Of a stretch of 64,000 nucleotides of DNA, positions 1-64,000 are shown in pieces. The translations under genes and the position numbers were made by a program. This DNA is from Niabella aurantiaca DSM 17617 (GTDB lineage Bacteria > Bacteroidota > Bacteroidia > Chitinophagales > Chitinophagaceae): assembly GCF_000374125.1 (NCBI RefSeq), contig NZ_KB893648.1:1-64000 (forward strand), read 5' to 3'. Under the pieces are notes generated by a model that saw nothing but the letters and a program-made list of their open reading frames with translations, was not told where the DNA came from and searched no databases. Every line of letters starts with the position of its first letter. The stretch's first letter is position 1.

Positions 1-123
1 TTGATGCGGGGATGGAGTTCTTTTAGGAGGTACAGCGTAGAGGCGCGCAGCTGGTTCAAATCCGGCGGTATTTACAAGGTCACGGAAGTCATTCTTTTAG
101 GGGGTGATGGAAGTGGTAAGATC
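1..123 (+). other. Region upstream of rRNA operon; no gene seen
   Basis: No coding region is supported here. It precedes the pre-16S stem, so it probably holds rRNA promoter or leader sequence, but no convincing -33/-7 pair is visible and the real promoter may lie outside the window. The motif TCTTTTAGG[AG]GGT occurs twice (near 19-32 and 94-107). Bases 50-66 look like a tRNA T-arm, but no matching acceptor stem exists. Confidence 0.4.
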
Positions 124-148
124 TTTGAAAGTTTGGAAGCAATAGCAC
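124..148 (+). promoter_or_regulatory. Pre-16S leader: boxA-like motif and 5' arm of processing stem
   Basis: TTTGAAAG at 124-131 pairs with CTTTCAAA at 1856-1863, and 135-148 pairs with 1838-1851 with only G-U wobbles, enclosing the whole 16S gene. This is the expected form of an RNase III processing stem. The segment GATCTTTGAAAG also resembles an rRNA antitermination boxA, and the pre-23S leader carries the similar GTTCTTTGACAT. Just downstream two mutually exclusive small hairpins can form (146-152 with 164-170, or 155-160 with 167-172). Confidence 0.65.
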
Positions 149-269
149 AATTCAGTCACATTCAATTGTGACAACGAAAGGTAAGTCAAAAAGCAAATAA
201 CATTTAGATTTTTGACACGTTAATTTTTCTCTTGAGAATTTTTAATAGTCAGTAGTCAAACTCATTTAC

Positions 270-1794
<1,525 letters not shown>

Positions 1795-1807
1795 TAGAGC
1801 TATGTAC

Positions 1808-1827
1808 GGGTTGAATATTTTCAACCC
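1808..1827 (+). other. Hairpin just after 16S
   Basis: GGGTTGAA and TTCAACCC form a perfect 8-base stem with a 4-base loop directly after the 16S 3' end and inside the pre-16S processing stem. There is no T-run, so it is a structural or processing element rather than a terminator. Confidence 0.5.
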
Positions 1828-1837
1828 CAGATTTACC

Positions 1838-1863
1838 GTGCTGTTGTTTCCTATTCTTTCAAA
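1838..1863 (+). other. 3' arm of the pre-16S processing stem
   Basis: This segment is complementary to 124-148 (two helices separated by a small internal loop). It closes the 16S precursor into a stem and is the likely RNase III target. Confidence 0.6.
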
Positions 1864-1951
1864 TTTATTTAGCGTTCTTTTAAATAAAAGACAAGCCCGA
1901 GGGTTAACGGAGGCAATCATCTCGAGGCCCCTTTAGGGGTTTGGGGTATAG

Positions 1952-2026
1952 AGATCCGTAGCTCAGCCTGGTTAGAGCACTACACTGATAATGTAGGGGT
2001 CACCAGTTCAAATCTGGTCGGGTCTA
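1952..2026 (+). tRNA. tRNA-Ile (GAT)
   Basis: A full cloverleaf can be drawn. The acceptor stem is AGATCCG with CGGGTCT (one G-U pair), the D-arm begins TAGCTC, the anticodon loop reads ACTGATAATG with anticodon GAT, and the T-arm is CCAGTTCAAATCTGG. The discriminator base is A2026 and CCA is not encoded. It sits in the 16S-23S spacer with tRNA-Ala, the usual pair for this position. Confidence 0.95.
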
Positions 2027-2033
2027 CTTTACA

Positions 2034-2056
2034 AGCTGATAGCTATCAGCCTTTAG
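2034..2056 (+). repeat. Heptad repeat and palindrome between the two tRNAs
   Basis: Three 7-base units begin with AGC (AGCTGAT, AGCTATC, then AGCCTTT), and 2035-2050 is a perfect 16-base palindrome. The same AGCTATC/AGCCTTC word recurs at 62700-62720 in the cydA-cydB spacer, so this is one member of a dispersed family. Confidence 0.5.
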
Positions 2057-2058
2057 AT

Positions 2059-2132
2059 GGGGGGTTAGCTCAGTTGGCTAGAGCATCTGCCTTGCACGCA
2101 GAGGGTCATCGGTTCGACTCCGATATCCTCCA
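2059..2132 (+). tRNA. tRNA-Ala (TGC)
   Basis: The acceptor GGGGGGT pairs with ATCCTCC (two G-U pairs), the D-arm is GCTCAGTTGGCTAGAGC, the anticodon loop CTTGCACG has anticodon TGC, and the T-arm is ATCGGTTCGACTCCGAT. The discriminator base is A2132 and CCA is not encoded. It is the second tRNA of the rRNA spacer. Confidence 0.96.
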
Positions 2133-2192
2133 CAAGTCAAATTTGAGGATGAATAATTTGAGGATTTGAAAAAAAAGAGTTCTTTTAAGATG

Positions 2193-2236
2193 AGATAAAG
2201 CCTGAGAGGCTCCGATGGTTCGAAACCATTTTATCT
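2193..2236 (+). other. Three-way junction RNA element in the 16S-23S spacer
   Basis: AGATAAA (2193-2199) pairs perfectly with TTTATCT (2230-2236). Inside it are a 4-bp hairpin at 2200-2210 and a 6-bp hairpin at 2215-2229. The second hairpin can also be read as a tRNA T-arm with a 7-base TTCGAAA loop, so the element looks like a tRNA that has lost its anticodon arm. Folding is by eye. It may be a tRNA remnant or a processing element. Confidence 0.5.
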
Positions 2237-2305
2237 GCAAAAGTCGAATGAGGTTTGAGGTATATGATTTAGGTTGTGTAGTTTCAGATTTTCATGAAGA
2301 CCAAG

Positions 2306-2336
2306 TTCTTTGACATATTGGAAAAAAATAAACTGT
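2306..2336 (+). promoter_or_regulatory. Pre-23S leader: boxA-like motif and 5' arm of processing stem
   Basis: GTTCTTTGACAT matches the boxA-like motif upstream of 16S. ACATATTGGAAAAAA followed, after a short bulge, by CTGT (ending 2336) is complementary to 5327-5346 downstream of the 23S gene. Together the arms enclose the entire 23S gene, as expected for an RNase III processing stem. Confidence 0.7.
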
Positions 2337-2514
2337 TAGGAGAGTACCTAACAGCCCGACGCGAGTCGGGTTCGATCACAATTTTTGAAACATCACACTA
2401 TAATTATTATGGTTGGTCTGAAGAAATGTGGTCGGGTAACAATCTACAATTAAACTAAAAAATAAGTCCAAGCGGGAGCTTGGCCTCATTAAAGAAGTTT
2501 ACGAACTTTTTTAA

Positions 2515-5305
<2,791 letters not shown>

Positions 5306-5326
5306 TTTTTTTATTAGATCTCTTCT

Positions 5327-5347
5327 GACAGTTTTTTCCAATATGTT
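5327..5347 (+). other. 3' arm of the pre-23S processing stem
   Basis: GACAGTTTTTTCCAATATG (5327-5345) is the reverse complement of the pre-23S leader around 2313-2336, apart from a bulge of about five bases on the 5' side. It lies 22 bases after the 23S end. Confidence 0.7.
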
Positions 5348-5354
5348 AATCTTA

Positions 5355-5389
5355 TTAGATGTTAGATATTAGACGATAGATGTTAGACA
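5355..5389 (+). repeat. Five tandem heptads between 23S and 5S
   Basis: Five consecutive 7-base units fit the consensus TTAGAYG/A with few changes, for example TTAGATG at 5355-5361 and TTAGACA at 5383-5389. They directly follow the pre-23S stem. See the heptad findings for the same periodicity at other loci. Confidence 0.7.
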
Positions 5390-5435
5390 TTTTAGTGCTG
5401 CATTTTTAGTTTAGTGTTTTACATTTTTAATTTTT

Positions 5436-5547
5436 TATGGTGGTTATACCAAGGGTGTTCACCTCTTCCCATACCGAACAGAGAAGTTAAGCCCCTTATG
5501 GCCGATGGTACTGCACCACAATGCGGGAGAGTAGGTAGCTGCCATTC
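5436..5547 (+). rRNA. 5S ribosomal RNA
   Basis: The terminal stem is formed by TGGTGGTTAT (5438-5447) with GTAGCTGCCAT (5535-5545). Between the arms are the 5S landmarks CCATACCGAACAGAGAAGTTAAG (5469-5491) and ATGGTACTGC. Length of about 112 bases is normal. It is the last gene of the operon and is followed by a terminator. Confidence 0.95.
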
Positions 5548-5553
5548 TTATTG

Positions 5554-5583
5554 AACCCTTCAGTTTTACTGGAGGGTTTTTTT
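5554..5583 (+). terminator. rRNA operon terminator
   Basis: AACCCTTCAG and CTGGAGGGTT form a 10-bp stem (one G-U pair) with a 5-base loop, followed by a run of T bases. It directly follows 5S, the classic intrinsic terminator position. Confidence 0.9.
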
Positions 5584-5936
5584 ATGCCTGCGGGTCCGCG
5601 CATGCCACTTGTGTTTGTAACCCGCATACCTGGAGCAGATCCCCGGCCACTACGCGGAGATAACCTGCTGACCCCATCAATTAAACGCCGTGAATCATCC
5701 AAAGATCATGAGGGACCGAAAGTATAAACACCACTGCACCGATGGAAGCCGGTAGGGCCGGCGAAAAAATCCCGTTTTCCAATTCTTCCCTCCCATTACG
5801 GATATAGCCGGAATTAGCGATGTTATAAAATAAACGTTGTGGCTATATTTATAATCGCTTATAACTGCTGTCTTTCCGGTTTGCAAGATAAAGAACGGGA
5901 CATTCCATTTTATAGAGCAAATAAAAAATCCGACAA
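5584..5936. other. Spacer without a supported gene
   Basis: About 350 bases between the rRNA terminator and the next gene. The open frames on the minus strand have no recognisable domain or plausible start context. No tRNA, repeat or clear promoter was seen; the promoter of the following gene must lie in its 3' part. Confidence 0.5.
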
Positions 5937-6407
5937 ATGAAAAGAACAGTTCCATTTCTTGCAGTGTTCATTTTATTAATGAGCTGCAATCAACCACAAC
6001 CAATCGATACAAAAGCCGAAGGTGAAAAACTGATGCAGGTCAGCCGTGATTGGTCAAAGACCGTTGCCGGGAATGATATTGAAAAGATCATGAGCTATTG
6101 GGCTGATGATGCTGAGTTTTTTGATAACCACGAGGGAAAACGCCTGAAAGGGAAAGCCGAAATACGAAAGATGGTGGAAGAAAGTTTGAAGATTCCCGGT
6201 TTCAAAATCAGCTGGGAGCCGGAAAGTGTATCTGTATCCGCCAGTGGCGATATGGGGTACCTCGTTGAACGAAATGAGATCAGCATACCCGATAGCGCCG
6301 GAAATCCAATGATAATGCGGGGCACTGTTGTAACCATCTGGAAAAAGGACGCTGCCGGCAATTGGAAAAATGTACTGGAGGCAGGGATGGATGATGCAAA
6401 GCAATAA
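5937..6407 (+). CDS. SnoaL-like/DUF4440 family lipoprotein
   Basis: A 156-residue exported protein. The N-terminus has a short basic region, a hydrophobic stretch and a lipobox LMSC at residues 14-17, so it should be a lipoprotein. The rest matches the SnoaL-like (NTF2-fold, YybH/DUF4440-type) pattern: an N-terminal helix with W and D residues (DIEKIMSYWADDAEFF), a GKAEIRKM segment, the PGFKISWEP strand, a SGDMGYL strand and a final W-x-K strand with WKNVLEAG. The fold forms small alpha+beta barrels that bind small molecules or dimerise; no substrate can be named. It stands alone after the rRNA operon, with no close neighbour in the same transcript. Confidence 0.8.
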   Translation: MKRTVPFLAVFILLMSCNQPQPIDTKAEGEKLMQVSRDWSKTVAGNDIEKIMSYWADDAEFFDNHEGKRLKGKAEIRKMVEESLKIPGFKISWEPESVSVSASGDMGYLVERNEISIPDSAGNPMIMRGTVVTIWKKDAAGNWKNVLEAGMDDAKQ

Positions 6408-6738
6408 GCAGGCGGCAAACAGTTAGCAGGGTTGCGGCGCGCGCATCGCAAAGCAGTCAGACGCCCGCGCTTCTGCAAACCGCGAAGGAAGCTCTTCCGG
6501 AGCGAAAGCACTTCAATACTGCTGAAGGATTCAGGAAAATGTGAAATGCCGTCCGCAGATTGCCGGACCCATCCGATCCATAAAGCAAGACTAAAAAATG
6601 AAATCAATCAGTTGTTCAATAGGCGATAAGCAGCAGATAGCGATCGTACGCAATGCATTTGAATGAATGGAAGTAATCGGTCTGAATGAGCATTCACTTT
6701 CGTATAAGATGCCGGAATAATAAAAAGAAGACAGGACC
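6408..6738. other. Spacer without a supported gene
   Basis: A 65-codon open frame (6432-6629) is present, but its product is very basic, lacks any domain and has codon use unlike the neighbours, so it is not called. A short GTCCG/CGGAC hairpin near 6550-6567 is the only structure noticed. Confidence 0.45.
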
Positions 6739-7182
6739 ATGACTATTCTGTATATCATCATGATTTTAATTGCGACGCTTCCGCTGTGGAAGACGATCCG
6801 CTTTATACGATTGGAGGAAAGGATAAGAAAAGAGGGGATTTCAACTACGGGCGTTGTTATACATATTCATACAACCCGGTACCAGCGGGGCCCGGCAACG
6901 GACCGGGTGCATACCCGCTATCAAAGTGTCATACCGGGGCAGCATCATGAGGCAAATTTTGTAACAAAGTATAACAGGTATCGGATCGGGCAAACCATCC
7001 CCGTAAAATATATCCCGGAGCAACCGGATAAAATTGTTGTAGCCAGGAAGAGAGGCTACTGGCCCATGCTTATTTTTTCAATAGGATTATTGTTGTTTGT
7101 CTTTTTTGCGGTATACAAAATAAATGAGATGGTTATAACCGATGGCCGGCCTTATACCTTCAATCCGCCATGGAGAAATTAA
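6739..7182 (+). CDS. DUF3592-like small membrane protein
   Basis: A 147-residue protein with one N-terminal membrane segment (residues 2-20) and a second near residues 110-128. Between them is a soluble domain with the pattern of DUF3592: a strand GVVIHIHTTRY, a middle part with a YQSVIPGQHHEANFVTKY stretch, then a RIGQTIPVKYIPEQPDKIVV segment. In this family the last motif (xxGxxVxVxYxPxxPxxA) is the most conserved. Function of DUF3592 proteins is unknown; they sit in the inner membrane with the domain on one face. The next gene follows after 66 bases and may share a transcript. Confidence 0.7.
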   Translation: MTILYIIMILIATLPLWKTIRFIRLEERIRKEGISTTGVVIHIHTTRYQRGPATDRVHTRYQSVIPGQHHEANFVTKYNRYRIGQTIPVKYIPEQPDKIVVARKRGYWPMLIFSIGLLLFVFFAVYKINEMVITDGRPYTFNPPWRN

Positions 7183-7248
7183 AAGGGATCATAAATGGTT
7201 AGTGAACCGGAAGCGTTATGAAAACGGGGTTTATAAAACCAACTGCTT

Positions 7249-7980
7249 ATGGACAAGTATACAAATCTGTATCGCTGGATGATCCTTCCCCTGCTATTTA
7301 TGCAATTCGGCATTTTCAGAGATTACTGGGGCGACTTTTCAGAGAATGCCTGGGCGGTACATGTGCATTACTGGACGGGCACGGTCTGGTACCTGTACCT
7401 GATCATTCAGCCGTACTACGCCACCCATGGGCAGCTGGCGAAGCACAGGACCAACGGCATCATCGGAATGTTCATTGCCGGCGGTGTATGCTTAACCGCA
7501 TTTAGCATGATGCACCGGGACATTGCCACTACCGAAAAGGCCCGGATGGCGCCAGAGCAGTTCGGACCCTTTCAACCCTGGTTTTTCTTTGGTGTAGCGG
7601 CCGTTGAAATAGTAATGATCATCGCTTTCGGTTTTGCTGTTATCAAAAGCATCCTTCATCGCCGGCAATTGGAACATCACGCGTGGTGGCTGGTATCTAC
7701 CGTATTCATCATTATGATGCCGGCATTGGGGCGTGGGGTGCAGAATGTGCATGTGGCCATTCAAAGCAGTAAATGGCCAAACGTCGAGATCATGCCATCT
7801 CTTTATATTTCGGAGGGGATCATACTGAGCATGTTGCTGTTGGGAGCGTGGAGATATCAAAAACTAAAACATCCCGCCACCTGGCTGGCAGTGATCGTAA
7901 ATGTGTTCAACTTTTTTTTGGAACCTGTTGGAAGATCGGAGATGGTGCAGAAATTTTTAAAAGCAATGATAAAAGGATGA
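7249..7980 (+). CDS. Multi-pass membrane protein, possible DUF2306-like
   Basis: A 243-residue hydrophobic protein with about seven predicted membrane segments. I do not recognise it with certainty. Its HVHYWTGTVWYLYLIIQPYY segment, followed by KHRTNGIIGMFIAGG, parallels the next gene (HIHGVFAFAWIILFFVQN then LHKQLGLAGIGIAAG). Both keep an HxH pair, a Trp and a second His before a Gly-rich helix, a layout like DUF2306 and related membrane proteins, whose histidines could ligate a cofactor. The product is probably an inner-membrane protein. It is 34 bases upstream of the next gene's ATG, so the two are likely co-transcribed. Confidence 0.6.
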   Translation: MDKYTNLYRWMILPLLFMQFGIFRDYWGDFSENAWAVHVHYWTGTVWYLYLIIQPYYATHGQLAKHRTNGIIGMFIAGGVCLTAFSMMHRDIATTEKARMAPEQFGPFQPWFFFGVAAVEIVMIIAFGFAVIKSILHRRQLEHHAWWLVSTVFIIMMPALGRGVQNVHVAIQSSKWPNVEIMPSLYISEGIILSMLLLGAWRYQKLKHPATWLAVIVNVFNFFLEPVGRSEMVQKFLKAMIKG

Positions 7981-8014
7981 ATGTGCGCCGGCTTCTATAT
8001 TGCAAGATCATAAT

Positions 8015-8749
8015 ATGGATACAGCATTGAAAAAAAGCCCCTCCTATTTTTTTATAATCTCCATAATCGGGGTGCTGGCTGCATTTATTGGTTTTGCAAA
8101 AACATTCTTTTTGCCTCTGTCAACCGGCAATTTTAAAGCACCGGCTGCGGTGCACATACATGGGGTGTTCGCTTTTGCCTGGATCATCCTGTTTTTTGTT
8201 CAAAATGTATGTATCCACCAGCGGCGCTATACGCTTCATAAACAATTGGGCCTTGCGGGCATTGGCATTGCGGCAGGCGTGTTTGTTACCTTGTTTTTTG
8301 TTGGGCGTTATACGGTTGATAAACAGTTGGCAAACGGAATAGCCCCATCAGATTATAACGATTTGCCGGGGGTGATCACCGGCGCCGTTTTGTTCATGGT
8401 ACTTGTTGGTGCAGGCATCATGAACCGGGAGCGGGGGCCATATCATAAACGTTATCTATTACTGGCAACCATTGTTGTACTTTGGCCGGCATGGTTCCGC
8501 TTCCGGCATTATTTTCCCCATGTGCCCCATCCGGAATATTGGTTTGCATTAGTGCTGCCTTACAGCCTGATTCTGATAGCGTGGATCTGGGAATATTATA
8601 AATATGGGGCCATACATCCCGTTCTCCGGCGGATGGGCGTTTTTATTATTGCAGAGCAGACGCTGGAGCAATTGGCTTACGATTCACCCTCCTGGAGATC
8701 CGGATCAAAATGGCTGTATGAAATGCTTTATGCAGCCGGATCTGGTTAA
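8015..8749 (+). CDS. Multi-pass membrane protein, diverged paralogue of the previous gene
   Basis: A 244-residue integral membrane protein with six to seven hydrophobic segments. A TTG codon at 8000 extends the frame, but the ATG at 8015 gives a cleaner N-terminus (MDTALKKSPS) and is preferred. The conserved features are HIHG, a Trp in the same helix, and LHKQLG before the next helix; these match the preceding gene in order and spacing. A later segment has WFRFRHYFPHVPHPEYWF, rich in His and Trp. The function is unknown. The pattern is reminiscent of DUF2306-type proteins, but no tool check was possible. The pair looks like an ancient tandem duplication. Confidence 0.6.
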   Translation: MDTALKKSPSYFFIISIIGVLAAFIGFAKTFFLPLSTGNFKAPAAVHIHGVFAFAWIILFFVQNVCIHQRRYTLHKQLGLAGIGIAAGVFVTLFFVGRYTVDKQLANGIAPSDYNDLPGVITGAVLFMVLVGAGIMNRERGPYHKRYLLLATIVVLWPAWFRFRHYFPHVPHPEYWFALVLPYSLILIAWIWEYYKYGAIHPVLRRMGVFIIAEQTLEQLAYDSPSWRSGSKWLYEMLYAAGSG

Positions 8750-8823
8750 ACCCGGTTGCCAGCTATCTCTGTTTCGCATGAAACGCAACAGCTTCTCGGA
8801 CAAACTACTAAATCCACAACATC

Positions 8824-9678
8824 ATGATAAAACGATCGCTTATTGCCATTATAATTTTTCTTTCTTCATGTCAGGAACGCAATGACAGGCGAAAAGTTTT
8901 TGATGTGCACCTGCATGGAGCAGCAGTTCCCGGGCAACAACTTGATGCCCTTACGGCTAATGATGTGCATGCCATTGCTATCAGTACGTCGTGGCCCCAG
9001 CAGCAAGCCTATCAGAGCGGTCCACAGATAAACGTATTGCACGGTTTGTTGCTGCCCTGTCCCGGTGGAAGAGTACCCTATAGCAGACAACCTTGTTTTG
9101 AGGACGGGCGGGAATGGCCAAGTGTGGCTTGGGTAGAACGGCAGATCAAAGCCGGGCGCATCGACTTTATCGGAGAAGTATTAACGCAGTATCAGGGTAT
9201 TTCCATGTCGGACACGCTTATGTATCCTTTTTATGCATTGGCAGTACAGTATGGCCTGCCGGTAGGGATACATACGGGCTCCGCCGGACCCGATCACGGC
9301 TGCCCCGGCTTTAAAGAGGATATGGGGAATCCCGCCCTGCTAAAAGAAACGCTGCAGCGGTTTCCGGAACTAAAGGTATGGCTGATGCATGGCGGAGGTC
9401 CCTATATAAAAGAGTGTATTGAAATAATGAAGACGCACCCCGGGGTTTATACGGACATTTCTGTATTGAACAACCCCGGAATCGTTCCGGAAAAAGAGTT
9501 CAGGACAATCATGCGCTCCTTTATCGATGCGGGCCTGGAAGACCGGCTGTTGTTTGGGTCGGACAATGCAGACATCAGTACGTCTATTGAGGCGGTAGAA
9601 CGGTTAGCCTTTCTTTCCGGAAAACAAAAGGAAAAGATCTTTTACCTGAATGCAGCCTCCTTTTTCAAAAGCAAATAG
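8824..9678 (+). CDS. Amidohydrolase-2 type metal-dependent hydrolase lipoprotein
   Basis: A 284-residue exported TIM-barrel hydrolase. The N-terminus is a lipoprotein signal with lipobox LSSC (residues 13-16). Metal-site motifs of the amidohydrolase superfamily appear in order: FDVHLHG (HxH on the first strand), GEVLTQYQGIS, GIHTGSAGPDH, VWLMHGGGPY and LLFGSDNADIS (the Asp on the last strand). This is the layout of the Amidohydro_2 (ACMSD/TatD-like) branch. It probably cleaves or decarboxylates a small cyclic substrate in the periplasm; the substrate cannot be inferred. The gap of about 74 bases to the preceding membrane proteins permits an operon. Confidence 0.75.
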   Translation: MIKRSLIAIIIFLSSCQERNDRRKVFDVHLHGAAVPGQQLDALTANDVHAIAISTSWPQQQAYQSGPQINVLHGLLLPCPGGRVPYSRQPCFEDGREWPSVAWVERQIKAGRIDFIGEVLTQYQGISMSDTLMYPFYALAVQYGLPVGIHTGSAGPDHGCPGFKEDMGNPALLKETLQRFPELKVWLMHGGGPYIKECIEIMKTHPGVYTDISVLNNPGIVPEKEFRTIMRSFIDAGLEDRLLFGSDNADISTSIEAVERLAFLSGKQKEKIFYLNAASFFKSK

Positions 9679-9985
9679 CAGTATGGAACGATCAGCTGTC
9701 TTAATCTTATAAAAAGGGCTGGCTCCTGTGCGTAAAGCTGCCGGTGGAAGGCCCCGCCCGCTCGTTTCGGCGATTGGCAGCATACCGACTCTTTACCTGT
9801 TTGATGACTAAAACGAAAAATTGCCCGTCGGTTTAAAACCCGCTATAGTGGATGACCTTTTATTACTGCGGAAGACAACGGTAAACAGGCTGGCTTATGG
9901 GTGTAAAAGAAGAAATATAGTCAGGCGACAAAAAACACACCCAAAGCAAGTATCTTTGCAGCTTAATTTTTTAATCTGCAAGTAA
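9679..9985. other. Spacer with the helicase promoter
   Basis: About 300 bases without a gene. The only signal is a TAnnTTTG box at 9951-9958 (annotated separately). No terminator with a T-run was found after the hydrolase gene. Confidence 0.5.
9951..9958 (+). promoter_or_regulatory. Bacteroidota-type -7 box upstream of DEAD-box helicase
   Basis: TATCTTTG matches the TAnnTTTG consensus exactly and lies 27 bases before the GTG start. No good TTTG -33 box is seen at the right distance, so strength is uncertain. Confidence 0.5.
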
Positions 9986-11209
9986 GTGAAGTTTACAGAA
10001 TTCGGATTTGATGAGCGCCTGATGGAAGGCATTGACGCCTCTAATTACCAACAGGCAACCCCGGTACAGGAACAGGTGATCCCCCATATACTGGAGGGGA
10101 AGGACGTATTGGCCTTTGCACAAACGGGTACCGGTAAGACTGCAGCCTTTTTGCTGCCGCTGATCAACCGGTTGCTTACCGGCCCTGCCGCCGGTACGGA
10201 TGGTATTAAGGCGATCGTGATCGTACCCACCCGGGAGCTGGCGGTACAGATCGCACAACACCTGGATGGTCTTTCTTATTTTACAGACGTCAGCTCCGTT
10301 GCGGTATATGGCGGCGGCGATGGCAACAATTTCATACAGGAAAAAAGGGCGCTTACTGCCGGTGCGGATATTGTGATCTGTACCCCTGGCAAAATGATGG
10401 CGCATATGAAAATGGGCTATGTAAAACTGGACCGTTTGCAATGCCTGGTGCTGGATGAGGCCGACCGGATGCTGGATATGGGATTTTATGGTGATATCAT
10501 GTTCATTGCGAACCATCTTCCCCAAAAGCGCCAGAACCTCCTGTTTTCTGCTACCATGCCGCCCGAAATAAAAAAAATGGCGCAGACCATTTTGCACAGC
10601 CCGGTTGAAGTGAGCATTGCCATGAGCAAGCCCCCGGCAAAGATCGTGCAGCAGGCCTTTATGGTTTATGACGAGCAAAAGATCCCGCTGATCCAGCACC
10701 TGCTGGCCGCAAAAAAATATAAAGCGGTACTGATCTTTTGCAGCAGTAAGCTCAATGTAAAACAACTTACCCGCGACCTGCGGCGAAAAGGCATCAAGGC
10801 GGGTGAAATACATAGCGACCTCGAGCAGGTGCAGCGGGATGATGTACTGATTCAATATAAAAGCGGCCGCTTGCCGGTGCTGGTAGCCACCGATATCCTG
10901 AGCCGGGGGATTGATATCGATCATATCGACCTGATCATCAATTTTGATGTGCCACGGGCAGGAGAAGATTATGTGCACCGCATTGGCCGCACCGCCCGTG
11001 CGGAAGCTGAAGGCAGTGCTTTTACCCTGGTAAACCAGAAGGACCAGCGTAAATTCCAGGCAATTGAAAGACTGATCGGACGGGAAGTGGACAAAATAAC
11101 GATCCCGGATCACCTGGGCAAACAGCCTGCGTATAACCCCGTGCGGCAAAACCGCCCCAACGGCCCCGGGAAGAAATATTACAAGAAAAAAGGCGACCGG
11201 CACAAATAA
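9986..11209 (+). CDS. DEAD-box ATP-dependent RNA helicase (RhlE-like)
   Basis: A 407-residue cytoplasmic helicase that unwinds or remodels RNA duplexes using ATP. Motifs are complete: Q-motif region (ATPVQ, residues 24-28), motif I AQTGTGKT (45-52), Ia PTRELA (81-86), TPGK (133-136), motif II DEAD (157-160), motif III SAT (188-190), then RGIDI and HRIGRTAR in the second RecA domain. A short basic tail ends KKGDRHK, typical of RhlE-type proteins acting on ribosome or cold-shock RNA. The start is a GTG at 9986, which places MKFTEFGF directly before the Q-motif, as in family members. A long open frame on the opposite strand is an artefact. Confidence 0.93.
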   Translation: MKFTEFGFDERLMEGIDASNYQQATPVQEQVIPHILEGKDVLAFAQTGTGKTAAFLLPLINRLLTGPAAGTDGIKAIVIVPTRELAVQIAQHLDGLSYFTDVSSVAVYGGGDGNNFIQEKRALTAGADIVICTPGKMMAHMKMGYVKLDRLQCLVLDEADRMLDMGFYGDIMFIANHLPQKRQNLLFSATMPPEIKKMAQTILHSPVEVSIAMSKPPAKIVQQAFMVYDEQKIPLIQHLLAAKKYKAVLIFCSSKLNVKQLTRDLRRKGIKAGEIHSDLEQVQRDDVLIQYKSGRLPVLVATDILSRGIDIDHIDLIINFDVPRAGEDYVHRIGRTARAEAEGSAFTLVNQKDQRKFQAIERLIGREVDKITIPDHLGKQPAYNPVRQNRPNGPGKKYYKKKGDRHK

Positions 11210-11241
11210 CTGCCGCATCGGCTCGCCCGGGGCACGGCTAT

Positions 11242-12129
11242 TTATTGTAGCTGTGTTCTAAAAAAATCAATGGTACGTTTCCAGGCAAGCATTGCAGCAT
11301 TCTTGTCATAACGCGGTGTGGTATTGTTATGAAAGCCATGGTTGGCATTGGCATAGATATAAGCCGTGTATTTTTTATGATTGCTTTTCAGCGCAGCTTC
11401 ATAAGCAGGCCAGCCTTCATTAACACGGGTATCCAGCGCAGCATAGTGCAGTTGCAGCGGGGCTTGTATTTTTGGTACGTCCGCATCAGCTGGCTGTGTG
11501 CCGTAGAAAGGAACTGCGGCTGACAGGCCGGGCATCCGCACTGCCATCATATTAGCGATCCATCCGCCAAAGCAAAAGCCCACTACGCCTGTTTTTCCGT
11601 TGCAGTCCGGGTAGGTCTTAAGATACTCAGCTGCTGCAATAAAGTCTTCCAGCATTTCGTTTTTATCGCGCTTTGCCTGCAGGGTACGGCCTTCGTCATC
11701 GTTGCCCGGGTAGCCCCCAAGCGGTGTCAGCGCATCGGGTGCAAGCGCAATGAATCCTTCCAGGGCGGCCCTTCGGGCAACGTCTTCTATGTAAGGGTTG
11801 AGGCCACGGTTTTCATGCACCACCACGATGCCGCCGGTTTTCTTTTTCAGGCCTTCCGGCCAGGCGATCAGCGCTTTAATGGAGCTACCACCTTTGGGAG
11901 ACTCATAATGAATATATTTTGTTTTTACCCTGGTATCCTCCGGTGTTACCTGAGCGGTGCTTGCATAGTCCGGCATTAAAAAGCTCATGAGCGCCGGAAC
12001 GGTAAGTCCGCCAATCGCATAGGTCGAAAGCTTTTGCACAAAGCTGCGCCGGTTGATACGGTTGTGTGCGTAGTCATCGTACAGATCAAATACTTCCTGG
12101 CGGATATCTTCTTTTTTGATGGGATCCAT
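11242..12129 (-). CDS. Dienelactone hydrolase family protein, Tat-exported
   Basis: A 295-residue alpha/beta-hydrolase. The N-terminus carries a long cytoplasmic lead and the twin-arginine-like segment NRRSFVQKLSTYAIGGL (residues 26-42), suggesting Tat export. The dienelactone hydrolase signature residues are present: the Glu in VVVHENRGLN, the nucleophile Cys in GFCFGG, the Asp in ALDTRVNEG and the His in ANHGFHN. Such enzymes hydrolyse lactones or esters; in this lineage the true substrate is unknown. It is convergent with the helicase gene (33 bases between stops), with a weak CACGGCTA/TAGCTGTG hairpin across the junction. Confidence 0.88.
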   Translation of the reverse strand: MDPIKKEDIRQEVFDLYDDYAHNRINRRSFVQKLSTYAIGGLTVPALMSFLMPDYASTAQVTPEDTRVKTKYIHYESPKGGSSIKALIAWPEGLKKKTGGIVVVHENRGLNPYIEDVARRAALEGFIALAPDALTPLGGYPGNDDEGRTLQAKRDKNEMLEDFIAAAEYLKTYPDCNGKTGVVGFCFGGWIANMMAVRMPGLSAAVPFYGTQPADADVPKIQAPLQLHYAALDTRVNEGWPAYEAALKSNHKKYTAYIYANANHGFHNNTTPRYDKNAAMLAWKRTIDFFRTQLQ

Positions 12130-12343
12130 GTTTACTGTTTTACAGGTTGAGAAAAGGGATCATACGAATACTGAAGGGCCTCTCAAATTTAGCTGATTTT
12201 TTTGTATTGCTATCCATGCGGGATGATATTTTTGGGTTTTGAGGGGCCGGAATACACCATGAAACCGGGATGATTCCGTTGTAACAAGTGGGATGCTGCT
12301 TTTCCCCGGCTTGTGGTTGCGTTTTATTTTTTATCTTACACCT

Positions 12344-13105
12344 ATGAAGACCGGGGCCATTCTTTTGTCGCTGTTTATGATCATGCAGCAGGCGCTGCAT
12401 GCGCAAACAGGCATGTTGACCAATACGCAGCAAGATGATGTAAATAAATTGATCCGGGCCGCCAAAGCCGGTAATAAGCAGCAGATCGCATCCCTCGTAG
12501 CGTATCCCTTAAAAAGGACCTATCCCCTGGAAGATATAAAAAGCAACGACGAGATGCTGATGCGTTTTGACACGATATTTGACCCGGTATTGCTGCGGCA
12601 GATCGCCCGGTCAAAGACGGAGAACTGGAAGGCAATGGGCTGGAGAGGTCTCATGTTGGATAATGGCGTGCTTTGGATGGATGATGCAGGCAAGATAATA
12701 GCCATTAACCATCAGTCGGAAAAGGAAAAGAAGTTACAGGAAAAAGCAATTCAAAAAGATAAGAAAAAGCTTCCTCCTTCCTTGCAGGGGTTTGTTAAAC
12801 CCCTGTATAACATTACTACGGAACGCTTCCGGATCCGGATCGATGAGCTGGCAGGAGATCGGTTGCGCTATGCATCCTGGAGCCGGAAGCGCGGTAATAA
12901 AGAGCCGGACCTGGTGCTGTATAACGGTATTTTCGAAGCACAGGGATCCGGAGGAAATCATACGATCACTTTTACAAACGGTCAGCACCGGTATGTAGTT
13001 ACTATTAACCGGCTGGGAACCAGCGAAACACCTGAAGTATTGTTAACTGTATTCAAAGAGGGAAAAGAGCTGTTGAATGATCCCGGAAGAATCAAAAGGA
13101 ACTAA
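12344..13105 (+). CDS. Secreted protein of unknown function
   Basis: A 253-residue protein with a standard signal peptide (MKTGAILLSLFMIMQQALHA, cleavage near residue 20). The frame is open further upstream to 12293, but the ATG at 12344 gives the signal peptide and is preferred. The mature part has an N-terminal region with QQDDVNKLIRAAKAGNKQQIASLVAYP, which recalls NTF2/DUF4440-like secreted proteins that describe available conditions as IKSNDEMLMRFDTIF, then a Lys-rich linker and a C-terminal beta-rich segment. I cannot assign a family with confidence. It is monocistronic, divergent from the dienelactone hydrolase gene. A TATCTTAC sequence at 12331-12338 is an imperfect -7 box. Confidence 0.7.
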   Translation: MKTGAILLSLFMIMQQALHAQTGMLTNTQQDDVNKLIRAAKAGNKQQIASLVAYPLKRTYPLEDIKSNDEMLMRFDTIFDPVLLRQIARSKTENWKAMGWRGLMLDNGVLWMDDAGKIIAINHQSEKEKKLQEKAIQKDKKKLPPSLQGFVKPLYNITTERFRIRIDELAGDRLRYASWSRKRGNKEPDLVLYNGIFEAQGSGGNHTITFTNGQHRYVVTINRLGTSETPEVLLTVFKEGKELLNDPGRIKRN

Positions 13106-13160
13106 AGAACGTATAAACACCTTTACCGGCTCGCGATAACAAGGTCACATATGATTCATT

Positions 13161-13215
13161 GTTAGAGTATGACGGACAGGGTACGATCCTGCAGAACCCC
13201 GTCCTTACTCTAAAC
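13161..13215 (+). promoter_or_regulatory. Leader hairpin upstream of the polysaccharide utilization locus
   Basis: GTTAGAGTA (13161-13169) pairs with TACTCTAA (13206-13213) and GGAC (13174-13177) pairs with GTCC (13201-13204), with a loop of about 23 bases. It lies about 100 bases before the first gene of the locus and lacks a T-run. A role in leader control or mRNA stability is possible but unproven. Confidence 0.4.
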
Positions 13216-13302
13216 CAACTGATCCCGGTAGCAAGATCCTGCATCATTTTAGTGTTTTTTTGCAGCCGTTCGTAAAGAAAATACCTAAACTTTAGCTTTC
13301 TC

Positions 13303-13308
13303 AAGGAG
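13303..13308 (+). promoter_or_regulatory. Shine-Dalgarno-like site before first GH2 gene
   Basis: AAGGAG lies six bases before the ATG at 13315. Bacteroidota rarely use such sites, so it is unusual here and argues for the upstream start of this gene. Confidence 0.45.
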
Positions 13309-13314
13309 TAGTGT

Positions 13315-16300
13315 ATGAAAGCGATTGCAGCAATCCGGATTTTTTTTACAGGGTGGGTATCAAAGGCAACACGGCGCAGGAGCGCATATACCTCCATGCG
13401 TTCTTTTTTATACGGAAGACCTGCAAAACAGGGGTGCGGTTTAATGATCGGAATATTATTGCTGGGCTGCCAGCTCCGGGCGCAGCAGGTGCGCGATACG
13501 GTTTCCCTCAATGAGCAGTGGGTAACGGTGGCCGGGGATCTGCCGGAGCAGCGGTATAAAGGGTTTGAACAGCCGGAGTATAACACGGCAGGCTGGAAGC
13601 CGGTGACCGTTCCGCACAACTGGGATGATTATTATGGGTACCGGCGACTGCTGCATGGCAACCTGCACGGCAATGCCTGGTATAAAAAAAAGTTTACGGT
13701 TCATAAACGGGCCGGCAGGCGGTATTTTCTTTTTTTTGAAGGCGTCAGTTCTTATGCCACGGTGTGGGTGAACGGTAAAAGAGCTGGCGCGCATGCCGGT
13801 GGCCGCACTTCATTTACGATAGAGGTAACGGATAGGGTGCACAGCGGCAACGATAATGACCTTTCGGTGCTGGCCGCGCATCCTGCGGGGATACAGGACC
13901 TGCCCTGGGTATGTGGCGGCTGTAGTGAGGAACGGGGCTTTTCGGAAGGCTCGCAGCCTATGGGTATTTTTCGCCCTGTGCGGCTGATCACTACGAACCC
14001 GGTTCATATTCCTGCGTTTGGCGTACATGCCTGGGCGGAGATCACAAAAAACAACGCCCGTCTGTTTGTAAGGGCAACCGTCAAAAATGACCGCGGAAAA
14101 AAGGGGTCATTGCTGCTGGTTTCCCGTTTAAAGGATCACAGCAACCGCGTGGTGGCCCAATCGGAGCAAACCGTTTATCTAAAACCCGGGGACTCCTCAG
14201 TGATCGCGCAGCCGGAGATCAAAATAGCGGCTCCCAGGCTGTGGTCGGTAAAAGATCCCTATCTCTATCAGCTGGAAACAATAATTAAAAAGGGCGCCAT
14301 GATTGTTGACCGGGTCGTAACTGATTTTGGTTTCCGTACCCTCCGGTGGGATCCGCATGCGCACCGTTTCCTGCTAAACGGACAACCCCTGCTGATCAAT
14401 GGCGTTGCGGGGTATGAGCACCAACTGGGACAAAGTCATGCTTTTTCGCAGGAAGAGATCATTTCCAGGGTGAAATGGCTGCAGGCTGCCGGCTTCAATG
14501 CATTCCGCGATGCCCATCAGCCGCACAACCTGCTGTATGGAAAGCTGTTCAACCAAAAAGGTATTTTATGGTGGACGCAGCTATCGGCACATATCTGGTA
14601 TGATACACCGGCCTTCCGGAAACAGTTTAAAACACTGCTGCGGGAGTGGGTGATCGAGCGGCGCAATGACCCGTCGCTGATCCTGTGGGGGATCCAGAAT
14701 GAAAGCAAATTACCGGAAGATTTTACAAAGGAGTGTACAGAGCTGATCCGCAGCCTGGATCCTACGACCTCGCAACAGCGGCTGGTGACCACCTGTAACG
14801 GCGGTAAAGGCGCCGATTGGGATGTGCCGCAAAACTGGACCGGCACTTATGGCGGTGATCCGGATGCCTATGATCAGGATTTAAAAAAACAGGTGCTGGT
14901 GGGGGAATATGGCGCCTGGCGTACGATCGACTTGCATACAGAGGGCGGCTTTGCACAGCATGGACCCTACAGCGAAGACCGGATGACCCTGCTGATGGAA
15001 AAGAAACTGCGGTTGGCAGAGCAGGTGAAAGACAGTGTTGCCGGGCATTTTTTCTGGCTGCTGGCCTCGCATGATAATCCGGGCCGTGTACAGGGTGGCG
15101 AAGGTGATCGCGGCCTTGATCGCATTGGACCCGTAAATTACAAGGGAATGCTTACGTCCTGGGAAGAGCCAACAGACGTGTACTATATGTACCGTGCTAA
15201 CTATAGCCCCGGGAAAACGGACCCGATGGTATATATTGCTTCGCATACCTGGCCCGGCCGGTGGCGGTCGCCGGGTATCAGGGATTCCATAGCCGTGTAC
15301 TCCAATTGTGATGAGGTGGAACTGTTTAATGACGTAGAGGCTTCTTCTTTGGGCCGGAAAAAAAACAAGGGGCGGGGCGTTCATTTTCAATGGGATCATG
15401 TCAACATCCGATACAATGTCCTGTACGCGGTTGGGTTTATAAATGGCCAACCGGTTGCACGGGACACCATCGTACTGCATCATTTGCCGCAGGCGCCCCA
15501 TTTTGCCCGGCTGTATAAGAATGCCGGGGATATAACAAAGCCGGTTACCGGGTATCATTATATATACCGCGTAAACTGCGGCGGCCCGGATTATAAGGAC
15601 ATTTATGGCAATACCTGGCAGGCAGACAGGGCGTTGCCACCGGATACCGGACTGCAACGTTTAGATCATAGATCCCAACAGCATTTCTGGGGATCTTCTT
15701 CGTGGGCAGATCGTTTCCCGGGCATCCCTTCTTTTTTTGCCAGTCAGCGCCGGACCTTTGCTCCCGTCAGGGGAACCCGCGACTGGCCGCTGTTCCAGAC
15801 CTTCCGTTATGGAAAACAGGAGCTGCGCTATAGGTTTCCGCTGCCCGATGGCGACTACCAGGTGGAGCTGTATTTTATGGAACCCTGGCTGGGCATCGGC
15901 GGTGGTCTGGATGCGGCCGGCATGCGCCTCTTTGATGTGGCGTTGAATCAAAGAACCGTACTGGTTAATCTGGACATATGGAAGGAAGCGGGTACCAACA
16001 GGGCCCTGAAAAAAACGATACCGGTTACAGTGCGGGGCGGACAACTGGCGATCTCTTTTCCCCGCTCCGCAGCCGGTCAGGCACTGGTCTCTGCCATCGC
16101 TGTAGCGGCAAAGAAAGAAGCCGTCCGGGCAGCACCCGCATTTGAAAATGTAACGGCACTTGCTGCAAAAAATGCCACGCTGCAGTCCTGGCTGGATATT
16201 GGTATGCAGCCCTTTACCGGTGAAACGGTTCAGATCGGTCAGCTGCCCCCGGAGCTGTTTGGAGCAGACTGGATCCGCACACGCCGAAAAATGGGTGCAG

Positions 16301-16935
16301 CGCTATCCTTCCGGGTACAGCAGGCATCTGATGTATATGTTGCGGTGGCAGCAGGTGCTGATGCAGCGCAGTTAAAGAACTTTGAAGTCATCGGTACCGA
16401 AATGCTTACGGATGAGGCGGGAGGCAGGGGCTACCCGGTATATAAAAAACGTTTTCCTGCAAAGGCTGTTGTATTCCTGCAACACGCGGAAGATATATTG
16501 GTGGCCGTTACCCCTTCTGTCAATATGCAGCCTGCTTTTGATCTGAAGCCGGTAACATCGTATAAAACGGATAAAGCAGCATATGGCTCCGGCATTGTAA
16601 CGGAAGTATTTGCAGGAGCGCCGCGGTCGGTAGTGCAAACGGATGCGGAAACCTTTATCCAATGGCCTGTAAAAACCGGTGTTGCAGATATTTACAACAT
16701 CACGCTGAAGTATTATGACCCTTCGGAGCTTCAGCGCGAAGCGACCCTGGTGCTGACGGATGCAGGAGGCAACAGGATGGTGGAACAGCAGATTCCCCTT
16801 AAATTTACCCGGTCCGGCAAATGGAATCTGGCAACGGTAAATACGGGAAGCATGATCAATGCCGGGCACTACACCGTACGGCTCTTGCTAAAAAATGCAA
16901 AAGGCCTGGTGGTATCCAACATTGACATTCAGTAA
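13315..16935 (+). CDS. Glycoside hydrolase family 2 protein with malectin-like domain
   Basis: A large exported GH2 enzyme (1,206 residues from the first ATG) that should release a beta-linked sugar such as galactose from pectin side chains. In order: sugar-binding jelly roll (about 60-225), Ig-like domain (about 230-340), TIM barrel with acid/base E463 (GIQNES) and nucleophile E531 (VGEYG), then a malectin/CBM57 domain beginning RVNCGGPDYKD near residue 760, and a C-terminal region of unknown fold. The start is uncertain. The ATG at 13315 has a good AAGGAG site, but the export signal (GLMIGILLLGCQLRAQQ) only begins near residue 42, which fits a start at 13396 better. It opens a run of ten same-strand genes. 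Confidence 0.85.
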   Translation: MKAIAAIRIFFTGWVSKATRRRSAYTSMRSFLYGRPAKQGCGLMIGILLLGCQLRAQQVRDTVSLNEQWVTVAGDLPEQRYKGFEQPEYNTAGWKPVTVPHNWDDYYGYRRLLHGNLHGNAWYKKKFTVHKRAGRRYFLFFEGVSSYATVWVNGKRAGAHAGGRTSFTIEVTDRVHSGNDNDLSVLAAHPAGIQDLPWVCGGCSEERGFSEGSQPMGIFRPVRLITTNPVHIPAFGVHAWAEITKNNARLFVRATVKNDRGKKGSLLLVSRLKDHSNRVVAQSEQTVYLKPGDSSVIAQPEIKIAAPRLWSVKDPYLYQLETIIKKGAMIVDRVVTDFGFRTLRWDPHAHRFLLNGQPLLINGVAGYEHQLGQSHAFSQEEIISRVKWLQAAGFNAFRDAHQPHNLLYGKLFNQKGILWWTQLSAHIWYDTPAFRKQFKTLLREWVIERRNDPSLILWGIQNESKLPEDFTKECTELIRSLDPTTSQQRLVTTCNGGKGADWDVPQNWTGTYGGDPDAYDQDLKKQVLVGEYGAWRTIDLHTEGGFAQHGPYSEDRMTLLMEKKLRLAEQVKDSVAGHFFWLLASHDNPGRVQGGEGDRGLDRIGPVNYKGMLTSWEEPTDVYYMYRANYSPGKTDPMVYIASHTWPGRWRSPGIRDSIAVYSNCDEVELFNDVEASSLGRKKNKGRGVHFQWDHVNIRYNVLYAVGFINGQPVARDTIVLHHLPQAPHFARLYKNAGDITKPVTGYHYIYRVNCGGPDYKDIYGNTWQADRALPPDTGLQRLDHRSQQHFWGSSSWADRFPGIPSFFASQRRTFAPVRGTRDWPLFQTFRYGKQELRYRFPLPDGDYQVELYFMEPWLGIGGGLDAAGMRLFDVALNQRTVLVNLDIWKEAGTNRALKKTIPVTVRGGQLAISFPRSAAGQALVSAIAVAAKKEAVRAAPAFENVTALAAKNATLQSWLDIGMQPFTGETVQIGQLPPELFGADWIRTRRKMGAALSFRVQQASDVYVAVAAGADAAQLKNFEVIGTEMLTDEAGGRGYPVYKKRFPAKAVVFLQHAEDILVAVTPSVNMQPAFDLKPVTSYKTDKAAYGSGIVTEVFAGAPRSVVQTDAETFIQWPVKTGVADIYNITLKYYDPSELQREATLVLTDAGGNRMVEQQIPLKFTRSGKWNLATVNTGSMINAGHYTVRLLLKNAKGLVVSNIDIQ

Positions 16936-16948
16936 AAATGATTTGCGT

Positions 16949-19636
16949 ATGAAAAATTGGTTTATTCTCAGTGCACTTTTTCTTATCGGTCTGTCGGGCA
17001 ATGCCCAGCTAAAAGCAGTGCACCTGCGTTGCGAATACCTGCAGAACCCGTTGGGGGTGGACGACCCGAACCCGAGGTTGAGTTGGGAGTTTGTCAGCGA
17101 TCAGAAAAATGCGCGGCAGTCTGCTTACCGCATCCTGGTGGCCGATGATCCCGGCCTGCTGAAAAAAGGGTCCGGTAATATCTGGGATTCGCGAAAAGTA
17201 CTTTCCGATGCCTCCATCCAGATCCGGTATTCCGGAAAACAGCTGGCATCCGGTAAAAAATATTACTGGAAGGTGATGACCTGGGACGCAAGCGGGCGCC
17301 CCTCTTCTTTTAGCGAGCCGGCGCACTGGCAGATGGGGTTGCCGAATGCTGCCGACTGGTCCGGTGCGCAATGGATCGCGCGGGATGTATTGCCGGAGGC
17401 AGACCGGATCGTTCCGTATGCACACGGCGGCGGAAAGAAGGAATGGGGTAAACGTCCGGATGTGCTGCCCTTACTGCGCAAAACGTTTAAGATTACCAGG
17501 CCCATAAAACAAGCCACTGTTTTTATCAGCGGACTCGGACATTTTGAAATGCATGTGAACGGCAGGAAAACAGGCGATCATTTTCTGGATCCGGGATGGA
17601 CGCAATATGCGAAACAGGCACAGTATGTGACCTTTGATATTACCCCCCAGCTGCAAAATGGCGTAAATGCAATAGGCGTGATGCTGGGAAACGGCTTTTA
17701 TTATATACCCGGTGAGCGCTACCGGAAGCTGACGGGTGCCTATGGTTTCCCGAAGATGATCGCAAAAATAATGATCGAATATAAAGACGGTTCCTCAGAA
17801 ACGGTGGTGTCGGACAACAGCTGGAAAACAGCCGAATCCCCCATTTATTTTTCCAGTATTTATGGCGGGGAAGACTATGATGCGAACCGGGAAAAAGCCG
17901 GGTGGGACGGGCCGCATTTTAACGATGCCGGCTGGACGCCTGCAGTAGTCACTAACGGACCGCCACAATTACAGGCCCAACCGGCAGAGCCGGTGCGCGT
18001 GCTGCAAACATTCCGGCCGGTTTCAAAAAAAGAATTGACCCGGGGCACCTGGGTGTACGACCTGGGTCAGAATTTTTCCGGGATCCCCGCAATAAAGGTT
18101 TCGGGAAAAAAAGGAGATACCATCCGGCTGCGGCCAGCAGAACTGGTCACAAAGGATGGCGCTGCCAACCAAAGAGCTACCGGATCGCCGCATGTGTATA
18201 CCTACATATTGAAAGGGAATGGCGTGGAAGAATGGCAGCCCCGCTTTACGTATTATGGTTTCCGGTATGTACAGGTAGAAGGTGCCGTACCGGAGGGCTC
18301 CTCTTCCGGTTTGCCGGTGATCCGGGACCTGAAAGGGTTGCATATCCGCAACAGTGCACCGGAGATCGGAACCTTCAGCAGCTCCAACAGATTGTTTAAC
18401 CAGACAAACGAACTGATCCGCTGGGCCATCCGCAGCAATATGGTAAGCGTGTTCACCGATTGTCCGCATCGCGAAAAGCTGGGCTGGCTGGAGGAAACCC
18501 ACCTCATGGGCAGCTCGGTGCAGTACAATTATGACATTGCAGCACTTTGCAAAAAAGTGGTACGCGATATGATCAACGCGCAAACGGAAGACGGGCTGAT
18601 ACCGGATATTGCGCCCGAGTATGTGCAGTTCGATGGGGGGTTCCGAGATTCCCCCGAATGGGGAAGTGCAGGTGTGATCTTTACCTGGTACGCGTTTCAA
18701 TGGTATGGCGATACCGCATTGCTGAAGGAAGCCTACCCGATGATGAAAAAATATGTATCCTATCTGAAAGCAAAGTCAAAGAATCATATTCTTGAATTCG
18801 GGTTGAGCGACTGGTATGATATCGGTCCCGAACATCCCGGTGTTTCGCAGCTCACGCCGATGGGCGTTACCGCAACGGCTACTTATTATTATGATCTGAC
18901 CATTCTTGCAAAAGTGGCGGCATTGCTTGGCATAAAAGCAGATATGCCCCTTTTTGAGAACTGGGCCGCGGAAGTAAGACGCTCCTTTAATGACAAATTC
19001 TTTAACAGACAGACCAGACAATATGCCACCGGCAGCCAGGCGGCCAACGCGATGGCCTTATACATGAACCTGGTGGAGCCGGAATACCGGGAGGCGGTAG
19101 TGCAAAACCTGGTAAAGGATATCCGCGGCCGGAACAACGCGCTTACGGGTGGTGATGTGGGGTACCGCTATGTATTGCGGGCCCTGGAAGACGCCGGCTA
19201 CAGCGATGTGATCTATGATATGAACAACCGCAGTGATGTGCCGGGTTATGGTTACCAGCTGGCGCACGGGGCTACCGCACTTACAGAATCCTGGGCGGCA
19301 TTGCCTTCTGTGTCCAACAATCACTTTATGCTGGGACACCTGATGGAGTGGTTCTACTCCGGCCTTTGCGGCATCCGGCAGGCGGAAGGCTCCGTAGGAT
19401 TTAAAGATATAGAGATCAAACCCCATCCCGTGGGAACGATCAGCAATGCAGCAGCAAGCTATCATTCCGTACGCGGTTTGATAAAAGTGGATTGGCAAAA
19501 AGAAGGTGACCGGTTTACGGTCAATGTGGTGATCCCGGCCAATACCACAGCTACCATTTACTTTCCGCCGGGTTATGATAAAGCGCCTGTAAAAACAGGA
19601 TCGGGCAGCTACAGCTTTACAGCAAAGAAAAAATAA
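16949..19636 (+). CDS. Alpha-L-rhamnosidase, GH78
   Basis: An 895-residue exported enzyme that removes terminal alpha-L-rhamnose by inverting hydrolysis. The ATG at 16949 gives a clear signal peptide (MKNWFILSALFLIGLSGNAQ). The N-terminal beta domain starts with the family-typical LRCEYLQNPLGVDDPNPRLSW, followed by a second beta-sandwich with GLGHFEMHVNG and a third before the (alpha/alpha)6 catalytic barrel. The catalytic region carries DCPHREKLGW, where E509 is the expected general acid, and MEWFYSGLCGI, where E800 matches the base position. Its stop codon overlaps the next gene's ATG by one base, so translation is probably coupled. It points to rhamnogalacturonan as substrate. Confidence 0.93.
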   Translation: MKNWFILSALFLIGLSGNAQLKAVHLRCEYLQNPLGVDDPNPRLSWEFVSDQKNARQSAYRILVADDPGLLKKGSGNIWDSRKVLSDASIQIRYSGKQLASGKKYYWKVMTWDASGRPSSFSEPAHWQMGLPNAADWSGAQWIARDVLPEADRIVPYAHGGGKKEWGKRPDVLPLLRKTFKITRPIKQATVFISGLGHFEMHVNGRKTGDHFLDPGWTQYAKQAQYVTFDITPQLQNGVNAIGVMLGNGFYYIPGERYRKLTGAYGFPKMIAKIMIEYKDGSSETVVSDNSWKTAESPIYFSSIYGGEDYDANREKAGWDGPHFNDAGWTPAVVTNGPPQLQAQPAEPVRVLQTFRPVSKKELTRGTWVYDLGQNFSGIPAIKVSGKKGDTIRLRPAELVTKDGAANQRATGSPHVYTYILKGNGVEEWQPRFTYYGFRYVQVEGAVPEGSSSGLPVIRDLKGLHIRNSAPEIGTFSSSNRLFNQTNELIRWAIRSNMVSVFTDCPHREKLGWLEETHLMGSSVQYNYDIAALCKKVVRDMINAQTEDGLIPDIAPEYVQFDGGFRDSPEWGSAGVIFTWYAFQWYGDTALLKEAYPMMKKYVSYLKAKSKNHILEFGLSDWYDIGPEHPGVSQLTPMGVTATATYYYDLTILAKVAALLGIKADMPLFENWAAEVRRSFNDKFFNRQTRQYATGSQAANAMALYMNLVEPEYREAVVQNLVKDIRGRNNALTGGDVGYRYVLRALEDAGYSDVIYDMNNRSDVPGYGYQLAHGATALTESWAALPSVSNNHFMLGHLMEWFYSGLCGIRQAEGSVGFKDIEIKPHPVGTISNAAASYHSVRGLIKVDWQKEGDRFTVNVVIPANTTATIYFPPGYDKAPVKTGSGSYSFTAKKK

Positions 19637-20748
19637 TGAGAACTGTTTTTTTATTGATCGGATTTCTTCTGTTGGGCAATACTGCGGAGGCACAAAAAAA
19701 GAACGTGCCGCAGGCGGTGATGGAAAGAGTATATGCAGCCGTAAAAACACCCTACAAGTACGGGTTGGTACTGGCTCCCGGCAGTCCGTCAAAAAAGCTG
19801 GATTGCCCTACCGTGTTCCGGAAAAACGGGAAATGGTATCTGTCGTATATTGAGTTCGATGGCGATGGCTATGATACCTGGCTGGCGCAGAGCACGGACC
19901 TGCTGCACTGGAAGCCCCTTGGAAAGATACTGTCCAAAACAAAGGATTCGCTGCAATGGGATGGCTACCAGAAAGCCGGGTATGTATCGCTGATCGATCC
20001 TGCCTGGGGGGGAAGCTACGCGGTGGAAAAGTATAACGGAAAGTATTGGATGAGCTATATCGGCGGGCATACGCCGGGATATGAAGCCGGCTTGCTCTCG
20101 ATTGGAATGGCCTGGACCCCGGGCGCTGTTACCCGTCCGCACGAATGGCACACTATGGATCGGCCGGTGTTAAAGGCCACGGACCCGGATGTGCGCTGGT
20201 GGGAAAATAAAAAGCTGTATAAGAGCTCGGTGATATGGGATAAAAAGAAAACCCTGGGTTATCCCTTTGTGATGTATTACAATGCCAATGGCGATACCAG
20301 CAACAATACGCCTAAATGGCGCTGGTTTGAGCGCATTGGAATGGCCGTGTCAAACGATATGGTACACTGGAAACGCTATGAGGTGGATCCCGTGGTGCAC
20401 CACCGGATCGGCATTACCGGGGATGGGGTGCTGCAGAAAATGGGAAACCTGTGGGTCATGTTTTATTTTGGCGCGTTCTGGGAAAACAGGAAGAACGAAA
20501 CCTTTAACCGCTTTGCGTGCTCGTACGACCTGGTGCACTGGACGGATTGGAAAGGGGCCGACCTGATCCACTCCTCGGAACCCTTTGATCAGAAATATGC
20601 GCACAAGCCCTGTGTGGTAAAATATAAAGGAGTGGTGTATCATTTTTACTGCGCGGTAAATGATAAGGACCAGCGGGGTATTGCGGTGGCCACATCAGCA
20701 GACAAGGGAAAGAGCGCTGTCCATTTTACCGGCCCGTCGGGTTTTTAA
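19636..20748 (+). CDS. Five-bladed beta-propeller glycosidase, GH43-like
   Basis: A 370-residue exported protein with signal peptide (cleavage after about residue 20, AEA). The sequence shows repeated propeller blades: DCPTVFRKNGKWYLSYIEFD, DTWLAQSTDLLHWKPLGKIL, AVEKYNGKYWMSYIGGH, IGMAVSNDMVHWKRYEV, and MGNLWVMFYFG. The D-C-P-T-V and W-Y-L-S-Y pattern is typical of GH43/GH32-fold hydrolases, with an Asp at the start of blade 1 as a likely catalytic base. It may act on arabinose or another side-chain sugar, but the exact family (GH43 or a relative such as GH117) cannot be fixed by eye. It is translationally coupled to the rhamnosidase. Confidence 0.75.
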   Translation: MRTVFLLIGFLLLGNTAEAQKKNVPQAVMERVYAAVKTPYKYGLVLAPGSPSKKLDCPTVFRKNGKWYLSYIEFDGDGYDTWLAQSTDLLHWKPLGKILSKTKDSLQWDGYQKAGYVSLIDPAWGGSYAVEKYNGKYWMSYIGGHTPGYEAGLLSIGMAWTPGAVTRPHEWHTMDRPVLKATDPDVRWWENKKLYKSSVIWDKKKTLGYPFVMYYNANGDTSNNTPKWRWFERIGMAVSNDMVHWKRYEVDPVVHHRIGITGDGVLQKMGNLWVMFYFGAFWENRKNETFNRFACSYDLVHWTDWKGADLIHSSEPFDQKYAHKPCVVKYKGVVYHFYCAVNDKDQRGIAVATSADKGKSAVHFTGPSGF

Positions 20749-20763
20749 AACCTGGCCGGTAAA
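20725..20763 (+). other. Hairpin across the stop codon of the propeller gene
   Basis: TTTACCGGCC (20725-20734) and GGCCGGTAAA (20754-20763) are a perfect 10-bp inverted repeat enclosing the TAA stop. The loop contains GGTTTTTAAAACC, a second small palindrome. No T-run follows, so it is more likely an mRNA stabiliser or partial attenuator within the operon than a full terminator. Confidence 0.5.
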
Positions 20764-20786
20764 CCCAACCGATTTATTCAAACAGA

Positions 20787-23192
20787 ATGAAATATCTATT
20801 ACCATTAAGTATTTGTTTGTTATTGATTGCAGGGGCGGCGGCCCAGCAAAGCCCTCGCAGGGTGATCGACTTTAACAAAGGATGGCGTTTCCGTTTGGGC
20901 GATGCGGCCTCCTGGAAAGAAAAAACACTCAACGACGCCTCCTGGCGGCTGCTGGATCTTCCGCATGACTGGAGTATTGAAGGACGCTTTGATACCTCAT
21001 ATCCCGCAGGTAATGCAGGGGGCGCTTTGCCCGGAGGAACCGGGTGGTACCGCAAAACCTTTACCCTGGAAAACGGAACATCTGCAAACAATGTCCGGAT
21101 CGAATTTGATGGTGTTTACCGCGATGCAGAAGTGTGGATCAACGGGCATTACCTGGGCAAGTGGCCCTATGGCTATACCTCCTTTAGTTATGATCTGACA
21201 CCTTATATTAAACCGGGAAAACAAAAGAATACCCTTGCAGTAAGAGTTGATAACAGCCGGCAACCCAATTCAAGATGGTACACCGGGTCCGGTATTTACC
21301 GGGATACAAGGCTGGTGATCACCCAAAAGATAGCCTTTGCGCAATGGGGCACTTTTGTAACTGCAACCAGGGATGACGGCGGGCAGATCTGGTTCAATGC
21401 CACATCAGATGTATTGAATGAGGCCACCGGCAGATCCGGAGTAAGGGCCACCTGTACTTTGTTGGATCCTTCCGGCCGTCAGGTCGCCGTGATCCGTGGT
21501 ACACCGGAAACACCGGCAGGCCGCTTCCGCTTTAGAACCAGGCTGGAAGATCCGGCATTGTGGTCGGTAACAACACCACAGCTGTATAAGGCGGTATTTA
21601 AAATTTTCGACGGGACAGAGCAGACCGATCAGTGGGCGACCACTTTTGGCGTGCGCTATTTTGCATTTGACGCGCAGAAAGGTTTCTCGCTGAACGGCCG
21701 GCCGTTAAAAATAAAAGGGGTTTGTATGCACCATGATCTGGGGGCATTGGGTGCGGCCTTTAACCGCTCGGCGGCCCGCCGGCAATTACGCATCATGAAG
21801 GAGATGGGCGTAAACGCCATCCGCACGGCCCATAACCCACCGGACCCGAAATTCCTGGACCTCTGCGATGAAATGGGATTCCTGGTAATGGACGAATCCT
21901 TTGATATGTGGGCAAAGAAGAAAAATAAATATGATTATTACAGCGACTTCCCCGCATGGCACCGGCGCGACCTGGAGCATATGGTAAAACGCGACCGGAA
22001 CCACCCGAGCGTGTTTATGTGGAGCATCGGCAATGAAATAAGAGAGCAATTCGATTCCACCGGTATCACATGGGCCAGGGAACTGGTAGGCATTGTAAAA
22101 GCACTGGATACGACCCGGCCCGTTACCTGTGCGCTGAGTGAGAACCGCCCCGATAAAAATTTTATTTACCAGTCCGGGGTGCTGGATGTGATCGGGCTGA
22201 ACTATCATATCGAAGCCTATGAAGACTTTCCCAAAAATTATCCCGGTGAAAAATTCATTGCAACGGAGAATGTATCCGGGCTGGCTACCCGCGGGCATTA
22301 CGACGGACCCGCCGATTCACTGCGCCTTTGGCCTTCCAGCTCCAAATTCAAATTTGTAGAGAACGGCAATCCGGATTATACGGTTTCCGCTTACGATAAT
22401 GTGGCCGCTTATTGGGGATCTACACATGAGCAGACCTGGCGCATCATTAAAAAGCATGATTATTTATCCGGTCTATTTGTATGGTCCGGGTTTGATTTCC
22501 TGGGCGAGCCCGTGCCCTATCCTTATCCTGCAAGGAGCGCCTATTATGGCATCGTTGACCTGGCCGGGTTCCCAAAAGACGTGTACTATATGTACCAGAG
22601 CGAATGGACAAAAAAGCCGGTATTGCATATAGCCCCGCACTGGAACTGGAAGAAAGGGCAAACGGTGGATGTAAAAGTGTATTACAGTCAGGCCGATGAA
22701 GCGGAATTGTTTCTTAACGGCCGTTCCCTTGGAAAGCAGCAAAAGAGTGATACGGCCTTTCACGTGCTGTGGCGCGTACCCTTTGAGCCCGGTGCATTAA
22801 AAGTGGTGTCCCGTAAGAATGGAAAGACCGTTTTAGAAAAGACAGTGCACACTGCGGGGATCCCTGCAATCATCGAACTAAGCGTGGAAAATCAATGGCT
22901 GCAGCTCAGCAGGGACGACCGGGCATTTATAACCATCCGGATCCTGGACCACGATGGAAACCTGGTTCCGGATGCGGATAATAGAGTCCGCGTTACCGGT
23001 TCTGCAGTGGCAAGGGTAGTGGCCATGGACAATGGCTACCAGGCCGATCTGCAACCCTTTCAAACCGATCAGCGCAAGGTCTTCAACGGGCTGGGGCTGG
23101 CAATTATAAAAGGCCTGGAAAAAGGTGATGCTGTTATCCGGGTAACATCACCGGGGTTGAAACCGGCATCGGTCCGCATCCGGGTGCGATAG
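20787..23192 (+). CDS. Glycoside hydrolase family 2, beta-galactosidase type
   Basis: An 801-residue exported GH2 enzyme with signal peptide (MKYLLPLSICLLLIAGAAAQ). Domains in order: sugar-binding jelly roll (about 25-185, with DLPHDWSIEG and GTGWYRKTF), Ig-like domain, TIM barrel with NPPDPKFLDLCDEMGFLVMDE, acid/base E417 (WSIGNEI) and nucleophile E494 (IATENVSG), then a DUF4982-type domain (YQSEWTKKPVLHIAPHWNW) and a C-terminal beta domain with a calcium-free Ig fold. This order is common for beta-galactosidases of Bacteroidota polysaccharide loci. It should trim beta-galactosyl units in the periplasm. It sits 38 bases after the propeller gene. Confidence 0.9.
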   Translation: MKYLLPLSICLLLIAGAAAQQSPRRVIDFNKGWRFRLGDAASWKEKTLNDASWRLLDLPHDWSIEGRFDTSYPAGNAGGALPGGTGWYRKTFTLENGTSANNVRIEFDGVYRDAEVWINGHYLGKWPYGYTSFSYDLTPYIKPGKQKNTLAVRVDNSRQPNSRWYTGSGIYRDTRLVITQKIAFAQWGTFVTATRDDGGQIWFNATSDVLNEATGRSGVRATCTLLDPSGRQVAVIRGTPETPAGRFRFRTRLEDPALWSVTTPQLYKAVFKIFDGTEQTDQWATTFGVRYFAFDAQKGFSLNGRPLKIKGVCMHHDLGALGAAFNRSAARRQLRIMKEMGVNAIRTAHNPPDPKFLDLCDEMGFLVMDESFDMWAKKKNKYDYYSDFPAWHRRDLEHMVKRDRNHPSVFMWSIGNEIREQFDSTGITWARELVGIVKALDTTRPVTCALSENRPDKNFIYQSGVLDVIGLNYHIEAYEDFPKNYPGEKFIATENVSGLATRGHYDGPADSLRLWPSSSKFKFVENGNPDYTVSAYDNVAAYWGSTHEQTWRIIKKHDYLSGLFVWSGFDFLGEPVPYPYPARSAYYGIVDLAGFPKDVYYMYQSEWTKKPVLHIAPHWNWKKGQTVDVKVYYSQADEAELFLNGRSLGKQQKSDTAFHVLWRVPFEPGALKVVSRKNGKTVLEKTVHTAGIPAIIELSVENQWLQLSRDDRAFITIRILDHDGNLVPDADNRVRVTGSAVARVVAMDNGYQADLQPFQTDQRKVFNGLGLAIIKGLEKGDAVIRVTSPGLKPASVRIRVR

Positions 23193-23456
23193 CGAACGGT
23201 CATTGAAACACCATTAGTGATTCGCATGGGTACAGATCATGTTCCCCCGGCTGCTAACGCCGGCCTGCTGTTTTTACCGCGGCCCCCAGCGGCAGGCAGG
23301 TTCTTTATACATCGTTTTTTCCGTTACGCAAACCATTGCGAAGAATAGGAATATTTTCCATTTTATTAGTGAAACCGTACATTGCACAGAGCCTTCCGGC
23401 GTTTTACTTTTAATGTCAGATTTAAGAATAAGGATTTCAGCCAAATAGCGATTGTA
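23193..23456. other. Spacer between GH2 and DUF3826 genes
   Basis: No gene is supported. The frame 23239-23448 has no domain and overlaps the likely promoter region of the following SusCD block. The gap is the longest among the glycosidase genes, so a separate promoter for the DUF3826-SusC-SusD block is plausible, but no TAnnTTTG box was found. Confidence 0.4.
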
Positions 23457-24170
23457 ATGAAGCATTTTTTTTTCAGAAAAAAAGACAGTAGGGTTTTCAC
23501 GAAAAGTGGATTAATTGTTGTTTTTACAATTTTTAATCTGCCGGGTGTATTTGGGCAGAATGCCGGTAAAGACCTGGCCTATCATAAAACGGCTGAATCC
23601 CGCGCAGGAAAAATTGCTGCAGGGCTTACTTTAAAAGATTCAGCCACATTTTATAAGGTAAAACAGGCTGTAGCCCAGCAATACATTGCTTTGCACGACC
23701 TGGATGCAAGTCGGGACGCTGCGGTCCGGAGCATCCGGAAAGCGATAACCGATAAAGAAGCAGCAACCCGGAAAATAACAGCGGAGGAAGCAATGGCAGC
23801 GGCGAAGCGTACGGCATTGCACCAGCGCTATTTGCAGCAGCTGTCGGGCCTGCTTTCTGAAGAGCACGTGGAGGCTATTAAAAACGGGATGACCTATAAC
23901 GTGCTGCCAATCACGTATAAAGGATACCTGGAGATGATCCCCCGGCTTACGACCGAAGAGCGGAAATATATTATGGATGCGCTCACGGAGGCCAGGGAAC
24001 ATGCCATGGATGCCGGCTCCTCAGAGAAAAAACACGCATGGTTTGGCAAGTATAAAGGCCGGATCAACAATTATCTTTCCGCTCACGGCTATGATATGAA
24101 CAAAGAAAGCAAAGCCTGGCAGGCACGTATGAAAGCGAATCAAAACAAAAAACAGCAACCCAAACAATAA
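23457..24170 (+). CDS. DUF3826 family exported protein
   Basis: A 237-residue secreted helical protein. The frame is open upstream to 23382, but the ATG at 23457 leads into a signal-like segment (SGLIVVFTIFNLPGVFGQ). The rest matches the DUF3826 pattern: RAGKIAAGLTLKDSATFYKVKQAVAQQYIALHDL, then long charged helices, and the well-conserved C-terminal motif AREHAMDAGSSEKKHAWFGKYKGRINNYLSAHGYDM. The biochemical role is unknown. In my knowledge of Bacteroidota, DUF3826 genes recur in pectin utilization loci, which agrees with this context. It lies 16 bases upstream of the SusC gene. Confidence 0.8.
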   Translation: MKHFFFRKKDSRVFTKSGLIVVFTIFNLPGVFGQNAGKDLAYHKTAESRAGKIAAGLTLKDSATFYKVKQAVAQQYIALHDLDASRDAAVRSIRKAITDKEAATRKITAEEAMAAAKRTALHQRYLQQLSGLLSEEHVEAIKNGMTYNVLPITYKGYLEMIPRLTTEERKYIMDALTEAREHAMDAGSSEKKHAWFGKYKGRINNYLSAHGYDMNKESKAWQARMKANQNKKQQPKQ

Positions 24171-24186
24171 TAAAAAAACAAGCCAT

Positions 24187-27100
24187 ATGCTTTATCAGTC
24201 AGTTTTAAGGATTATTTGCGTGTTCCTGGCCATATGTTGGGGGTTGGGCGCAAACGCACAAACCAAAACAATAGAGGGGACCGTTACCGAGGATCCCTCG
24301 GGTGCACCGGTTTCGGGTGTTACCATTAAAGTAAAAGGCGGAAGCCAGACCGCCGTTACAAATATGAAAGGTGAATTCACCATGAATATTCCCGCTGAAG
24401 GCGCCGTACTTCAATACTCGCATGTAGGTTATGAGTATGGAGAGCAGACGGTGAAGGCGGGTGACAGGGTGGCGATCATATTGAAGAAAGCCGAAAACGA
24501 GCTGGACGAAGTGGTCGTGATCGGTTATGGTACACAGAAACGGGAAAATCTTACGGGTTCCGTAGCTACGGCTGATATGGAAAAGATCGCCGATCTTCCC
24601 GTTAGCAGCATTGCTGAAGCACTGAAAGGACAGATACCCGGGCTGAACGTAACAGGCGGCAGTCAGCGGCCTGGTGACAATGCAAGATTCAGCATTCGTC
24701 AGCCGTTTGGATACAGTAAAGACGGAAGCAGCGATCTGCCCCTCATCATTATAGATGATGTGATACAACTGGATCCGAATACCGGACTGCCGACCATGGA
24801 TCAGTTTAATGTATTGGATCCTTCCGAAGTAGAGAGTATCACTGTGCTGCGCGATGCCGCAGCTGCCATTTATGGTTCAAGGGCTACTCAGGGTGCGATT
24901 ATCGTAAAAACAAAAAAAGGAAGGATCGGGGCTCCTAAAATATCCTATTCCGGAAAGTTTGAATTTAATGATGCAGTGAGCTTTGGAAAAACGATGAGCG
25001 CCTACGAGCACGGTATTTTTTCCAACCGGTTTTTTAGGGCTGCAAACAGTAATGAGGATGCTCTTTTTGATGAAAATGAATTGGCAGCCATGAAATCGCT
25101 GAATTACGACTGGTTAAAAGAAGCCTGGAAACCTGGTGGGGCCATGCAGCATTCCATTAATGTGAGCGGCGGATCTGAAAGGGCCACCTATTTTGCGGGG
25201 GCCGGGTACTATACACAGAAACCCAATCTTGGAAGCCAGGATTATAATAAATGGTCTTTCAGAACAGGCGTGGATGTGAAAGTAGTGAACAATTTGAAAC
25301 TTTCGGCAACCGTTGCGGCGAATAAATCGAAAGTGGAGAAATCATTTACCAAAATAAGTGTTAACGACGGTGCTTATACCTCTGGTTCCGAACAAACCGA
25401 TTATGCTATTTTAGCACACATGCCCAAGTATATACCCTGGCAATATACCGTTGATGGGGTAACCGAATATATCTCTCCGGCTTTGGGGCCGCACAGGTCG
25501 CAGGGCAGTCCGGCCGGACAAAATAATATTAAGGGATGGAACTATTTCGGACTGTTAAATAACGGGTCATTCACTTCCGATGATGACCAGGCATTTAATA
25601 CCAACTTTTCGTTGCAGTATAATGTTCCCTTTGTTAAAGGGTTGGCATTTAAAGTATCTTATGGCTTAAGTTATTCTACATCGAATAATGAACAGGCCAT
25701 GCTGGGATTAAGACTGGCAGCATCACAGAACAACCATTCAATGGGATACCATTTATACACAGACTCAACTGAATGGAAAGTTGCCAATAATGATAACCGC
25801 TCTACCGTACGGTACTCCGATGAAATCGGTAAAGTAGAACAATCCAACTTCTTTGTTAATTATGATAACCGGTTTGGCAAGCACGGTATATCTGCCATGG
25901 CTTCTGTAGAAAAAGGACAGCAGAATTACGAAAAGAAATTCATTATTTATGATAAACCCATTATGGGTGCTTACAATGGCTCTTCTCCTTCGGCAGGGAC
26001 TTTAAACCCTTCTAACACTTATGTGTACAAAACAGAAGGCGGTAGCCTGGCATATTTAGGAAGGGTCAATTATGATTACGATAATAAATATCTGTTCCAG
26101 TTTGTGTTCCGTTCGGATGCGTCTACCAAGTTTTCTCCCAGTCATTACTGGGGCTTTTTCCCGGGAGTTTCTGCAGGCTGGGTCATTTCAAAAGAAAACT
26201 GGTTCCGGGATAATGTAGACTGGGTGAGCTTCTTAAAGATCCGGGCGTCTATCGGTAAAACCGGTATTGACAATGTAAAACCCTGGCGCTGGATGCAGAC
26301 CTATGGCTATGCTGCCGACAAGGGGCTTGGCTTCGGATCCAATAACGGCGGGCTTTTAGTGGCAGGCTTAACCCCCGATGCCACCCCCAATCCTAATTTG
26401 ACCTGGGATGAAACCATTAAAAAGAATATCGGTATCGATGTTTCCTTCCTGAACGACCGGTTATCGGTTTCTTACGACAGGTACTGGGACAATCACTACG
26501 ATATGTTAATGACGCTGGCCAACCAGGTGGGTGTACCCATCTCCGTAGGCGGTGGTTTCGCAGAACAAAACTTTGGCGCACAGAAAGCGTGGGGCTCCGA
26601 GTTTAGCGCAACGTGGAAAGACAGAGCTGGGGATTTTGATTACAGTATCGGCGTTAATTTTGGTACCAGTGACAATCGGATTACTAAATGGCTTCCGGTG
26701 GCATTCAACTACCCTTCAGAATATGAGAACCGCGAAGGATATTCATCCCTTCGCCCTCAATATGGTTTTGTTACCTGGAAGGGGAATGCAGGTGGTGATG
26801 GTCTTTTACGTACAGATGCGGATGTTGATGCCTATTGGCAGTACCTGACAGACCGTGCCACAGCGGCAGGTACCACGCCTGCTTATTTTGATTTTGATAC
26901 AAAAGATGGTCTTAAAAAAGGAATGCTCGCTTACCAGGACCTGGGAGGCCAGTTGGATGCCGATGGCGAAACGATTGCGGGTCCTAATGGTCAGATCACG
27001 GATGATGGCCAGGATTTTGCCCAGTTAGGGAAAAGAAGAACTTTTGGATTGAACACGAATATTGGATTATCCTGGAAGTCGTTCAGTCTAAATACCCAGA

Positions 27101-27513
27101 TTGCCACTTCATGGGGCGGATTTAACCGTATCGATTATATTAAACAGGGTACGGGCTCTACACAGCTTTTCTGGTCACATGAATCCTATTTGAACGATAT
27201 GTTCAGTGAAGAAGATAATGCAGATGGAAGGTGGCCGAACCTGGCATACGTTGATCAAAACCAATACGTATCCGATTTCTGGCAGATCTCTGCTTTCCGG
27301 AGCTTTGTACGCAGTCTGGTGGTTGGCTACTCTGTTCCAAAAAATATTGCGGCAAAAGTAAAAATGGATGCACTCCGGATAAGTCTGGCAGGATTTAACC
27401 TTTGGGATTTTCATAACCCATATCCTGATAAGTATCGGAATATGTACGACGATCCTCAGGTTGCCTATCCAACATTACGCACCTGGTCAGTAGGCATCAA
27501 TGCTACTTTTTAA
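24187..27513 (+). CDS. SusC/RagA family TonB-linked outer-membrane transporter
   Basis: A 1,108-residue outer-membrane transporter that imports oligosaccharides with its SusD partner, powered by TonB. After a signal peptide (cleavage near residue 25, ANAQ) comes a carboxypeptidase-regulatory-like beta domain (about 28-100, TIEGTVTEDPSGAPVSGVTI), the TonB-box region with DEVVVIGYGTQKRENLTGSV, the plug (about 115-230, ending YGSRATQGAIIVKTKKG) and a beta barrel ending in an aromatic residue (NATF), as required for outer-membrane insertion. There is no extra FecR-contact (STN) domain at the N-terminus, so an ECF-sigma/anti-sigma circuit is not suggested. The SusD gene follows after 40 bases. Confidence 0.96.
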   Translation: MLYQSVLRIICVFLAICWGLGANAQTKTIEGTVTEDPSGAPVSGVTIKVKGGSQTAVTNMKGEFTMNIPAEGAVLQYSHVGYEYGEQTVKAGDRVAIILKKAENELDEVVVIGYGTQKRENLTGSVATADMEKIADLPVSSIAEALKGQIPGLNVTGGSQRPGDNARFSIRQPFGYSKDGSSDLPLIIIDDVIQLDPNTGLPTMDQFNVLDPSEVESITVLRDAAAAIYGSRATQGAIIVKTKKGRIGAPKISYSGKFEFNDAVSFGKTMSAYEHGIFSNRFFRAANSNEDALFDENELAAMKSLNYDWLKEAWKPGGAMQHSINVSGGSERATYFAGAGYYTQKPNLGSQDYNKWSFRTGVDVKVVNNLKLSATVAANKSKVEKSFTKISVNDGAYTSGSEQTDYAILAHMPKYIPWQYTVDGVTEYISPALGPHRSQGSPAGQNNIKGWNYFGLLNNGSFTSDDDQAFNTNFSLQYNVPFVKGLAFKVSYGLSYSTSNNEQAMLGLRLAASQNNHSMGYHLYTDSTEWKVANNDNRSTVRYSDEIGKVEQSNFFVNYDNRFGKHGISAMASVEKGQQNYEKKFIIYDKPIMGAYNGSSPSAGTLNPSNTYVYKTEGGSLAYLGRVNYDYDNKYLFQFVFRSDASTKFSPSHYWGFFPGVSAGWVISKENWFRDNVDWVSFLKIRASIGKTGIDNVKPWRWMQTYGYAADKGLGFGSNNGGLLVAGLTPDATPNPNLTWDETIKKNIGIDVSFLNDRLSVSYDRYWDNHYDMLMTLANQVGVPISVGGGFAEQNFGAQKAWGSEFSATWKDRAGDFDYSIGVNFGTSDNRITKWLPVAFNYPSEYENREGYSSLRPQYGFVTWKGNAGGDGLLRTDADVDAYWQYLTDRATAAGTTPAYFDFDTKDGLKKGMLAYQDLGGQLDADGETIAGPNGQITDDGQDFAQLGKRRTFGLNTNIGLSWKSFSLNTQIATSWGGFNRIDYIKQGTGSTQLFWSHESYLNDMFSEEDNADGRWPNLAYVDQNQYVSDFWQISAFRSFVRSLVVGYSVPKNIAAKVKMDALRISLAGFNLWDFHNPYPDKYRNMYDDPQVAYPTLRTWSVGINATF

Positions 27514-27553
27514 TTAAGATATTACCGAAATCTGACCATTTAAAAATAAACAG

Positions 27554-29533
27554 ATGAAAAAGATAAAAATATGCTGCTTCCTTATTATGGCGACTTTTTT
27601 GGTTACAGGTTGCAAAAAGGAATTTTTAGAAGACATGAAGAGCTTTGATAAATACGACGAAAGTATATTCGCCAACGAAGTGCTGACCGGTTGGTATATT
27701 GATCGCCTTTATTATGATTGCTTTTCGGCGTACCGGTCCCCGATTGTTTCGTTAGTGGGCACGTACAACGATACGCGCTCAAGATCTACCGAGGAAATTG
27801 GCGGTACCGTAACGGATCTGATCAATTCGCAAAAAACACTGGAAAATGCCAACCAGGCCGATGGCTATTATGGCAGGGCATTGGGTGCAAATGCAAACAA
27901 TGATCCCTATAACCGCATCCGGACGGCTAATTTTCTATTGCAAAAGATAGACGAAAAGGGGCAGGCATTATCCGAAGAATTTAAAAAGAAAGCGAGAGGG
28001 CAGATGTATTTTCTGCGGGGGCTTCAGTATTTTGAGCTGATGCGTGTCTACGGCGGTGTACCGATCGTACTCACTGCGGAAAATGCAAGTGCGGATGATC
28101 CTGCTATTCAGCATCCGCGGGCAACACCATCTGAAGTGGTAGCACAAATCGTAGCAGATTTTGATCTGGCTGCCGAACTGCTGCCGCCAACCTGGGGCTC
28201 GGGCGATTACGGCCGGTTTACCAGTGGAGCCGCCCTGGCCATGAAAAGCCGGGTATTGCTAACATATGCAAGCCCTTTATTTAATGCAGATTGGGACAAT
28301 CCCGGGAACGACCGCTGGCAAAAAGCCCTGGATGCAGGTCTTGCTGCCGAAACGGCTTTGACCTCCGCAGGGTATGGCTTATATGGAAGCAGCGCCAAAG
28401 ACTGGGCGGAAATGTGGTATAAAAATGATAATTCCTTCAATAAAGAGGCCATCATGGTTCAGCTGCTGTCAAAAGAAGTGGCCTCATCAGGAATCATCAG
28501 TAACGGATGGGAGCGGAGCATACGTGTGTCAAAGCAAACAGGCGGCGGCGGTATTTCCGCACCGAAGGAGATGGTTGATCTGTTTCCCCTGGCGGATGGT
28601 AAGCGCCCAACGATAGCTAACGGATACGATTCGGCGCATTTCTTTATGAACCGGGACCCCCGCTTTTACCGCACATTTGCTTTTTCGGGTATGAAATGGC
28701 CGGTTAAGGAAGCAGATGTACCGGCTGTTATCTGGTTATACCGCTGGATGTATAACGGCGATAAGAAAGCCTATAGTGATGGCAACCAGGTAAACAGCCC
28801 GGTGGTCGTACGTAAAATGACCAATCCTTCCGGTTCCAGTACTGTTGATGGTCTTGCTTATTCGGGAACCGATATTATGGAATACCGGTATGCTGAATTG
28901 CTATTGAATATTGCCGAATGCTATGCGGCCAAAGGCGATGTTTCCAATGCACTGGTATATCTTGGAAAGATCAGGAAACGTGTAGGAATATCCGAGTCCA
29001 ATAATTATGGAATTGGTACATTGGCGTCTAAATACGCAGCTATAGAAGCTTGCCTGTACGAGCGCCGTGTGGAACTGGCTTATGAAGGCAAACGCTTCTG
29101 GGATGCGCAGCGGTGGATGCTGTATAATGATGATGCAGGAGCAGGAAATAATACCTGCGAAAAACTGGGCGTTGCCCCCATTAACGGAACCGCCCGTACC
29201 GGAAGACTGTGGCAATATAAAACAATATTAGGAAACAATACAGACCCGTTAACAGCTGCAAGGGGCACGATTTCAATTGACCCGGATGCGGCCGATTTTA
29301 CTGCGCAGCTGGATCAGTTGAAAACATTTTTTGATGACAATATTACCATCGTGAATACCGATCAGCCGGTGGATAAAGACGGATCGGGTAACCCCTTGTT
29401 TATATCATTCAGACAGAATTATTATATTTCCGGTTTGAATAATACCGCTTTATCGCTCAATCCCTGGCTGCAGCAAACCATCGGCTGGAATGATTACTCC
29501 GGTGCACCCGGCACATTTAACTACCGGCAATAA
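27554..29533 (+). CDS. RagB/SusD family outer-membrane glycan-binding lipoprotein
   Basis: A 659-residue surface lipoprotein that forms the lid on the SusC channel and binds glycan. The lipobox LVTGC (residues 16-20) is followed by KKE, an acidic-residue context typical of surface-exposed lipoproteins in this phylum. The SusD features are present: an N-terminal helical part with RGQMYFLRGLQYFELMRVYGGVPIVL, TPR-like helices, and the C-terminal segment YRYAELLLNIAECYAAKGDVSNALVYLGKIRKR followed by ELAYEGKRFWDAQRW. The length is slightly above the common range. The gene is directly downstream of its SusC partner, which fixes the pair. Confidence 0.95.
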   Translation: MKKIKICCFLIMATFLVTGCKKEFLEDMKSFDKYDESIFANEVLTGWYIDRLYYDCFSAYRSPIVSLVGTYNDTRSRSTEEIGGTVTDLINSQKTLENANQADGYYGRALGANANNDPYNRIRTANFLLQKIDEKGQALSEEFKKKARGQMYFLRGLQYFELMRVYGGVPIVLTAENASADDPAIQHPRATPSEVVAQIVADFDLAAELLPPTWGSGDYGRFTSGAALAMKSRVLLTYASPLFNADWDNPGNDRWQKALDAGLAAETALTSAGYGLYGSSAKDWAEMWYKNDNSFNKEAIMVQLLSKEVASSGIISNGWERSIRVSKQTGGGGISAPKEMVDLFPLADGKRPTIANGYDSAHFFMNRDPRFYRTFAFSGMKWPVKEADVPAVIWLYRWMYNGDKKAYSDGNQVNSPVVVRKMTNPSGSSTVDGLAYSGTDIMEYRYAELLLNIAECYAAKGDVSNALVYLGKIRKRVGISESNNYGIGTLASKYAAIEACLYERRVELAYEGKRFWDAQRWMLYNDDAGAGNNTCEKLGVAPINGTARTGRLWQYKTILGNNTDPLTAARGTISIDPDAADFTAQLDQLKTFFDDNITIVNTDQPVDKDGSGNPLFISFRQNYYISGLNNTALSLNPWLQQTIGWNDYSGAPGTFNYRQ

Positions 29534-29597
29534 AAACAGGAAATTTTATAAACCGATACTGCTTTATTTTATAACAAAAAAAGGAACAATTTAAAAG

Positions 29598-31229
29598 ATG
29601 ATTTTAAAAAAAGTACCATTCGTGATTTTTTGTATTGGTTTATGTTTTTCGGCTGCTGCACAGTACCCTAAGATCCCTAAAGAAGACCAGGAGCGGTCAA
29701 AAGCTCTGCTGGATGCCGCAGAACGGCATTCCGATTCGATGTGGGCCATCGCCTATCCCATTATACAGAAAGAGGCCCGCGAGGGACGGCCTTATATTCC
29801 CTGGGCATCTCGGTATGATGAATTGCCGTACGCGGATATCCCAGCCTTCCCCGGCGCTGAAGGCGGCGGAAAGTTTGTAAGAGGTGGCCGCGGCGGCCGG
29901 GTGATTGTGGTTACCAATTTGAACGATGACGGACCCGGCAGCTTTCGGTGGGCCTGTGAGCAGGGCGGTGCCCGGGTGGTGGTATTTAACGTAGCAGGCA
30001 TTATCCGGCTGAAATCGCCGGTTATTGTAAGGGCACCCTATATCACCATTGCCGGACAAACGGCGCCCGGTGATGGTATCTGCATTGCGGGAGAAACCGT
30101 ATGGATCAATACCCATGATGTGATCATCCGCTATATGCGCTTCCGCAGGGGTGAAACCTGGGTGGGAAGAAGGGATGATGCCATTGGGGGGAACCCGATC
30201 GGCAATATCATGATCGATCACGTATCCGCCACCTGGGGACTGGATGAGAATATGAGTATGTACCGGCATATGTACAACGACAGTACCGGGAAGATCGAAG
30301 ACAAATTCGGAACCGTGAACATCACCATCCAGAACTCGATCTTCGGCGAATCGCTGGATACCTGGAACCATGCATTCGGCAGTACACTGGGAGGAGAGAA
30401 CTGCAGCTTCATGCGCAACCTCTGGGCCAACAATACCGGCCGGAATCCTTCGGTTGGCTGGAATGGGATCTTCAATTTTGTGAACAACGTGGTATTCAAC
30501 TGGGTGCATCGTTCCATAGACGGGGGCGACTATCGTGCGCAGTTCAATATCATCAATAACTATTTCAAACCCGGACCGGCTACGTCAAAGAATAGCAATG
30601 TAGGCCACCGGATCTTAAAGCCGGAAAGCGGCCGCAGTAAATTAAAATATAAAGTTTATGGCCGCGCTTATGTGAACGGGAACGTGATGGAAGGCTATCC
30701 GGAGGTAACTAAAGACAACTGGAACGGAGGGGTTCAGGTAGAGGAAGAAAAAGATGCCGGCGCCTATACGGATTATATCCGTCAGTCGAAACCGTTGATC
30801 ATGCCGGCGCTGACCATCCTTGATGCGCAGACCGCTAAGAACTACGTGCTCGCAAATGCCGGAGCCACCTTACCCCAACGGGATGCCGTAGATACCCGGA
30901 TCGTAAAACAGGTAGAGACCGGGAAGATCAACAATGTGCCGGCCTGTCCGCTGCCCAAGACACAGTTTGAGCACCGGCGCCTGCCCATAGATTCTTATAA
31001 AATCGGAATCATTACCGATCCCTGTCAGACAGGCGGGTATCCTGAATACAAGGGAACACCTTATAAGGATTCGGATAATGACGGGATGCCGGATGATTAC
31101 GAAAGAAAAGCCGGGCTGAGCTCCAATAATGCATCCGATGCACAGATCATCGCAAAGAACGGGTACAGCAATATTGAGAATTATTTGAATAGTGTGGTGA
31201 ATATCAGAAATGTGGTGCCGGCGAAATAA
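29598..31229 (+). CDS. Pectate lyase, polysaccharide lyase family 1 (copy 1)
   Basis: A 543-residue exported lyase that cleaves polygalacturonate by beta-elimination. Signal peptide ends near residue 21 (FSAAAQ). The PL1 right-handed beta-helix begins at FPGAEGGGKFVRGGRGG (about 82-98) and continues with VVTNLNDDGPGSFRWACEQ, IIIRYMRFRRG-like and NIMIDHVSATWGLDENMS, which holds the conserved Asp and His of the family's calcium-binding site. The C-terminus carries a thrombospondin-3-like calcium motif (DSDNDGMPDDYERKAGL) and the GYSNIENYLNS end seen in Bacteroidota PL1 enzymes. It follows SusD by 64 bases and has a tandem paralogue downstream. Confidence 0.92.
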   Translation: MILKKVPFVIFCIGLCFSAAAQYPKIPKEDQERSKALLDAAERHSDSMWAIAYPIIQKEAREGRPYIPWASRYDELPYADIPAFPGAEGGGKFVRGGRGGRVIVVTNLNDDGPGSFRWACEQGGARVVVFNVAGIIRLKSPVIVRAPYITIAGQTAPGDGICIAGETVWINTHDVIIRYMRFRRGETWVGRRDDAIGGNPIGNIMIDHVSATWGLDENMSMYRHMYNDSTGKIEDKFGTVNITIQNSIFGESLDTWNHAFGSTLGGENCSFMRNLWANNTGRNPSVGWNGIFNFVNNVVFNWVHRSIDGGDYRAQFNIINNYFKPGPATSKNSNVGHRILKPESGRSKLKYKVYGRAYVNGNVMEGYPEVTKDNWNGGVQVEEEKDAGAYTDYIRQSKPLIMPALTILDAQTAKNYVLANAGATLPQRDAVDTRIVKQVETGKINNVPACPLPKTQFEHRRLPIDSYKIGIITDPCQTGGYPEYKGTPYKDSDNDGMPDDYERKAGLSSNNASDAQIIAKNGYSNIENYLNSVVNIRNVVPAK

Positions 31230-31612
31230 GAATTGCCGGATGGGATGGTCAATTATCAGATCTTTTGATAAAAACAAAATACATGCTGTTCATCATTTGT
31301 CGGGTTACATGTTATGTTGAGCCTGACGAGTGTCATGTTGAGTTTTCAATTTGCGTTGCAAAATCAATGAAGCAATGACAAATCTGCTTTGGGTCATCCT
31401 GAAGATGTCATCCCGGACTTGTTTCGGGATCTATCCCTGTTTCAGGATCTGCTTTAATCTTGCATAGATGCCGGATAGATGCTGAAACAGGTTCAGCAAG
31501 ACATTATTCGGCATGACTAAAGTATGATTCATTGTCAATACATTAAGAAATCTGGCATTGGCAGCCTGACGAAACATGATTCCTGTCCTCACGAACCATA
31601 AAAGAATATTAC
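31230..31612. repeat. REP-like intergenic repeat between the two lyase genes
   Basis: The spacer between the lyases (about 380 bases) contains two near copies of GT[TC]ATGTTGAG (31312-31344), the hairpin ATCCCG...CGGGAT (31410-31430), and a larger stem CCTGTTTCAG (31436-31445) with CTGAAACAGG (31482-31491). Wording such as TCATCCCGGACTTG and TTTCAGGATCTG resembles an abundant dispersed repeat I associate with Bacteroidota intergenic regions. The structure resembles a REP/MITE-type element rather than a gene or promoter. It has no open frame of interest. Confidence 0.6.
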
Positions 31613-33274
31613 ATGAAAAAGTGGATAGGCCTTTTGGGCATTATAAGTTTATTAGCTCCGCAGCAGCAGGTTGCTGCTCAGTATCCGGTAATACCCAAAT
31701 CAATGGAGGATTCTGCGGATGCGGTAATGGCCGGCTATCGTAAATTATCAGACGCCGCCTGGGAAAAAGCATTACCGGCTGTTGAAGCAGATGCAAAGCA
31801 AGGCAGACCTTTTGTACCCTGGGCTTCCAAATCCACCGATCTGGTAAAGGCTACACTTCCGGCTTTTCCGGGTGCCCAGGGCGGTGGGGCTTATACCCCG
31901 GGTGGCCGTGGCGGAAAAGTATTTGTGGTCACAAATTTGAATGATGACGGCCCGGGCAGTTTCCGCTGGGCTTGCGAGCAGGGCGGTGCGCGGATCGTCG
32001 TTTTTAATGTAGCCGGTATCATCCGGTTAACACGACCGGTAAGTATCCGTGCGCCTTATATCACCATTATGGGACAAAGCGCCCCGGGTGACGGGATTTG
32101 CATTGCCGGTGAATCGGTATTGATCGATACTCATGATGTGGTCATCCGCTTTATGCGTTTTAGGCGCGGGGCTACAGAAGTAACCCGCCGGGACGACGGA
32201 CTGGGCGGTAACCCCGTAGGCAATATCATCATTGACCATGTTTCCGCAAGCTGGGGGCTGGACGAGAACATGAGTATCTACCGGCATGTGTATGATCGTA
32301 AAGCAGATGGCAAAGGAGAAAAGCTGCCAACGGTGAACGTGACCATTCAGAATTCTATTTTTTCAGAAGCGCTGGATACGTACAACCATGCTTTTGGCAG
32401 CACCATCGGCGGGCGCAACAGCACCTTTATGCGCAATCTCTGGGCCAACAACATCGCCAGGAATCCTTCAGTAGGGATGGACGGTGATTTTGGCTTTGTG
32501 AACAACGTGATCTTTAACTGGTGGAACCGCAGTGCCGATGGCGGCGACAATAGATCGCTGTATAACTTTATCAATAACTATTATAAGCCAGGCCCCATTA
32601 CACCAAAAGACCGCCCGATCGGTTATCGCATTTTGAAACCGGAGTCGGGCAGGGCCTTTAAAGACAGCCTGATATTTGGAAAAGCCTATGTAAGCGGCAA
32701 CATCGTGGAGGGGAACGAAAAAGTAACAAAGGATAACTGGGCCGGGGGAGTACAGCTGGAAGATGTAAAAGACCTGGCAAAGTACCTGCAACAGATCCGG
32801 GTGGATCAGCCGTTTCCGATAGCCGCATTTCCGGTATTGACGGCAAAGCAGGCATATGACTATGTTTTAAAAAACGCAGGAGCCACGCTGCCGGTACGGG
32901 ATGCAGTGGATCAGCGGGTGATAGAAGACGTGCACACAGGAAAAATTACTTACAACAAAGATGCGCAGCCCGCTCCGGTTTCAAAGTATCTGAAACGCCG
33001 GTTGCCCGCGGATTCTTACAAAAAAGGGATCATTTCCGATATCAGCCAGGTGGGTGGGTATCCTGCATATGACGGAACCCCTTACAAGGATTCTGATAAT
33101 GATGGCATACCGGATAGCGTTGAAAAAAAGATGGGGTTGAACCCGCGTAAGGCGTCTGATGCGCCGGCGATTACAAAAAACGGGTACAGCAATATTGAGA
33201 ATTATTTAAATGGTTTGGTAGCATTGAAAACAGTGACGCCGGAGAACGGGAAACCCCTGGCTTCGTTTAAATAG
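31613..33274 (+). CDS. Pectate lyase, polysaccharide lyase family 1 (copy 2)
   Basis: A 553-residue exported PL1 lyase, a tandem paralogue of the preceding gene. Signal peptide MKKWIGLLGIISLLAPQQQVAAQ. It shares with copy 1 the beta-helix start FPGAQGGGAYTPGGRGG, VVTNLNDDGPGSFRWACEQ, IDHVSASWGLDENMS, FNWWNRSADGGDNRSLYNFINNYYKPGP, and the thrombospondin-3-like tail DSDNDGIPDSVEKKMGLN with GYSNIENYLNG. Differences cluster in the linker after the beta-helix and in the pre-catalytic region, so the two may prefer different pectin chain lengths or methylation. It is separated from copy 1 by a REP-like element; a CGGTAAG/CTTACCG hairpin (33281-33304) follows it without a T-run. Confidence 0.92.
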   Translation: MKKWIGLLGIISLLAPQQQVAAQYPVIPKSMEDSADAVMAGYRKLSDAAWEKALPAVEADAKQGRPFVPWASKSTDLVKATLPAFPGAQGGGAYTPGGRGGKVFVVTNLNDDGPGSFRWACEQGGARIVVFNVAGIIRLTRPVSIRAPYITIMGQSAPGDGICIAGESVLIDTHDVVIRFMRFRRGATEVTRRDDGLGGNPVGNIIIDHVSASWGLDENMSIYRHVYDRKADGKGEKLPTVNVTIQNSIFSEALDTYNHAFGSTIGGRNSTFMRNLWANNIARNPSVGMDGDFGFVNNVIFNWWNRSADGGDNRSLYNFINNYYKPGPITPKDRPIGYRILKPESGRAFKDSLIFGKAYVSGNIVEGNEKVTKDNWAGGVQLEDVKDLAKYLQQIRVDQPFPIAAFPVLTAKQAYDYVLKNAGATLPVRDAVDQRVIEDVHTGKITYNKDAQPAPVSKYLKRRLPADSYKKGIISDISQVGGYPAYDGTPYKDSDNDGIPDSVEKKMGLNPRKASDAPAITKNGYSNIENYLNGLVALKTVTPENGKPLASFK

Positions 33275-33564
33275 AAAAGGCGGTAAGCCGGATCTTTCTT
33301 ACCGTTATCCCGAAATGGAATTCAGGGGTCTTTTTGGACAAGAAAAAGCGCCAAAGGAAAATAGAGCGGCAGCAGATCATATAGAGCAGGCAAATTGCAC
33401 CCAAAAAGGGGGGGATCAGGCGCCTAAAAATACAATAGCTCCTGTCGGATCAGCAGAGGGTAACGACTTTGGTTAATCCCTGTAAGAACCGCAGGCCTGG
33501 CATCCGGATAAAAAGTGCGCCGGATATAGCATTTGTTTTGCAGAGAGTTGATAAATTAGCAATA

Positions 33565-36500
33565 ATGAAATTTTTTTTATCGGTCTTATTCAGCCTTTTG
33601 TTTATCATAACAAAAGCACAAAAGCCGAAGCCGGTAAAACCGGTATTGCCGGTATCGGTTGAAAAGGGAAAATTGATCTACAATGCAGACTCCGTTACCG
33701 GAGACCGTATTCCGGACTATTCTTACTGTGGGTATAAAGCTTCTGAAGAGGCCATTCCGCTGGTACCGGCGAAGGCAACAGTTCCTGTGACAGGAGGAGA
33801 CGCTACTGCCTTGATCCAGGCCGCTATTGATTATGTATCCCGGTTAACACCCGGTAAGGATGGCTTCCGCGGGGCAGTGCTCTTGCAAAAGGGCAGTTAT
33901 GCGATCGAAGGGCAGTTGCTCATCAGGGCATCCGGGGTGGTGCTAAGAGGGGCTGGTGCCGGTGGTGCAACCGTATTGCAGGGCAAAGGGGTCAGTCGTG
34001 ATGCATTGATAAGGATCCTTGGAAAAAATGACCGGCAGCCGGAACAGGAAGCCCGTATTGCGCAGGATTATGTACCGGTAAATGCAACAACATTTTCGGT
34101 AGGGGATGCAAAAGCGTTCCATATAGGAGATCCGATCCACATCCGCCGGCCTTCTACCAATGAATGGATCGATGTGCTGGGCACCCGCAGCTTTGGCGGC
34201 GGCCTGTCGGCATTGGGCTGGAAGCCCGGTGATGCCGACCTTGTTTTTGAAAGGACCGTTACGGCCATTAACGGAAATATGCTGACCATTGATGTACCGC
34301 TCACCAATTCCTTCGATAAAAAATATGGCGGGGGTACCGTAACGGTTTTTTCGTGGCCGGGGAGGGTGAAAAATATCGGTATTGAAAATCTTTCGCTGGT
34401 TTCGGATTTCGAAAAAAACAATATAAAAGACGAGGAGCATCGCTGGATGGCCATTACGATGGAAAATGTGGAAGACGCCTGGGTACGCCAGGTCTCTTTT
34501 AAACATTTTGCCGGATCGGCGGTATACCTGCTGGAATCGGCAAGACGGATAACAGTAGAAGATTGTATTTCTACGGAGCCGGTTTCAGAGATCGGCGGGC
34601 AGCGGCGCTACACTTTTTTTACACGTGGCCAGCAAACCCTGTTCCAGCGCTGTTATGCAGCGAATGGTTATCATGATTTTTCAGCAGGCCATACGGCCGC
34701 CGGGCCCAATGCCTTTGTGCAATGTGTCTCGGAGCGACCGTATAATTTCTCGGGCGCCATTGACAAATGGGCTTCGGGGGTTTTATTTGATAAAGTGTCA
34801 GTAGATGGTAACGCCATCCGCTTTGGTAACCGGGGCCAGGATGGCCAGGGCGCGGGGTGGGCTGCCGCCAACAGTCTTTTATGGAACTGTTCGGCCGCCC
34901 GCATCGATTGTTACCGGCCGCCCACCGCACAAAACTGGGCGTTGGGTTCCTGGAGCCAGTTTGCGGGAGATGGCTACTGGGGCGAATCGAATAACCACCT
35001 GGACCCGGAAAGTTTTTATTATGCGCAGTTACGGGAGCGCCTGGGAAGGCCGGCGCCGCAGCAGTCGTTCATTTTAGAGATCGGTACCGAGGCCTCCAGC
35101 AGTCCGTCCGTTGAAGTGGCACAGGCCCTGACAAAGGAGGCAGCGCAGCCAAAGATGCAGCTGCTCGATTGGATAAGGGACGCTGCTAAACACAACCCGG
35201 TGGCTGCAGATGTAAGGGGCGCAAAAGTCGTGGATAAGGCTCCGAAGCAACAATGGACGGTTTATCCCCCTGCCACAGGCATAGAGAATGGCTGGCTGGT
35301 AGGCATGTATGGGAACATACTTGCCGGCAGGATACAGGAAGTGCCCTGGTGGTCCGGTGGCGTGGAGAGCAGGGATCTGGAGCAGGCCAAAAAGAAAATG
35401 GCCATCACCCGTTTTGTGCCGGGGCGTGTGGGTCCGGGACTTACGGATGACCTCAGTGATGTGATGGATTCCATGAAGGCCAATAATATCGTGGGCTTGA
35501 ACCAGCATTACGGCCTGTGGTATGAACGCCGCCGGGATGATCATGAGCGCATCCGCAGAATGGATGGTGAAGTGTGGCCGCCTTTTTATGAGCTGCCGTT
35601 TAAACGCAGCGGGGTAGATACGGCCTGGGATGGCTTGAGCAAATATGATCTTACAAAATACAATTCCTGGTACTGGCACCGGATGCGGCGGTTTGCAGAC
35701 CTGGCGGCAGTGGGCGACCGGGTATTGTTGCATCAGAATTATTTTCAGCACAATATCATTGAAGCTGGGGCGCACTATGCTGATTTTCCCTGGCGTACGG
35801 CCAATAATATCAACCATACCGGTTTTAATGAGCCGGTGAATTTTGCCGGGGATAAACGTATTTTTTATGCGGAGCAGTTTTATGATGTGAACAACCCCGT
35901 ACGCCGCAAGCTGCACCAGCAGTACATCTGGCAATGCCTGGAAAATTTTAAAGGCTGCGGAAATGTGATCCAGTTTACAGGAGAAGAGTTTACCGGACCA
36001 TTGCACTTTGTGCAGTTCTGGCTGCAAACCATTAAGGAGTGGGAGCAAAAGCATACAAAAGAAGTGATTGGCCTGAGCGCTACCAAAGATGTGCAGGACG
36101 CTATTTTGCAGGATCCGGAATATGCACCGGTAGTGGATGTGATCGATATCAAATACTGGCATTACCAGGCCAATGGAACGGTATATGCGCCGGAAGGCGG
36201 AAAGAACCTGGCGCCCCGCCAATGGGCACGGCTGTTAAAACCCAAAAGCAGCTCCTTTGAACAGGTATATCATGCGGTAAAAGAATACCGGCTGAAATAT
36301 CCGGGTAAGGCCGTACTCTATTCAGCAGATGGTGCGGATAGATTTGGCTGGGCCGTGTTTATGGCTGGTGGTTCATTGCCCGCATTGCCGGCAACAGTTG
36401 ATCAGGAACTTTTAAAGGCTGCAAAGGAAATGCTGCCGGCAGAAGCAGATGGTCAATTGATATTGCAGGGTGCAACCGGAAGTATTGTTTATAAAGGACA

Positions 36501-36666
36501 AAGCAATAAAGTGCAGGTGGCGCTTAACGGGCTTACCGGCAGATTAAAACTGCATTTTATCAGTGTCGCGGGTCGTGTGATAAAAACAGATGCCTATAAC
36601 GCAACCGGATCAACAGCCAGCTTTGTGCTGCCGGATGAGGCCTCCCTGCTGTGGATCAGCAAATGA
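33565..36666 (+). CDS. Large exported protein: beta-helix plus DUF6298-like domain
   Basis: A 1,033-residue exported protein ending the locus. The frame opens at 33469, but the ATG at 33565 gives a clear signal peptide (MKFFLSVLFSLLFIITKAQ). Residues about 60-520 look like a right-handed beta-helix of the pectate-lyase fold (ATALIQAAIDYVSR, GVVLRGAGAGGATVLQGKG, IGIENLSLVSD, VSFKHFAGSAVYLLESARRITVED), often seen in lyases and GH28-like enzymes. Residues about 560-920 form a second domain that I place near DUF6298, with NGWLVGMYGNILAG and WYWHRMRRFADLAAVGDRVLLHQNYFQHNIIEAGAHYADFPWR, then QFTGEEFTGPLHFVQFW, which resembles a TIM-barrel hydrolase. A small beta domain ends it. Catalytic residues cannot be named. 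Confidence 0.75.
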   Translation: MKFFLSVLFSLLFIITKAQKPKPVKPVLPVSVEKGKLIYNADSVTGDRIPDYSYCGYKASEEAIPLVPAKATVPVTGGDATALIQAAIDYVSRLTPGKDGFRGAVLLQKGSYAIEGQLLIRASGVVLRGAGAGGATVLQGKGVSRDALIRILGKNDRQPEQEARIAQDYVPVNATTFSVGDAKAFHIGDPIHIRRPSTNEWIDVLGTRSFGGGLSALGWKPGDADLVFERTVTAINGNMLTIDVPLTNSFDKKYGGGTVTVFSWPGRVKNIGIENLSLVSDFEKNNIKDEEHRWMAITMENVEDAWVRQVSFKHFAGSAVYLLESARRITVEDCISTEPVSEIGGQRRYTFFTRGQQTLFQRCYAANGYHDFSAGHTAAGPNAFVQCVSERPYNFSGAIDKWASGVLFDKVSVDGNAIRFGNRGQDGQGAGWAAANSLLWNCSAARIDCYRPPTAQNWALGSWSQFAGDGYWGESNNHLDPESFYYAQLRERLGRPAPQQSFILEIGTEASSSPSVEVAQALTKEAAQPKMQLLDWIRDAAKHNPVAADVRGAKVVDKAPKQQWTVYPPATGIENGWLVGMYGNILAGRIQEVPWWSGGVESRDLEQAKKKMAITRFVPGRVGPGLTDDLSDVMDSMKANNIVGLNQHYGLWYERRRDDHERIRRMDGEVWPPFYELPFKRSGVDTAWDGLSKYDLTKYNSWYWHRMRRFADLAAVGDRVLLHQNYFQHNIIEAGAHYADFPWRTANNINHTGFNEPVNFAGDKRIFYAEQFYDVNNPVRRKLHQQYIWQCLENFKGCGNVIQFTGEEFTGPLHFVQFWLQTIKEWEQKHTKEVIGLSATKDVQDAILQDPEYAPVVDVIDIKYWHYQANGTVYAPEGGKNLAPRQWARLLKPKSSSFEQVYHAVKEYRLKYPGKAVLYSADGADRFGWAVFMAGGSLPALPATVDQELLKAAKEMLPAEADGQLILQGATGSIVYKGQSNKVQVALNGLTGRLKLHFISVAGRVIKTDAYNATGSTASFVLPDEASLLWISK

Positions 36667-36812
36667 CCGGTTTTTTAACCCGGTCCTGCCGCATCTCAAA
36701 CTGCTTTATTCCATAAGCCGGCGCCGGGTATGGCGGAAGCAACGCTTTAGCCGGCTCCGACGTTTCCAATGGGCCGAACCGCTGGTGTAAGGCTCCGTCA
36801 TGCGATCGCCCT

Positions 36813-37694
36813 TTAGCGTTTCTTCATATTGATCTTTGTTTCCACGGTTGTTTCCATAGGCACTTCGATCTCCTGTACTTTTACAATTCCTTTAAGCTGC
36901 TGGATCAGATCGGAAGCCTCCGTAACGCCGGATGCATTGTCCATTGTTATGGTGCCGGTTACCGTTCCATCCAGGTTTATTTCCATTTCCATGCCTTGCA
37001 GCTCCATTGTTGTCCTGCCGTTAGTGCCTACCTTTCCGGTCACCGCCACAAGACTCTTTCCATTTTCGATCTTTTTTAATGTATAGCTGTTTTGCATGAT
37101 CAGCCGGTAAGGCTTTTCAATATGAATGGCGGAGGTCCAGGTACTTCCGGGTGATACCGGATCCTTAGGGTACATTTTCAGGCTCTGTTCCAGCAAGCTT
37201 TTCACGGTGGCCTCTGAAAAAAGTTCATCGGCCATTTTTTGGGCCTCGCTGTCCGTTGCGCTCATACCCCGGGCCAGCGCTTCAAACCCTTCTGTTTTTT
37301 TTACGGTGCCGTCAGCGGCGATGAAAGCTTTTACCCTTTTGCCCCGGATCGACCGGAACATCCTGTTGGCAGCATTGGCTGTGTCGGGGCTCTCGCTGTC
37401 AATGACCATTTTCTGGTCCATAAAATCGATGTTCATTTTAGCGGAATCGTAGGTCAGGGTCAGGGCCTTGTCGGGGCCGGCTTCGGTAATGTGATAAAGC
37501 ATATAGACCGCGCTGCCAAACTTCATATCTATGGGTTGCCCCATGATCGTTTGTTTGATGCTGAAGGTATTGATCGTGCTTACATCATACCGGCTTCCGT
37601 TAGCAGGGTTGAATTTGAGCGTAATGCTCTGAGCATGCGTTCCGGCGCCCGATAAAATAAAGGCTCCCAAAAGGGCCAGGGCAAGTTGTTTCAT
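36813..37694 (-). CDS. DUF6263-like exported protein
   Basis: A 293-residue secreted protein with signal peptide (cleavage near residue 21, THAQ). The mature part is almost all beta: SITLKFNPANGSRYDVSTINTFSIKQTIMGQPIDM, a middle KVKAFIAADGTVKKTEGFEAL region, and VETKINMKKR at the end. The tandem strand pattern with FxxxxGxxYxVxxxxxxxxxQxxMGQ fits the DUF6263 family of Bacteroidota, which is uncharacterised. It lies nine bases after the stop of the upstream DUF2911 gene, so both are in one minus-strand operon. Confidence 0.7.
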   Translation of the reverse strand: MKQLALALLGAFILSGAGTHAQSITLKFNPANGSRYDVSTINTFSIKQTIMGQPIDMKFGSAVYMLYHITEAGPDKALTLTYDSAKMNIDFMDQKMVIDSESPDTANAANRMFRSIRGKRVKAFIAADGTVKKTEGFEALARGMSATDSEAQKMADELFSEATVKSLLEQSLKMYPKDPVSPGSTWTSAIHIEKPYRLIMQNSYTLKKIENGKSLVAVTGKVGTNGRTTMELQGMEMEINLDGTVTGTITMDNASGVTEASDLIQQLKGIVKVQEIEVPMETTVETKINMKKR

Positions 37695-37703
37695 GTGCTG
37701 TTT

Positions 37704-38534
37704 TTACAGGGTAGCGATCAGCTTTTGATTGTTACGTACGTAATCGTCGTTGTTGTTCGCTTTAGCCAGCTGCATTGATTTTTCCGCTGCTGCCTTTGCT
37801 TCTTTTTTCCGGCCTGCTTTTGCCAGTGCTTTTGCATGCTGATAGTGGATCCAGTAAGCTTTTGGCTGGGCAGCTGCCGCTTTTTCAAACCAGGCAATGG
37901 CCTTGTCCAGGTCCTTGTTGTTTTCGAGGTAGTAGCTGGCCGCTGGAAAATAAGCGGGCTTGTCCGATCCTATGGAGGCGTCGATGGATGCCATAATGCG
38001 CCCGTCGATATTGGTTTTCAGCGGCACGGGTACGATCACCGGTCCCCAGGCCAGCTGGAGCTCACCGGTAGTAGGCGTAATGTTTGCCAGCTGGATGGTG
38101 AATGTTTCAACGCTGTTTTTTGAGGCAACGGGAACAACGTTGATCCGCACCACATCTTCTGATTCTTTATAAACGGCAGGATCGCTGGTTACGTTTGTTT
38201 GCCGGGTAAGGATCACCGTCCATGATTTCCGGCCGGGAATGGTAAGCAATCCGTATTTGCCGGCACCGATGGTTTTTCCGGCAATGATGATCTCATCGCT
38301 GATGGTCAGCGTAGTGGCGCTATTGGCCCCGGTACGCCAGAGTTTTCCCTCGGGTGCGAGATCGGTGTATAATTGGCGGCCCTTCAGGCTGGGGCGGCTG
38401 TAAGACCATTCGAGTGTACCCAGGCCAAAGTCCTGCTTAATGGTCTGAGCGGGGCTTGCCGCCGGAAACTTTACCTGGGCCTGCGCCGTGAACAGCAAAC
38501 CTGCTAACAAAAAGGATAAAAAAATACGTTTCAT
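37704..38534 (-). CDS. DUF2911 domain exported protein with TPR-like tail
   Basis: A 276-residue secreted protein. An upstream extension to 38570 is possible, but the ATG at 38534 starts a standard signal peptide (MKRIFLSFLLAGLLFTAQAQ). Residues about 22-185 match DUF2911: PAASPAQTIKQDFGLGTLEWSYSRPSLKGRQLY, then APEGKLWRTGANSATTLTIS, GAGKYGLLTIPG and a C-terminal GELQLAWGPVIVPVPL. After that comes a helical repeat region (ASYYLENNKDLDKAIAWFEKAAAAQPKAYWIHYQHAKALAKAGRKKEAKAAAEK), a TPR-like unit typical of longer DUF2911 proteins. Function is unknown. It is the first gene of the two-gene operon with the DUF6263 gene. Confidence 0.85.
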   Translation of the reverse strand: MKRIFLSFLLAGLLFTAQAQVKFPAASPAQTIKQDFGLGTLEWSYSRPSLKGRQLYTDLAPEGKLWRTGANSATTLTISDEIIIAGKTIGAGKYGLLTIPGRKSWTVILTRQTNVTSDPAVYKESEDVVRINVVPVASKNSVETFTIQLANITPTTGELQLAWGPVIVPVPLKTNIDGRIMASIDASIGSDKPAYFPAASYYLENNKDLDKAIAWFEKAAAAQPKAYWIHYQHAKALAKAGRKKEAKAAAEKSMQLAKANNNDDYVRNNQKLIATL

Positions 38535-38656
38535 TGATATTTGTTTTTGGTATCCGCGAAAATAGAACAATATTACAATTCCGGGGTTTTATTTGGAAGC
38601 ATTCAGGGTTGTTGCTGCGGATCAGCAATGGGCGGTATGTTGATGGCTACCCGGGG

Positions 38657-39565
38657 TCAGCGGCTCTTACTAAACAAGGGGTGATACTGATGCAGGGTTT
38701 TCCGGAGAAACTCACGGTCCAGGTGTGTATAGATCTCTGTGGTGGTAATGCTTTCATGTCCCAGCATTTCCTGCACGGCGCGCAGGTTGGCCCCGCCTTC
38801 GATCAAATGCGTGGCAAAGGAATGACGGAAAGTGTGGGGCGAAATGGTTTTGGGGATCCGGGCTTTTGCGGCCAGGTCTTTTATGATCAGGAAGATCATT
38901 ACCCGGGTTAACTGGGTCCCCCGGTTGTTTAAAAAAACAATGTCTTCATTGCCGGGCTTTACCGCTACATGGCAACGGATCTCGTGCAGGTATATCTTTA
39001 TGTGTTTGGCGGCGGTGTCGCCAACAGGTATCAGCCTTTCTTTATCGCCTTTCCCGATCACCCGCACATATCCTGCATCCAGGTAGAGCTGTGAGATGCG
39101 CAGTTGTACCAGTTCGCTTACCCGCAAACCGCAACCGTACATGGTTTCAAGGATGGCTTTGTTACGGGTGCCTTCCGGCTTGCTGAGATCGATTGCGGAG
39201 AGGATCCGTTCAATTTCTTCAAAGCTCAGTACATCCGGAAGGGTTCGTCTGGTTTTAGGAGCTTCCAGCAGCAGCGCGGGATCCTGTTGTACAATGTTTT
39301 CCAGCATACAAAAGCGGTAAAAAGCACGGATGCCCGAAATGACCCTTGCCTGTGATGCCGGCTGCATCCCCAGTTCTGCGATCCGGGCCACAAATGCCTG
39401 CAGGTGTTTCAGGGTGATATCCGCCGGACCTGGTACCGGCAGCTGCGTCTGCAGGTATTCCGTAAGCTTATCCACGTCCCGGAGATAGGCCTCTGTAGAG
39501 TTGCCGGAGAGTGATTTTTCCAGCTTCAGATAAGACTGAAAACTTTTTTTATAAGATTCCCACAT
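38657..39565 (-). CDS. xerD: Tyrosine recombinase XerD
   Basis: A 302-residue site-specific recombinase of the XerC/XerD family that resolves chromosome dimers at dif sites. The N-terminal SAM-like core-binding domain (about 1-105) precedes the catalytic domain with R148 (CGLRVSEL), K172 (KGDKER), H244 and R247 (HTFRHSFATH), H270 (LGHESITT) and nucleophile Y279 (EIYTHLD). The full set of six catalytic residues and the length match XerD. It is not linked to any integrative element here, which supports the housekeeping role. The gene begins ten bases after a strong minus-strand terminator, so it must use its own promoter within or just after that structure. Confidence 0.93.
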   Translation of the reverse strand: MWESYKKSFQSYLKLEKSLSGNSTEAYLRDVDKLTEYLQTQLPVPGPADITLKHLQAFVARIAELGMQPASQARVISGIRAFYRFCMLENIVQQDPALLLEAPKTRRTLPDVLSFEEIERILSAIDLSKPEGTRNKAILETMYGCGLRVSELVQLRISQLYLDAGYVRVIGKGDKERLIPVGDTAAKHIKIYLHEIRCHVAVKPGNEDIVFLNNRGTQLTRVMIFLIIKDLAAKARIPKTISPHTFRHSFATHLIEGGANLRAVQEMLGHESITTTEIYTHLDREFLRKTLHQYHPLFSKSR

Positions 39566-39574
39566 AAAACTGAA

Positions 39575-39628
39575 AAAGCTGCTTCAAAAGACGGGCAATC
39601 GCAGAGAAGGGACTTTTGAAGCAGCTTT
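39575..39628 (-). terminator. Intrinsic terminator after the 39.6-kb lipoprotein gene
   Basis: Two 16-base arms, 39575-39590 and 39613-39628, are perfect reverse complements with a 22-base loop. On the minus strand the second arm is followed by a run of five T. It ends the lipoprotein gene transcript (stop at 39644) just before xerD. Confidence 0.85.
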
Positions 39629-39643
39629 ATTATTGTTGCTTGA

Positions 39644-40321
39644 TTACTTAAAAGTGAGGGGAACATCATGAACGATGTCTTTTCCCTCATACTTTATTTT
39701 AGCGTAAAGATGGTCCTTGCGGATATTAACAGAGTCCAGGAACGAATGAACATTATCGTGGTCCACGCCTTTTACACCGGTATCGGTCAACAGGGTTTTG
39801 GCTATCTTGCCGGTGCTGATGTCCTCTACATACAGGAACGTATTGTCATAGTAGGATACCAGTCCTTCGTCTACCCTGAATTTCGGGTCAAAATTGTTTA
39901 CGGCGCTAAAGTATTTCATGGGGCTGATCCCTTTGCCTACGGGCACTTTGATCAGGTAACCGCGGCCGGTGGCGCAATCGTTGAATTTCAGCCAGGCGCC
40001 CTGTCCTTCGCCAAAGGCAAAGCCAAAAAGCGCTTTGCCGGGTTTTATACTACGGCCTCCGAAAAAGTCGGCAAAACCGATCTTTGCATTGCCCAGCTTC
40101 CCATTGTCAAAAAAGATGGAATCGATCTGGCAATCTTTAAAACTTACCGTAACCGAAGGCTTGTCCGGTGTAGGACTGCCCAGGCGCAGAGGTTCTGTAA
40201 TGCAGGCAGAGTCGGTACAAAAAGAGGATGAGGCTGTTTCGGTTGCTCCTTCAGAGCCGCCGCAGGAGGCAAGCAGTGCAGCCATTGCAATGGCGCCTGA
40301 TGAAAGGGATTTGAGTTTCAT
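39644..40321 (-). CDS. Lipoprotein of unknown function
   Basis: A 225-residue lipoprotein with a lipobox ALLASC (residues 15-20) followed by GGSEG. The mature protein starts with a low-complexity Ser/Thr linker, then a compact domain with VSFKDCQIDSIFFDNGKLG, FGFAFGEGQGAWLKFNDCATGRGYLIKVP and FLDSVNIRKDHLYAKIKYEGKDIVHDVPLTFK. Two pairs of cysteines may form disulfides. No family is recognised. The C-terminal wording (DHLYAKIKY..GKDI.HDV) suggests a beta-rich carrier. It is monocistronic, with a terminator downstream and a heptad-array spacer upstream. A weak TTTG...TATTTTAT promoter-like pair lies in that spacer. Confidence 0.75.
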   Translation of the reverse strand: MKLKSLSSGAIAMAALLASCGGSEGATETASSSFCTDSACITEPLRLGSPTPDKPSVTVSFKDCQIDSIFFDNGKLGNAKIGFADFFGGRSIKPGKALFGFAFGEGQGAWLKFNDCATGRGYLIKVPVGKGISPMKYFSAVNNFDPKFRVDEGLVSYYDNTFLYVEDISTGKIAKTLLTDTGVKGVDHDNVHSFLDSVNIRKDHLYAKIKYEGKDIVHDVPLTFK

Positions 40322-40369
40322 TCCTTGTTGTTTAGATCGTTATAAAATAGATGCAGGTCGCTAATTTAC

Positions 40370-40456
40370 AAATTAACGGTGAGTTATCGGCAATCAGCGT
40401 TGAGAATTGAAATTTCAGACAGGTCGCTCAATTCCCGATTCTCAGATCCCTATTCT
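40370..40456 (+). repeat. Two degenerate heptad arrays filling the spacer before yraN
   Basis: Array 1 (40370-40418) has seven 7-base units of consensus NNNT[GC]AG, with T fixed at position 4 in six units in a row, for example CAATCAG at 40391-40397. Array 2 (40429-40456) has four units of consensus CNATTCY, for example CGATTCT at 40436-40442, and runs into the yraN stop codon. A 7-base inverted repeat (TGAGAAT near 40402 and ATTCTCA near 40438) links the two. Confidence 0.7.
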
Positions 40457-40812
40457 TAAAGAAACACATCCTCGATCAGAAAATATTCGGGCGGCTGGCC
40501 GGTGCGGATGGTGATCGACAGGATGTCATACTGGATGCGGCAATGCCCGGGATGCTGGTAGAGGAACTCATCGGCAGCCTGTTGTAAATACCGGAATTTC
40601 TTTTTCGTAACGCTGTCTTCCGGATGGCCATATTGGTTGCTGCTTCGCGTTTTTACTTCTACAAAATGCAGTTTACCCTGTTTGGTGGCGATGATATCGA
40701 TCTCATAATGCGAATAACGCCAGTTCTGGAACAGGATGGCATAATCGTTTTCTGCCAGGTACGCCCGGGCAAGGGCTTCCCCGTGTTTTCCCAATTGATT
40801 ATGTGTCGCCAT
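40456..40812 (-). CDS. yraN: YraN family endonuclease-like protein (UPF0102)
   Basis: A 118-residue cytoplasmic protein. The first third reads MATHNQLGKHGEALARAYLAENDYAILFQNWRYSHYEIDIIA, the family signature (GxxGExxAxxxLxxxGYxILxxNxRxxxxEIDIIA). It then has HFVEVKTRSS and a final helix. The residues E-I-D and E-V-K fit a PD-(D/E)XK nuclease core, so DNA or RNA cleavage or repair is inferred. Length is normal for the family. It is divergent from manA with about 40 bases between the starts. Confidence 0.9.
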   Translation of the reverse strand: MATHNQLGKHGEALARAYLAENDYAILFQNWRYSHYEIDIIATKQGKLHFVEVKTRSSNQYGHPEDSVTKKKFRYLQQAADEFLYQHPGHCRIQYDILSITIRTGQPPEYFLIEDVFL

Positions 40813-40850
40813 TCAGTTATCTTTACCCCCAAGTTAATCTAATTTTTTAT

Positions 40851-42059
40851 ATGCAAAAGCTGGCATTACTCAAAGGGGAAGTAAAGCACTACGATTGGGG
40901 CGGTGTATCGTTCATCCCCTCCCTGCTTCAGGTCGAAAATCCGCAGATGAAACCGTTCGCCGAGTACTGGATGGGCGTGCATCCCGGGGCCAACTGTGCA
41001 CTGATGCTGGATGATGGAAGAGCCGTGCTGCTGCGGGACTATATCCGCGCAAACCCGGAAGCGCTGCTGGGGGCGGCTGTAAAAAATACATTTGGCCAGA
41101 TGCCTTATTTGTTGAAGGTACTGGATGTAAAAGATATGCTTTCCATCCAGGTGCATCCCTCCAAAGCCCAGGCACTGCTTGATTTTGAAGCAGAGAACAA
41201 AAAAGGGATTCCGTTAAATGCGCCCGACCGGAATTATAAGGATGCCAATCACAAGCCCGAGCTGATGGCGGCACTGAGCGATTTTTACCTGTTGCATGGG
41301 TTTAAACCCGAAAAAAAATTGCTGGAAACGCTGGAGGCGGTGCCGGAGCTGCATGTTTTTGTGCCGGTATTCAAGACGAAGGGATATAAGGAGCTGTATA
41401 AAATGGCGATGGAGCTGCCACAGGAAGAAGTGAACGAGTTGTTGCAGCCGCTGATCAGCCGGATCATTCCGCTGTACCAGCAGGAAAAACTGGATAAAGC
41501 TTCGGAAGACTTTTGGGCCGCCCGTGCCGCCCAAACCTTTGTTCAGCCGGGATCCATTGACCGTGGTATCTTTTCCATTTATTTTTTCAATATCCTGCAC
41601 CTCAAAACGGGCGAGGCGATCTTCCAGGATGCGGGTGTGCCCCATGCTTACCTGGAAGGATATAATGTTGAGATCATGGCCAGCTCCGACAATGTGCTGC
41701 GTGGCGGGCTGACTCCCAAACATATTGACACGGCGGAGCTGCTGAAGCACACAAAATGCGAAGCTACCCATCCGCAGGTGATCCCCGCAACGGCCGATAA
41801 AAAAGCACGGGTTTACCCGGCGCCCGTTCCGGATTTTGAGCTGCATTCTTATGATCTGAAGACCGGGGATGAAACCGTATTGCAACCGGTAACGGCCGAA
41901 CTTTTTTTGCTGACGGAAGGCGAGGTGGAGCTGACGGCAGATGATACCCGGGTGGTGCTAAAAGCGGGTACAATAGTGGCGGCGGCTTTTCCGGGAATTA
42001 CCATAAAGGCGCTGGCCGGAGCTCCCTCCCGGTTATTCCGTGCAACCGTTCCCTTATAA
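40851..42059 (+). CDS. manA: Mannose-6-phosphate isomerase, class I
   Basis: A 402-residue zinc enzyme that interconverts mannose-6-phosphate and fructose-6-phosphate. The ATG at 40851 is preferred over the longer frame because it starts MQKLALLKGEVKHYDWGG, the usual class I N-terminus. Zinc ligands appear in MLSIQVHPSK (Q and H) and NHKPELMAALSDF (H and E), and the class I signature is at GVPHAYLEGYNVEIMASSDNVLRGGLTPKHID. A cupin-like C-terminal beta domain follows. It feeds mannose into central metabolism. An imperfect -7 box TATCTTTA lies in the short divergent region shared with yraN. Confidence 0.94.
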   Translation: MQKLALLKGEVKHYDWGGVSFIPSLLQVENPQMKPFAEYWMGVHPGANCALMLDDGRAVLLRDYIRANPEALLGAAVKNTFGQMPYLLKVLDVKDMLSIQVHPSKAQALLDFEAENKKGIPLNAPDRNYKDANHKPELMAALSDFYLLHGFKPEKKLLETLEAVPELHVFVPVFKTKGYKELYKMAMELPQEEVNELLQPLISRIIPLYQQEKLDKASEDFWAARAAQTFVQPGSIDRGIFSIYFFNILHLKTGEAIFQDAGVPHAYLEGYNVEIMASSDNVLRGGLTPKHIDTAELLKHTKCEATHPQVIPATADKKARVYPAPVPDFELHSYDLKTGDETVLQPVTAELFLLTEGEVELTADDTRVVLKAGTIVAAAFPGITIKALAGAPSRLFRATVPL

Positions 42060-42090
42060 CGCTAAAAGAGCTTAATAAACTGATAGAGAC

Positions 42091-42897
42091 ATGATCCGAG
42101 AAAAATTAGTATCCCTGATATTCGAAAAAAGATCTTATTTGTGTGTGGGACTGGATACCGATCCTGCAAAGCTTCCGGCACATTTGTCGGGCGATGCGGA
42201 TGCCGTATTCCGTTTTAATAAAGCAATAATCGATGCCACGCGGTCGGCCTGTGTAGCTTATAAGATCAATACCGCCTTTTATGAGGCCCTGGGAACAAAG
42301 GGATGGGAGGCAATGGAGAAGACGGTTCACTATATCGGGGATGACCATTTTAAGATCGCGGATGCCAAGCGTGGTGATATTGGCAATACCAGCAGCCAGT
42401 ACGCCAGAGCCTTTTTTGAAACGCTTCCTTTTGATGCGGTCACCGTAGCGCCCTATATGGGTGAAGACAGTGTGCGCCCCTTCCTGGAATATGAAGGAAA
42501 GTGGGCAATTGTGCTGGGACTTACCTCCAATAAAGGCGCCCGGGATTTTGAACTGCAGGGTACCGGCGAGGGGCTGTTGTATGAAAAGGTATTAAAAACG
42601 GTTGCGGCATGGGGAACCGATCAAAACCTGATGTTTGTTGTGGGGGCTACACAGGCGGAAGCCTTTACCCGCATCCGGGAGCTGGTTCCGGACCATTTTT
42701 TGCTGGTGCCGGGTGTGGGCGCACAGGGCGGTAGCCTGGAACAGATCTCGGAGAAGGCAATGAATAAAGATTGCGGACTGCTGGTGAATGCAAGCCGGGC
42801 GGTTATTTATGCTTCCGGGAAGGAAGATTTTGCGGATGCGGCAGCGGCAGTAGCCGGGCAATACCAGACGGAAATGGCCGCCTATCTGGCTCCCTGA
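42091..42897 (+). CDS. pyrF: Orotidine-5'-phosphate decarboxylase (long form)
   Basis: A 268-residue enzyme that decarboxylates OMP to UMP, the last step of pyrimidine synthesis. The catalytic region reads [24 protein letters not shown], which holds the D-x-K-x-x-D motif. Substrate loop and barrel strands follow ([57 protein letters not shown]). Length and the KRGDIGNTS motif place it with the type 2 (long) subfamily. It sits 31 bases after manA, on the same strand, so the two may be co-transcribed. Confidence 0.95.
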
Positions 42898-43015
42898 GAA
42901 AAGAGGATAAAAACAATGTGCGGGGAAAATGGGTTTACCTGAAAAAACGGAGTGGTCTGCGGGGAAGTAGCTGCGAAGGGCCGGTTTTATTTTGCTGTTG
43001 ATGGTAACCGAGGAT

Positions 43016-43609
43016 TTACCGGGAGTATGAATCTGCCGGCATCCAGATGGTCAGCTGGCTTTCTTCAGGACCAAGGATCGGGTCTGTTTCCGGGAGCGCA
43101 ATGTTGGCAATACCATTGTTTCCATGGGCATGATTACCGCTCTGTTCTTTCTGAACCCTGGGTACCTCATTTACAGAACCGGCTCCTACGATTTTAAAGT
43201 TCTTTTCCGATTCGAGATGCCGGAGCGCTACGCCTGCGGGGATCACCACAACATCTCCTTTTTCGATGTTCGTTGTGATGCCCAATGTTCCGCCCAGTTG
43301 CCATTTTGCTTCACCGGAACAAACGCCTATAACGAGATGCGTGTTGATGTAGTAGTGCGTAAAACCAAACACCTGCAGGCGGGGAGCGGGGAACCAGCGG
43401 TTGGAAGAGAACCTGTTTTTCAGCCAGCCTTCACAGTCTTCATATTCTTTATCGAAAAAACCTCTGTAGATCAATAACGGAAGCGGGCTGTTGGGAATGT
43501 TCTTGTCTTCTTTGAAATAAAAAATGTCTGGATTGATCCTCCTTAGTTCCCAGGGGACCCATTCATGAGGGTTACTTTTTTTGAGCATGTTATTGTTATT
43601 GCAAGTCAT
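43016..43609 (-). CDS. Cupin-domain protein
   Basis: A 197-residue cytoplasmic protein. The likely start is the ATG at 43609; a second ATG at 43588 (MLKKSNPHEW) is possible. The central beta segment HLVIGVCSGEAKWQLGGTLGITTNIEKGDVVVIPAGVALRHLESEKNFKIVGAGS is a single cupin domain (GDVVVIPAGVxH). The first part of the protein is unlike common cupins (RRINPDIFYFKEDKNIPN). Two histidines near the sheet could bind a metal, but the classic HxH is not complete. Small-molecule binding or isomerisation is possible; no substrate is suggested by the context. It is convergent with pyrF. Confidence 0.75.
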   Translation of the reverse strand: MTCNNNNMLKKSNPHEWVPWELRRINPDIFYFKEDKNIPNSPLPLLIYRGFFDKEYEDCEGWLKNRFSSNRWFPAPRLQVFGFTHYYINTHLVIGVCSGEAKWQLGGTLGITTNIEKGDVVVIPAGVALRHLESEKNFKIVGAGSVNEVPRVQKEQSGNHAHGNNGIANIALPETDPILGPEESQLTIWMPADSYSR

Positions 43610-43700
43610 ATGCCAGTAACCTTCTGCGGGCAGATTTACACAATACTTTTAGAAATCTACGCGTTAACCGGTTTCAGGGCGACTTGGGGTAAAGGGGCTA

Positions 43701-43732
43701 AAAAAACCGTTGCCATTTCCGGAACGGTTTTT
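43701..43732 (-). terminator. Terminator after the lipocalin-like lipoprotein gene
   Basis: AAAAACCGTT (43702-43711) and AACGGTTTTT (43723-43732) form a perfect 10-bp stem with an 11-base loop. Read on the minus strand it ends in six T bases, 20 bases past the stop codon at 43753. This is a standard intrinsic terminator. Confidence 0.85.
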
Positions 43733-43752
43733 CATTATTTGAAGGCTAATGG

Positions 43753-44250
43753 TTATCTTCTTTCAAAGTCATAGACAATATAAATGGTCTTGCCTTCGAA
43801 AGAAATGGGTGATTGTGCAATGAAGTGCCCGTCTCCGGAGGAGGTGATCTCCAGCGAATAACCTTCTGCAACATTTTTAGACTGGTTCTTTTTTAATCCA
43901 TCTACCCGCTTGAAATTGAGATGGGTTACACCATTGGAATTGCGGGTAGACCATAAGATCTGGCGGGGACCGGTTGAGCAGTCTTGCCCGTTAATGGTAT
44001 AACTTCCATATCCATTGTTCGGAAATACCCACTCGCTGCCGTCGAAACAACTCAGCGCTACATCATCAAAGGCTTCAACCTTAAGGTTTTTGGTATCGGT
44101 TCCTTCGATGCTGGTGCCGGTTACCACCCAGGTTCCTTTAAAGTCCTGGCGGGGAACGGTGGTCGAAGCGCTTTTTTTGGTATTGGAACAGGCTGCGCCT
44201 ATAATGGAAATTGTAAGCAGGATCAGGGCAAACTGTGAAACTCTTTTCAT
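43753..44250 (-). CDS. Lipocalin-like lipoprotein
   Basis: A 165-residue exported protein. The ATG at 44250 gives a signal MKRVSQFALILLTISIIGAAC; the position before Cys is atypical (GAAC) but a lipoprotein is likely. The mature part is a small beta barrel: FKGTWVVTGTSIEG (a lipocalin-type G-x-W near the start), DDVALSCFDGSEWVFPNNGYGSYTI, HLNFKRVDGL and GEYSLEI-like strands, ending HFIAQSPISFEGKTIYIVYDFERR. This fits lipocalin-like/META-type lipoproteins of Bacteroidota. The ligand is unknown. Its transcript ends at the terminator downstream. Confidence 0.75.
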   Translation of the reverse strand: MKRVSQFALILLTISIIGAACSNTKKSASTTVPRQDFKGTWVVTGTSIEGTDTKNLKVEAFDDVALSCFDGSEWVFPNNGYGSYTINGQDCSTGPRQILWSTRNSNGVTHLNFKRVDGLKKNQSKNVAEGYSLEITSSGDGHFIAQSPISFEGKTIYIVYDFERR

Positions 44251-44387
44251 AACTGAATGTTTTTTATGCTTATGCAATTGAAGTGCCAAATTTTGAATAT
44301 AGACGACCGGGGGGTAAAATTGGTTTGACGGTTGTTGTTAAAAAACTGCATACAACGGACTGCCTGCAAATAATTAACCCGGATCAA

Positions 44388-44726
44388 CTAGATACTGAAA
44401 ATGGACTCCATGAGCATCCATTTTTCGCCAGGTTGGGCGGTTGGCAGCGCCTGTTGGTACTTCCACATGAGCTCCTCCCATTCCTGAACCTTTGTGTTTT
44501 GCGCATCCGCCGCCGCTTTTTTACTGAAAGAAAACTCCGGGGAAACCTCCATGATCATAAAGAGGCGGTTCTCTACACGGAAAATTTCCATATGCCGGAT
44601 GCCGGAATCGCGGATGCTCTGTTTGATCTCCGGCCATACGGCACGGTGATGGGCCTCATATTCCGCAATGAGCGCCGGGTCTTTTTTCAGATCCAGGGCC
44701 AGGCAATATCTTTTTAATGCTTCCAT
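44388..44726 (-). CDS. rhaM: L-rhamnose mutarotase
   Basis: A 112-residue enzyme that interconverts the alpha and beta anomers of L-rhamnose before isomerisation. The frame is open upstream, but the ATG at 44726 gives MEALKRYCLALDLKKDPALIAEYEAHHRAVWPEI, the family start. The His in HHRAVWPE and the Tyr and Trp residues in the middle correspond to the known active-site region, and FRVENRLFMIMEVS and WEELMWKYQQALP fit the fold. It is about 8 kb from the locus holding the GH78 rhamnosidase and on the opposite strand, yet fits downstream use of rhamnose. Its immediate 5' region is a heptad array, annotated separately. Confidence 0.9.
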   Translation of the reverse strand: MEALKRYCLALDLKKDPALIAEYEAHHRAVWPEIKQSIRDSGIRHMEIFRVENRLFMIMEVSPEFSFSKKAAADAQNTKVQEWEELMWKYQQALPTAQPGEKWMLMESIFSI

Positions 44727-44729
44727 TTT

Positions 44730-44757
44730 GGGATTTGAAATTTGGGATTTAAGATTT
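44730..44757 (+). repeat. Heptad array directly before rhaM
   Basis: Four 7-base units of consensus GRRATTT, such as GGGATTT at 44730-44736 and again at 44744-44750. On the coding strand of rhaM this reads AAATCCC-type units directly upstream of the ATG (44726), so the array lies in the 5' untranslated region or promoter of that gene. Confidence 0.75.
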
Positions 44758-44793
44758 GCGGAACATCTGTTAAGACACGACGAAAGCACCAAA

Positions 44794-44821
44794 CCTTTAA
44801 ACCTTGATCTTTAAACATGAA
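44794..44821 (+). repeat. Second heptad array between E1 dehydrogenase and rhaM genes
   Basis: Four 7-base units share C at position 2, T at position 4 and A at position 7, with consensus ACTTTAA (for example ACCTTGA at 44801-44807). The word is close to the CCTTGAA units at 62735-62762. It ends nine bases before the E1 gene stop. Confidence 0.55.
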
Positions 44822-44829
44822 ACTAAAGC

Positions 44830-47217
44830 TTACTCCCGCATCATATCGATCAGAACCGCAGCGATCTGTTCTGCATTAGGCTTGCTGAAATAATCCCCGT
44901 CGCTTCCGTAGCCCGGCCGGTGCTCCTTTGCGGTAACGGTACGGGGAGCTACGTCCAGGTACCGGTATCCACCCTGTTCTTCCATTACTCTATTGAACAT
45001 GAAAGCGGCTGCACCTCCCGGTACATCTTCATCAATAAAGACGATGCGGTTGGTTTTTTTCAGGGAGTCTAAAATACAGTGATGGATGTCAAACGGCAGC
45101 AGGGTTTGCACGTCGATCAGCTCGCAGCTGATGTTCAGTGCGGCAATTTTTTTTATGGCGTCCTGGATGATGCGCAGGGTAGAGCCGTAGCTGACGATCG
45201 TGATATCTGTGCCTTCCTGCAATATTTCGGGCACGCCCAAAGCAACGGTCATGGTATCCAGGTTCTCGGGCAACCGCTCTTTCAGCCGGTAACCATTAAG
45301 GCTTTCCACCACCAGCCCCGGATCGTTGCTCTGGAGCAGGGTGTTATACATGCCTGCTGCCTGCACCATATTACGGGGTACGCAAACGTGAATGCCTCTT
45401 AATGAGTTAATGATCATTCCCATGGGAGATCCGCTGTGCCAGATGCCTTCCAGCCGGTGGCCCCTGCTCCGGATGATGAGCGGACAAAACTGCTGTCCGC
45501 CGGTACGGTATTGAAGCGATGCTACATCATCTGTCAGTGGCTGCAAACCATACACCAGGTAGTCCAGGTATTGTATTTCCGCGATAGGCCTCAGGCCTCG
45601 TAATGCCAGCCCGATCCCGCGCCCCATAATACTCAGTTCATGAATGCCGGTGTCGGATATCCGCTCGGGGCCATGCTTTTTTTGCAGCCCGGCAAACCCC
45701 TGGTTCACATCGCCTATCTGGCCCAGGTCTTCTCCAAATGCCAGTACTTTGGGGTTGCTGGCAAAGAGCTGGTCAAAATAACGGTTCAGGATCTCGTAGC
45801 CATTGATCAGGGGAGCAGCTTCGGTTACCACGGGGGCAACCGGCGCAACTTTCAGGGCGCTTTTGGGCCCCTCGTTGTACAAATTTGAATTATATATCGC
45901 TGCGTTTTCCCGGCAAAGTGTATCGTAATAAGTTTGGGCACTGCCGCTCTTATCCCCGCAGATAAGGATGGCTTTGTATAAGGTCTGCAATATGTTTTTC
46001 CGCAGCGGCTCCCGGTTGGTGACCAGGTCCGGGATCAGCTTTTTGAGCGCTGCCTCTTTCTCCGGCACATCAAGTATCAGCTGGTTCAAAAGATCGCGGG
46101 TATGCTCTACCTGTTCTTTGATCGGCTTCAGGTAGGCTTTCCAGGCATTGTCCCGGCTTTCTTTTACATTCTTACGGGCGTCTGTCTCAATTTTTTCAAG
46201 CGTGGCATCGTCGGTAAGTCCGTTCTTCAGGATCCATTCCTTCATTTTTCTCAGGCAATCCCGTTCCCGCTCCCATTCCAGGCGCTCTGTAGACTTGTAC
46301 CGCTCATGGCTTCCGGAAGTACTGTGCCCCTGTGGCTGGGTCAGCTCGTCCACATGAAAAAGAACCGGCGTATGCGTTTCCCGGGCCAGGCTGATGCCTT
46401 CTTCAAAGGCCTCGATCATACCCATATAGTCCCAGCCCTTTACTTTAGAAATATAAAAGCCATTGGTTCCTTCTTCCTTTTCGAAGCCTTTTAAAGCGGC
46501 GGAGATGGATCCCTTTGTGGTTTGCATTTCCCTGGGAACAGAGATGCCGTATCCGTCGTCCCATACAAAGATCACCAGAGGGATTTGCGCCACGCCGGCC
46601 GCATTCACGGTTTCCCAGAAATGCCCTTCGCTGGTGGAAGCATCGCCGATGGTACAAAAGCAGACCTCGTTTCCGTTGTGGGACAGGTTTTTGAATTGCT
46701 GCAGTTCCGGAACTTCCCGGAAACTTTTGGATGCATAGGCCAGTCCAAAAGAACGGGGCATCTGGGCGGCAGTAGGGGCCATATCGGTGGCGGTATTTTT
46801 GATCTCTGCCAGGTTCAGCCAGTTGCCTTCGGCGTCCGCATTCCGGCTGGTATAGTGGCTGTTCATTTGCCGGCCCAGGCTGAACGGCTCGTGATCCGGA
46901 TCAGGGTCTGCATAGAGCTGGGCAAAATATTGTTGCGGAGTACCTACGCCGATGGCGAACATGAAGGTCTGGTCGCGGTAGTATCCGCTGCGCCAGTCGC
47001 CCGGTTTAAAGAATTTGGCCATTGCAACCTGGGCCACTTCCTTCCCGTCTCCAAAGATCCCGAATTTTGCCTTGCCGGTCAGTACTTCCCTCCGCCCCAG
47101 CAAGCTGGTTTCACGACTCAGGCAGGCAATATAATAGTCGTGAAGAACGCCATCTTTGAATTTGTCAAAAGAAAGCATTTCACCTGGGGTAGTAAGGTCG
47201 GAAGTCTTATTCTCCAT
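44830..47217 (-). CDS. 2-oxoacid dehydrogenase E1, fused alpha and beta subunits
   Basis: A 795-residue TPP enzyme, the E1 part of a branched-chain or related 2-oxoacid dehydrogenase. The alpha part (about 30-400) carries the TPP motif at CTIGDASTSEGHFWETVNAAGVAQIPLVIFVWDDGYGIS, and GSHERYKS near residue 300 is the alpha-loop region. After a linker (about 430-465), the beta part reads LAFGEDLGQIGDVNQGF, ISDTGIHELSIMGRGIGLALRG, and PLIIRSRGHRLEGIWHSGSPMG and ends YFSKPNAEQIAAVLIDMM. Alpha and beta fused in one chain is a well-known form in this phylum. A -7 box TATTTTTG (minus strand, 47230-47223) is only five bases from the ATG, so a later start at 47178 (MLSFDKFK) or a leaderless mRNA should be considered. 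Confidence 0.92.
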   Translation of the reverse strand: MENKTSDLTTPGEMLSFDKFKDGVLHDYYIACLSRETSLLGRREVLTGKAKFGIFGDGKEVAQVAMAKFFKPGDWRSGYYRDQTFMFAIGVGTPQQYFAQLYADPDPDHEPFSLGRQMNSHYTSRNADAEGNWLNLAEIKNTATDMAPTAAQMPRSFGLAYASKSFREVPELQQFKNLSHNGNEVCFCTIGDASTSEGHFWETVNAAGVAQIPLVIFVWDDGYGISVPREMQTTKGSISAALKGFEKEEGTNGFYISKVKGWDYMGMIEAFEEGISLARETHTPVLFHVDELTQPQGHSTSGSHERYKSTERLEWERERDCLRKMKEWILKNGLTDDATLEKIETDARKNVKESRDNAWKAYLKPIKEQVEHTRDLLNQLILDVPEKEAALKKLIPDLVTNREPLRKNILQTLYKAILICGDKSGSAQTYYDTLCRENAAIYNSNLYNEGPKSALKVAPVAPVVTEAAPLINGYEILNRYFDQLFASNPKVLAFGEDLGQIGDVNQGFAGLQKKHGPERISDTGIHELSIMGRGIGLALRGLRPIAEIQYLDYLVYGLQPLTDDVASLQYRTGGQQFCPLIIRSRGHRLEGIWHSGSPMGMIINSLRGIHVCVPRNMVQAAGMYNTLLQSNDPGLVVESLNGYRLKERLPENLDTMTVALGVPEILQEGTDITIVSYGSTLRIIQDAIKKIAALNISCELIDVQTLLPFDIHHCILDSLKKTNRIVFIDEDVPGGAAAFMFNRVMEEQGGYRYLDVAPRTVTAKEHRPGYGSDGDYFSKPNAEQIAAVLIDMMRE

Positions 47218-47222
47218 ATTGG

Positions 47223-47230
47223 CAAAAATA
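47223..47230 (-). promoter_or_regulatory. -7 box at the start of the E1 dehydrogenase gene
   Basis: On the minus strand this reads TATTTTTG, a perfect TAnnTTTG match. It is so close to the called ATG (47217) that the start site of transcription would fall on or after it. Confidence 0.45.
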
Positions 47231-47310
47231 GGGATATCACAATATACTCATTGCTGAATAATTTTTCAAAGATGCGTGCAACTTTTGGAAACTATTGAAC
47301 ATCTATACCG

Positions 47311-47318
47311 TAATTTTG
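47311..47318 (+). promoter_or_regulatory. -7 box upstream of the DUF1573 gene
   Basis: TAATTTTG matches TAnnTTTG, and a TTTG at 47284-47287 is a possible -33 box, 23 bases upstream. The 5' leader would be about 30 bases. Confidence 0.55.
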
Positions 47319-47353
47319 TTGTTTTTATAGCTGTAGTTAATAAAAATAGGATT

Positions 47354-47743
47354 ATGAAGCAATTTTACCTTTTCGCAGTTTTGTTTTTTATGGGGTTTGC
47401 TGTTACCGCCAAAGCACAGGAGGCCGTGCCGGCAGACAAAGTGATCAAAATGGCAAAAGAAGAGTATAACGTAGGGAAATTAAAATATAAAAAAGGAACC
47501 TCCTTTTTTATGGAATTTACCAATATCAGCAAAAAACCGGTGATCGTGGAAAGTGTACTGGTAGGATGCGGTTGTACGGTAGCCGAAAAACCTTCTGCTC
47601 CGATAATGCCAGGTAAAGTAGGTAAAATAAAAGTGGGGTATGATGCTACAGCAGCAGCAGGCAGTTCGTTTAAAAAAGATGTAACGATAAAGATCAAGGG
47701 TGCCCAGCCCAAAACGGTATATTTTACCGGTGAGATTATCTAA
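47354..47743 (+). CDS. DUF1573 exported protein
   Basis: A 129-residue periplasmic protein. The ATG at 47354 gives a signal peptide (MKQFYLFAVLFFMGFAVTAKAQ); the longer frame to 47276 does not. The rest is one immunoglobulin-like DUF1573 domain: FFMEFTNISKKPVIVESVLVGCGCTVAEKPSAPIMPGKVGKIKVGYDATAAAGSSFKKDVTIKIKG. The C-G-C-T motif with the K-P-x-x-P pattern is the family hallmark. Function is unknown; it is common in Bacteroidota and probably scaffolds surface proteins. It is divergent from the E1 dehydrogenase gene. Confidence 0.9.
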   Translation: MKQFYLFAVLFFMGFAVTAKAQEAVPADKVIKMAKEEYNVGKLKYKKGTSFFMEFTNISKKPVIVESVLVGCGCTVAEKPSAPIMPGKVGKIKVGYDATAAAGSSFKKDVTIKIKGAQPKTVYFTGEII

Positions 47744-47809
47744 GAGTTTAGTTTTTTTAGTTTTATTGAACAGTTTTAACTTATTCCATCTGTAAAGGTG
47801 GAATTTTTT

Positions 47810-47817
47810 TATTTTTG
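47810..47817 (+). promoter_or_regulatory. -7 box upstream of the aminotransferase gene
   Basis: TATTTTTG fits TAnnTTTG and lies 17 bases before the ATG, giving a leader of about 12 bases. No strong -33 box was seen. Confidence 0.5.
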
Positions 47818-47834
47818 CACCCTTATTTTTCAGT

Positions 47835-49034
47835 ATGGTTAGAATTTCTCAAAGAGGCGTGGAAATGCCGGCTTCCCCCATCCGGAAGCTGGTACCCTTT
47901 GCAGAGGCTGCAAAGCACAGGGGGGTGACGGTATATCACCTGAATATCGGTCAGCCGGATATTGAAACACCCCCGGCCATTATGCAGGCGGTAAGGGATG
48001 CGCATATGCGGGTGCTGGAGTATAGCCATAGCGCAGGAAATGAAAGCTATCGCCGGAAGCTGGTGGAATATTATGAAAGGATCGGGATTGCAGTAACACA
48101 TGAAGAGATCATGATCACCACCGGTGGTAGCGAGGCGATCCTGTTTGCGTTTTTTGCGTGTTTGAACCCGGGTGATGAAATCATTATCCCCGAACCTTTT
48201 TATGCCAACTATAATGGCTTTGCCTGTACTGCCGGTATAAAGGTTGTGCCCATTCCTTCCGGTATTGATACCGGTTTTGCCTTACCTCCGGTTGTCGATT
48301 TTGAGCGGGTGATCACTGAAAAGACCAAAGCCATCCTGATCTGCAATCCAAATAATCCAACCGGTTACCTGTACAGCAGGGCAGAGGTGGAGGCGCTGGG
48401 CAGCTTTTGCAAAAAACACGGACTATTCCTGTTTTCCGATGAGGCCTACCGGGAGTTCCGGTATGAGGACGACAGTGATTATCTGAGCCCGCTGCAACTG
48501 CCCGGACTGGAGGAGCACGTGGTGGTGATGGATACGATCAGTAAGCGGTACAGCGCCTGTGGTGCGCGGATCGGAGCGCTGGTTACGCATAATAAAGAAG
48601 TATATCAAACGGCATTGAAATTTGGCCAGGCACGGCTGAGCCCTCCCGGTTTGGCCCAGGTATTGGGTGAAGCGGCCGTGGATCTTCCTGAAAATTATTT
48701 TGATGGAACAAGGGATGAGTACCGCAAGCGGCGCAACCTTCTTGTACGGCGCTTAAATGCGATGGACGGTGTATTTTGCCCCAACCCCGGCGGAGCTTTC
48801 TATGCCATTGCCCGCCTGCCCATTGATGACTGCGACCGGTTCTGCCAGTGGCTTTTGGAGTCTTTTACACATCAGAACCAAACACTCATGCTGGCTCCCG
48901 CAACCGGGTTCTATGCAACACCGGGATTGGGTATGGATGAAGTGCGATTGGCCTATGTATTGAATACGGATGCGATCAACGCGGCCATGGATTGCCTGGA
49001 GCAGGCCTTAAAAGTGTACCCCGGCAGGCGCTAA
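47835..49034 (+). CDS. Class I/II PLP-dependent aminotransferase
   Basis: A 399-residue cytoplasmic PLP enzyme of the aspartate-aminotransferase type. The Schiff-base lysine is K237 (TISKRYSACGARIG), with D202 for the pyridine nitrogen (FLFSDEAYREF), NPNNPTG (180-186 region) and GxxEA-like ITTGGSEAIL for phosphate contacts; GRR-type ends with RLAYVLNTDAINAAMDCL. The start MVRISQRGVEMPASPIRKL places the family-typical GQPDIETP correctly. Substrate class (aspartate, aromatic or branched) cannot be fixed. A terminator follows closely, so it is monocistronic. Confidence 0.92.
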   Translation: MVRISQRGVEMPASPIRKLVPFAEAAKHRGVTVYHLNIGQPDIETPPAIMQAVRDAHMRVLEYSHSAGNESYRRKLVEYYERIGIAVTHEEIMITTGGSEAILFAFFACLNPGDEIIIPEPFYANYNGFACTAGIKVVPIPSGIDTGFALPPVVDFERVITEKTKAILICNPNNPTGYLYSRAEVEALGSFCKKHGLFLFSDEAYREFRYEDDSDYLSPLQLPGLEEHVVVMDTISKRYSACGARIGALVTHNKEVYQTALKFGQARLSPPGLAQVLGEAAVDLPENYFDGTRDEYRKRRNLLVRRLNAMDGVFCPNPGGAFYAIARLPIDDCDRFCQWLLESFTHQNQTLMLAPATGFYATPGLGMDEVRLAYVLNTDAINAAMDCLEQALKVYPGRR

Positions 49035-49057
49035 GCCCACGGAAATAAAAGAACAGT

Positions 49058-49082
49058 AAGCCCCGTTTCAGGGGCTTTTTTT
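49058..49082 (+). terminator. Terminator after the aminotransferase gene
   Basis: AAGCCCC (49058-49064) and GGGGCTT (49071-49077) form a 7-bp stem with a 6-base loop followed by seven T bases. It lies 24 bases past the stop codon. Confidence 0.9.
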
Positions 49083-49254
49083 ATGCTCCGTAAGACCGGC
49101 TTTCTCCGGCCGGCTTCAGCAAAGCGGGCAGGCCGGTTGTAAAAAGATCGCGTGACGGGTATACTCCCGGATGAGCGGCAGGCAATCCGATGCCGTTTGC
49201 TGCCGGGATACTTTGAAAAAAAGTGACGAACACCCGAAAAAGATGTAAAAACTA
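49083..49254. other. GC-normal half of the spacer before the ammonium transporter
   Basis: No gene. A near-perfect hairpin near 49173-49205 pairs CGGCAG...GCAA with TTGCTGCCG (one base inserted). Its purpose is unknown. Confidence 0.4.
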
Positions 49255-49486
49255 CCAAAAAATATAATATTATTATTTATTTAAATATAGTTTCTCAAAA
49301 CATAAAGAGTTGATAAATAATGAAAAATCAAGCATTTTTTATATTAGTAAAAATAATATATAAATAAATTACTTTTAATTGTATTAAATTTTGATCATTC
49401 ATTCATATTTTTGGGATGAAATTATCCTGTTTAAAGATATATTCATATTTTTTAATCGATAGTATAAAATATAAAATATATATAAT
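49255..49486. promoter_or_regulatory. Very AT-rich promoter region of the ammonium transporter
   Basis: About 230 bases are almost entirely A and T, in sharp contrast to the coding neighbours. They contain palindromic words (TATTTAAATA, ATAATATTAT) and a -7 box TATTTTTG at 49406-49413, about 73 bases before the ATG. Such regions often bind global regulators or nucleoid proteins. Confidence 0.5.
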
Positions 49487-50812
49487 ATGTCAATGACGAG
49501 AAAACTGGCTATCATCCCTTTTGTACTGTTGATCCTTGTGGTAATACTAAGCCTTGTGTTTGGTCATAACCCTGTAGAGCTAAAGCAATTTCCTGAAATT
49601 AATTCGGGCGATACGGCCTGGATGCTGACTTCGGCAGCCCTGGTACTGATCATGACCCCTGGCCTTGCTTTCTTTTATGGTGGAATGGTCAAAAAGAAGA
49701 ATGTGATCTCTACTATGCTGCAGAGCTTTATCTGCATGGCGATCGTTTCTATGATATGGGTGGTTTTCGGGTTCAGTCTGGCCTTTGGCGACTCTATAGG
49801 CGGGGTTATCGGCAACCCGGGAACTTTTTTCCTGATGAACGGAGTGCTGGAAAGCAAACCCTGGGCGTTGGCACCCACGGTGCCCCTGGTGGTATTTGCT
49901 TTTTTCCAGCTGAAATTTGCGATCATTACCCCAGCGTTGGTTACGGGTGCTTTTTCTGAGCGGATCCGTTTTACTTCATATATATTATTCATCTGCCTGT
50001 TCATCGTTTTTATTTACTGCCCGCTTGCGCATGCCACCTGGCATCCGGATGGTATTTTGTTTAAGATGGGCGTTCTTGATTTTGCCGGGGGTACTGTGGT
50101 GCACATGAGCGCCGGCCTGGCGGCCTTGGCGGGTGCTATTTATCTGAAAAAGAGAACGGATACCAGTGAGAACAAACCCGCACGGATCACTTATGTCCTG
50201 TTGGGAACCGGTTTGCTGTGGTTTGGCTGGTTTGGCTTTAACGGAGGGTCGGCCATGGGAGCCAATGTTCTGGCGGCATCCGCCCTGGCCACTACAGCTG
50301 TGGCCTCCGGCGCCGCTGCTTTTTCCTGGATCATCTTTGATGCGTTGCGGGGTAAAAAGCCTTCGGCAATGGGCACCAGCATCGGGGCCGTGGTGGGATT
50401 GGTGGCCATAACGCCTGCTGCGGGTTTTGTAAGCCTGCCCCATGCACTGGTCATTGGCGTTGTTGCGGCCATTATCAGCAACCTGATGATAGAGTGGCGC
50501 ACCAAAACGTCCATTGACGATACGCTGGATGTTTTTCCCTGTCACGGAGTAGGAGGAATGGTAGGAATGCTGCTGACCGGTGTATTTGCCAATAAGGCAA
50601 TCAATACCGCCAATACTACCGGCAACGGGTTGTTCTTTGGCGAAACAAAACTGTTTAACACGCATCTGCTGGCACTGGCCGGAGTGATCGTTTTTGTACT
50701 GGCGATGTCGTTTATCCTGCTGAAAATAACCGATATGATCACGCCACTGCGTGCGAGTGAAGATGAAGAGTTGGAGGGGTTGGACCGGTCGCAGCACGGG
50801 GAAAGCCTGTAA
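49487..50812 (+). CDS. amt: Ammonium transporter, Amt/MEP family
   Basis: A 441-residue inner-membrane ammonium channel with about twelve hydrophobic segments, including an N-terminal one that acts as signal. Family motifs are present: TAWMLTSAALVLIMTPGLAFFYGGMVKKKNVISTM, GVLDFAGGTVVHMSAGLAALAGA with the first conserved pore His, and DVFPCHGVGGMVGMLLTGVFA with the second His of the twin-His pair. It takes up ammonium when nitrogen is scarce. No glnK (P-II) gene is next to it in this window, which is a slightly unusual arrangement for an amt gene. The gene follows a long AT-rich leader. Confidence 0.95.
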   Translation: MSMTRKLAIIPFVLLILVVILSLVFGHNPVELKQFPEINSGDTAWMLTSAALVLIMTPGLAFFYGGMVKKKNVISTMLQSFICMAIVSMIWVVFGFSLAFGDSIGGVIGNPGTFFLMNGVLESKPWALAPTVPLVVFAFFQLKFAIITPALVTGAFSERIRFTSYILFICLFIVFIYCPLAHATWHPDGILFKMGVLDFAGGTVVHMSAGLAALAGAIYLKKRTDTSENKPARITYVLLGTGLLWFGWFGFNGGSAMGANVLAASALATTAVASGAAAFSWIIFDALRGKKPSAMGTSIGAVVGLVAITPAAGFVSLPHALVIGVVAAIISNLMIEWRTKTSIDDTLDVFPCHGVGGMVGMLLTGVFANKAINTANTTGNGLFFGETKLFNTHLLALAGVIVFVLAMSFILLKITDMITPLRASEDEELEGLDRSQHGESL

Positions 50813-50953
50813 ATATATTCAATAGATTGCTGCAAGGGGTGCAGCAGTACCGTAGGAGATCAACATTGGTCTCCTACAACTATTTCAGGACGGTGCAATT
50901 TCATAACAGGGATACCGATTATTTTTCCTACTTTCCTGCAAAATTGTTTGCGG

Positions 50954-53900
50954 ATGAAAAAATTGATACTACTGCCGCTGAGCTGGCTGCTGACCCTGGT
51001 GTCTGCGGCCCAAACCACCTTTCCGGTAAACGGGGTTGCAGACCCCCGGTCCGGCAGCTATGCTTTTATAAATGCCACGATCATAAAAGACCCCGCTACC
51101 ACTTTACAGAACGCCACACTGGTGATCAAAGAAGGCAGGATCGTAAGTGTGGGTAACGGTGCTGCTCCTGCGGATGCCGTAGTGATCGATTGTAAAGGGA
51201 AATACATTTACCCATCCCTGATCGATATGTATAGCGACTATGGTGTGCCGGCTTCGCAGCGGCAAGGCGGGGCTGCTGCTTTCTTTGGTCCGCAGCAGTT
51301 TAACAGCAACACAAAGGGGGCCTATAATTGGAACCAGGCGATCCGGAGCGAGGTAAATGCTGCAGATCTGTTTGGTATGGATGATACCAAGGCGCAGCCG
51401 CTGCGGGAGCTGGGCTTTGGGACCGTGCTTGCGCATCAGAAGGATGGCATTGCGCGCGGCACGGGGGTGGTGGCCACCTTATCGGGAAAAAGCGAAAACC
51501 TGGCCATTATTAAAGAGCGTGGAGCTGCCTTCTATTCGTTCAGCAAAGGGAGTTCCACGCAAAGCTATCCAACAAGCATAATGGGCGCGGTAGCCCTGCT
51601 CCGGCAAAACTACCTGGATGCGCAGTGGTATAAGAACAGGCCTGCACGGGAAGGGGTCAACAAAACGCTGGAAGCCTGGAACGAACAGCAATCGCTTCCG
51701 CAGATCTTTGAAACAACAGATAAATGGAGCGGATTGAGGGCAGACCGGATCGGCGACGAATTCGGAGTACAGTATATTATAAAAGGAGGAGGCAATGAGT
51801 ACCAGCGGATCAAAGAGATCGCCGCTACAAAAGCCCCATACATCCTCTCGCTGAATTTTCCGGACGCGCAAAAGGTAGATGACCCGGCCGATGCCCGGTT
51901 CATTGCCTGGAGCGATCTGGCACATTGGGAACTGGCCCCTTCCAACCCGGCCGTGTTCGAAAAGGAAAAGATCCCCTTTGCCCTTACAGCAGCGGATTTG
52001 AAAGACCTCAAAACCTTTTGGCCGAACCTGCGAAAAGCCATTCAAAATGGGCTTTCCGAGAAGACCGCACTGGAGGCATTGACCACAACGCCTGCTGCTT
52101 TTCTAAACATAACGGATAAAGTGGGACGCCTGGACGCCGGGTTTCTTGCCAATTTTATCATTACTACCGGAAACCTTTTTGCGGAAAAGACCAGCATCCT
52201 GGAAAACTGGATACAGGGAACCCGTTATGATATCAACGCAAAGAGCAGTACCGAATGGAACGGGGTATATGCGTTAACCGTTACCGGAGGGGGGGCTGCG
52301 ACCCGGTACCAGCTCGAGGTGAAGAGCAGTACGCTAGCGACCGTTAAGGCCGGGGAGGCGCTGACCACAAAATTTAGCTCAGACGGGAACCTGGTCTCCA
52401 TCAGTTTTTCATTAAAGCCAACGACCAAGGTGATCGGCACCGGGCAAAAGGATTCCGTTTTTGACAACCGGCAGGCGGGTGCATTGATCCGGCTAAGCGG
52501 GGTAAATTATGGAAAGACCTGGCAGGGAGTTGGCGCAAACGAAAAAGGAGCACCGGTAAGCTGGGTGGCTACGCGCATCTCGGAAACAATACCGGCAAAG
52601 GATTCATCAAAACGGTCTTTTGTAAAGCCGGAGGCCCGCATCGTTTATCCCTTTAGCAGCTATGGGAATGCTGTATTGCCACAACAGGAAACCATCCTGA
52701 TCCGGAACGCTACTGTCTGGACCAATGAGGCCGGCGGAAAACAGGTGCAAACGGATGTATTGGTGAAGGGAGGAAAGATCGCGCAGGTAGGCAAAGGGCT
52801 TTCAGCTGCCGGGGCCCGGGTCATCGATGGAACCGGTAAGCATCTTACACCGGGCATCATCGATGAGCATTCTCATATTGCCGTCTTCTCTATCAACGAG
52901 GGTGCGCAGTCGGTAACTTCTGAGGTGAGGATCGGTGATAACCTGAATCCGGACGACATCAATATCTACCGCCAGTTAAGCGGGGGGGTGACCACCTCCC
53001 AGATCCTGCACGGATCTGCCAATACCATCGGGGGGCAGAGTCAGCTCATCAAACTGCGCTGGGGCGCGGATGCAGAAGGGCTTAAATTCAAAGGAGCAGA
53101 TCCTTTTATAAAGTTTGCATTGGGCGAAAATGTAAAACGTACCGCCGCCACACAGGGAAACAGCCGTTATCCGGATACGCGCATGGGCGTTAATGAAGTG
53201 TTGAACGATGCGTTTCAGCGCGCAAGGGATTATGAAAAAGCCATTCGCTCCGGTGATAAAACCGTCCGGAAAGATCTGGAGCTGGATGCTCTTGTAGAGA
53301 TCCTGGATCATAAGCGGTTCATCACCTGTCACAGTTATGTGCAAAGCGAAATACTGGGGTTGATCGGGATCGCGGAGAAATACGGATTCAAGGTAAATAC
53401 CTTCACACATATACTGGAAGGATATAAGGTAGCGGACCGCATCAAACAGCACGGAGCGAATGTGTCTACCTTTTCCGATTGGTGGGGATATAAGAATGAA
53501 GTACGGGATGCCATTCCTTATAATGCGGCCATCATGCACCGGCTCGGACTGAATGTTTGCATCAACAGCGATGATGCCGAGATGGCGCGGCGGCTCAACC
53601 AGGAAGCTGCAAAGACCATCAGGTACGGCGGGGTTTCGGAAGAGGAGGCCCTTAAAATGGTAACGCTGAATCCTGCAAAGGCATTGCATATTGATAGCCG
53701 TGTAGGAAGTATTAAGGCAGGGAAAGACGCCGATCTCGTGCTGTGGAGCGATAACCCGCTGAGCATCTATGCCCGGGCCCTGTACACAATGGTGGACGGT
53801 GCCATTTATTTCGACCGGCAGCAGGACGGGGAAGGCCGCGTACAACGGGCCGCTGAACGGAACCGCCTGATACAAAAAATGCTGTCCGCCGGTAAGAATG

Positions 53901-54004
53901 GCGCGCTGGTTATTCCGGCCAGGCCAACGGCACAGGTGGTATTGCATTGCGAAGACCACGAAGAAGCGGACGGCATCCTTGCCGCAGATGCATTTGAATT
54001 CTAA
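50954..54004 (+). CDS. Amidohydrolase-family protein with two amidohydrolase modules
   Basis: A 1,016-residue exported protein. TTG at 50948 extends the frame, but the ATG at 50954 starts a clean signal peptide (MKKLILLPLSWLLTLVSAAQ). It has two imidazolonepropionase-like modules. Module 1 (about 30-435) has lost the metal site: the usual D-x-H-x-H on strand 1 reads DMYSD, with Y93 and D95 replacing the histidines. Module 2 (about 575-960) keeps it: DEHSH with H639 and H641, later H in TCHSYVQ and FTHILEGYK, and the Asp in NSDDAEMAR. So only module 2 should be catalytic. The gene ends 18 bases before a related single-module protein, with which it likely forms a complex. Confidence 0.85.
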   Translation: MKKLILLPLSWLLTLVSAAQTTFPVNGVADPRSGSYAFINATIIKDPATTLQNATLVIKEGRIVSVGNGAAPADAVVIDCKGKYIYPSLIDMYSDYGVPASQRQGGAAAFFGPQQFNSNTKGAYNWNQAIRSEVNAADLFGMDDTKAQPLRELGFGTVLAHQKDGIARGTGVVATLSGKSENLAIIKERGAAFYSFSKGSSTQSYPTSIMGAVALLRQNYLDAQWYKNRPAREGVNKTLEAWNEQQSLPQIFETTDKWSGLRADRIGDEFGVQYIIKGGGNEYQRIKEIAATKAPYILSLNFPDAQKVDDPADARFIAWSDLAHWELAPSNPAVFEKEKIPFALTAADLKDLKTFWPNLRKAIQNGLSEKTALEALTTTPAAFLNITDKVGRLDAGFLANFIITTGNLFAEKTSILENWIQGTRYDINAKSSTEWNGVYALTVTGGGAATRYQLEVKSSTLATVKAGEALTTKFSSDGNLVSISFSLKPTTKVIGTGQKDSVFDNRQAGALIRLSGVNYGKTWQGVGANEKGAPVSWVATRISETIPAKDSSKRSFVKPEARIVYPFSSYGNAVLPQQETILIRNATVWTNEAGGKQVQTDVLVKGGKIAQVGKGLSAAGARVIDGTGKHLTPGIIDEHSHIAVFSINEGAQSVTSEVRIGDNLNPDDINIYRQLSGGVTTSQILHGSANTIGGQSQLIKLRWGADAEGLKFKGADPFIKFALGENVKRTAATQGNSRYPDTRMGVNEVLNDAFQRARDYEKAIRSGDKTVRKDLELDALVEILDHKRFITCHSYVQSEILGLIGIAEKYGFKVNTFTHILEGYKVADRIKQHGANVSTFSDWWGYKNEVRDAIPYNAAIMHRLGLNVCINSDDAEMARRLNQEAAKTIRYGGVSEEEALKMVTLNPAKALHIDSRVGSIKAGKDADLVLWSDNPLSIYARALYTMVDGAIYFDRQQDGEGRVQRAAERNRLIQKMLSAGKNGALVIPARPTAQVVLHCEDHEEADGILAADAFEF

Positions 54005-54022
54005 TCAAAAAAACAAAGTTCG

Positions 54023-55300
54023 ATGAAAACGTTTGCATACATCATTTTCATTTTTCTGGCGCTTCCGGCAATGGCACAGGATGCTGTTTATCCGGCCAAA
54101 AAACAGGAAGGGATTGTCGTGATCAGCAATGGCACCATACATACCGGTACCGGCCGGGTGATGGAGCGGGGTTCCGTCATCATCAAAGACGGGAAGATCC
54201 AAAAAGTGAGCGACCATGCAGAAACCGTGCCCGGGGCTACGGTAGTGGATGCAACGGGCAAGCATGTTTATCCGGGGCTGATCCTGGCCAACACGGACCT
54301 GGGGCTTCGGGAGATCATCAGCGGGGTAAGAGGCAGCAATGATTATTATGAATTGGGAGATTATAACCCGGATGTGCGATCGATCGTAGCTTACAATACC
54401 GATTCGAGAGTGATCAATACGCTTCGGTCAAACGGCATCCTGCTGGCCAATATTGTACCCCGGGGCCATCTGCTGGCTGGTTCTTCATCGGTGGTGCAGC
54501 TGGATGCCTGGACCTGGGAAGATGCATTATATAAAGCCGATAATGGCATGTGGCTGAATTTACCAGCCTTGCTGAAATCGCGGCGCACCGGCGCTTCGGA
54601 CCCTGTAAAAGCGGGAATGAGGCAGATAGAGGCACTGAAAATATTTCTGCAGGAAGCGAAAGCCTATGCCGGGGCAGCAGACCATAAAGAGGTCAACCTG
54701 AAATTTGAAGCGCTGCGCGCCCTGTTTGCAAAAAAGCAGAAGCTCTATGTGCATGCCGATATCTCCCGGCAGATCCTGATGGCGATCGATCTTGCAAAGA
54801 CCTTCGATATCGAGGTGGTGATCGTTGGAGGCAGCGACAGCTACCTGCTGGCGGATCTGCTGAGGCAGAATAATATTCCCGTGATTCTGAATTCCATCCA
54901 TGCCCTGCCTACACTGGAAGACGATGATGTGGACCAGCCGTTCAAAACACCGGCCTTGCTGCAAAAGGCGGGAGTGCTATTTGCGCTGAATGATGATGAA
55001 ACCTCCTCGCGTTACCGCAATCTTTCCTTTTTTGCAGGAACTGCCGCAGCATACGGACTTCCCCGGGAGGAAGCCCTGCAGGCCATTACCCTGAACGCGG
55101 CCCGGATCCTCGGGATCGATGACCGCACAGGATCCCTGGAAGCAGGAAAAGACGCAAATGTCGTGGTGAGCACCGGCGATATCCTGGATATGGAGCACAG
55201 TACAGTAACGGATGCTTATATACAGGGCCGGAAAATTGACCTGAATAACAAGCACAAACAGCTGTATGACCGTTACCGGCACCGGTACCAGCTACAGTAG
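54023..55300 (+). CDS. Degenerate amidohydrolase-family exported protein
   Basis: A 425-residue exported protein with signal peptide (MKTFAYIIFIFLALPAMAQ). It keeps the amidohydrolase fold (N-terminal beta sandwich VVISNGTIHTGTGRVMERGSVIIKDG, DATGKHVYPGLI, and the C-terminal LNAARILGIDDRTGSLEAGKDANVVV), but the HxH motif is replaced by LANTD, with N90 and D92 in the His positions. A single His remains in KLYVHADISRQ. It is therefore likely a non-catalytic partner of the preceding protein. The two genes are 18 bases apart and form an operon. Pairs of this sort recur in Bacteroidota. Confidence 0.82.
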   Translation: MKTFAYIIFIFLALPAMAQDAVYPAKKQEGIVVISNGTIHTGTGRVMERGSVIIKDGKIQKVSDHAETVPGATVVDATGKHVYPGLILANTDLGLREIISGVRGSNDYYELGDYNPDVRSIVAYNTDSRVINTLRSNGILLANIVPRGHLLAGSSSVVQLDAWTWEDALYKADNGMWLNLPALLKSRRTGASDPVKAGMRQIEALKIFLQEAKAYAGAADHKEVNLKFEALRALFAKKQKLYVHADISRQILMAIDLAKTFDIEVVIVGGSDSYLLADLLRQNNIPVILNSIHALPTLEDDDVDQPFKTPALLQKAGVLFALNDDETSSRYRNLSFFAGTAAAYGLPREEALQAITLNAARILGIDDRTGSLEAGKDANVVVSTGDILDMEHSTVTDAYIQGRKIDLNNKHKQLYDRYRHRYQLQ

Positions 55301-55731
55301 CCGGGAATGCAGCGAAGACCGGAGCGAACCGGAAATGCACCCGTACCGCTGCAGGAAAAAAAATGCATGGTAGGCGCTGCGTTCATTGCACCGCAAACCT
55401 CATCGCGGGAAACAGGATGACACAATAACTGCGCGTGTGTGAAACAGAAAACCGCAGCCGTTGCTTCCCGATCCCGTTGCGGAAACAAAATTGTGGTAAT
55501 CGCTGCGTTCGCTTTATAATAGCTGTCGCCGCGGGAAACGATAACGCAATAGCCCAGCCGAAACTCCGTCTTGCTAAAATTATGATCTCCAACGTCCGGT
55601 CGTAACCTGCTTTATATTATTTACCAGTAAGATAGCTGTTGTTTTTAATTGATCGCCAACGTTATGCGAGGCATCAATGCCTGTTGTACCCAACTTGACA
55701 TGGGTTAATTTCTTCCCGGTTTTCTGCAGAA
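55301..55731. repeat. Spacer with two degenerate copies of a 55-base repeat
   Basis: Copy 1 (55375-55427) and copy 2 (55501-55551) each begin CGCTGCGTTC and have CGCGGGAAAC exactly 29 bases later, then CAATA near the end. A weaker third match may lie between them. There is no plausible coding frame. The rest of the spacer is the regulatory region of the TetR gene. Confidence 0.5.
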
Positions 55732-55769
55732 ATTAAACAAGTGTTTGATTAATTAAACAACTGTTTAAT
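55732..55769 (+). promoter_or_regulatory. Two tandem TetR-type operator palindromes
   Basis: Box 1 (55732-55749) is ATTAAACA-AG-TGTTTGAT with one mismatch; box 2 (55752-55769) is ATTAAACA-AC-TGTTTAAT, a perfect palindrome. The centres are 20 bases apart, about two helical turns, so two dimers could bind on the same face. They cover the -33 box and spacer of the promoter below. This is the layout expected for an autoregulated TetR repressor. Confidence 0.85.
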
Positions 55770-55776
55770 ACCTTTG
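55744..55776 (+). promoter_or_regulatory. Promoter of the efflux operon
   Basis: TTTG at 55744-55747 and TACCTTTG at 55769-55776 are separated by 21 bases and match the Bacteroidota TTTG/TAnnTTTG consensus well. Transcription should start near 55783, so a GTG codon at 55779 cannot be a translation start on this mRNA. Confidence 0.8.
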
Positions 55777-55796
55777 CAGTGGAAATTTTTTACAAG

Positions 55797-56435
55797 GTGT
55801 CAGCAGTATTTACACAAAAGCAATTGGAAATCATGAAGGCGGCGGTAGAGATCTTTGCCGATAAAGGCTTTGATAATGCATCTGTACGGGATATCGCCAA
55901 AGCGGCAGATGTAAATGTGGCCATGATCTCCTATTATTTTGGGTCTAAGGAAAAGCTGCTTGAAGCGATCTTTACCAGGCATGTACTGAAGATCCGGGAA
56001 AAGCTGGAAGAGATCGTTTTTGCAAGTAACGTAGCTCCTGTGGATAAGATTGATCTCATCATTGATACGTATATCGATACCATCGCAGCCAACAGGAACT
56101 TTCACCTGCTGATGGTGCGGGAGCAGGGCGTGATGAAGAACCCGGTTCTTTACGAAGGAGTGAAGAGCATGAAGCTGAAGAACAATGCCCTGATCAAAAG
56201 TGCTGTAAAAGCAGGGGTGAAAGCCGGCATTTTCAGGAAGAATGCGGATGTCCTGTTTCTTGCCCTGACGGTATTTGGTACCATTAACCAGGCTTTTAAT
56301 ACCCGGAGGTTCCTCTGCGAGCAGCATCATATCGATCCGCAGGATGACGGGGAATTTCTGAAGGCCATCATTCCGAAACTGAAGAGCCATTTAAAAGCCC
56401 TGGTAAAAAGTTATCTGCTGGTAAAAGAATCATAA
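55797..56435 (+). CDS. TetR/AcrR family transcriptional regulator
   Basis: A repressor of 212 residues that most likely senses a drug or lipid-like compound and controls the pump genes downstream. The HTH domain reads TQKQLEIMKAAVEIFADKGFDNASVRDIAKAADVNVAMISYYFGSKEKLLEAIF, a complete TetR DNA-binding domain at the N-terminus. The remaining helices form the ligand-binding and dimer part. The frame opens at a GTG at 55779, but the promoter (TTTG-N21-TACCTTTG) ends at 55776, which argues for the GTG at 55797. It is the first gene of a four-gene operon with the pump, 24 bases before the TolC-like gene. Confidence 0.9.
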   Translation: MSAVFTQKQLEIMKAAVEIFADKGFDNASVRDIAKAADVNVAMISYYFGSKEKLLEAIFTRHVLKIREKLEEIVFASNVAPVDKIDLIIDTYIDTIAANRNFHLLMVREQGVMKNPVLYEGVKSMKLKNNALIKSAVKAGVKAGIFRKNADVLFLALTVFGTINQAFNTRRFLCEQHHIDPQDDGEFLKAIIPKLKSHLKALVKSYLLVKES

Positions 56436-56459
56436 GTAACAGAAAAAGCTATTGAATGT

Positions 56460-57797
56460 ATGAATAAGAATATCACCACCATCGTTGCCTTGTTTTCAGC
56501 GTTGATGGTTTTGAACACAACCCTCTCCGCACAGGAGGTCAAAAAGCTTTCGGTAAACGAGGCGGTAACACTGGGATTGCAAAGCAGCAAGCATTTAAAG
56601 ATCGATCAGGCAAAGATCCTTGAAGCCACCGCAGCAGTGGAAGAGGCAAAAAACAACCGGTTGCCGGACCTGAAGATCGGGGGTGCCTATATGCGCCTTA
56701 CCAGTGCGCACATCGATATGAAGCGTGCACAGGAACAGGAAGAAGGGTCCGGTGACGGCTCGGCGGTGCCCGAGATTTCACAGGCCATGTATGGAATGGC
56801 CAATTTTTCATTGCCCCTTTATGCGGGAGGAAAGATCCGGTACGGGATCCAGTCTGCCGGGTACCTGCTTGAGGCTGCAAAACTCAATACGGGCAATGAC
56901 GAAAAAGCCGTTGCTTATAATCTTATTGAGGCATATGCCAACCTGTTTAAGGCTGCCCGGGTGATCGATGTGATCAAAGAGAACCTGGCTGCCTCGGAGA
57001 ACCGTGATTCCAGCTTTATACGGCTGGAGAACAACGGCCTGATGGCCCGCAACGACAGGTTAAAGGCGCAGCTGCAGACCTCTGATATTGAATTACAGTT
57101 GCTGGAGGCGCAACACAATTACAATATCGCCAATGTGAACATGGACCTGCTGCTGGGATTGCCCGAAACAACAGTTATTGAAGTAGATCCTGCATTTATC
57201 GATCAGGGTTCTGATGACCGGCCGCTGGTTTATTATGAAGATCAGGCCTTACAGAACAGGGAAGACATACAGGCGCTGGGTTATCAGCAGAAGGCGGCAG
57301 CGCTGGGAATTAAAGTGGCAAAAGCGGAATATCTGCCTGCGCTGGCACTAACAGGGGGCTACATTGCAGTGAATGTTCCCAAATTTTTATCGGTGACCAA
57401 CGCCATCAACGGGGGGCTGGGGGTGCAGTACAACCTGTCGAGCCTCTGGAAGACCGGTGCAGCTGTAAAAAAAGCAAAGGCGCAGGCACAGGAGCTATCC
57501 GCTTCGTCGGAATTGCTCGCCGATAATATCCGGCTCCAGATCAACCGCGACTATCAGCGTTCTATATTGACAAAGCGCAAAATTGAGGTCTATAATAAGG
57601 CAGAAGTACAGGCGGCTGAAAACTACCGCATTACCAAAAACAAATATGACAACAGCCTGGTCACCATTACAGACCTGCTGGATGCCAACGTAGCCCTCCT
57701 GTCTTCAAAGATAAATGTATTGAATGCAAAAGCAGATGCGGCCCTGGCTTACCAGAAGCTGCTGGAGAGCAGCGGCATCTTACCTGCACAGCATTAA
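56460..57797 (+). CDS. TolC family outer-membrane efflux protein
   Basis: A 445-residue outer-membrane channel subunit of a tripartite efflux pump. The signal peptide ends near residue 22 (LSAQ). The typical two-fold outer-membrane efflux repeat is visible: LSVNEAVTLGLQSSKHLKIDQAKILEATAAVEEAKNNRLPDLKIGGAY and later ALGIKVAKAEYLPALALTGGYIAV, each with long coiled-coil-forming helices. It ends with AYQKLLESSG, normal for the family. It exports substrates across the outer membrane together with the HlyD adaptor and DHA2 transporter downstream. Confidence 0.9.
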   Translation: MNKNITTIVALFSALMVLNTTLSAQEVKKLSVNEAVTLGLQSSKHLKIDQAKILEATAAVEEAKNNRLPDLKIGGAYMRLTSAHIDMKRAQEQEEGSGDGSAVPEISQAMYGMANFSLPLYAGGKIRYGIQSAGYLLEAAKLNTGNDEKAVAYNLIEAYANLFKAARVIDVIKENLAASENRDSSFIRLENNGLMARNDRLKAQLQTSDIELQLLEAQHNYNIANVNMDLLLGLPETTVIEVDPAFIDQGSDDRPLVYYEDQALQNREDIQALGYQQKAAALGIKVAKAEYLPALALTGGYIAVNVPKFLSVTNAINGGLGVQYNLSSLWKTGAAVKKAKAQAQELSASSELLADNIRLQINRDYQRSILTKRKIEVYNKAEVQAAENYRITKNKYDNSLVTITDLLDANVALLSSKINVLNAKADAALAYQKLLESSGILPAQH

Positions 57798-57851
57798 TAA
57801 ATAAATACCAAACTCTTAAAATCAGAAAACGATCATTTAATATCCGATATT

Positions 57852-58967
57852 ATGGCAAAGGAACAAGTTCAAAATCAGCAGGGCGAAGCAGGCCAAAAGA
57901 AGAAAAGAAGTCCTATATTCTTTATCATACTTGCAGCATTGATCATTGGGGGAGGCTACTTTGGCATTAAAGCCTTTATCTACGGCCGGCATCATGAAGA
58001 TACCGACGACGCCCAGATTGCTGCCAATGTAAGTCCGGTCATCTCCAAGATACCGGGATATATTGCCGGCGTAAAAGTAAAAGACAACCAGTTTGTGCAC
58101 AAAGGCGATACGCTGCTGGTGTTGGATACAAGAGACCTGCAAATGGCGCTGGATCAAGCGGAAGCAGCCCTGGTTACGGCCCGGAGCAACGTGGCTTCTG
58201 CAAAAGCCGGTACCGAAGCGGCTCAAAAAAATATTGGCACTGCCACGGCCGCCGTTGCTACCGCCGATGCCCAGATAGAAGCAGCAAAAGTGAATATTTG
58301 GCGTACGTCTGAGGATCTCAAGCGGTATGAGAACCTGATCAGGGATCACTCCATTACCCAGCAGCAATATGAGCAGGCCCTTGCGGCCAAACAAACTGCC
58401 GACCGCCAGCTGGCGGTCCTGAAAGAGCAGCGGAACCAGGTAGCGGCTCAAACCGGAGTCGTATCCTCCCAGTCGAAAGCAACTGCAGAACAGATCAGTG
58501 TTTCCGAGGCAACAATGCGCCAGCGTGAAGTGGATGTTGAGAATGCAAAGCTGAACTTAAGCTATGCCGTCATCGTAGCCAATGAGGACGGTGTGGTATC
58601 AAAAGTTCCGGTGCAGACGGGGCAATTCATCCAGGCCGGTGCACAATTGTTCAGCATCATCCTCAACAATGATAAATGGGTGGTGGCAAACTTTAAGGAG
58701 ACCCAGTTATCAAGAATGGTAACGGGGCAAAAAGTGGAGATCGACGTGGACGCATTTCCCCGGCATCATTTTGAAGGGGTGGTAAGCTCCTTTTCTCCGG
58801 CAACAGGCTCTATTTCCGCCCTGCTGCCAGCGGACAATGCCAGCGGGAACTTTGTTAAAGTGGTACAGCGGGTACCGGTAAGGATTGAATTCGTGAACAG
58901 GAATGATTCCCTGATACAAAAATTACGCGCCGGTATGAATGTGCTGGTGGATGTTCATCTTAATTAG
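57852..58967 (+). CDS. HlyD family periplasmic adaptor (EmrA-like)
   Basis: A 371-residue membrane-fusion protein. One N-terminal membrane segment (about 19-38, SPIFFIILAALIIGGGYFGIKAF) anchors it; the rest spans the periplasm. The lipoyl-like halves appear as TDDAQIAANVSPVISKIPGYIAGVKVKDNQFVHKGDTLLVLD and, after a long Ala/Gln-rich coiled coil (about 90-215), as LSYAVIVANEDGVVSKVPVQTGQFIQAGAQLFSII. A beta-barrel segment (KWVVANFKETQLSRMVTGQKVEID) follows. The order matches EmrA. It connects the TolC-like channel with the DHA2 transporter. Confidence 0.93.
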   Translation: MAKEQVQNQQGEAGQKKKRSPIFFIILAALIIGGGYFGIKAFIYGRHHEDTDDAQIAANVSPVISKIPGYIAGVKVKDNQFVHKGDTLLVLDTRDLQMALDQAEAALVTARSNVASAKAGTEAAQKNIGTATAAVATADAQIEAAKVNIWRTSEDLKRYENLIRDHSITQQQYEQALAAKQTADRQLAVLKEQRNQVAAQTGVVSSQSKATAEQISVSEATMRQREVDVENAKLNLSYAVIVANEDGVVSKVPVQTGQFIQAGAQLFSIILNNDKWVVANFKETQLSRMVTGQKVEIDVDAFPRHHFEGVVSSFSPATGSISALLPADNASGNFVKVVQRVPVRIEFVNRNDSLIQKLRAGMNVLVDVHLN

Positions 58968-59066
58968 TGAGACGTTAGTTAGTGGGAAGCTGGATAGTGA
59001 AATGTGCGCGGGTAAAAGGGGAAGCAGATTTTTTCACTGGTCAACTTTTTATTTCTCACTAATTAA
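58960..59066. repeat. Long inverted repeat between the adaptor and transporter genes
   Basis: TTAATTAGTGAGA (58960-58972, overlapping the adaptor stop codon) and TCTCACTAATTAA (59054-59066) are perfect 13-base inverted repeats, with a nested pair AGTGAAA (58996) and TTTCACT (59032) inside. The ends also carry TAGTG units spaced 15 bases apart (58965, 58980, 58995). It may be a MITE-like insertion or an mRNA structure that tunes expression of the transporter. Confidence 0.6.
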
Positions 59067-59098
59067 ATTTCACTTCTTATAATAAAAGATATCAATTT

Positions 59099-60682
59099 AT
59101 GCAACAGGATTCTCTTGTAGAATATGGCGCGCGGCGTGTTATTGTAACGGTTACCGCGATCATTTGTGCTTTGCTGGAGATTGTGGACAGTACCATTGTA
59201 AACGTGGCGCTGAACGATATGAAGGGAAACCTGGGGGCCACCTTGTCCGAGGTAGGATGGGTGATCACCGCCTATGCCATCGGTAACGTGATCGTTGTTC
59301 CGATGACGAGCTGGCTTTCGCAGCAGTTTGGCCGGAGAAATTACTTTGCAGTTTCCATCGTATTGTTTACCGTTTGTTCCTTTTTATGCGGCAATGCCAC
59401 CAATATATGGGAACTGGTTGCCTTCCGTTTCCTGCAGGGGGTAGGCGGCGGCGCATTGCTGGTTACCTCTCAAACGATCATTACGGAATCCTACCCGATT
59501 GAAAAGAGAGGCATGGCCCAGGCGATCTACGGATTGGGAGTGATTGCCGGTCCTACATTGGGACCGCCGTTGGGTGGCTATATTGTAGACAACTTCAGCT
59601 GGCCGTACATCTTTTACATCAACATACCTCTGGGGATCATTGCTACGCTGCTCACATTGCAGTTTGTACGCAGCCCTAAATTTGCGGAGAAAAAGGCCGC
59701 TCATGAAATTGACTGGCTGGGGATTTTTTTGTTGAGCGCCACGGTGGGGTCGCTTCAATATATCCTGGAAAGAGGGCATGAAGATGACTGGTTCTCCAGC
59801 AAAGCGATCATTGTGCTGACGATCACTGCTGTTTTTGGGCTGTTTTTCTTTATCTGGCGGGAGCTTACCTATAAGAACCCCATCGTGGAGCTGCGGGTGC
59901 TCCGGAACGGGAATCTGAGGGTTGGTACGATCATGTCCTTTATCCTGGGATTCGGACTTTATGGATCCACGTTTATTGTACCCCTTTATACACAGAGTAT
60001 CCTGGGCTGGACGGCCCTGCAGGCGGGGATGTTGATGATCCCGGCCACGCTGGCGACGGCATTCATGATGCCGTTCATCGGGCGGATGATCGCAAAGGGG
60101 ATCCCCCAGCAATACATGGTAGCTACCGGTCTTTTCCTTTTCTTTATCTACAGCTTCTGGGGATACAAGATCATTACACCCGATACCGGGAAGGATGCCT
60201 TTTTCTGGATGCTGATCGTGCGGGGGGTAGGACTTGGGCTATTGTTCATCCCCATCACTACGTTGGCGCTTTCTACCCTGAGAGGGCAGGAAATTGGCCA
60301 GGGGGCAGCGTTTACGGGGATGATGCGCCAGCTGGGTGGCTCCTTTGGAGTGGCGGCCATTACCACTTTTATCGCTAACCGTAATATGCTTTACCGCAAC
60401 GACCTGGTGTCGAAGCTGGACGTGAACGATCTGGATGTGCAACAGCGTGTGAGCGCCCTGCAGCATGGTTTTACCGCAAAAGGAATGACCCCCGATGCCG
60501 CGTTGCAGTCGGCCCATAAAGTCCTTGATTTTACAGTGACCAGGCAGGCTACGGTACTTTCCTATATGGATGTATTTCTTTACCTGGGGCTGATGTTCCT
60601 GATCTGTATTCCGTTCATCCTGTTTATAAGGAAGAGAAAAGGCAAACGGGAAAAAATGGATATGAGCGAAATGATGCACTGA
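59099..60682 (+). CDS. DHA2 family MFS efflux transporter (EmrB-like)
   Basis: A 527-residue inner-membrane drug:H+ antiporter with about 14 predicted membrane segments, as expected for the DHA2 family. The N-terminal motif LLEIVDSTIVNVALNDMKGNLGATLSEVGWVITAYAIGNVIVVPMTSWLSQQFGRRNYF contains the D(E)xxIVNVALP-type drug-transporter motif and motif A. Motif C-like GVIAGPTLGPPLGGYIVDN is also present. With the HlyD adaptor and TolC-type channel it forms an EmrAB-TolC-type pump exporting hydrophobic compounds. Substrate range is unknown. Confidence 0.94.
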   Translation: MQQDSLVEYGARRVIVTVTAIICALLEIVDSTIVNVALNDMKGNLGATLSEVGWVITAYAIGNVIVVPMTSWLSQQFGRRNYFAVSIVLFTVCSFLCGNATNIWELVAFRFLQGVGGGALLVTSQTIITESYPIEKRGMAQAIYGLGVIAGPTLGPPLGGYIVDNFSWPYIFYINIPLGIIATLLTLQFVRSPKFAEKKAAHEIDWLGIFLLSATVGSLQYILERGHEDDWFSSKAIIVLTITAVFGLFFFIWRELTYKNPIVELRVLRNGNLRVGTIMSFILGFGLYGSTFIVPLYTQSILGWTALQAGMLMIPATLATAFMMPFIGRMIAKGIPQQYMVATGLFLFFIYSFWGYKIITPDTGKDAFFWMLIVRGVGLGLLFIPITTLALSTLRGQEIGQGAAFTGMMRQLGGSFGVAAITTFIANRNMLYRNDLVSKLDVNDLDVQQRVSALQHGFTAKGMTPDAALQSAHKVLDFTVTRQATVLSYMDVFLYLGLMFLICIPFILFIRKRKGKREKMDMSEMMH

Positions 60683-60862
60683 TGAGGGCATTTCCGGTTT
60701 GTTTGAAGCTAGCGTCCGTTCGCTGCCTGATGCGCATTCGCAGTTCTATATATTGCTCACGGATTCCACGGATATTTATGGAATTCTGTGAGCGGCTTCT
60801 CCCGGTACCATCATTTATGCAGAGGGCAGGGAATATTGAATCTAAAATCTTTCCGTTTGAGG

Positions 60863-60911
60863 GCTGATAGATGACTGCTGAAAGCTGATCGCCCTCAACT
60901 CAGAACTTTGC
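60863..60911 (+). repeat. Degenerate heptad array before the YdcF-like gene
   Basis: Seven consecutive 7-base units keep a 7-base phase, the first four close to GCTGAWA (for example GCTGATA at 60863-60869 and GCTGAAA at 60877-60883) and the last three ACTCAGA/ACTTTGC-like. The same GCTGAT word appears in the tRNA spacer at 2035 and its reverse in the cydA-cydB spacer at 62700. Confidence 0.6.
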
Positions 60912-60927
60912 CGTATTTTTAATCCCG

Positions 60928-61611
60928 ATGTTACAAAAATATATGGCTGTACTGGGACTGGCATTGTTCCTTGTTTCTTTATGCGGGTGCGTTTCTTACC
61001 GCAAACGTCCTACACGCTTATACGAGAAAGTGCTTTCGAAAAAAATGACCTTTGATGCTGGTATTGTTCCGGGTGTTCCTTTTAAGGACGGAAAATGGGA
61101 CACGGTGATGAAGGGAAGGGTGATCTGGGCTACACAGCTTTATAAACAAGGCATTATCCGTAACATTATATTTTCCGGCGGGGCCGTGTATTCACCTTAT
61201 TACGAGGCCAGGATCATGGGGCTTTACGCACAGCAGCTGGGGGTAGATGCCGCACATATTTTTTATGAAACCAGGGCCGAGCACAGCACGGAAAACGTGT
61301 TCTATTCCTATCAGATTGCGCGCCGGCAGGGCTTTAAGTCTGTTGCCCTTATTACTGATCCTTTTCAATCGTCCATGATGAAGCGGTTTACCCGGCGTAA
61401 GTTTGGTACCCCGGTAGTGCATATACCCTTTATGGTAGATACTCTTAAGAAATACAATGATATCGATCCGGTCATTGATCCGTCTCCGGCCTATGTACAA
61501 CCTTTCAGGTCCATCCTGGAACGGGAGGGCTTTTTCCGCCGGTTTCGCGGCACCCTGGGTGCTTTTATTCCCTGGGAGAACAGAAGGCGGAAAAGAGCCC
61601 GGCCTTTGTAG
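60928..61611 (+). CDS. YdcF/DUF218 family protein
   Basis: A 227-residue membrane-anchored protein with a lipobox-like LCGC (residues 19-22, MLQKYMAVLGLALFLVSLCGC). The rest matches the DUF218 fold: DAGIVPGVPFKDGKWDTVMKGRVIWATQLYKQGIIRNIIFSGGAVYSPYYEAR, then ALITDPFQSSMMKRFTRRK. Positions of the acidic and basic residues fit a nucleotide- or cell-wall-related role (family relatives SanA and ElyC affect envelope integrity). The exact activity is unknown. Two stretches of the upstream spacer (heptad array; TATTTTTA) contain no clear promoter. Confidence 0.82.
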   Translation: MLQKYMAVLGLALFLVSLCGCVSYRKRPTRLYEKVLSKKMTFDAGIVPGVPFKDGKWDTVMKGRVIWATQLYKQGIIRNIIFSGGAVYSPYYEARIMGLYAQQLGVDAAHIFYETRAEHSTENVFYSYQIARRQGFKSVALITDPFQSSMMKRFTRRKFGTPVVHIPFMVDTLKKYNDIDPVIDPSPAYVQPFRSILEREGFFRRFRGTLGAFIPWENRRRKRARPL

Positions 61612-61625
61612 CAATAAAGATCTGT

Positions 61626-61642
61626 TAGGTTTTTAAAACCTA
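61626..61642. terminator. Bidirectional terminator between YdcF-like gene and cydB
   Basis: TAGGTTTTTAAAACCTA is a 17-base near-perfect palindrome between two convergent genes (stops at 61611 and 61643). It can act as a terminator for both strands through its T-run and A-run. Similar GGTTTTTAAAACC words occur near 20740 and 36670. Confidence 0.75.
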
Positions 61643-62650
61643 TCAGGTCGCTTCCTGTTTGTTAAAACTATAAAGCAGGTAGAACAGTGCAGGTAAAATA
61701 AAAACACTTCCCGCCAGGAGGGCAACGGCCAATGCATGAATGGTTTTATCGGAACCTTTATGGACCAGCAGCGATAGACCCTCTGTGTTTTTCAGGTTGA
61801 TCAGTACCGGATAATGCTCGTAGGTAATGGCTACCAGCAATAAGGTGATCTGAGCGCCGGCAATGATCCGCAGCCACCGGGTGGACTGGCGGAAGAGGGA
61901 GGCCCACATCCAGAATAGTGAAAGGGCGGCGAGCATGACACAGGTGATGCTTACAGGATTGCCGAAAAGCCAGCCGGCCAAAGGAACGTCATCGCGGTAA
62001 GCGGCAATCAATACCAGCCCGGCAGCGACAATAGCGGCCAGGCTCATATGCCTGGCTTTCCGGATAAACCGCTGCCGTTCCGCTGCTGTTTTTGTTTCAC
62101 CGATAATAAAAATGGCAGCCAGGAATCCGCAGATCGTAACAGTAAAGATACCTACGGTTACCGGAAACAATCCCAGCCAGCTGAAGATATAGGCATCCGT
62201 GAAGTGGGTAGCCTGCGGATCGATCCTCCCCGAAACGGCGCTGCCGGCAATGATGCCGAGGAACAGGGGCGTAATGACACTGGAATACATAAAGGTTTTG
62301 GAATAAACCACCTGCATGCGATCCTGTACCGCATCATAGTTCCGGAAGCTGAAGGCGGTACCCCTTGCCACAATGCCCAGCAGCATAATGACCAGCGGAA
62401 TGTGAAGGGATATGGAGACCGTGGAATAAATAACAGGGAAGCCAACAAAGAGGATCACGATAGCAATGATCAGCCACATATGATTGGCCTCCCATATCGG
62501 GCCGATGGCACGGTACATAACCTGCCGGGTCTGATCCTTGCTTTTACGTGTAGAAAGGAATTCGAGGATCCCCGCACCAAAATCGGCCCCTCCCATTAAT
62601 ACGTAAAGAAGGATCGAAGCCCACAGATATGCCATTACTACATAAAGCAT
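61643..62650 (-). CDS. cydB: Cytochrome bd ubiquinol oxidase subunit II
   Basis: A 335-residue inner-membrane subunit of the cytochrome bd terminal oxidase, with about eight to nine membrane segments. The GTG at 62653 is followed immediately by the ATG at 62650, which is taken as the start. The N-terminus MLYVVMAYLWASILLYVLMGGADFGAGILEFLS has the family G-x-D-F-G-x-G motif on helix 1 and is followed by the RYxxxPIWEANHMW-like segment RAIGPIWEANHMWLIIAIV. It reduces oxygen at low oxygen tension. It is downstream of cydA, both on the minus strand, with a 129-base spacer. Confidence 0.94.
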   Translation of the reverse strand: MLYVVMAYLWASILLYVLMGGADFGAGILEFLSTRKSKDQTRQVMYRAIGPIWEANHMWLIIAIVILFVGFPVIYSTVSISLHIPLVIMLLGIVARGTAFSFRNYDAVQDRMQVVYSKTFMYSSVITPLFLGIIAGSAVSGRIDPQATHFTDAYIFSWLGLFPVTVGIFTVTICGFLAAIFIIGETKTAAERQRFIRKARHMSLAAIVAAGLVLIAAYRDDVPLAGWLFGNPVSITCVMLAALSLFWMWASLFRQSTRWLRIIAGAQITLLLVAITYEHYPVLINLKNTEGLSLLVHKGSDKTIHALAVALLAGSVFILPALFYLLYSFNKQEAT

Positions 62651-62699
62651 CACGAATATTTATTTATGGTGAAGACCGGGAGCAGAGCATCGGGTGATC

Positions 62700-62762
62700 A
62701 GCTATCAGCCTTCAGCTCTCCGTTCCGGTGCCAACCTGAAACGTTGAATTTTAAACCTTGAT
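62700..62762 (+). repeat. Two heptad arrays in the cydA-cydB spacer
   Basis: Array 1 (62700-62720) has three units AGCTATC-type with AGC fixed, and array 2 (62735-62762) has four units of consensus CCTTGAA (for example CGTTGAA at 62742-62748). The same two words occur at 2034 and 44794, respectively. The two blocks occupy about half of the 129-base spacer. Confidence 0.7.
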
Positions 62763-62779
62763 CAAAATGTTCTTTTTAC

Positions 62780-64000
62780 TCAACTTGTCACATCATATAA
62801 TTTGCCCACCATCTTCACCTGCCGGTACAGCAGGGCCATCACTACAATGCTCAACGAAACATACACGGCAGTAAAGATAGAGAACGAATAAACAATGCCG
62901 GGCATGGGCGTAACCGCATCGCGGGTGCGCATAATGCCATAGATGATCCAGGGCTGGCGGCCTACTTCCGTTACGGTCCAGCCGGCTTCCACAGCGATAA
63001 AGCCTACCGGAATGGCGGCGGCGAACAGTTTCAGAAGCCATCGTTTTTCCAGCCATCTTTTTTTACGCCAGAGTGTAAAGAAATAAAAGACAGCGATCAG
63101 CAACATCATCATTCCCAGGCCTACCATCACCTGGAAAGCATAATGGGTAATGGCAACGGGGGGGCGAACGTCTTTCGGAAAAGCTTCCAGACCCGTTACC
63201 GGCGTTTTAAAATCGCCATGTGCCAGGAAGCTCAATGCCCCGGGGATCTTTAAGGCATAACGTACGGTATCGTTCTGTTCGTCGGGGATGCCGCCCAGGA
63301 TAAGGGCTGCCTTTTCTTCTGTTTTAAAATGGGCTTCCATAGCCGCCAGCTTTACCGGCTGGCGCTTTGCCACGTCCTTTGCAGAGATATCGCCGCTCAA
63401 TGGCTGCAGGATAGCGCCGGCACAGGCAAAAACGGCGGCAATGCGAAAGGCTTTTGTATGAAAGAGCACATTCTTTCGCTTGAGGATCATAAGGGCATGC
63501 ACACCAGCCACTGCAAATCCTGTAGCCGTAAGCGCAGCCAGGATCATATGCAGGGCCTGCGAGAACCAGGCATCATTGAACATGGCCGCGATGGGATCAA
63601 TATTCAGGTATTGCCCGTTTATATAGTCAAATCCGGCCGGACTGTTCATCCAGGCATTGGCAGCAACTACCAGGATGCCGGAGGCGAGCCCGCTTACACC
63701 AACGATCACCCCGGTGAACCAGTGAAACCATTTATTAAATTTATTCCAGCCATACAGATAAAAGCCGAGCGCGATGGCTTCAATAAAAAAGGCGGTTCCT
63801 TCCAGGGAAAAGGGCATGCCAAAAATAGGCCCGGCATGTTTCATGAACTCCGGCCAGAGCAGGCCCAGCTCAAAGGACAATACCGTACCGGAAACGGCGC
63901 CCGTGGCAAAGAAAATGGCCACCCCCCGGCTCCAGGCACGGGTTACATTGCGGTAAACGATGCTGCCGGTCTTCAGCCATTTATAATGCGAAACCGCCAT
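62780..64000 (-). CDS. cydA: Cytochrome bd ubiquinol oxidase subunit I (5' end cut by window)
   Basis: The last 406 residues of CydA, a membrane subunit carrying hemes b558, b595 and d. The terminal Met at 64000 is an internal methionine, because the family starts some 35-40 residues earlier and includes the first heme-ligand His. The reading frame is therefore partial. Motifs present: AVSGTVLSFELGLLWPEFMKHAGPIFGMPFSLEGTAFF, GWNKFNKWFHWFTG, the segment ALHMILAALTATGFAVAGVHA, KLAAMEAHF and GRQPWIIYGIMRTRDAVTPMPG. No long Q-loop insertion is seen, which is usual for non-E. coli types. cydB follows downstream. Confidence 0.94.
   Translation of the reverse strand: MAVSHYKWLKTGSIVYRNVTRAWSRGVAIFFATGAVSGTVLSFELGLLWPEFMKHAGPIFGMPFSLEGTAFFIEAIALGFYLYGWNKFNKWFHWFTGVIVGVSGLASGILVVAANAWMNSPAGFDYINGQYLNIDPIAAMFNDAWFSQALHMILAALTATGFAVAGVHALMILKRKNVLFHTKAFRIAAVFACAGAILQPLSGDISAKDVAKRQPVKLAAMEAHFKTEEKAALILGGIPDEQNDTVRYALKIPGALSFLAHGDFKTPVTGLEAFPKDVRPPVAITHYAFQVMVGLGMMMLLIAVFYFFTLWRKKRWLEKRWLLKLFAAAIPVGFIAVEAGWTVTEVGRQPWIIYGIMRTRDAVTPMPGIVYSFSIFTAVYVSLSIVVMALLYRQVKMVGKLYDVTS

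Follow-up and report, generated by a model that had tools for sequence, protein, structure and literature searches.

The spacer between the yraN gene and its downstream neighbour in the window, by which is meant the whole stretch of 64,000 nucleotides that was analysed, raises the question of what a run of degenerate seven-base units is doing beside a stop codon: whether the period is genuine, whether it belongs to a wider family of arrays, and whether the words and their orientation carry a function or are a by-product of the way in which the units multiply. The reading preferred here, to which a probability of roughly 0.4 is attached, is that these are intergenic heptamer arrays which grow in steps of seven bases and whose core words and orientation would be constrained at gene ends without a terminator, where a function is conceivable. 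The parts of the spacer and the comparable arrays elsewhere in the window are collected in Table 1.

Table 1. Coordinates of the yraN spacer features and of other heptad arrays in the window.
Feature	Position	Strand	Evidence or remark
TTAGATG-like heptad array, 4.7 copies	5355-5388		Tandem Repeats Finder; between the 23S and 5S rRNA genes
Downstream gene, putative lipoprotein, 225 aa	39644..40321	-	By eye, the N terminus resembles a lipobox; no match in Pfam
Lipoprotein-gene leader, not heptad	40322..40372	-	Conserved in an alignment of six species
Left array, degenerate heptads TTAACGG TGAGTTA TCGGCAA TCAGCGT TGAGAAT TGAAATT TCAG	40373..40418	+	Inverted with respect to the right array
Inverted repeat I1	arms 40401-40418 / 40427-40444		
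Centre between the inverted arrays, ACAGGTCG	40419..40426	no strand	Read from the sequence
Right array, about four degenerate TGA-type heptads GAATAGG GATCTGA GAATCGG GAATTGA	40427..40456	-	On the yraN sense strand, from the stop codon
yraN / UPF0102 gene	40456..40812	-	Pfam PF02021, E 5e-25; stop codon adjoins the array
Heptad array TTTGGGA TTTGAAA TTTGGGA TTTAAGA	44727..44764	+	Abuts a start codon
Spacer with inverted heptad arrays	58968..59098	+	Dialects differ among six orthologs
TGA heptads TGAGGGC TGATAGA TGACTGC TGAAAGC TGATCGC, then inverted words	60851..60906	+	
Heptads TCAGCTA TCAGCCT TCAGCTC	62670..62725	+	

The yraN gene itself has orthologs in all 30 genomes searched. The array is bounded by its stop codon on one side and by what is probably the promoter of the lipoprotein gene on the other, since the leader of that gene is conserved, is not built of heptads, and is promoter-like: it contains TTTG (40372-40369), 19 nt, and then TATTTTAT (40349-40342), an arrangement which resembles the Bacteroidota promoter consensus. 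The spacer holds no intrinsic terminator of the kind formed by a GC-rich stem and a T-run, and the five Rfam matches that reach the gathering score in the window, all to rRNA or tRNA, lie at 268-5547 and not in the spacer. A direct repeat of 21 nt (CAGGTCGCT..., 76% alike, 66 bases apart) joins 40354-40374, within the conserved leader, to 40420-40440, which runs from the centre into the right array.

The period of seven at 40370-40456, first noticed by eye, is real. Against 1000 dinucleotide shuffles, the autocorrelation of spacer 40322-40455 at lags 7, 14 and 21 gave z = 3.7, 2.4 and 3.0 (p = 0.001 at lag 7, and p = 0.007 for the best of lags 2-30), z at lag 14 rose to 4.4 within 40370-40456, and the best 56-base scan window of the spacer was equalled in none of 500 shuffles. 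The columns that the initial annotation had read in the units are also there, with T at position 4 in all seven units of array 1 (in the phase used by that annotation) and C1, T5 and C6 in all four units of array 2 (CAATTCC CGATTCT CAGATCC CTATTCT). Two of its statements do not hold. The phase does not continue through all 134 bases of the spacer, because the roughly 50 bases beside the lipoprotein gene are the conserved leader, and the heptads occupy about 40373-40456; nor are the two arrays composed of unrelated words, since array 2 is largely the reverse complement of the array 1 word family. The local score between array 2 and array 1 is 8.0 in reverse complement (shuffles 5.3 +/- 1.0, p = 0.03) and 5.0 in forward orientation (p = 0.82), so that a single word family seems to be present in both arrays, in opposite orientations.

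The initial observation proved correct, and understated. Nineteen ortholog loci were read, of which L060 and L061, with a broken yraN match, stand outside the significance test, and L058 and L059 have no lipoprotein match; the lipoprotein orthologs include those of N. drilacis (88%), a Niabella MAG (83%) and N. pedocola (81%), among others. In each of the five closest congeners, whose yraN proteins are 81-85% identical to that of the window, the orthologous spacer has a period of seven that none of 500 shuffles matched, so that with the window genome six of six near species are significant; and in four of the five the spacer is a clearer repeat than in the window, rather than a non-repeat. Period-7 scores are 0.47 in the window, 0.48 in G014 and 0.52-0.81 in the remaining four. 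Among nine more distant congeners, eight spacers are not significant (37 to 399 of 500 shuffles match), the exception being a 64-base spacer in G013 (1/500). The yraN array is thus young on the scale of the genus, given that the spacer is mostly repeat-free in the more distant congeners.

Within the near group, G005 and G010 carry a clean array (CTCAAAT CTCAACT CTCGAAT CTGAACT...), G006 and G015 a short one and G014 an irregular one. The counterpart of the left array is TTGAGAATTGAG in G005, G006 and G014 and TTTGAGAATTGG in G010, and the right array, counted by eye, has between about 3.5 and 11 units. As its stop codon, yraN has TAA in the window, TGA in G005, G006, G010 and G015, and TAG in G014, and in G005 and G006 the TGA stop is in phase with the array. 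The G005 and G006 spacers are set apart by 35 bases, the length of five units; the other gaps between species at this spacer comprise five of 7 bases and one each of 5, 6 and 37. The yraN array is therefore a heptamer repeat in the general sense, with tandem intergenic 7-base units beyond chance and a variable copy number.

The spacer is not alone. When 30 spacers of the window were scanned, seven had p < 0.01 where 0.3 were expected, and the top four (40322, 44727, 60683 and 62597) were each unmatched by any shuffle; the other places named in the initial annotation do carry heptads, 5355 and 44727 according to Tandem Repeats Finder and 44727, 60683 and 62597 according to the scan. The 5355-5388 array is in an unusual location for a variable repeat, namely the spacer between the 23S and 5S rRNA genes.

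In the proposed lag-7 comparison, spacers exceed both shuffled and coding controls. In 460 kb of the window's own genome that had not been chosen for arrays, 19 of 223 spacers pass the period-7 threshold, against 0.4 in shuffles; at the other periods between 4 and 12 the number of passes ranges from 0 to 7, and among coding controls it is 0. With a stricter threshold of 0.5 and more data, in which chosen stretches are included (nine of the 20 sampled stretches had been picked for TGA matches), 37 of 501 own spacers and 23 of 275 spacers of relatives pass, compared with none in either set of shuffles, and 7/672 own coding genes and 0/322 in relatives have the period. Pooled spacers give z values of 6.3, 4.2 and 4.5 at lags 7, 14 and 21; lags 2, 3 and 6 are higher still (7.4, 14.1 and 7.9), as is expected from missed coding sequence and short repeats. 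Across 1576 spacers from six genomes (2.46 Mb, chosen stretches included), spacer-by-trinucleotide matches at period 7 number 587 against 150 in shuffles, while periods 5, 6, 9 and 10 are near the shuffle level and period 8 is weaker (240 against 135). The spacing of TGA forms a comb, with values at 7, 14, 21, 28, 35 and 42 bases of 3.0, 3.4, 2.4, 2.0, 1.6 and 1.5 (off-comb 0.9-1.4), and, when the partly chosen stretches are left out, of 2.5, 2.7, 2.0, 1.5, 1.5 and 1.3 (off-comb 0.9-1.6). In 2.13 Mb of coding sequence, chosen stretches included, there are no sense TGA runs and two TCA runs. A genome-wide heptad family with locus-specific words, as had been supposed, does exist, and neither of the two outcomes that the initial annotation had named as refuting it was observed.

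Several features of the sample bear on these and later figures. The stretches from G014 and G015 were not on the regular grid, and some hold listed TGA matches. The linker, polarity, terminator and comb tests were rerun after a doubly counted 40 kb of G006 (L139, L140) had been removed, and again without the chosen stretches; their results stand, with fewer cases. Among 480 pairs of orthologous spacers (chosen stretches included), AAC/GTT arrays are common to 10 where 1.7 are expected and TGA/TCA arrays to 8 where 1.3 are expected, but these pairs are not independent, and the same holds for related genomes and for repeated pairs of one spacer. A single universal core of TGA was considered and abandoned, since the most conserved triple varied in 69 arrays found by period alone (chosen stretches included): AAA in 16, AGA in 6, TCA, ATC and CAG in 5 each, and others in fewer.

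The arrays instead separate into two classes according to the behaviour of the four linker bases. In 37 TGA arrays of at least four units, adjacent linkers are alike to 0.70, against 0.34 between arrays, and 64 of 182 are exact copies; neighbours are, at 0.699, hardly more alike than units permuted within the array (0.680, sd 0.010). In 43 AAC arrays, adjacent linkers are alike to 0.41, against 0.36 between arrays and 0.41 after permutation, and 5 of 143 are exact: the core is constant, and the linkers are nearly independent draws from one common list, AAC N T N R (chosen stretches and doubled 40 kb included in the list). The TGA class, with its locus-specific words, looks like local duplication on the evidence of its units, and the AAC/GTT class does not. 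The array of the yraN spacer belongs to the first, TGA-like class. A clean slippage signature was also sought in the lengths of insertions and deletions, and there is no overall peak at 7: lengths 6, 7 and 8 occur 12, 12 and 10 times in orthologous array spacers and 7, 7 and 6 times in other spacers (the doubled 40 kb included), in species that have diverged to a mean protein identity of 83-94% by pair. By eye, AAC arrays in L106, L146, L153, L126 and L167 have a flanking head that resembles GCATCAAACGGATCCAAC and may be a dispersed element. A head shared beside AAC arrays in general (like ATCRGGCATYAAACGG) was rejected, as no 9-mer occurs in more than 5 flanks and the 9-mers of the head occur in 3.

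The AAC/GTT class is strongly oriented with respect to gene ends, as these were placed by a simple gene caller. Within 25 nt after a STOP, GTT and AAC arrays number 36 and 3, against 1096 and 941 for single words (p 3e-7), and within 25 nt before a START, AAC and GTT arrays number 17 and 2, against 1328 and 865 (p 0.009); once the chosen stretches are left out, the counts become 27:2 (p 6e-6) and 14:2 (p 0.04). The polarity of the TGA class is not significant at either end (within 25 nt before a START, 4 TGA and 10 TCA arrays; p 0.29 against single words).

The arrays also occupy terminator-less gene ends. Among convergent and tandem spacers, terminator-like structures are found in 1 of 104 with arrays and 117 of 965 others (p 9e-5), or in 1/72 and 94/703 without the chosen stretches (p 0.001), and in convergent spacers alone they are found in none of 21 with arrays and 32 of 168 without. 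Matching for length gives an expectation of 15.4 terminator ends where 1 was found (chosen stretches in the first set of this estimate, and the doubled 40 kb, included). The exclusion may belong to the site, since array-free orthologs of array spacers are also terminator-poor, with terminators in 4 of 60 pairs, the figure for pairs in which both members are array-free being 66 of 282 (chosen stretches and doubled 40 kb included). No swapping of arrays for terminators between orthologs was seen.

On the preferred reading, of arrays constrained at gene ends, arrays of the TGA type would begin beside a stop codon, where extra copies might cost nothing, and would gain and lose units through duplication or slippage of 7 bases. 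Core words and orientation would then be kept because phased cores at ends without an intrinsic terminator could be read by a factor, as RNA or as DNA, the first candidate for this reader being either Rho-type termination or an RNA-binding protein whose pitch is fixed at 7 bases. The AAC/GTT class would need selection or a core-writing process, because a kept core with free linkers is hard to obtain by slippage alone. In favour of this reading are the excess at period 7, the significant spacers of all the near species, the contrast in linkers between the classes, the polarity of the AAC/GTT class, the scarcity of terminators, the arrays common to orthologous spacers and the lack of sense TGA runs in coding sequence. 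A number of results weigh against it: the indels have no peak at 7, the neighbours in TGA arrays are hardly more alike than permuted units, array spacers have no extra RNA stability, the TGA class shows no significant polarity, the array-free orthologs are poor in terminators, and seven of the genome's own coding genes carry the period.

The alternative that survives best, a possible one if short of probable, is that the arrays are neutral heptanucleotide satellites, generated by 7-base polymerase slippage wherever DNA does not encode protein, with words, orientation and placement that mean nothing. The locus-specific words and exact adjacent copies of the TGA class agree with it, as do the gaps of 35 and 7 bases at the yraN spacer (beside the three of other lengths) and the rarity of arrays in coding sequence, and slippage by 7 nt has already been proposed (Mrazek 2007, as quoted in passages of PMC4679880 and PMC4692102). 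It is harder to reconcile with AAC-class linkers that are nearly independent around an intact core, with polarity at both STOP and START, with the near exclusion of terminators, and with indels that overall have no peak at 7. The suggestion in the initial annotation that the arrays are slipped-strand relics stands to the extent that copy number changes between species as predicted, and falls short in that the AAC/GTT linkers and orientation are unexplained by slippage alone; its other suggestion, of an active repeat generator, is not supported.

A more specific proposal, and a rather unlikely one, is that the AAC/GTT arrays constitute a periodic recognition code, in which a 3-base core recurs at a 7-base pitch with free 4-base linkers and would be read one way at gene ends by a putative multimeric factor; slippage would supply the units, and the reader protein would set the pitch, perhaps in a lineage-specific manner. 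The distribution of cores across the phylum is relevant here. Five TGAs at a 7-base pitch are present in all 17 Niabella genomes and in 121 of the 198 Bacteroidota genomes, or 62 of 103 genera, and five AACs at this pitch in 17/17 and 107/198, where the chance estimate for a five-core pattern is about 0.02 per genome and the matches are overlapping windows rather than arrays. The pattern read backwards is no clean null, since in an array built from a single word all the triples of this word recur with the same period, and the controls used instead were period 6 in Niabella and period 8 in the phylum. TGA at pitch 6 occurs in 4 of 17 Niabella genomes, and at pitch 8 it is present in 45 of the 198 genomes of Bacteroidota, so other pitches exist too. 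G207 has 34 TGA octad matches and neither TGA nor AAC heptad matches; G209 has 112 TGA octad matches and no TGA heptad match, but 55 AAC heptad matches. These two genomes seem to have changed pitch, which suggests a pitch that is specific to the lineage. Arrays of TGA at period 8 are seen in the Bacteroidota sample in G207, G209, G195, G128 and G159. G007 has 24 TGA hexad matches beside 27 TGA heptad matches, its period-6 TGANNN units being mostly TGAGGT/TGAGAT (e.g. C13:3350-3400), and in each of the remaining 16 Niabella genomes the hexad count is 0 or 1. In G208, which has 506 overlapping TGA-heptad matches, the 100 matches listed belong chiefly to a single CTGANNG dialect, with one array of at least 39 units in which TGAACCC and TGACGGC alternate.

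It is improbable that the arrays act as inverted pairs, forming RNA hairpins or DNA cruciforms that serve as unusual terminators or attenuators. Both orientations do occur together in 20 of 933 tandem spacers, where 3.4 would be expected if they were independent, and in 21 of 25 spacers with both (chosen stretches included) the TGA/GTT/TTG/GAG/CTG side comes first, the opposite order being seen in some CTGA-dialect spacers. A spacer of G006 contains mirror units, and at 58968..59098 the arms match within a species (13.3) better than across species (8.7) or after shuffling (7.3); the array-free spacer 39566-39643 likewise has a self match above the cross match (15.5 against 9.5). Most array spacers are nevertheless single-armed, and their RNA is no more stable than that of array-free spacers (z -1.39 against -1.02, p 0.45, chosen stretches included), a second comparison giving a similar result. 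Self-complementarity is similarly close, with a mean z of 1.61 and 1.24 against 0.87 in controls and values above 2 in 23% and 25% against 19% (chosen stretches and doubled 40 kb included), and permutation of linkers left it unlowered (mean z 0.11 and 0.01), so that a hairpin was rejected as a general explanation. Integron attC sites carry 7-base AAC and GTT boxes; kinship with them is not claimed, because the arm order here, GTT then AAC, is the reverse of theirs.

Less probable again is a role as upstream translational control sites, of the kind proposed for the TAACTGA repeats of Beggiatoaceae, to which the sense-oriented AAC arrays before START codons and the array that abuts the start codon at 44727 would be suited; GTT arrays after STOP codons are more numerous, 21 of 189 convergent spacers carry arrays, and the yraN array is separated from the gene that follows by that gene's conserved leader. 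That the pattern is chance selected by eye, which its post hoc choice and the low score of the window copy (with G014 the weakest of six orthologs) might have suggested, is a reading that the ortholog comparison has already refuted, in company with the shuffles of 30 spacers and the genome and phylum statistics.

Short tandem repeats of seven bases with fixed words, the STRR family, occur in cyanobacteria, in another phylum, and the initial annotation had likened the present arrays to these; the period is alike, but kinship would rest on the period alone, STRR copies are near-perfect where the window copy is degenerate, and a closer anatomical match is offered by the published Xanthomonas heptamers and by the TAACTGA repeats. 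A survey of many kinds of prokaryote (Mori 2018, SPADE, PMC6344855) reports that, of the tandem repeats in intergenic DNA, those with a unit of seven are the most abundant, and that their function is without a clear clue; the parts of it drawn on here treat clear periodic repeats and say nothing of degenerate arrays of core plus linker, of orientation or of terminator exclusion. The TAACTGA direct repeats, as presented in sections of MacGregor 2015 (PMC4679880), are intergenic repeats with a TGA core in Beggiatoaceae, cyanobacteria and five Bacteroidetes; other heptamers are intermixed with them, contigs end inside the arrays, and the shorter spacers of relatives lack them. That system has one fixed word, placed in the main species mostly just before start codons, whereas the Niabella arrays have many locus words, inverted pairs and placement at gene ends, and extend by core pattern to the 121 Bacteroidota genomes counted above. 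The TAACTGA unit is absent from the yraN spacer by reading, and its rotation TGATAAC is one word of many among the matches listed in Niabella.

The Xanthomonas GGGAATC / GGGANTN and Nostoc GGGGA(T/C)T heptads have conserved and variable positions, and according to the passages of Rehm 2015 (PMC4692102) used here those of Xanthomonas form convergent inverted pairs (70 and 75 cases in two genomes), lie 28 nt from the 5' neighbour gene and 160 nt from the next, are commoner between convergent than divergent genes, and change rapidly between species. Most of this anatomy is shared, as so described: the period of 7, the variable positions and, in the yraN spacer and part of the other arrays, inverted pairs placed close to where the upstream gene ends. 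The Xanthomonas word is of the G-quadruplex kind; Niabella has several dialects, an AAC/GTT class and no G-tract word, with no repeated GGG tract, by reading, in the yraN spacer or among the 20 commonest words of each array class (chosen stretches and doubled 40 kb included). On the strength of these sequence comparisons, the family is a variant of the known intergenic heptamer repeats with a putative role at gene ends. The open-licence literature, searched by title and abstract start, yielded no description of a core-plus-independent-linker class, of the orientation rule or of terminator exclusion.

The Niabella arrays give a handle on the old puzzle of bacterial repeats in sevens. One genus offers orthologous arrays at different stages together with two separable classes, and the orientation rule at stop and start codons in one class, with the near exclusion of terminators, makes the question of why seven a testable one. 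As a minor observation, a 1.14-Mb contig of G000 starts inside a perfect (TGAGATT)n array (C1:6-43), so arrays of this kind may break assembly.
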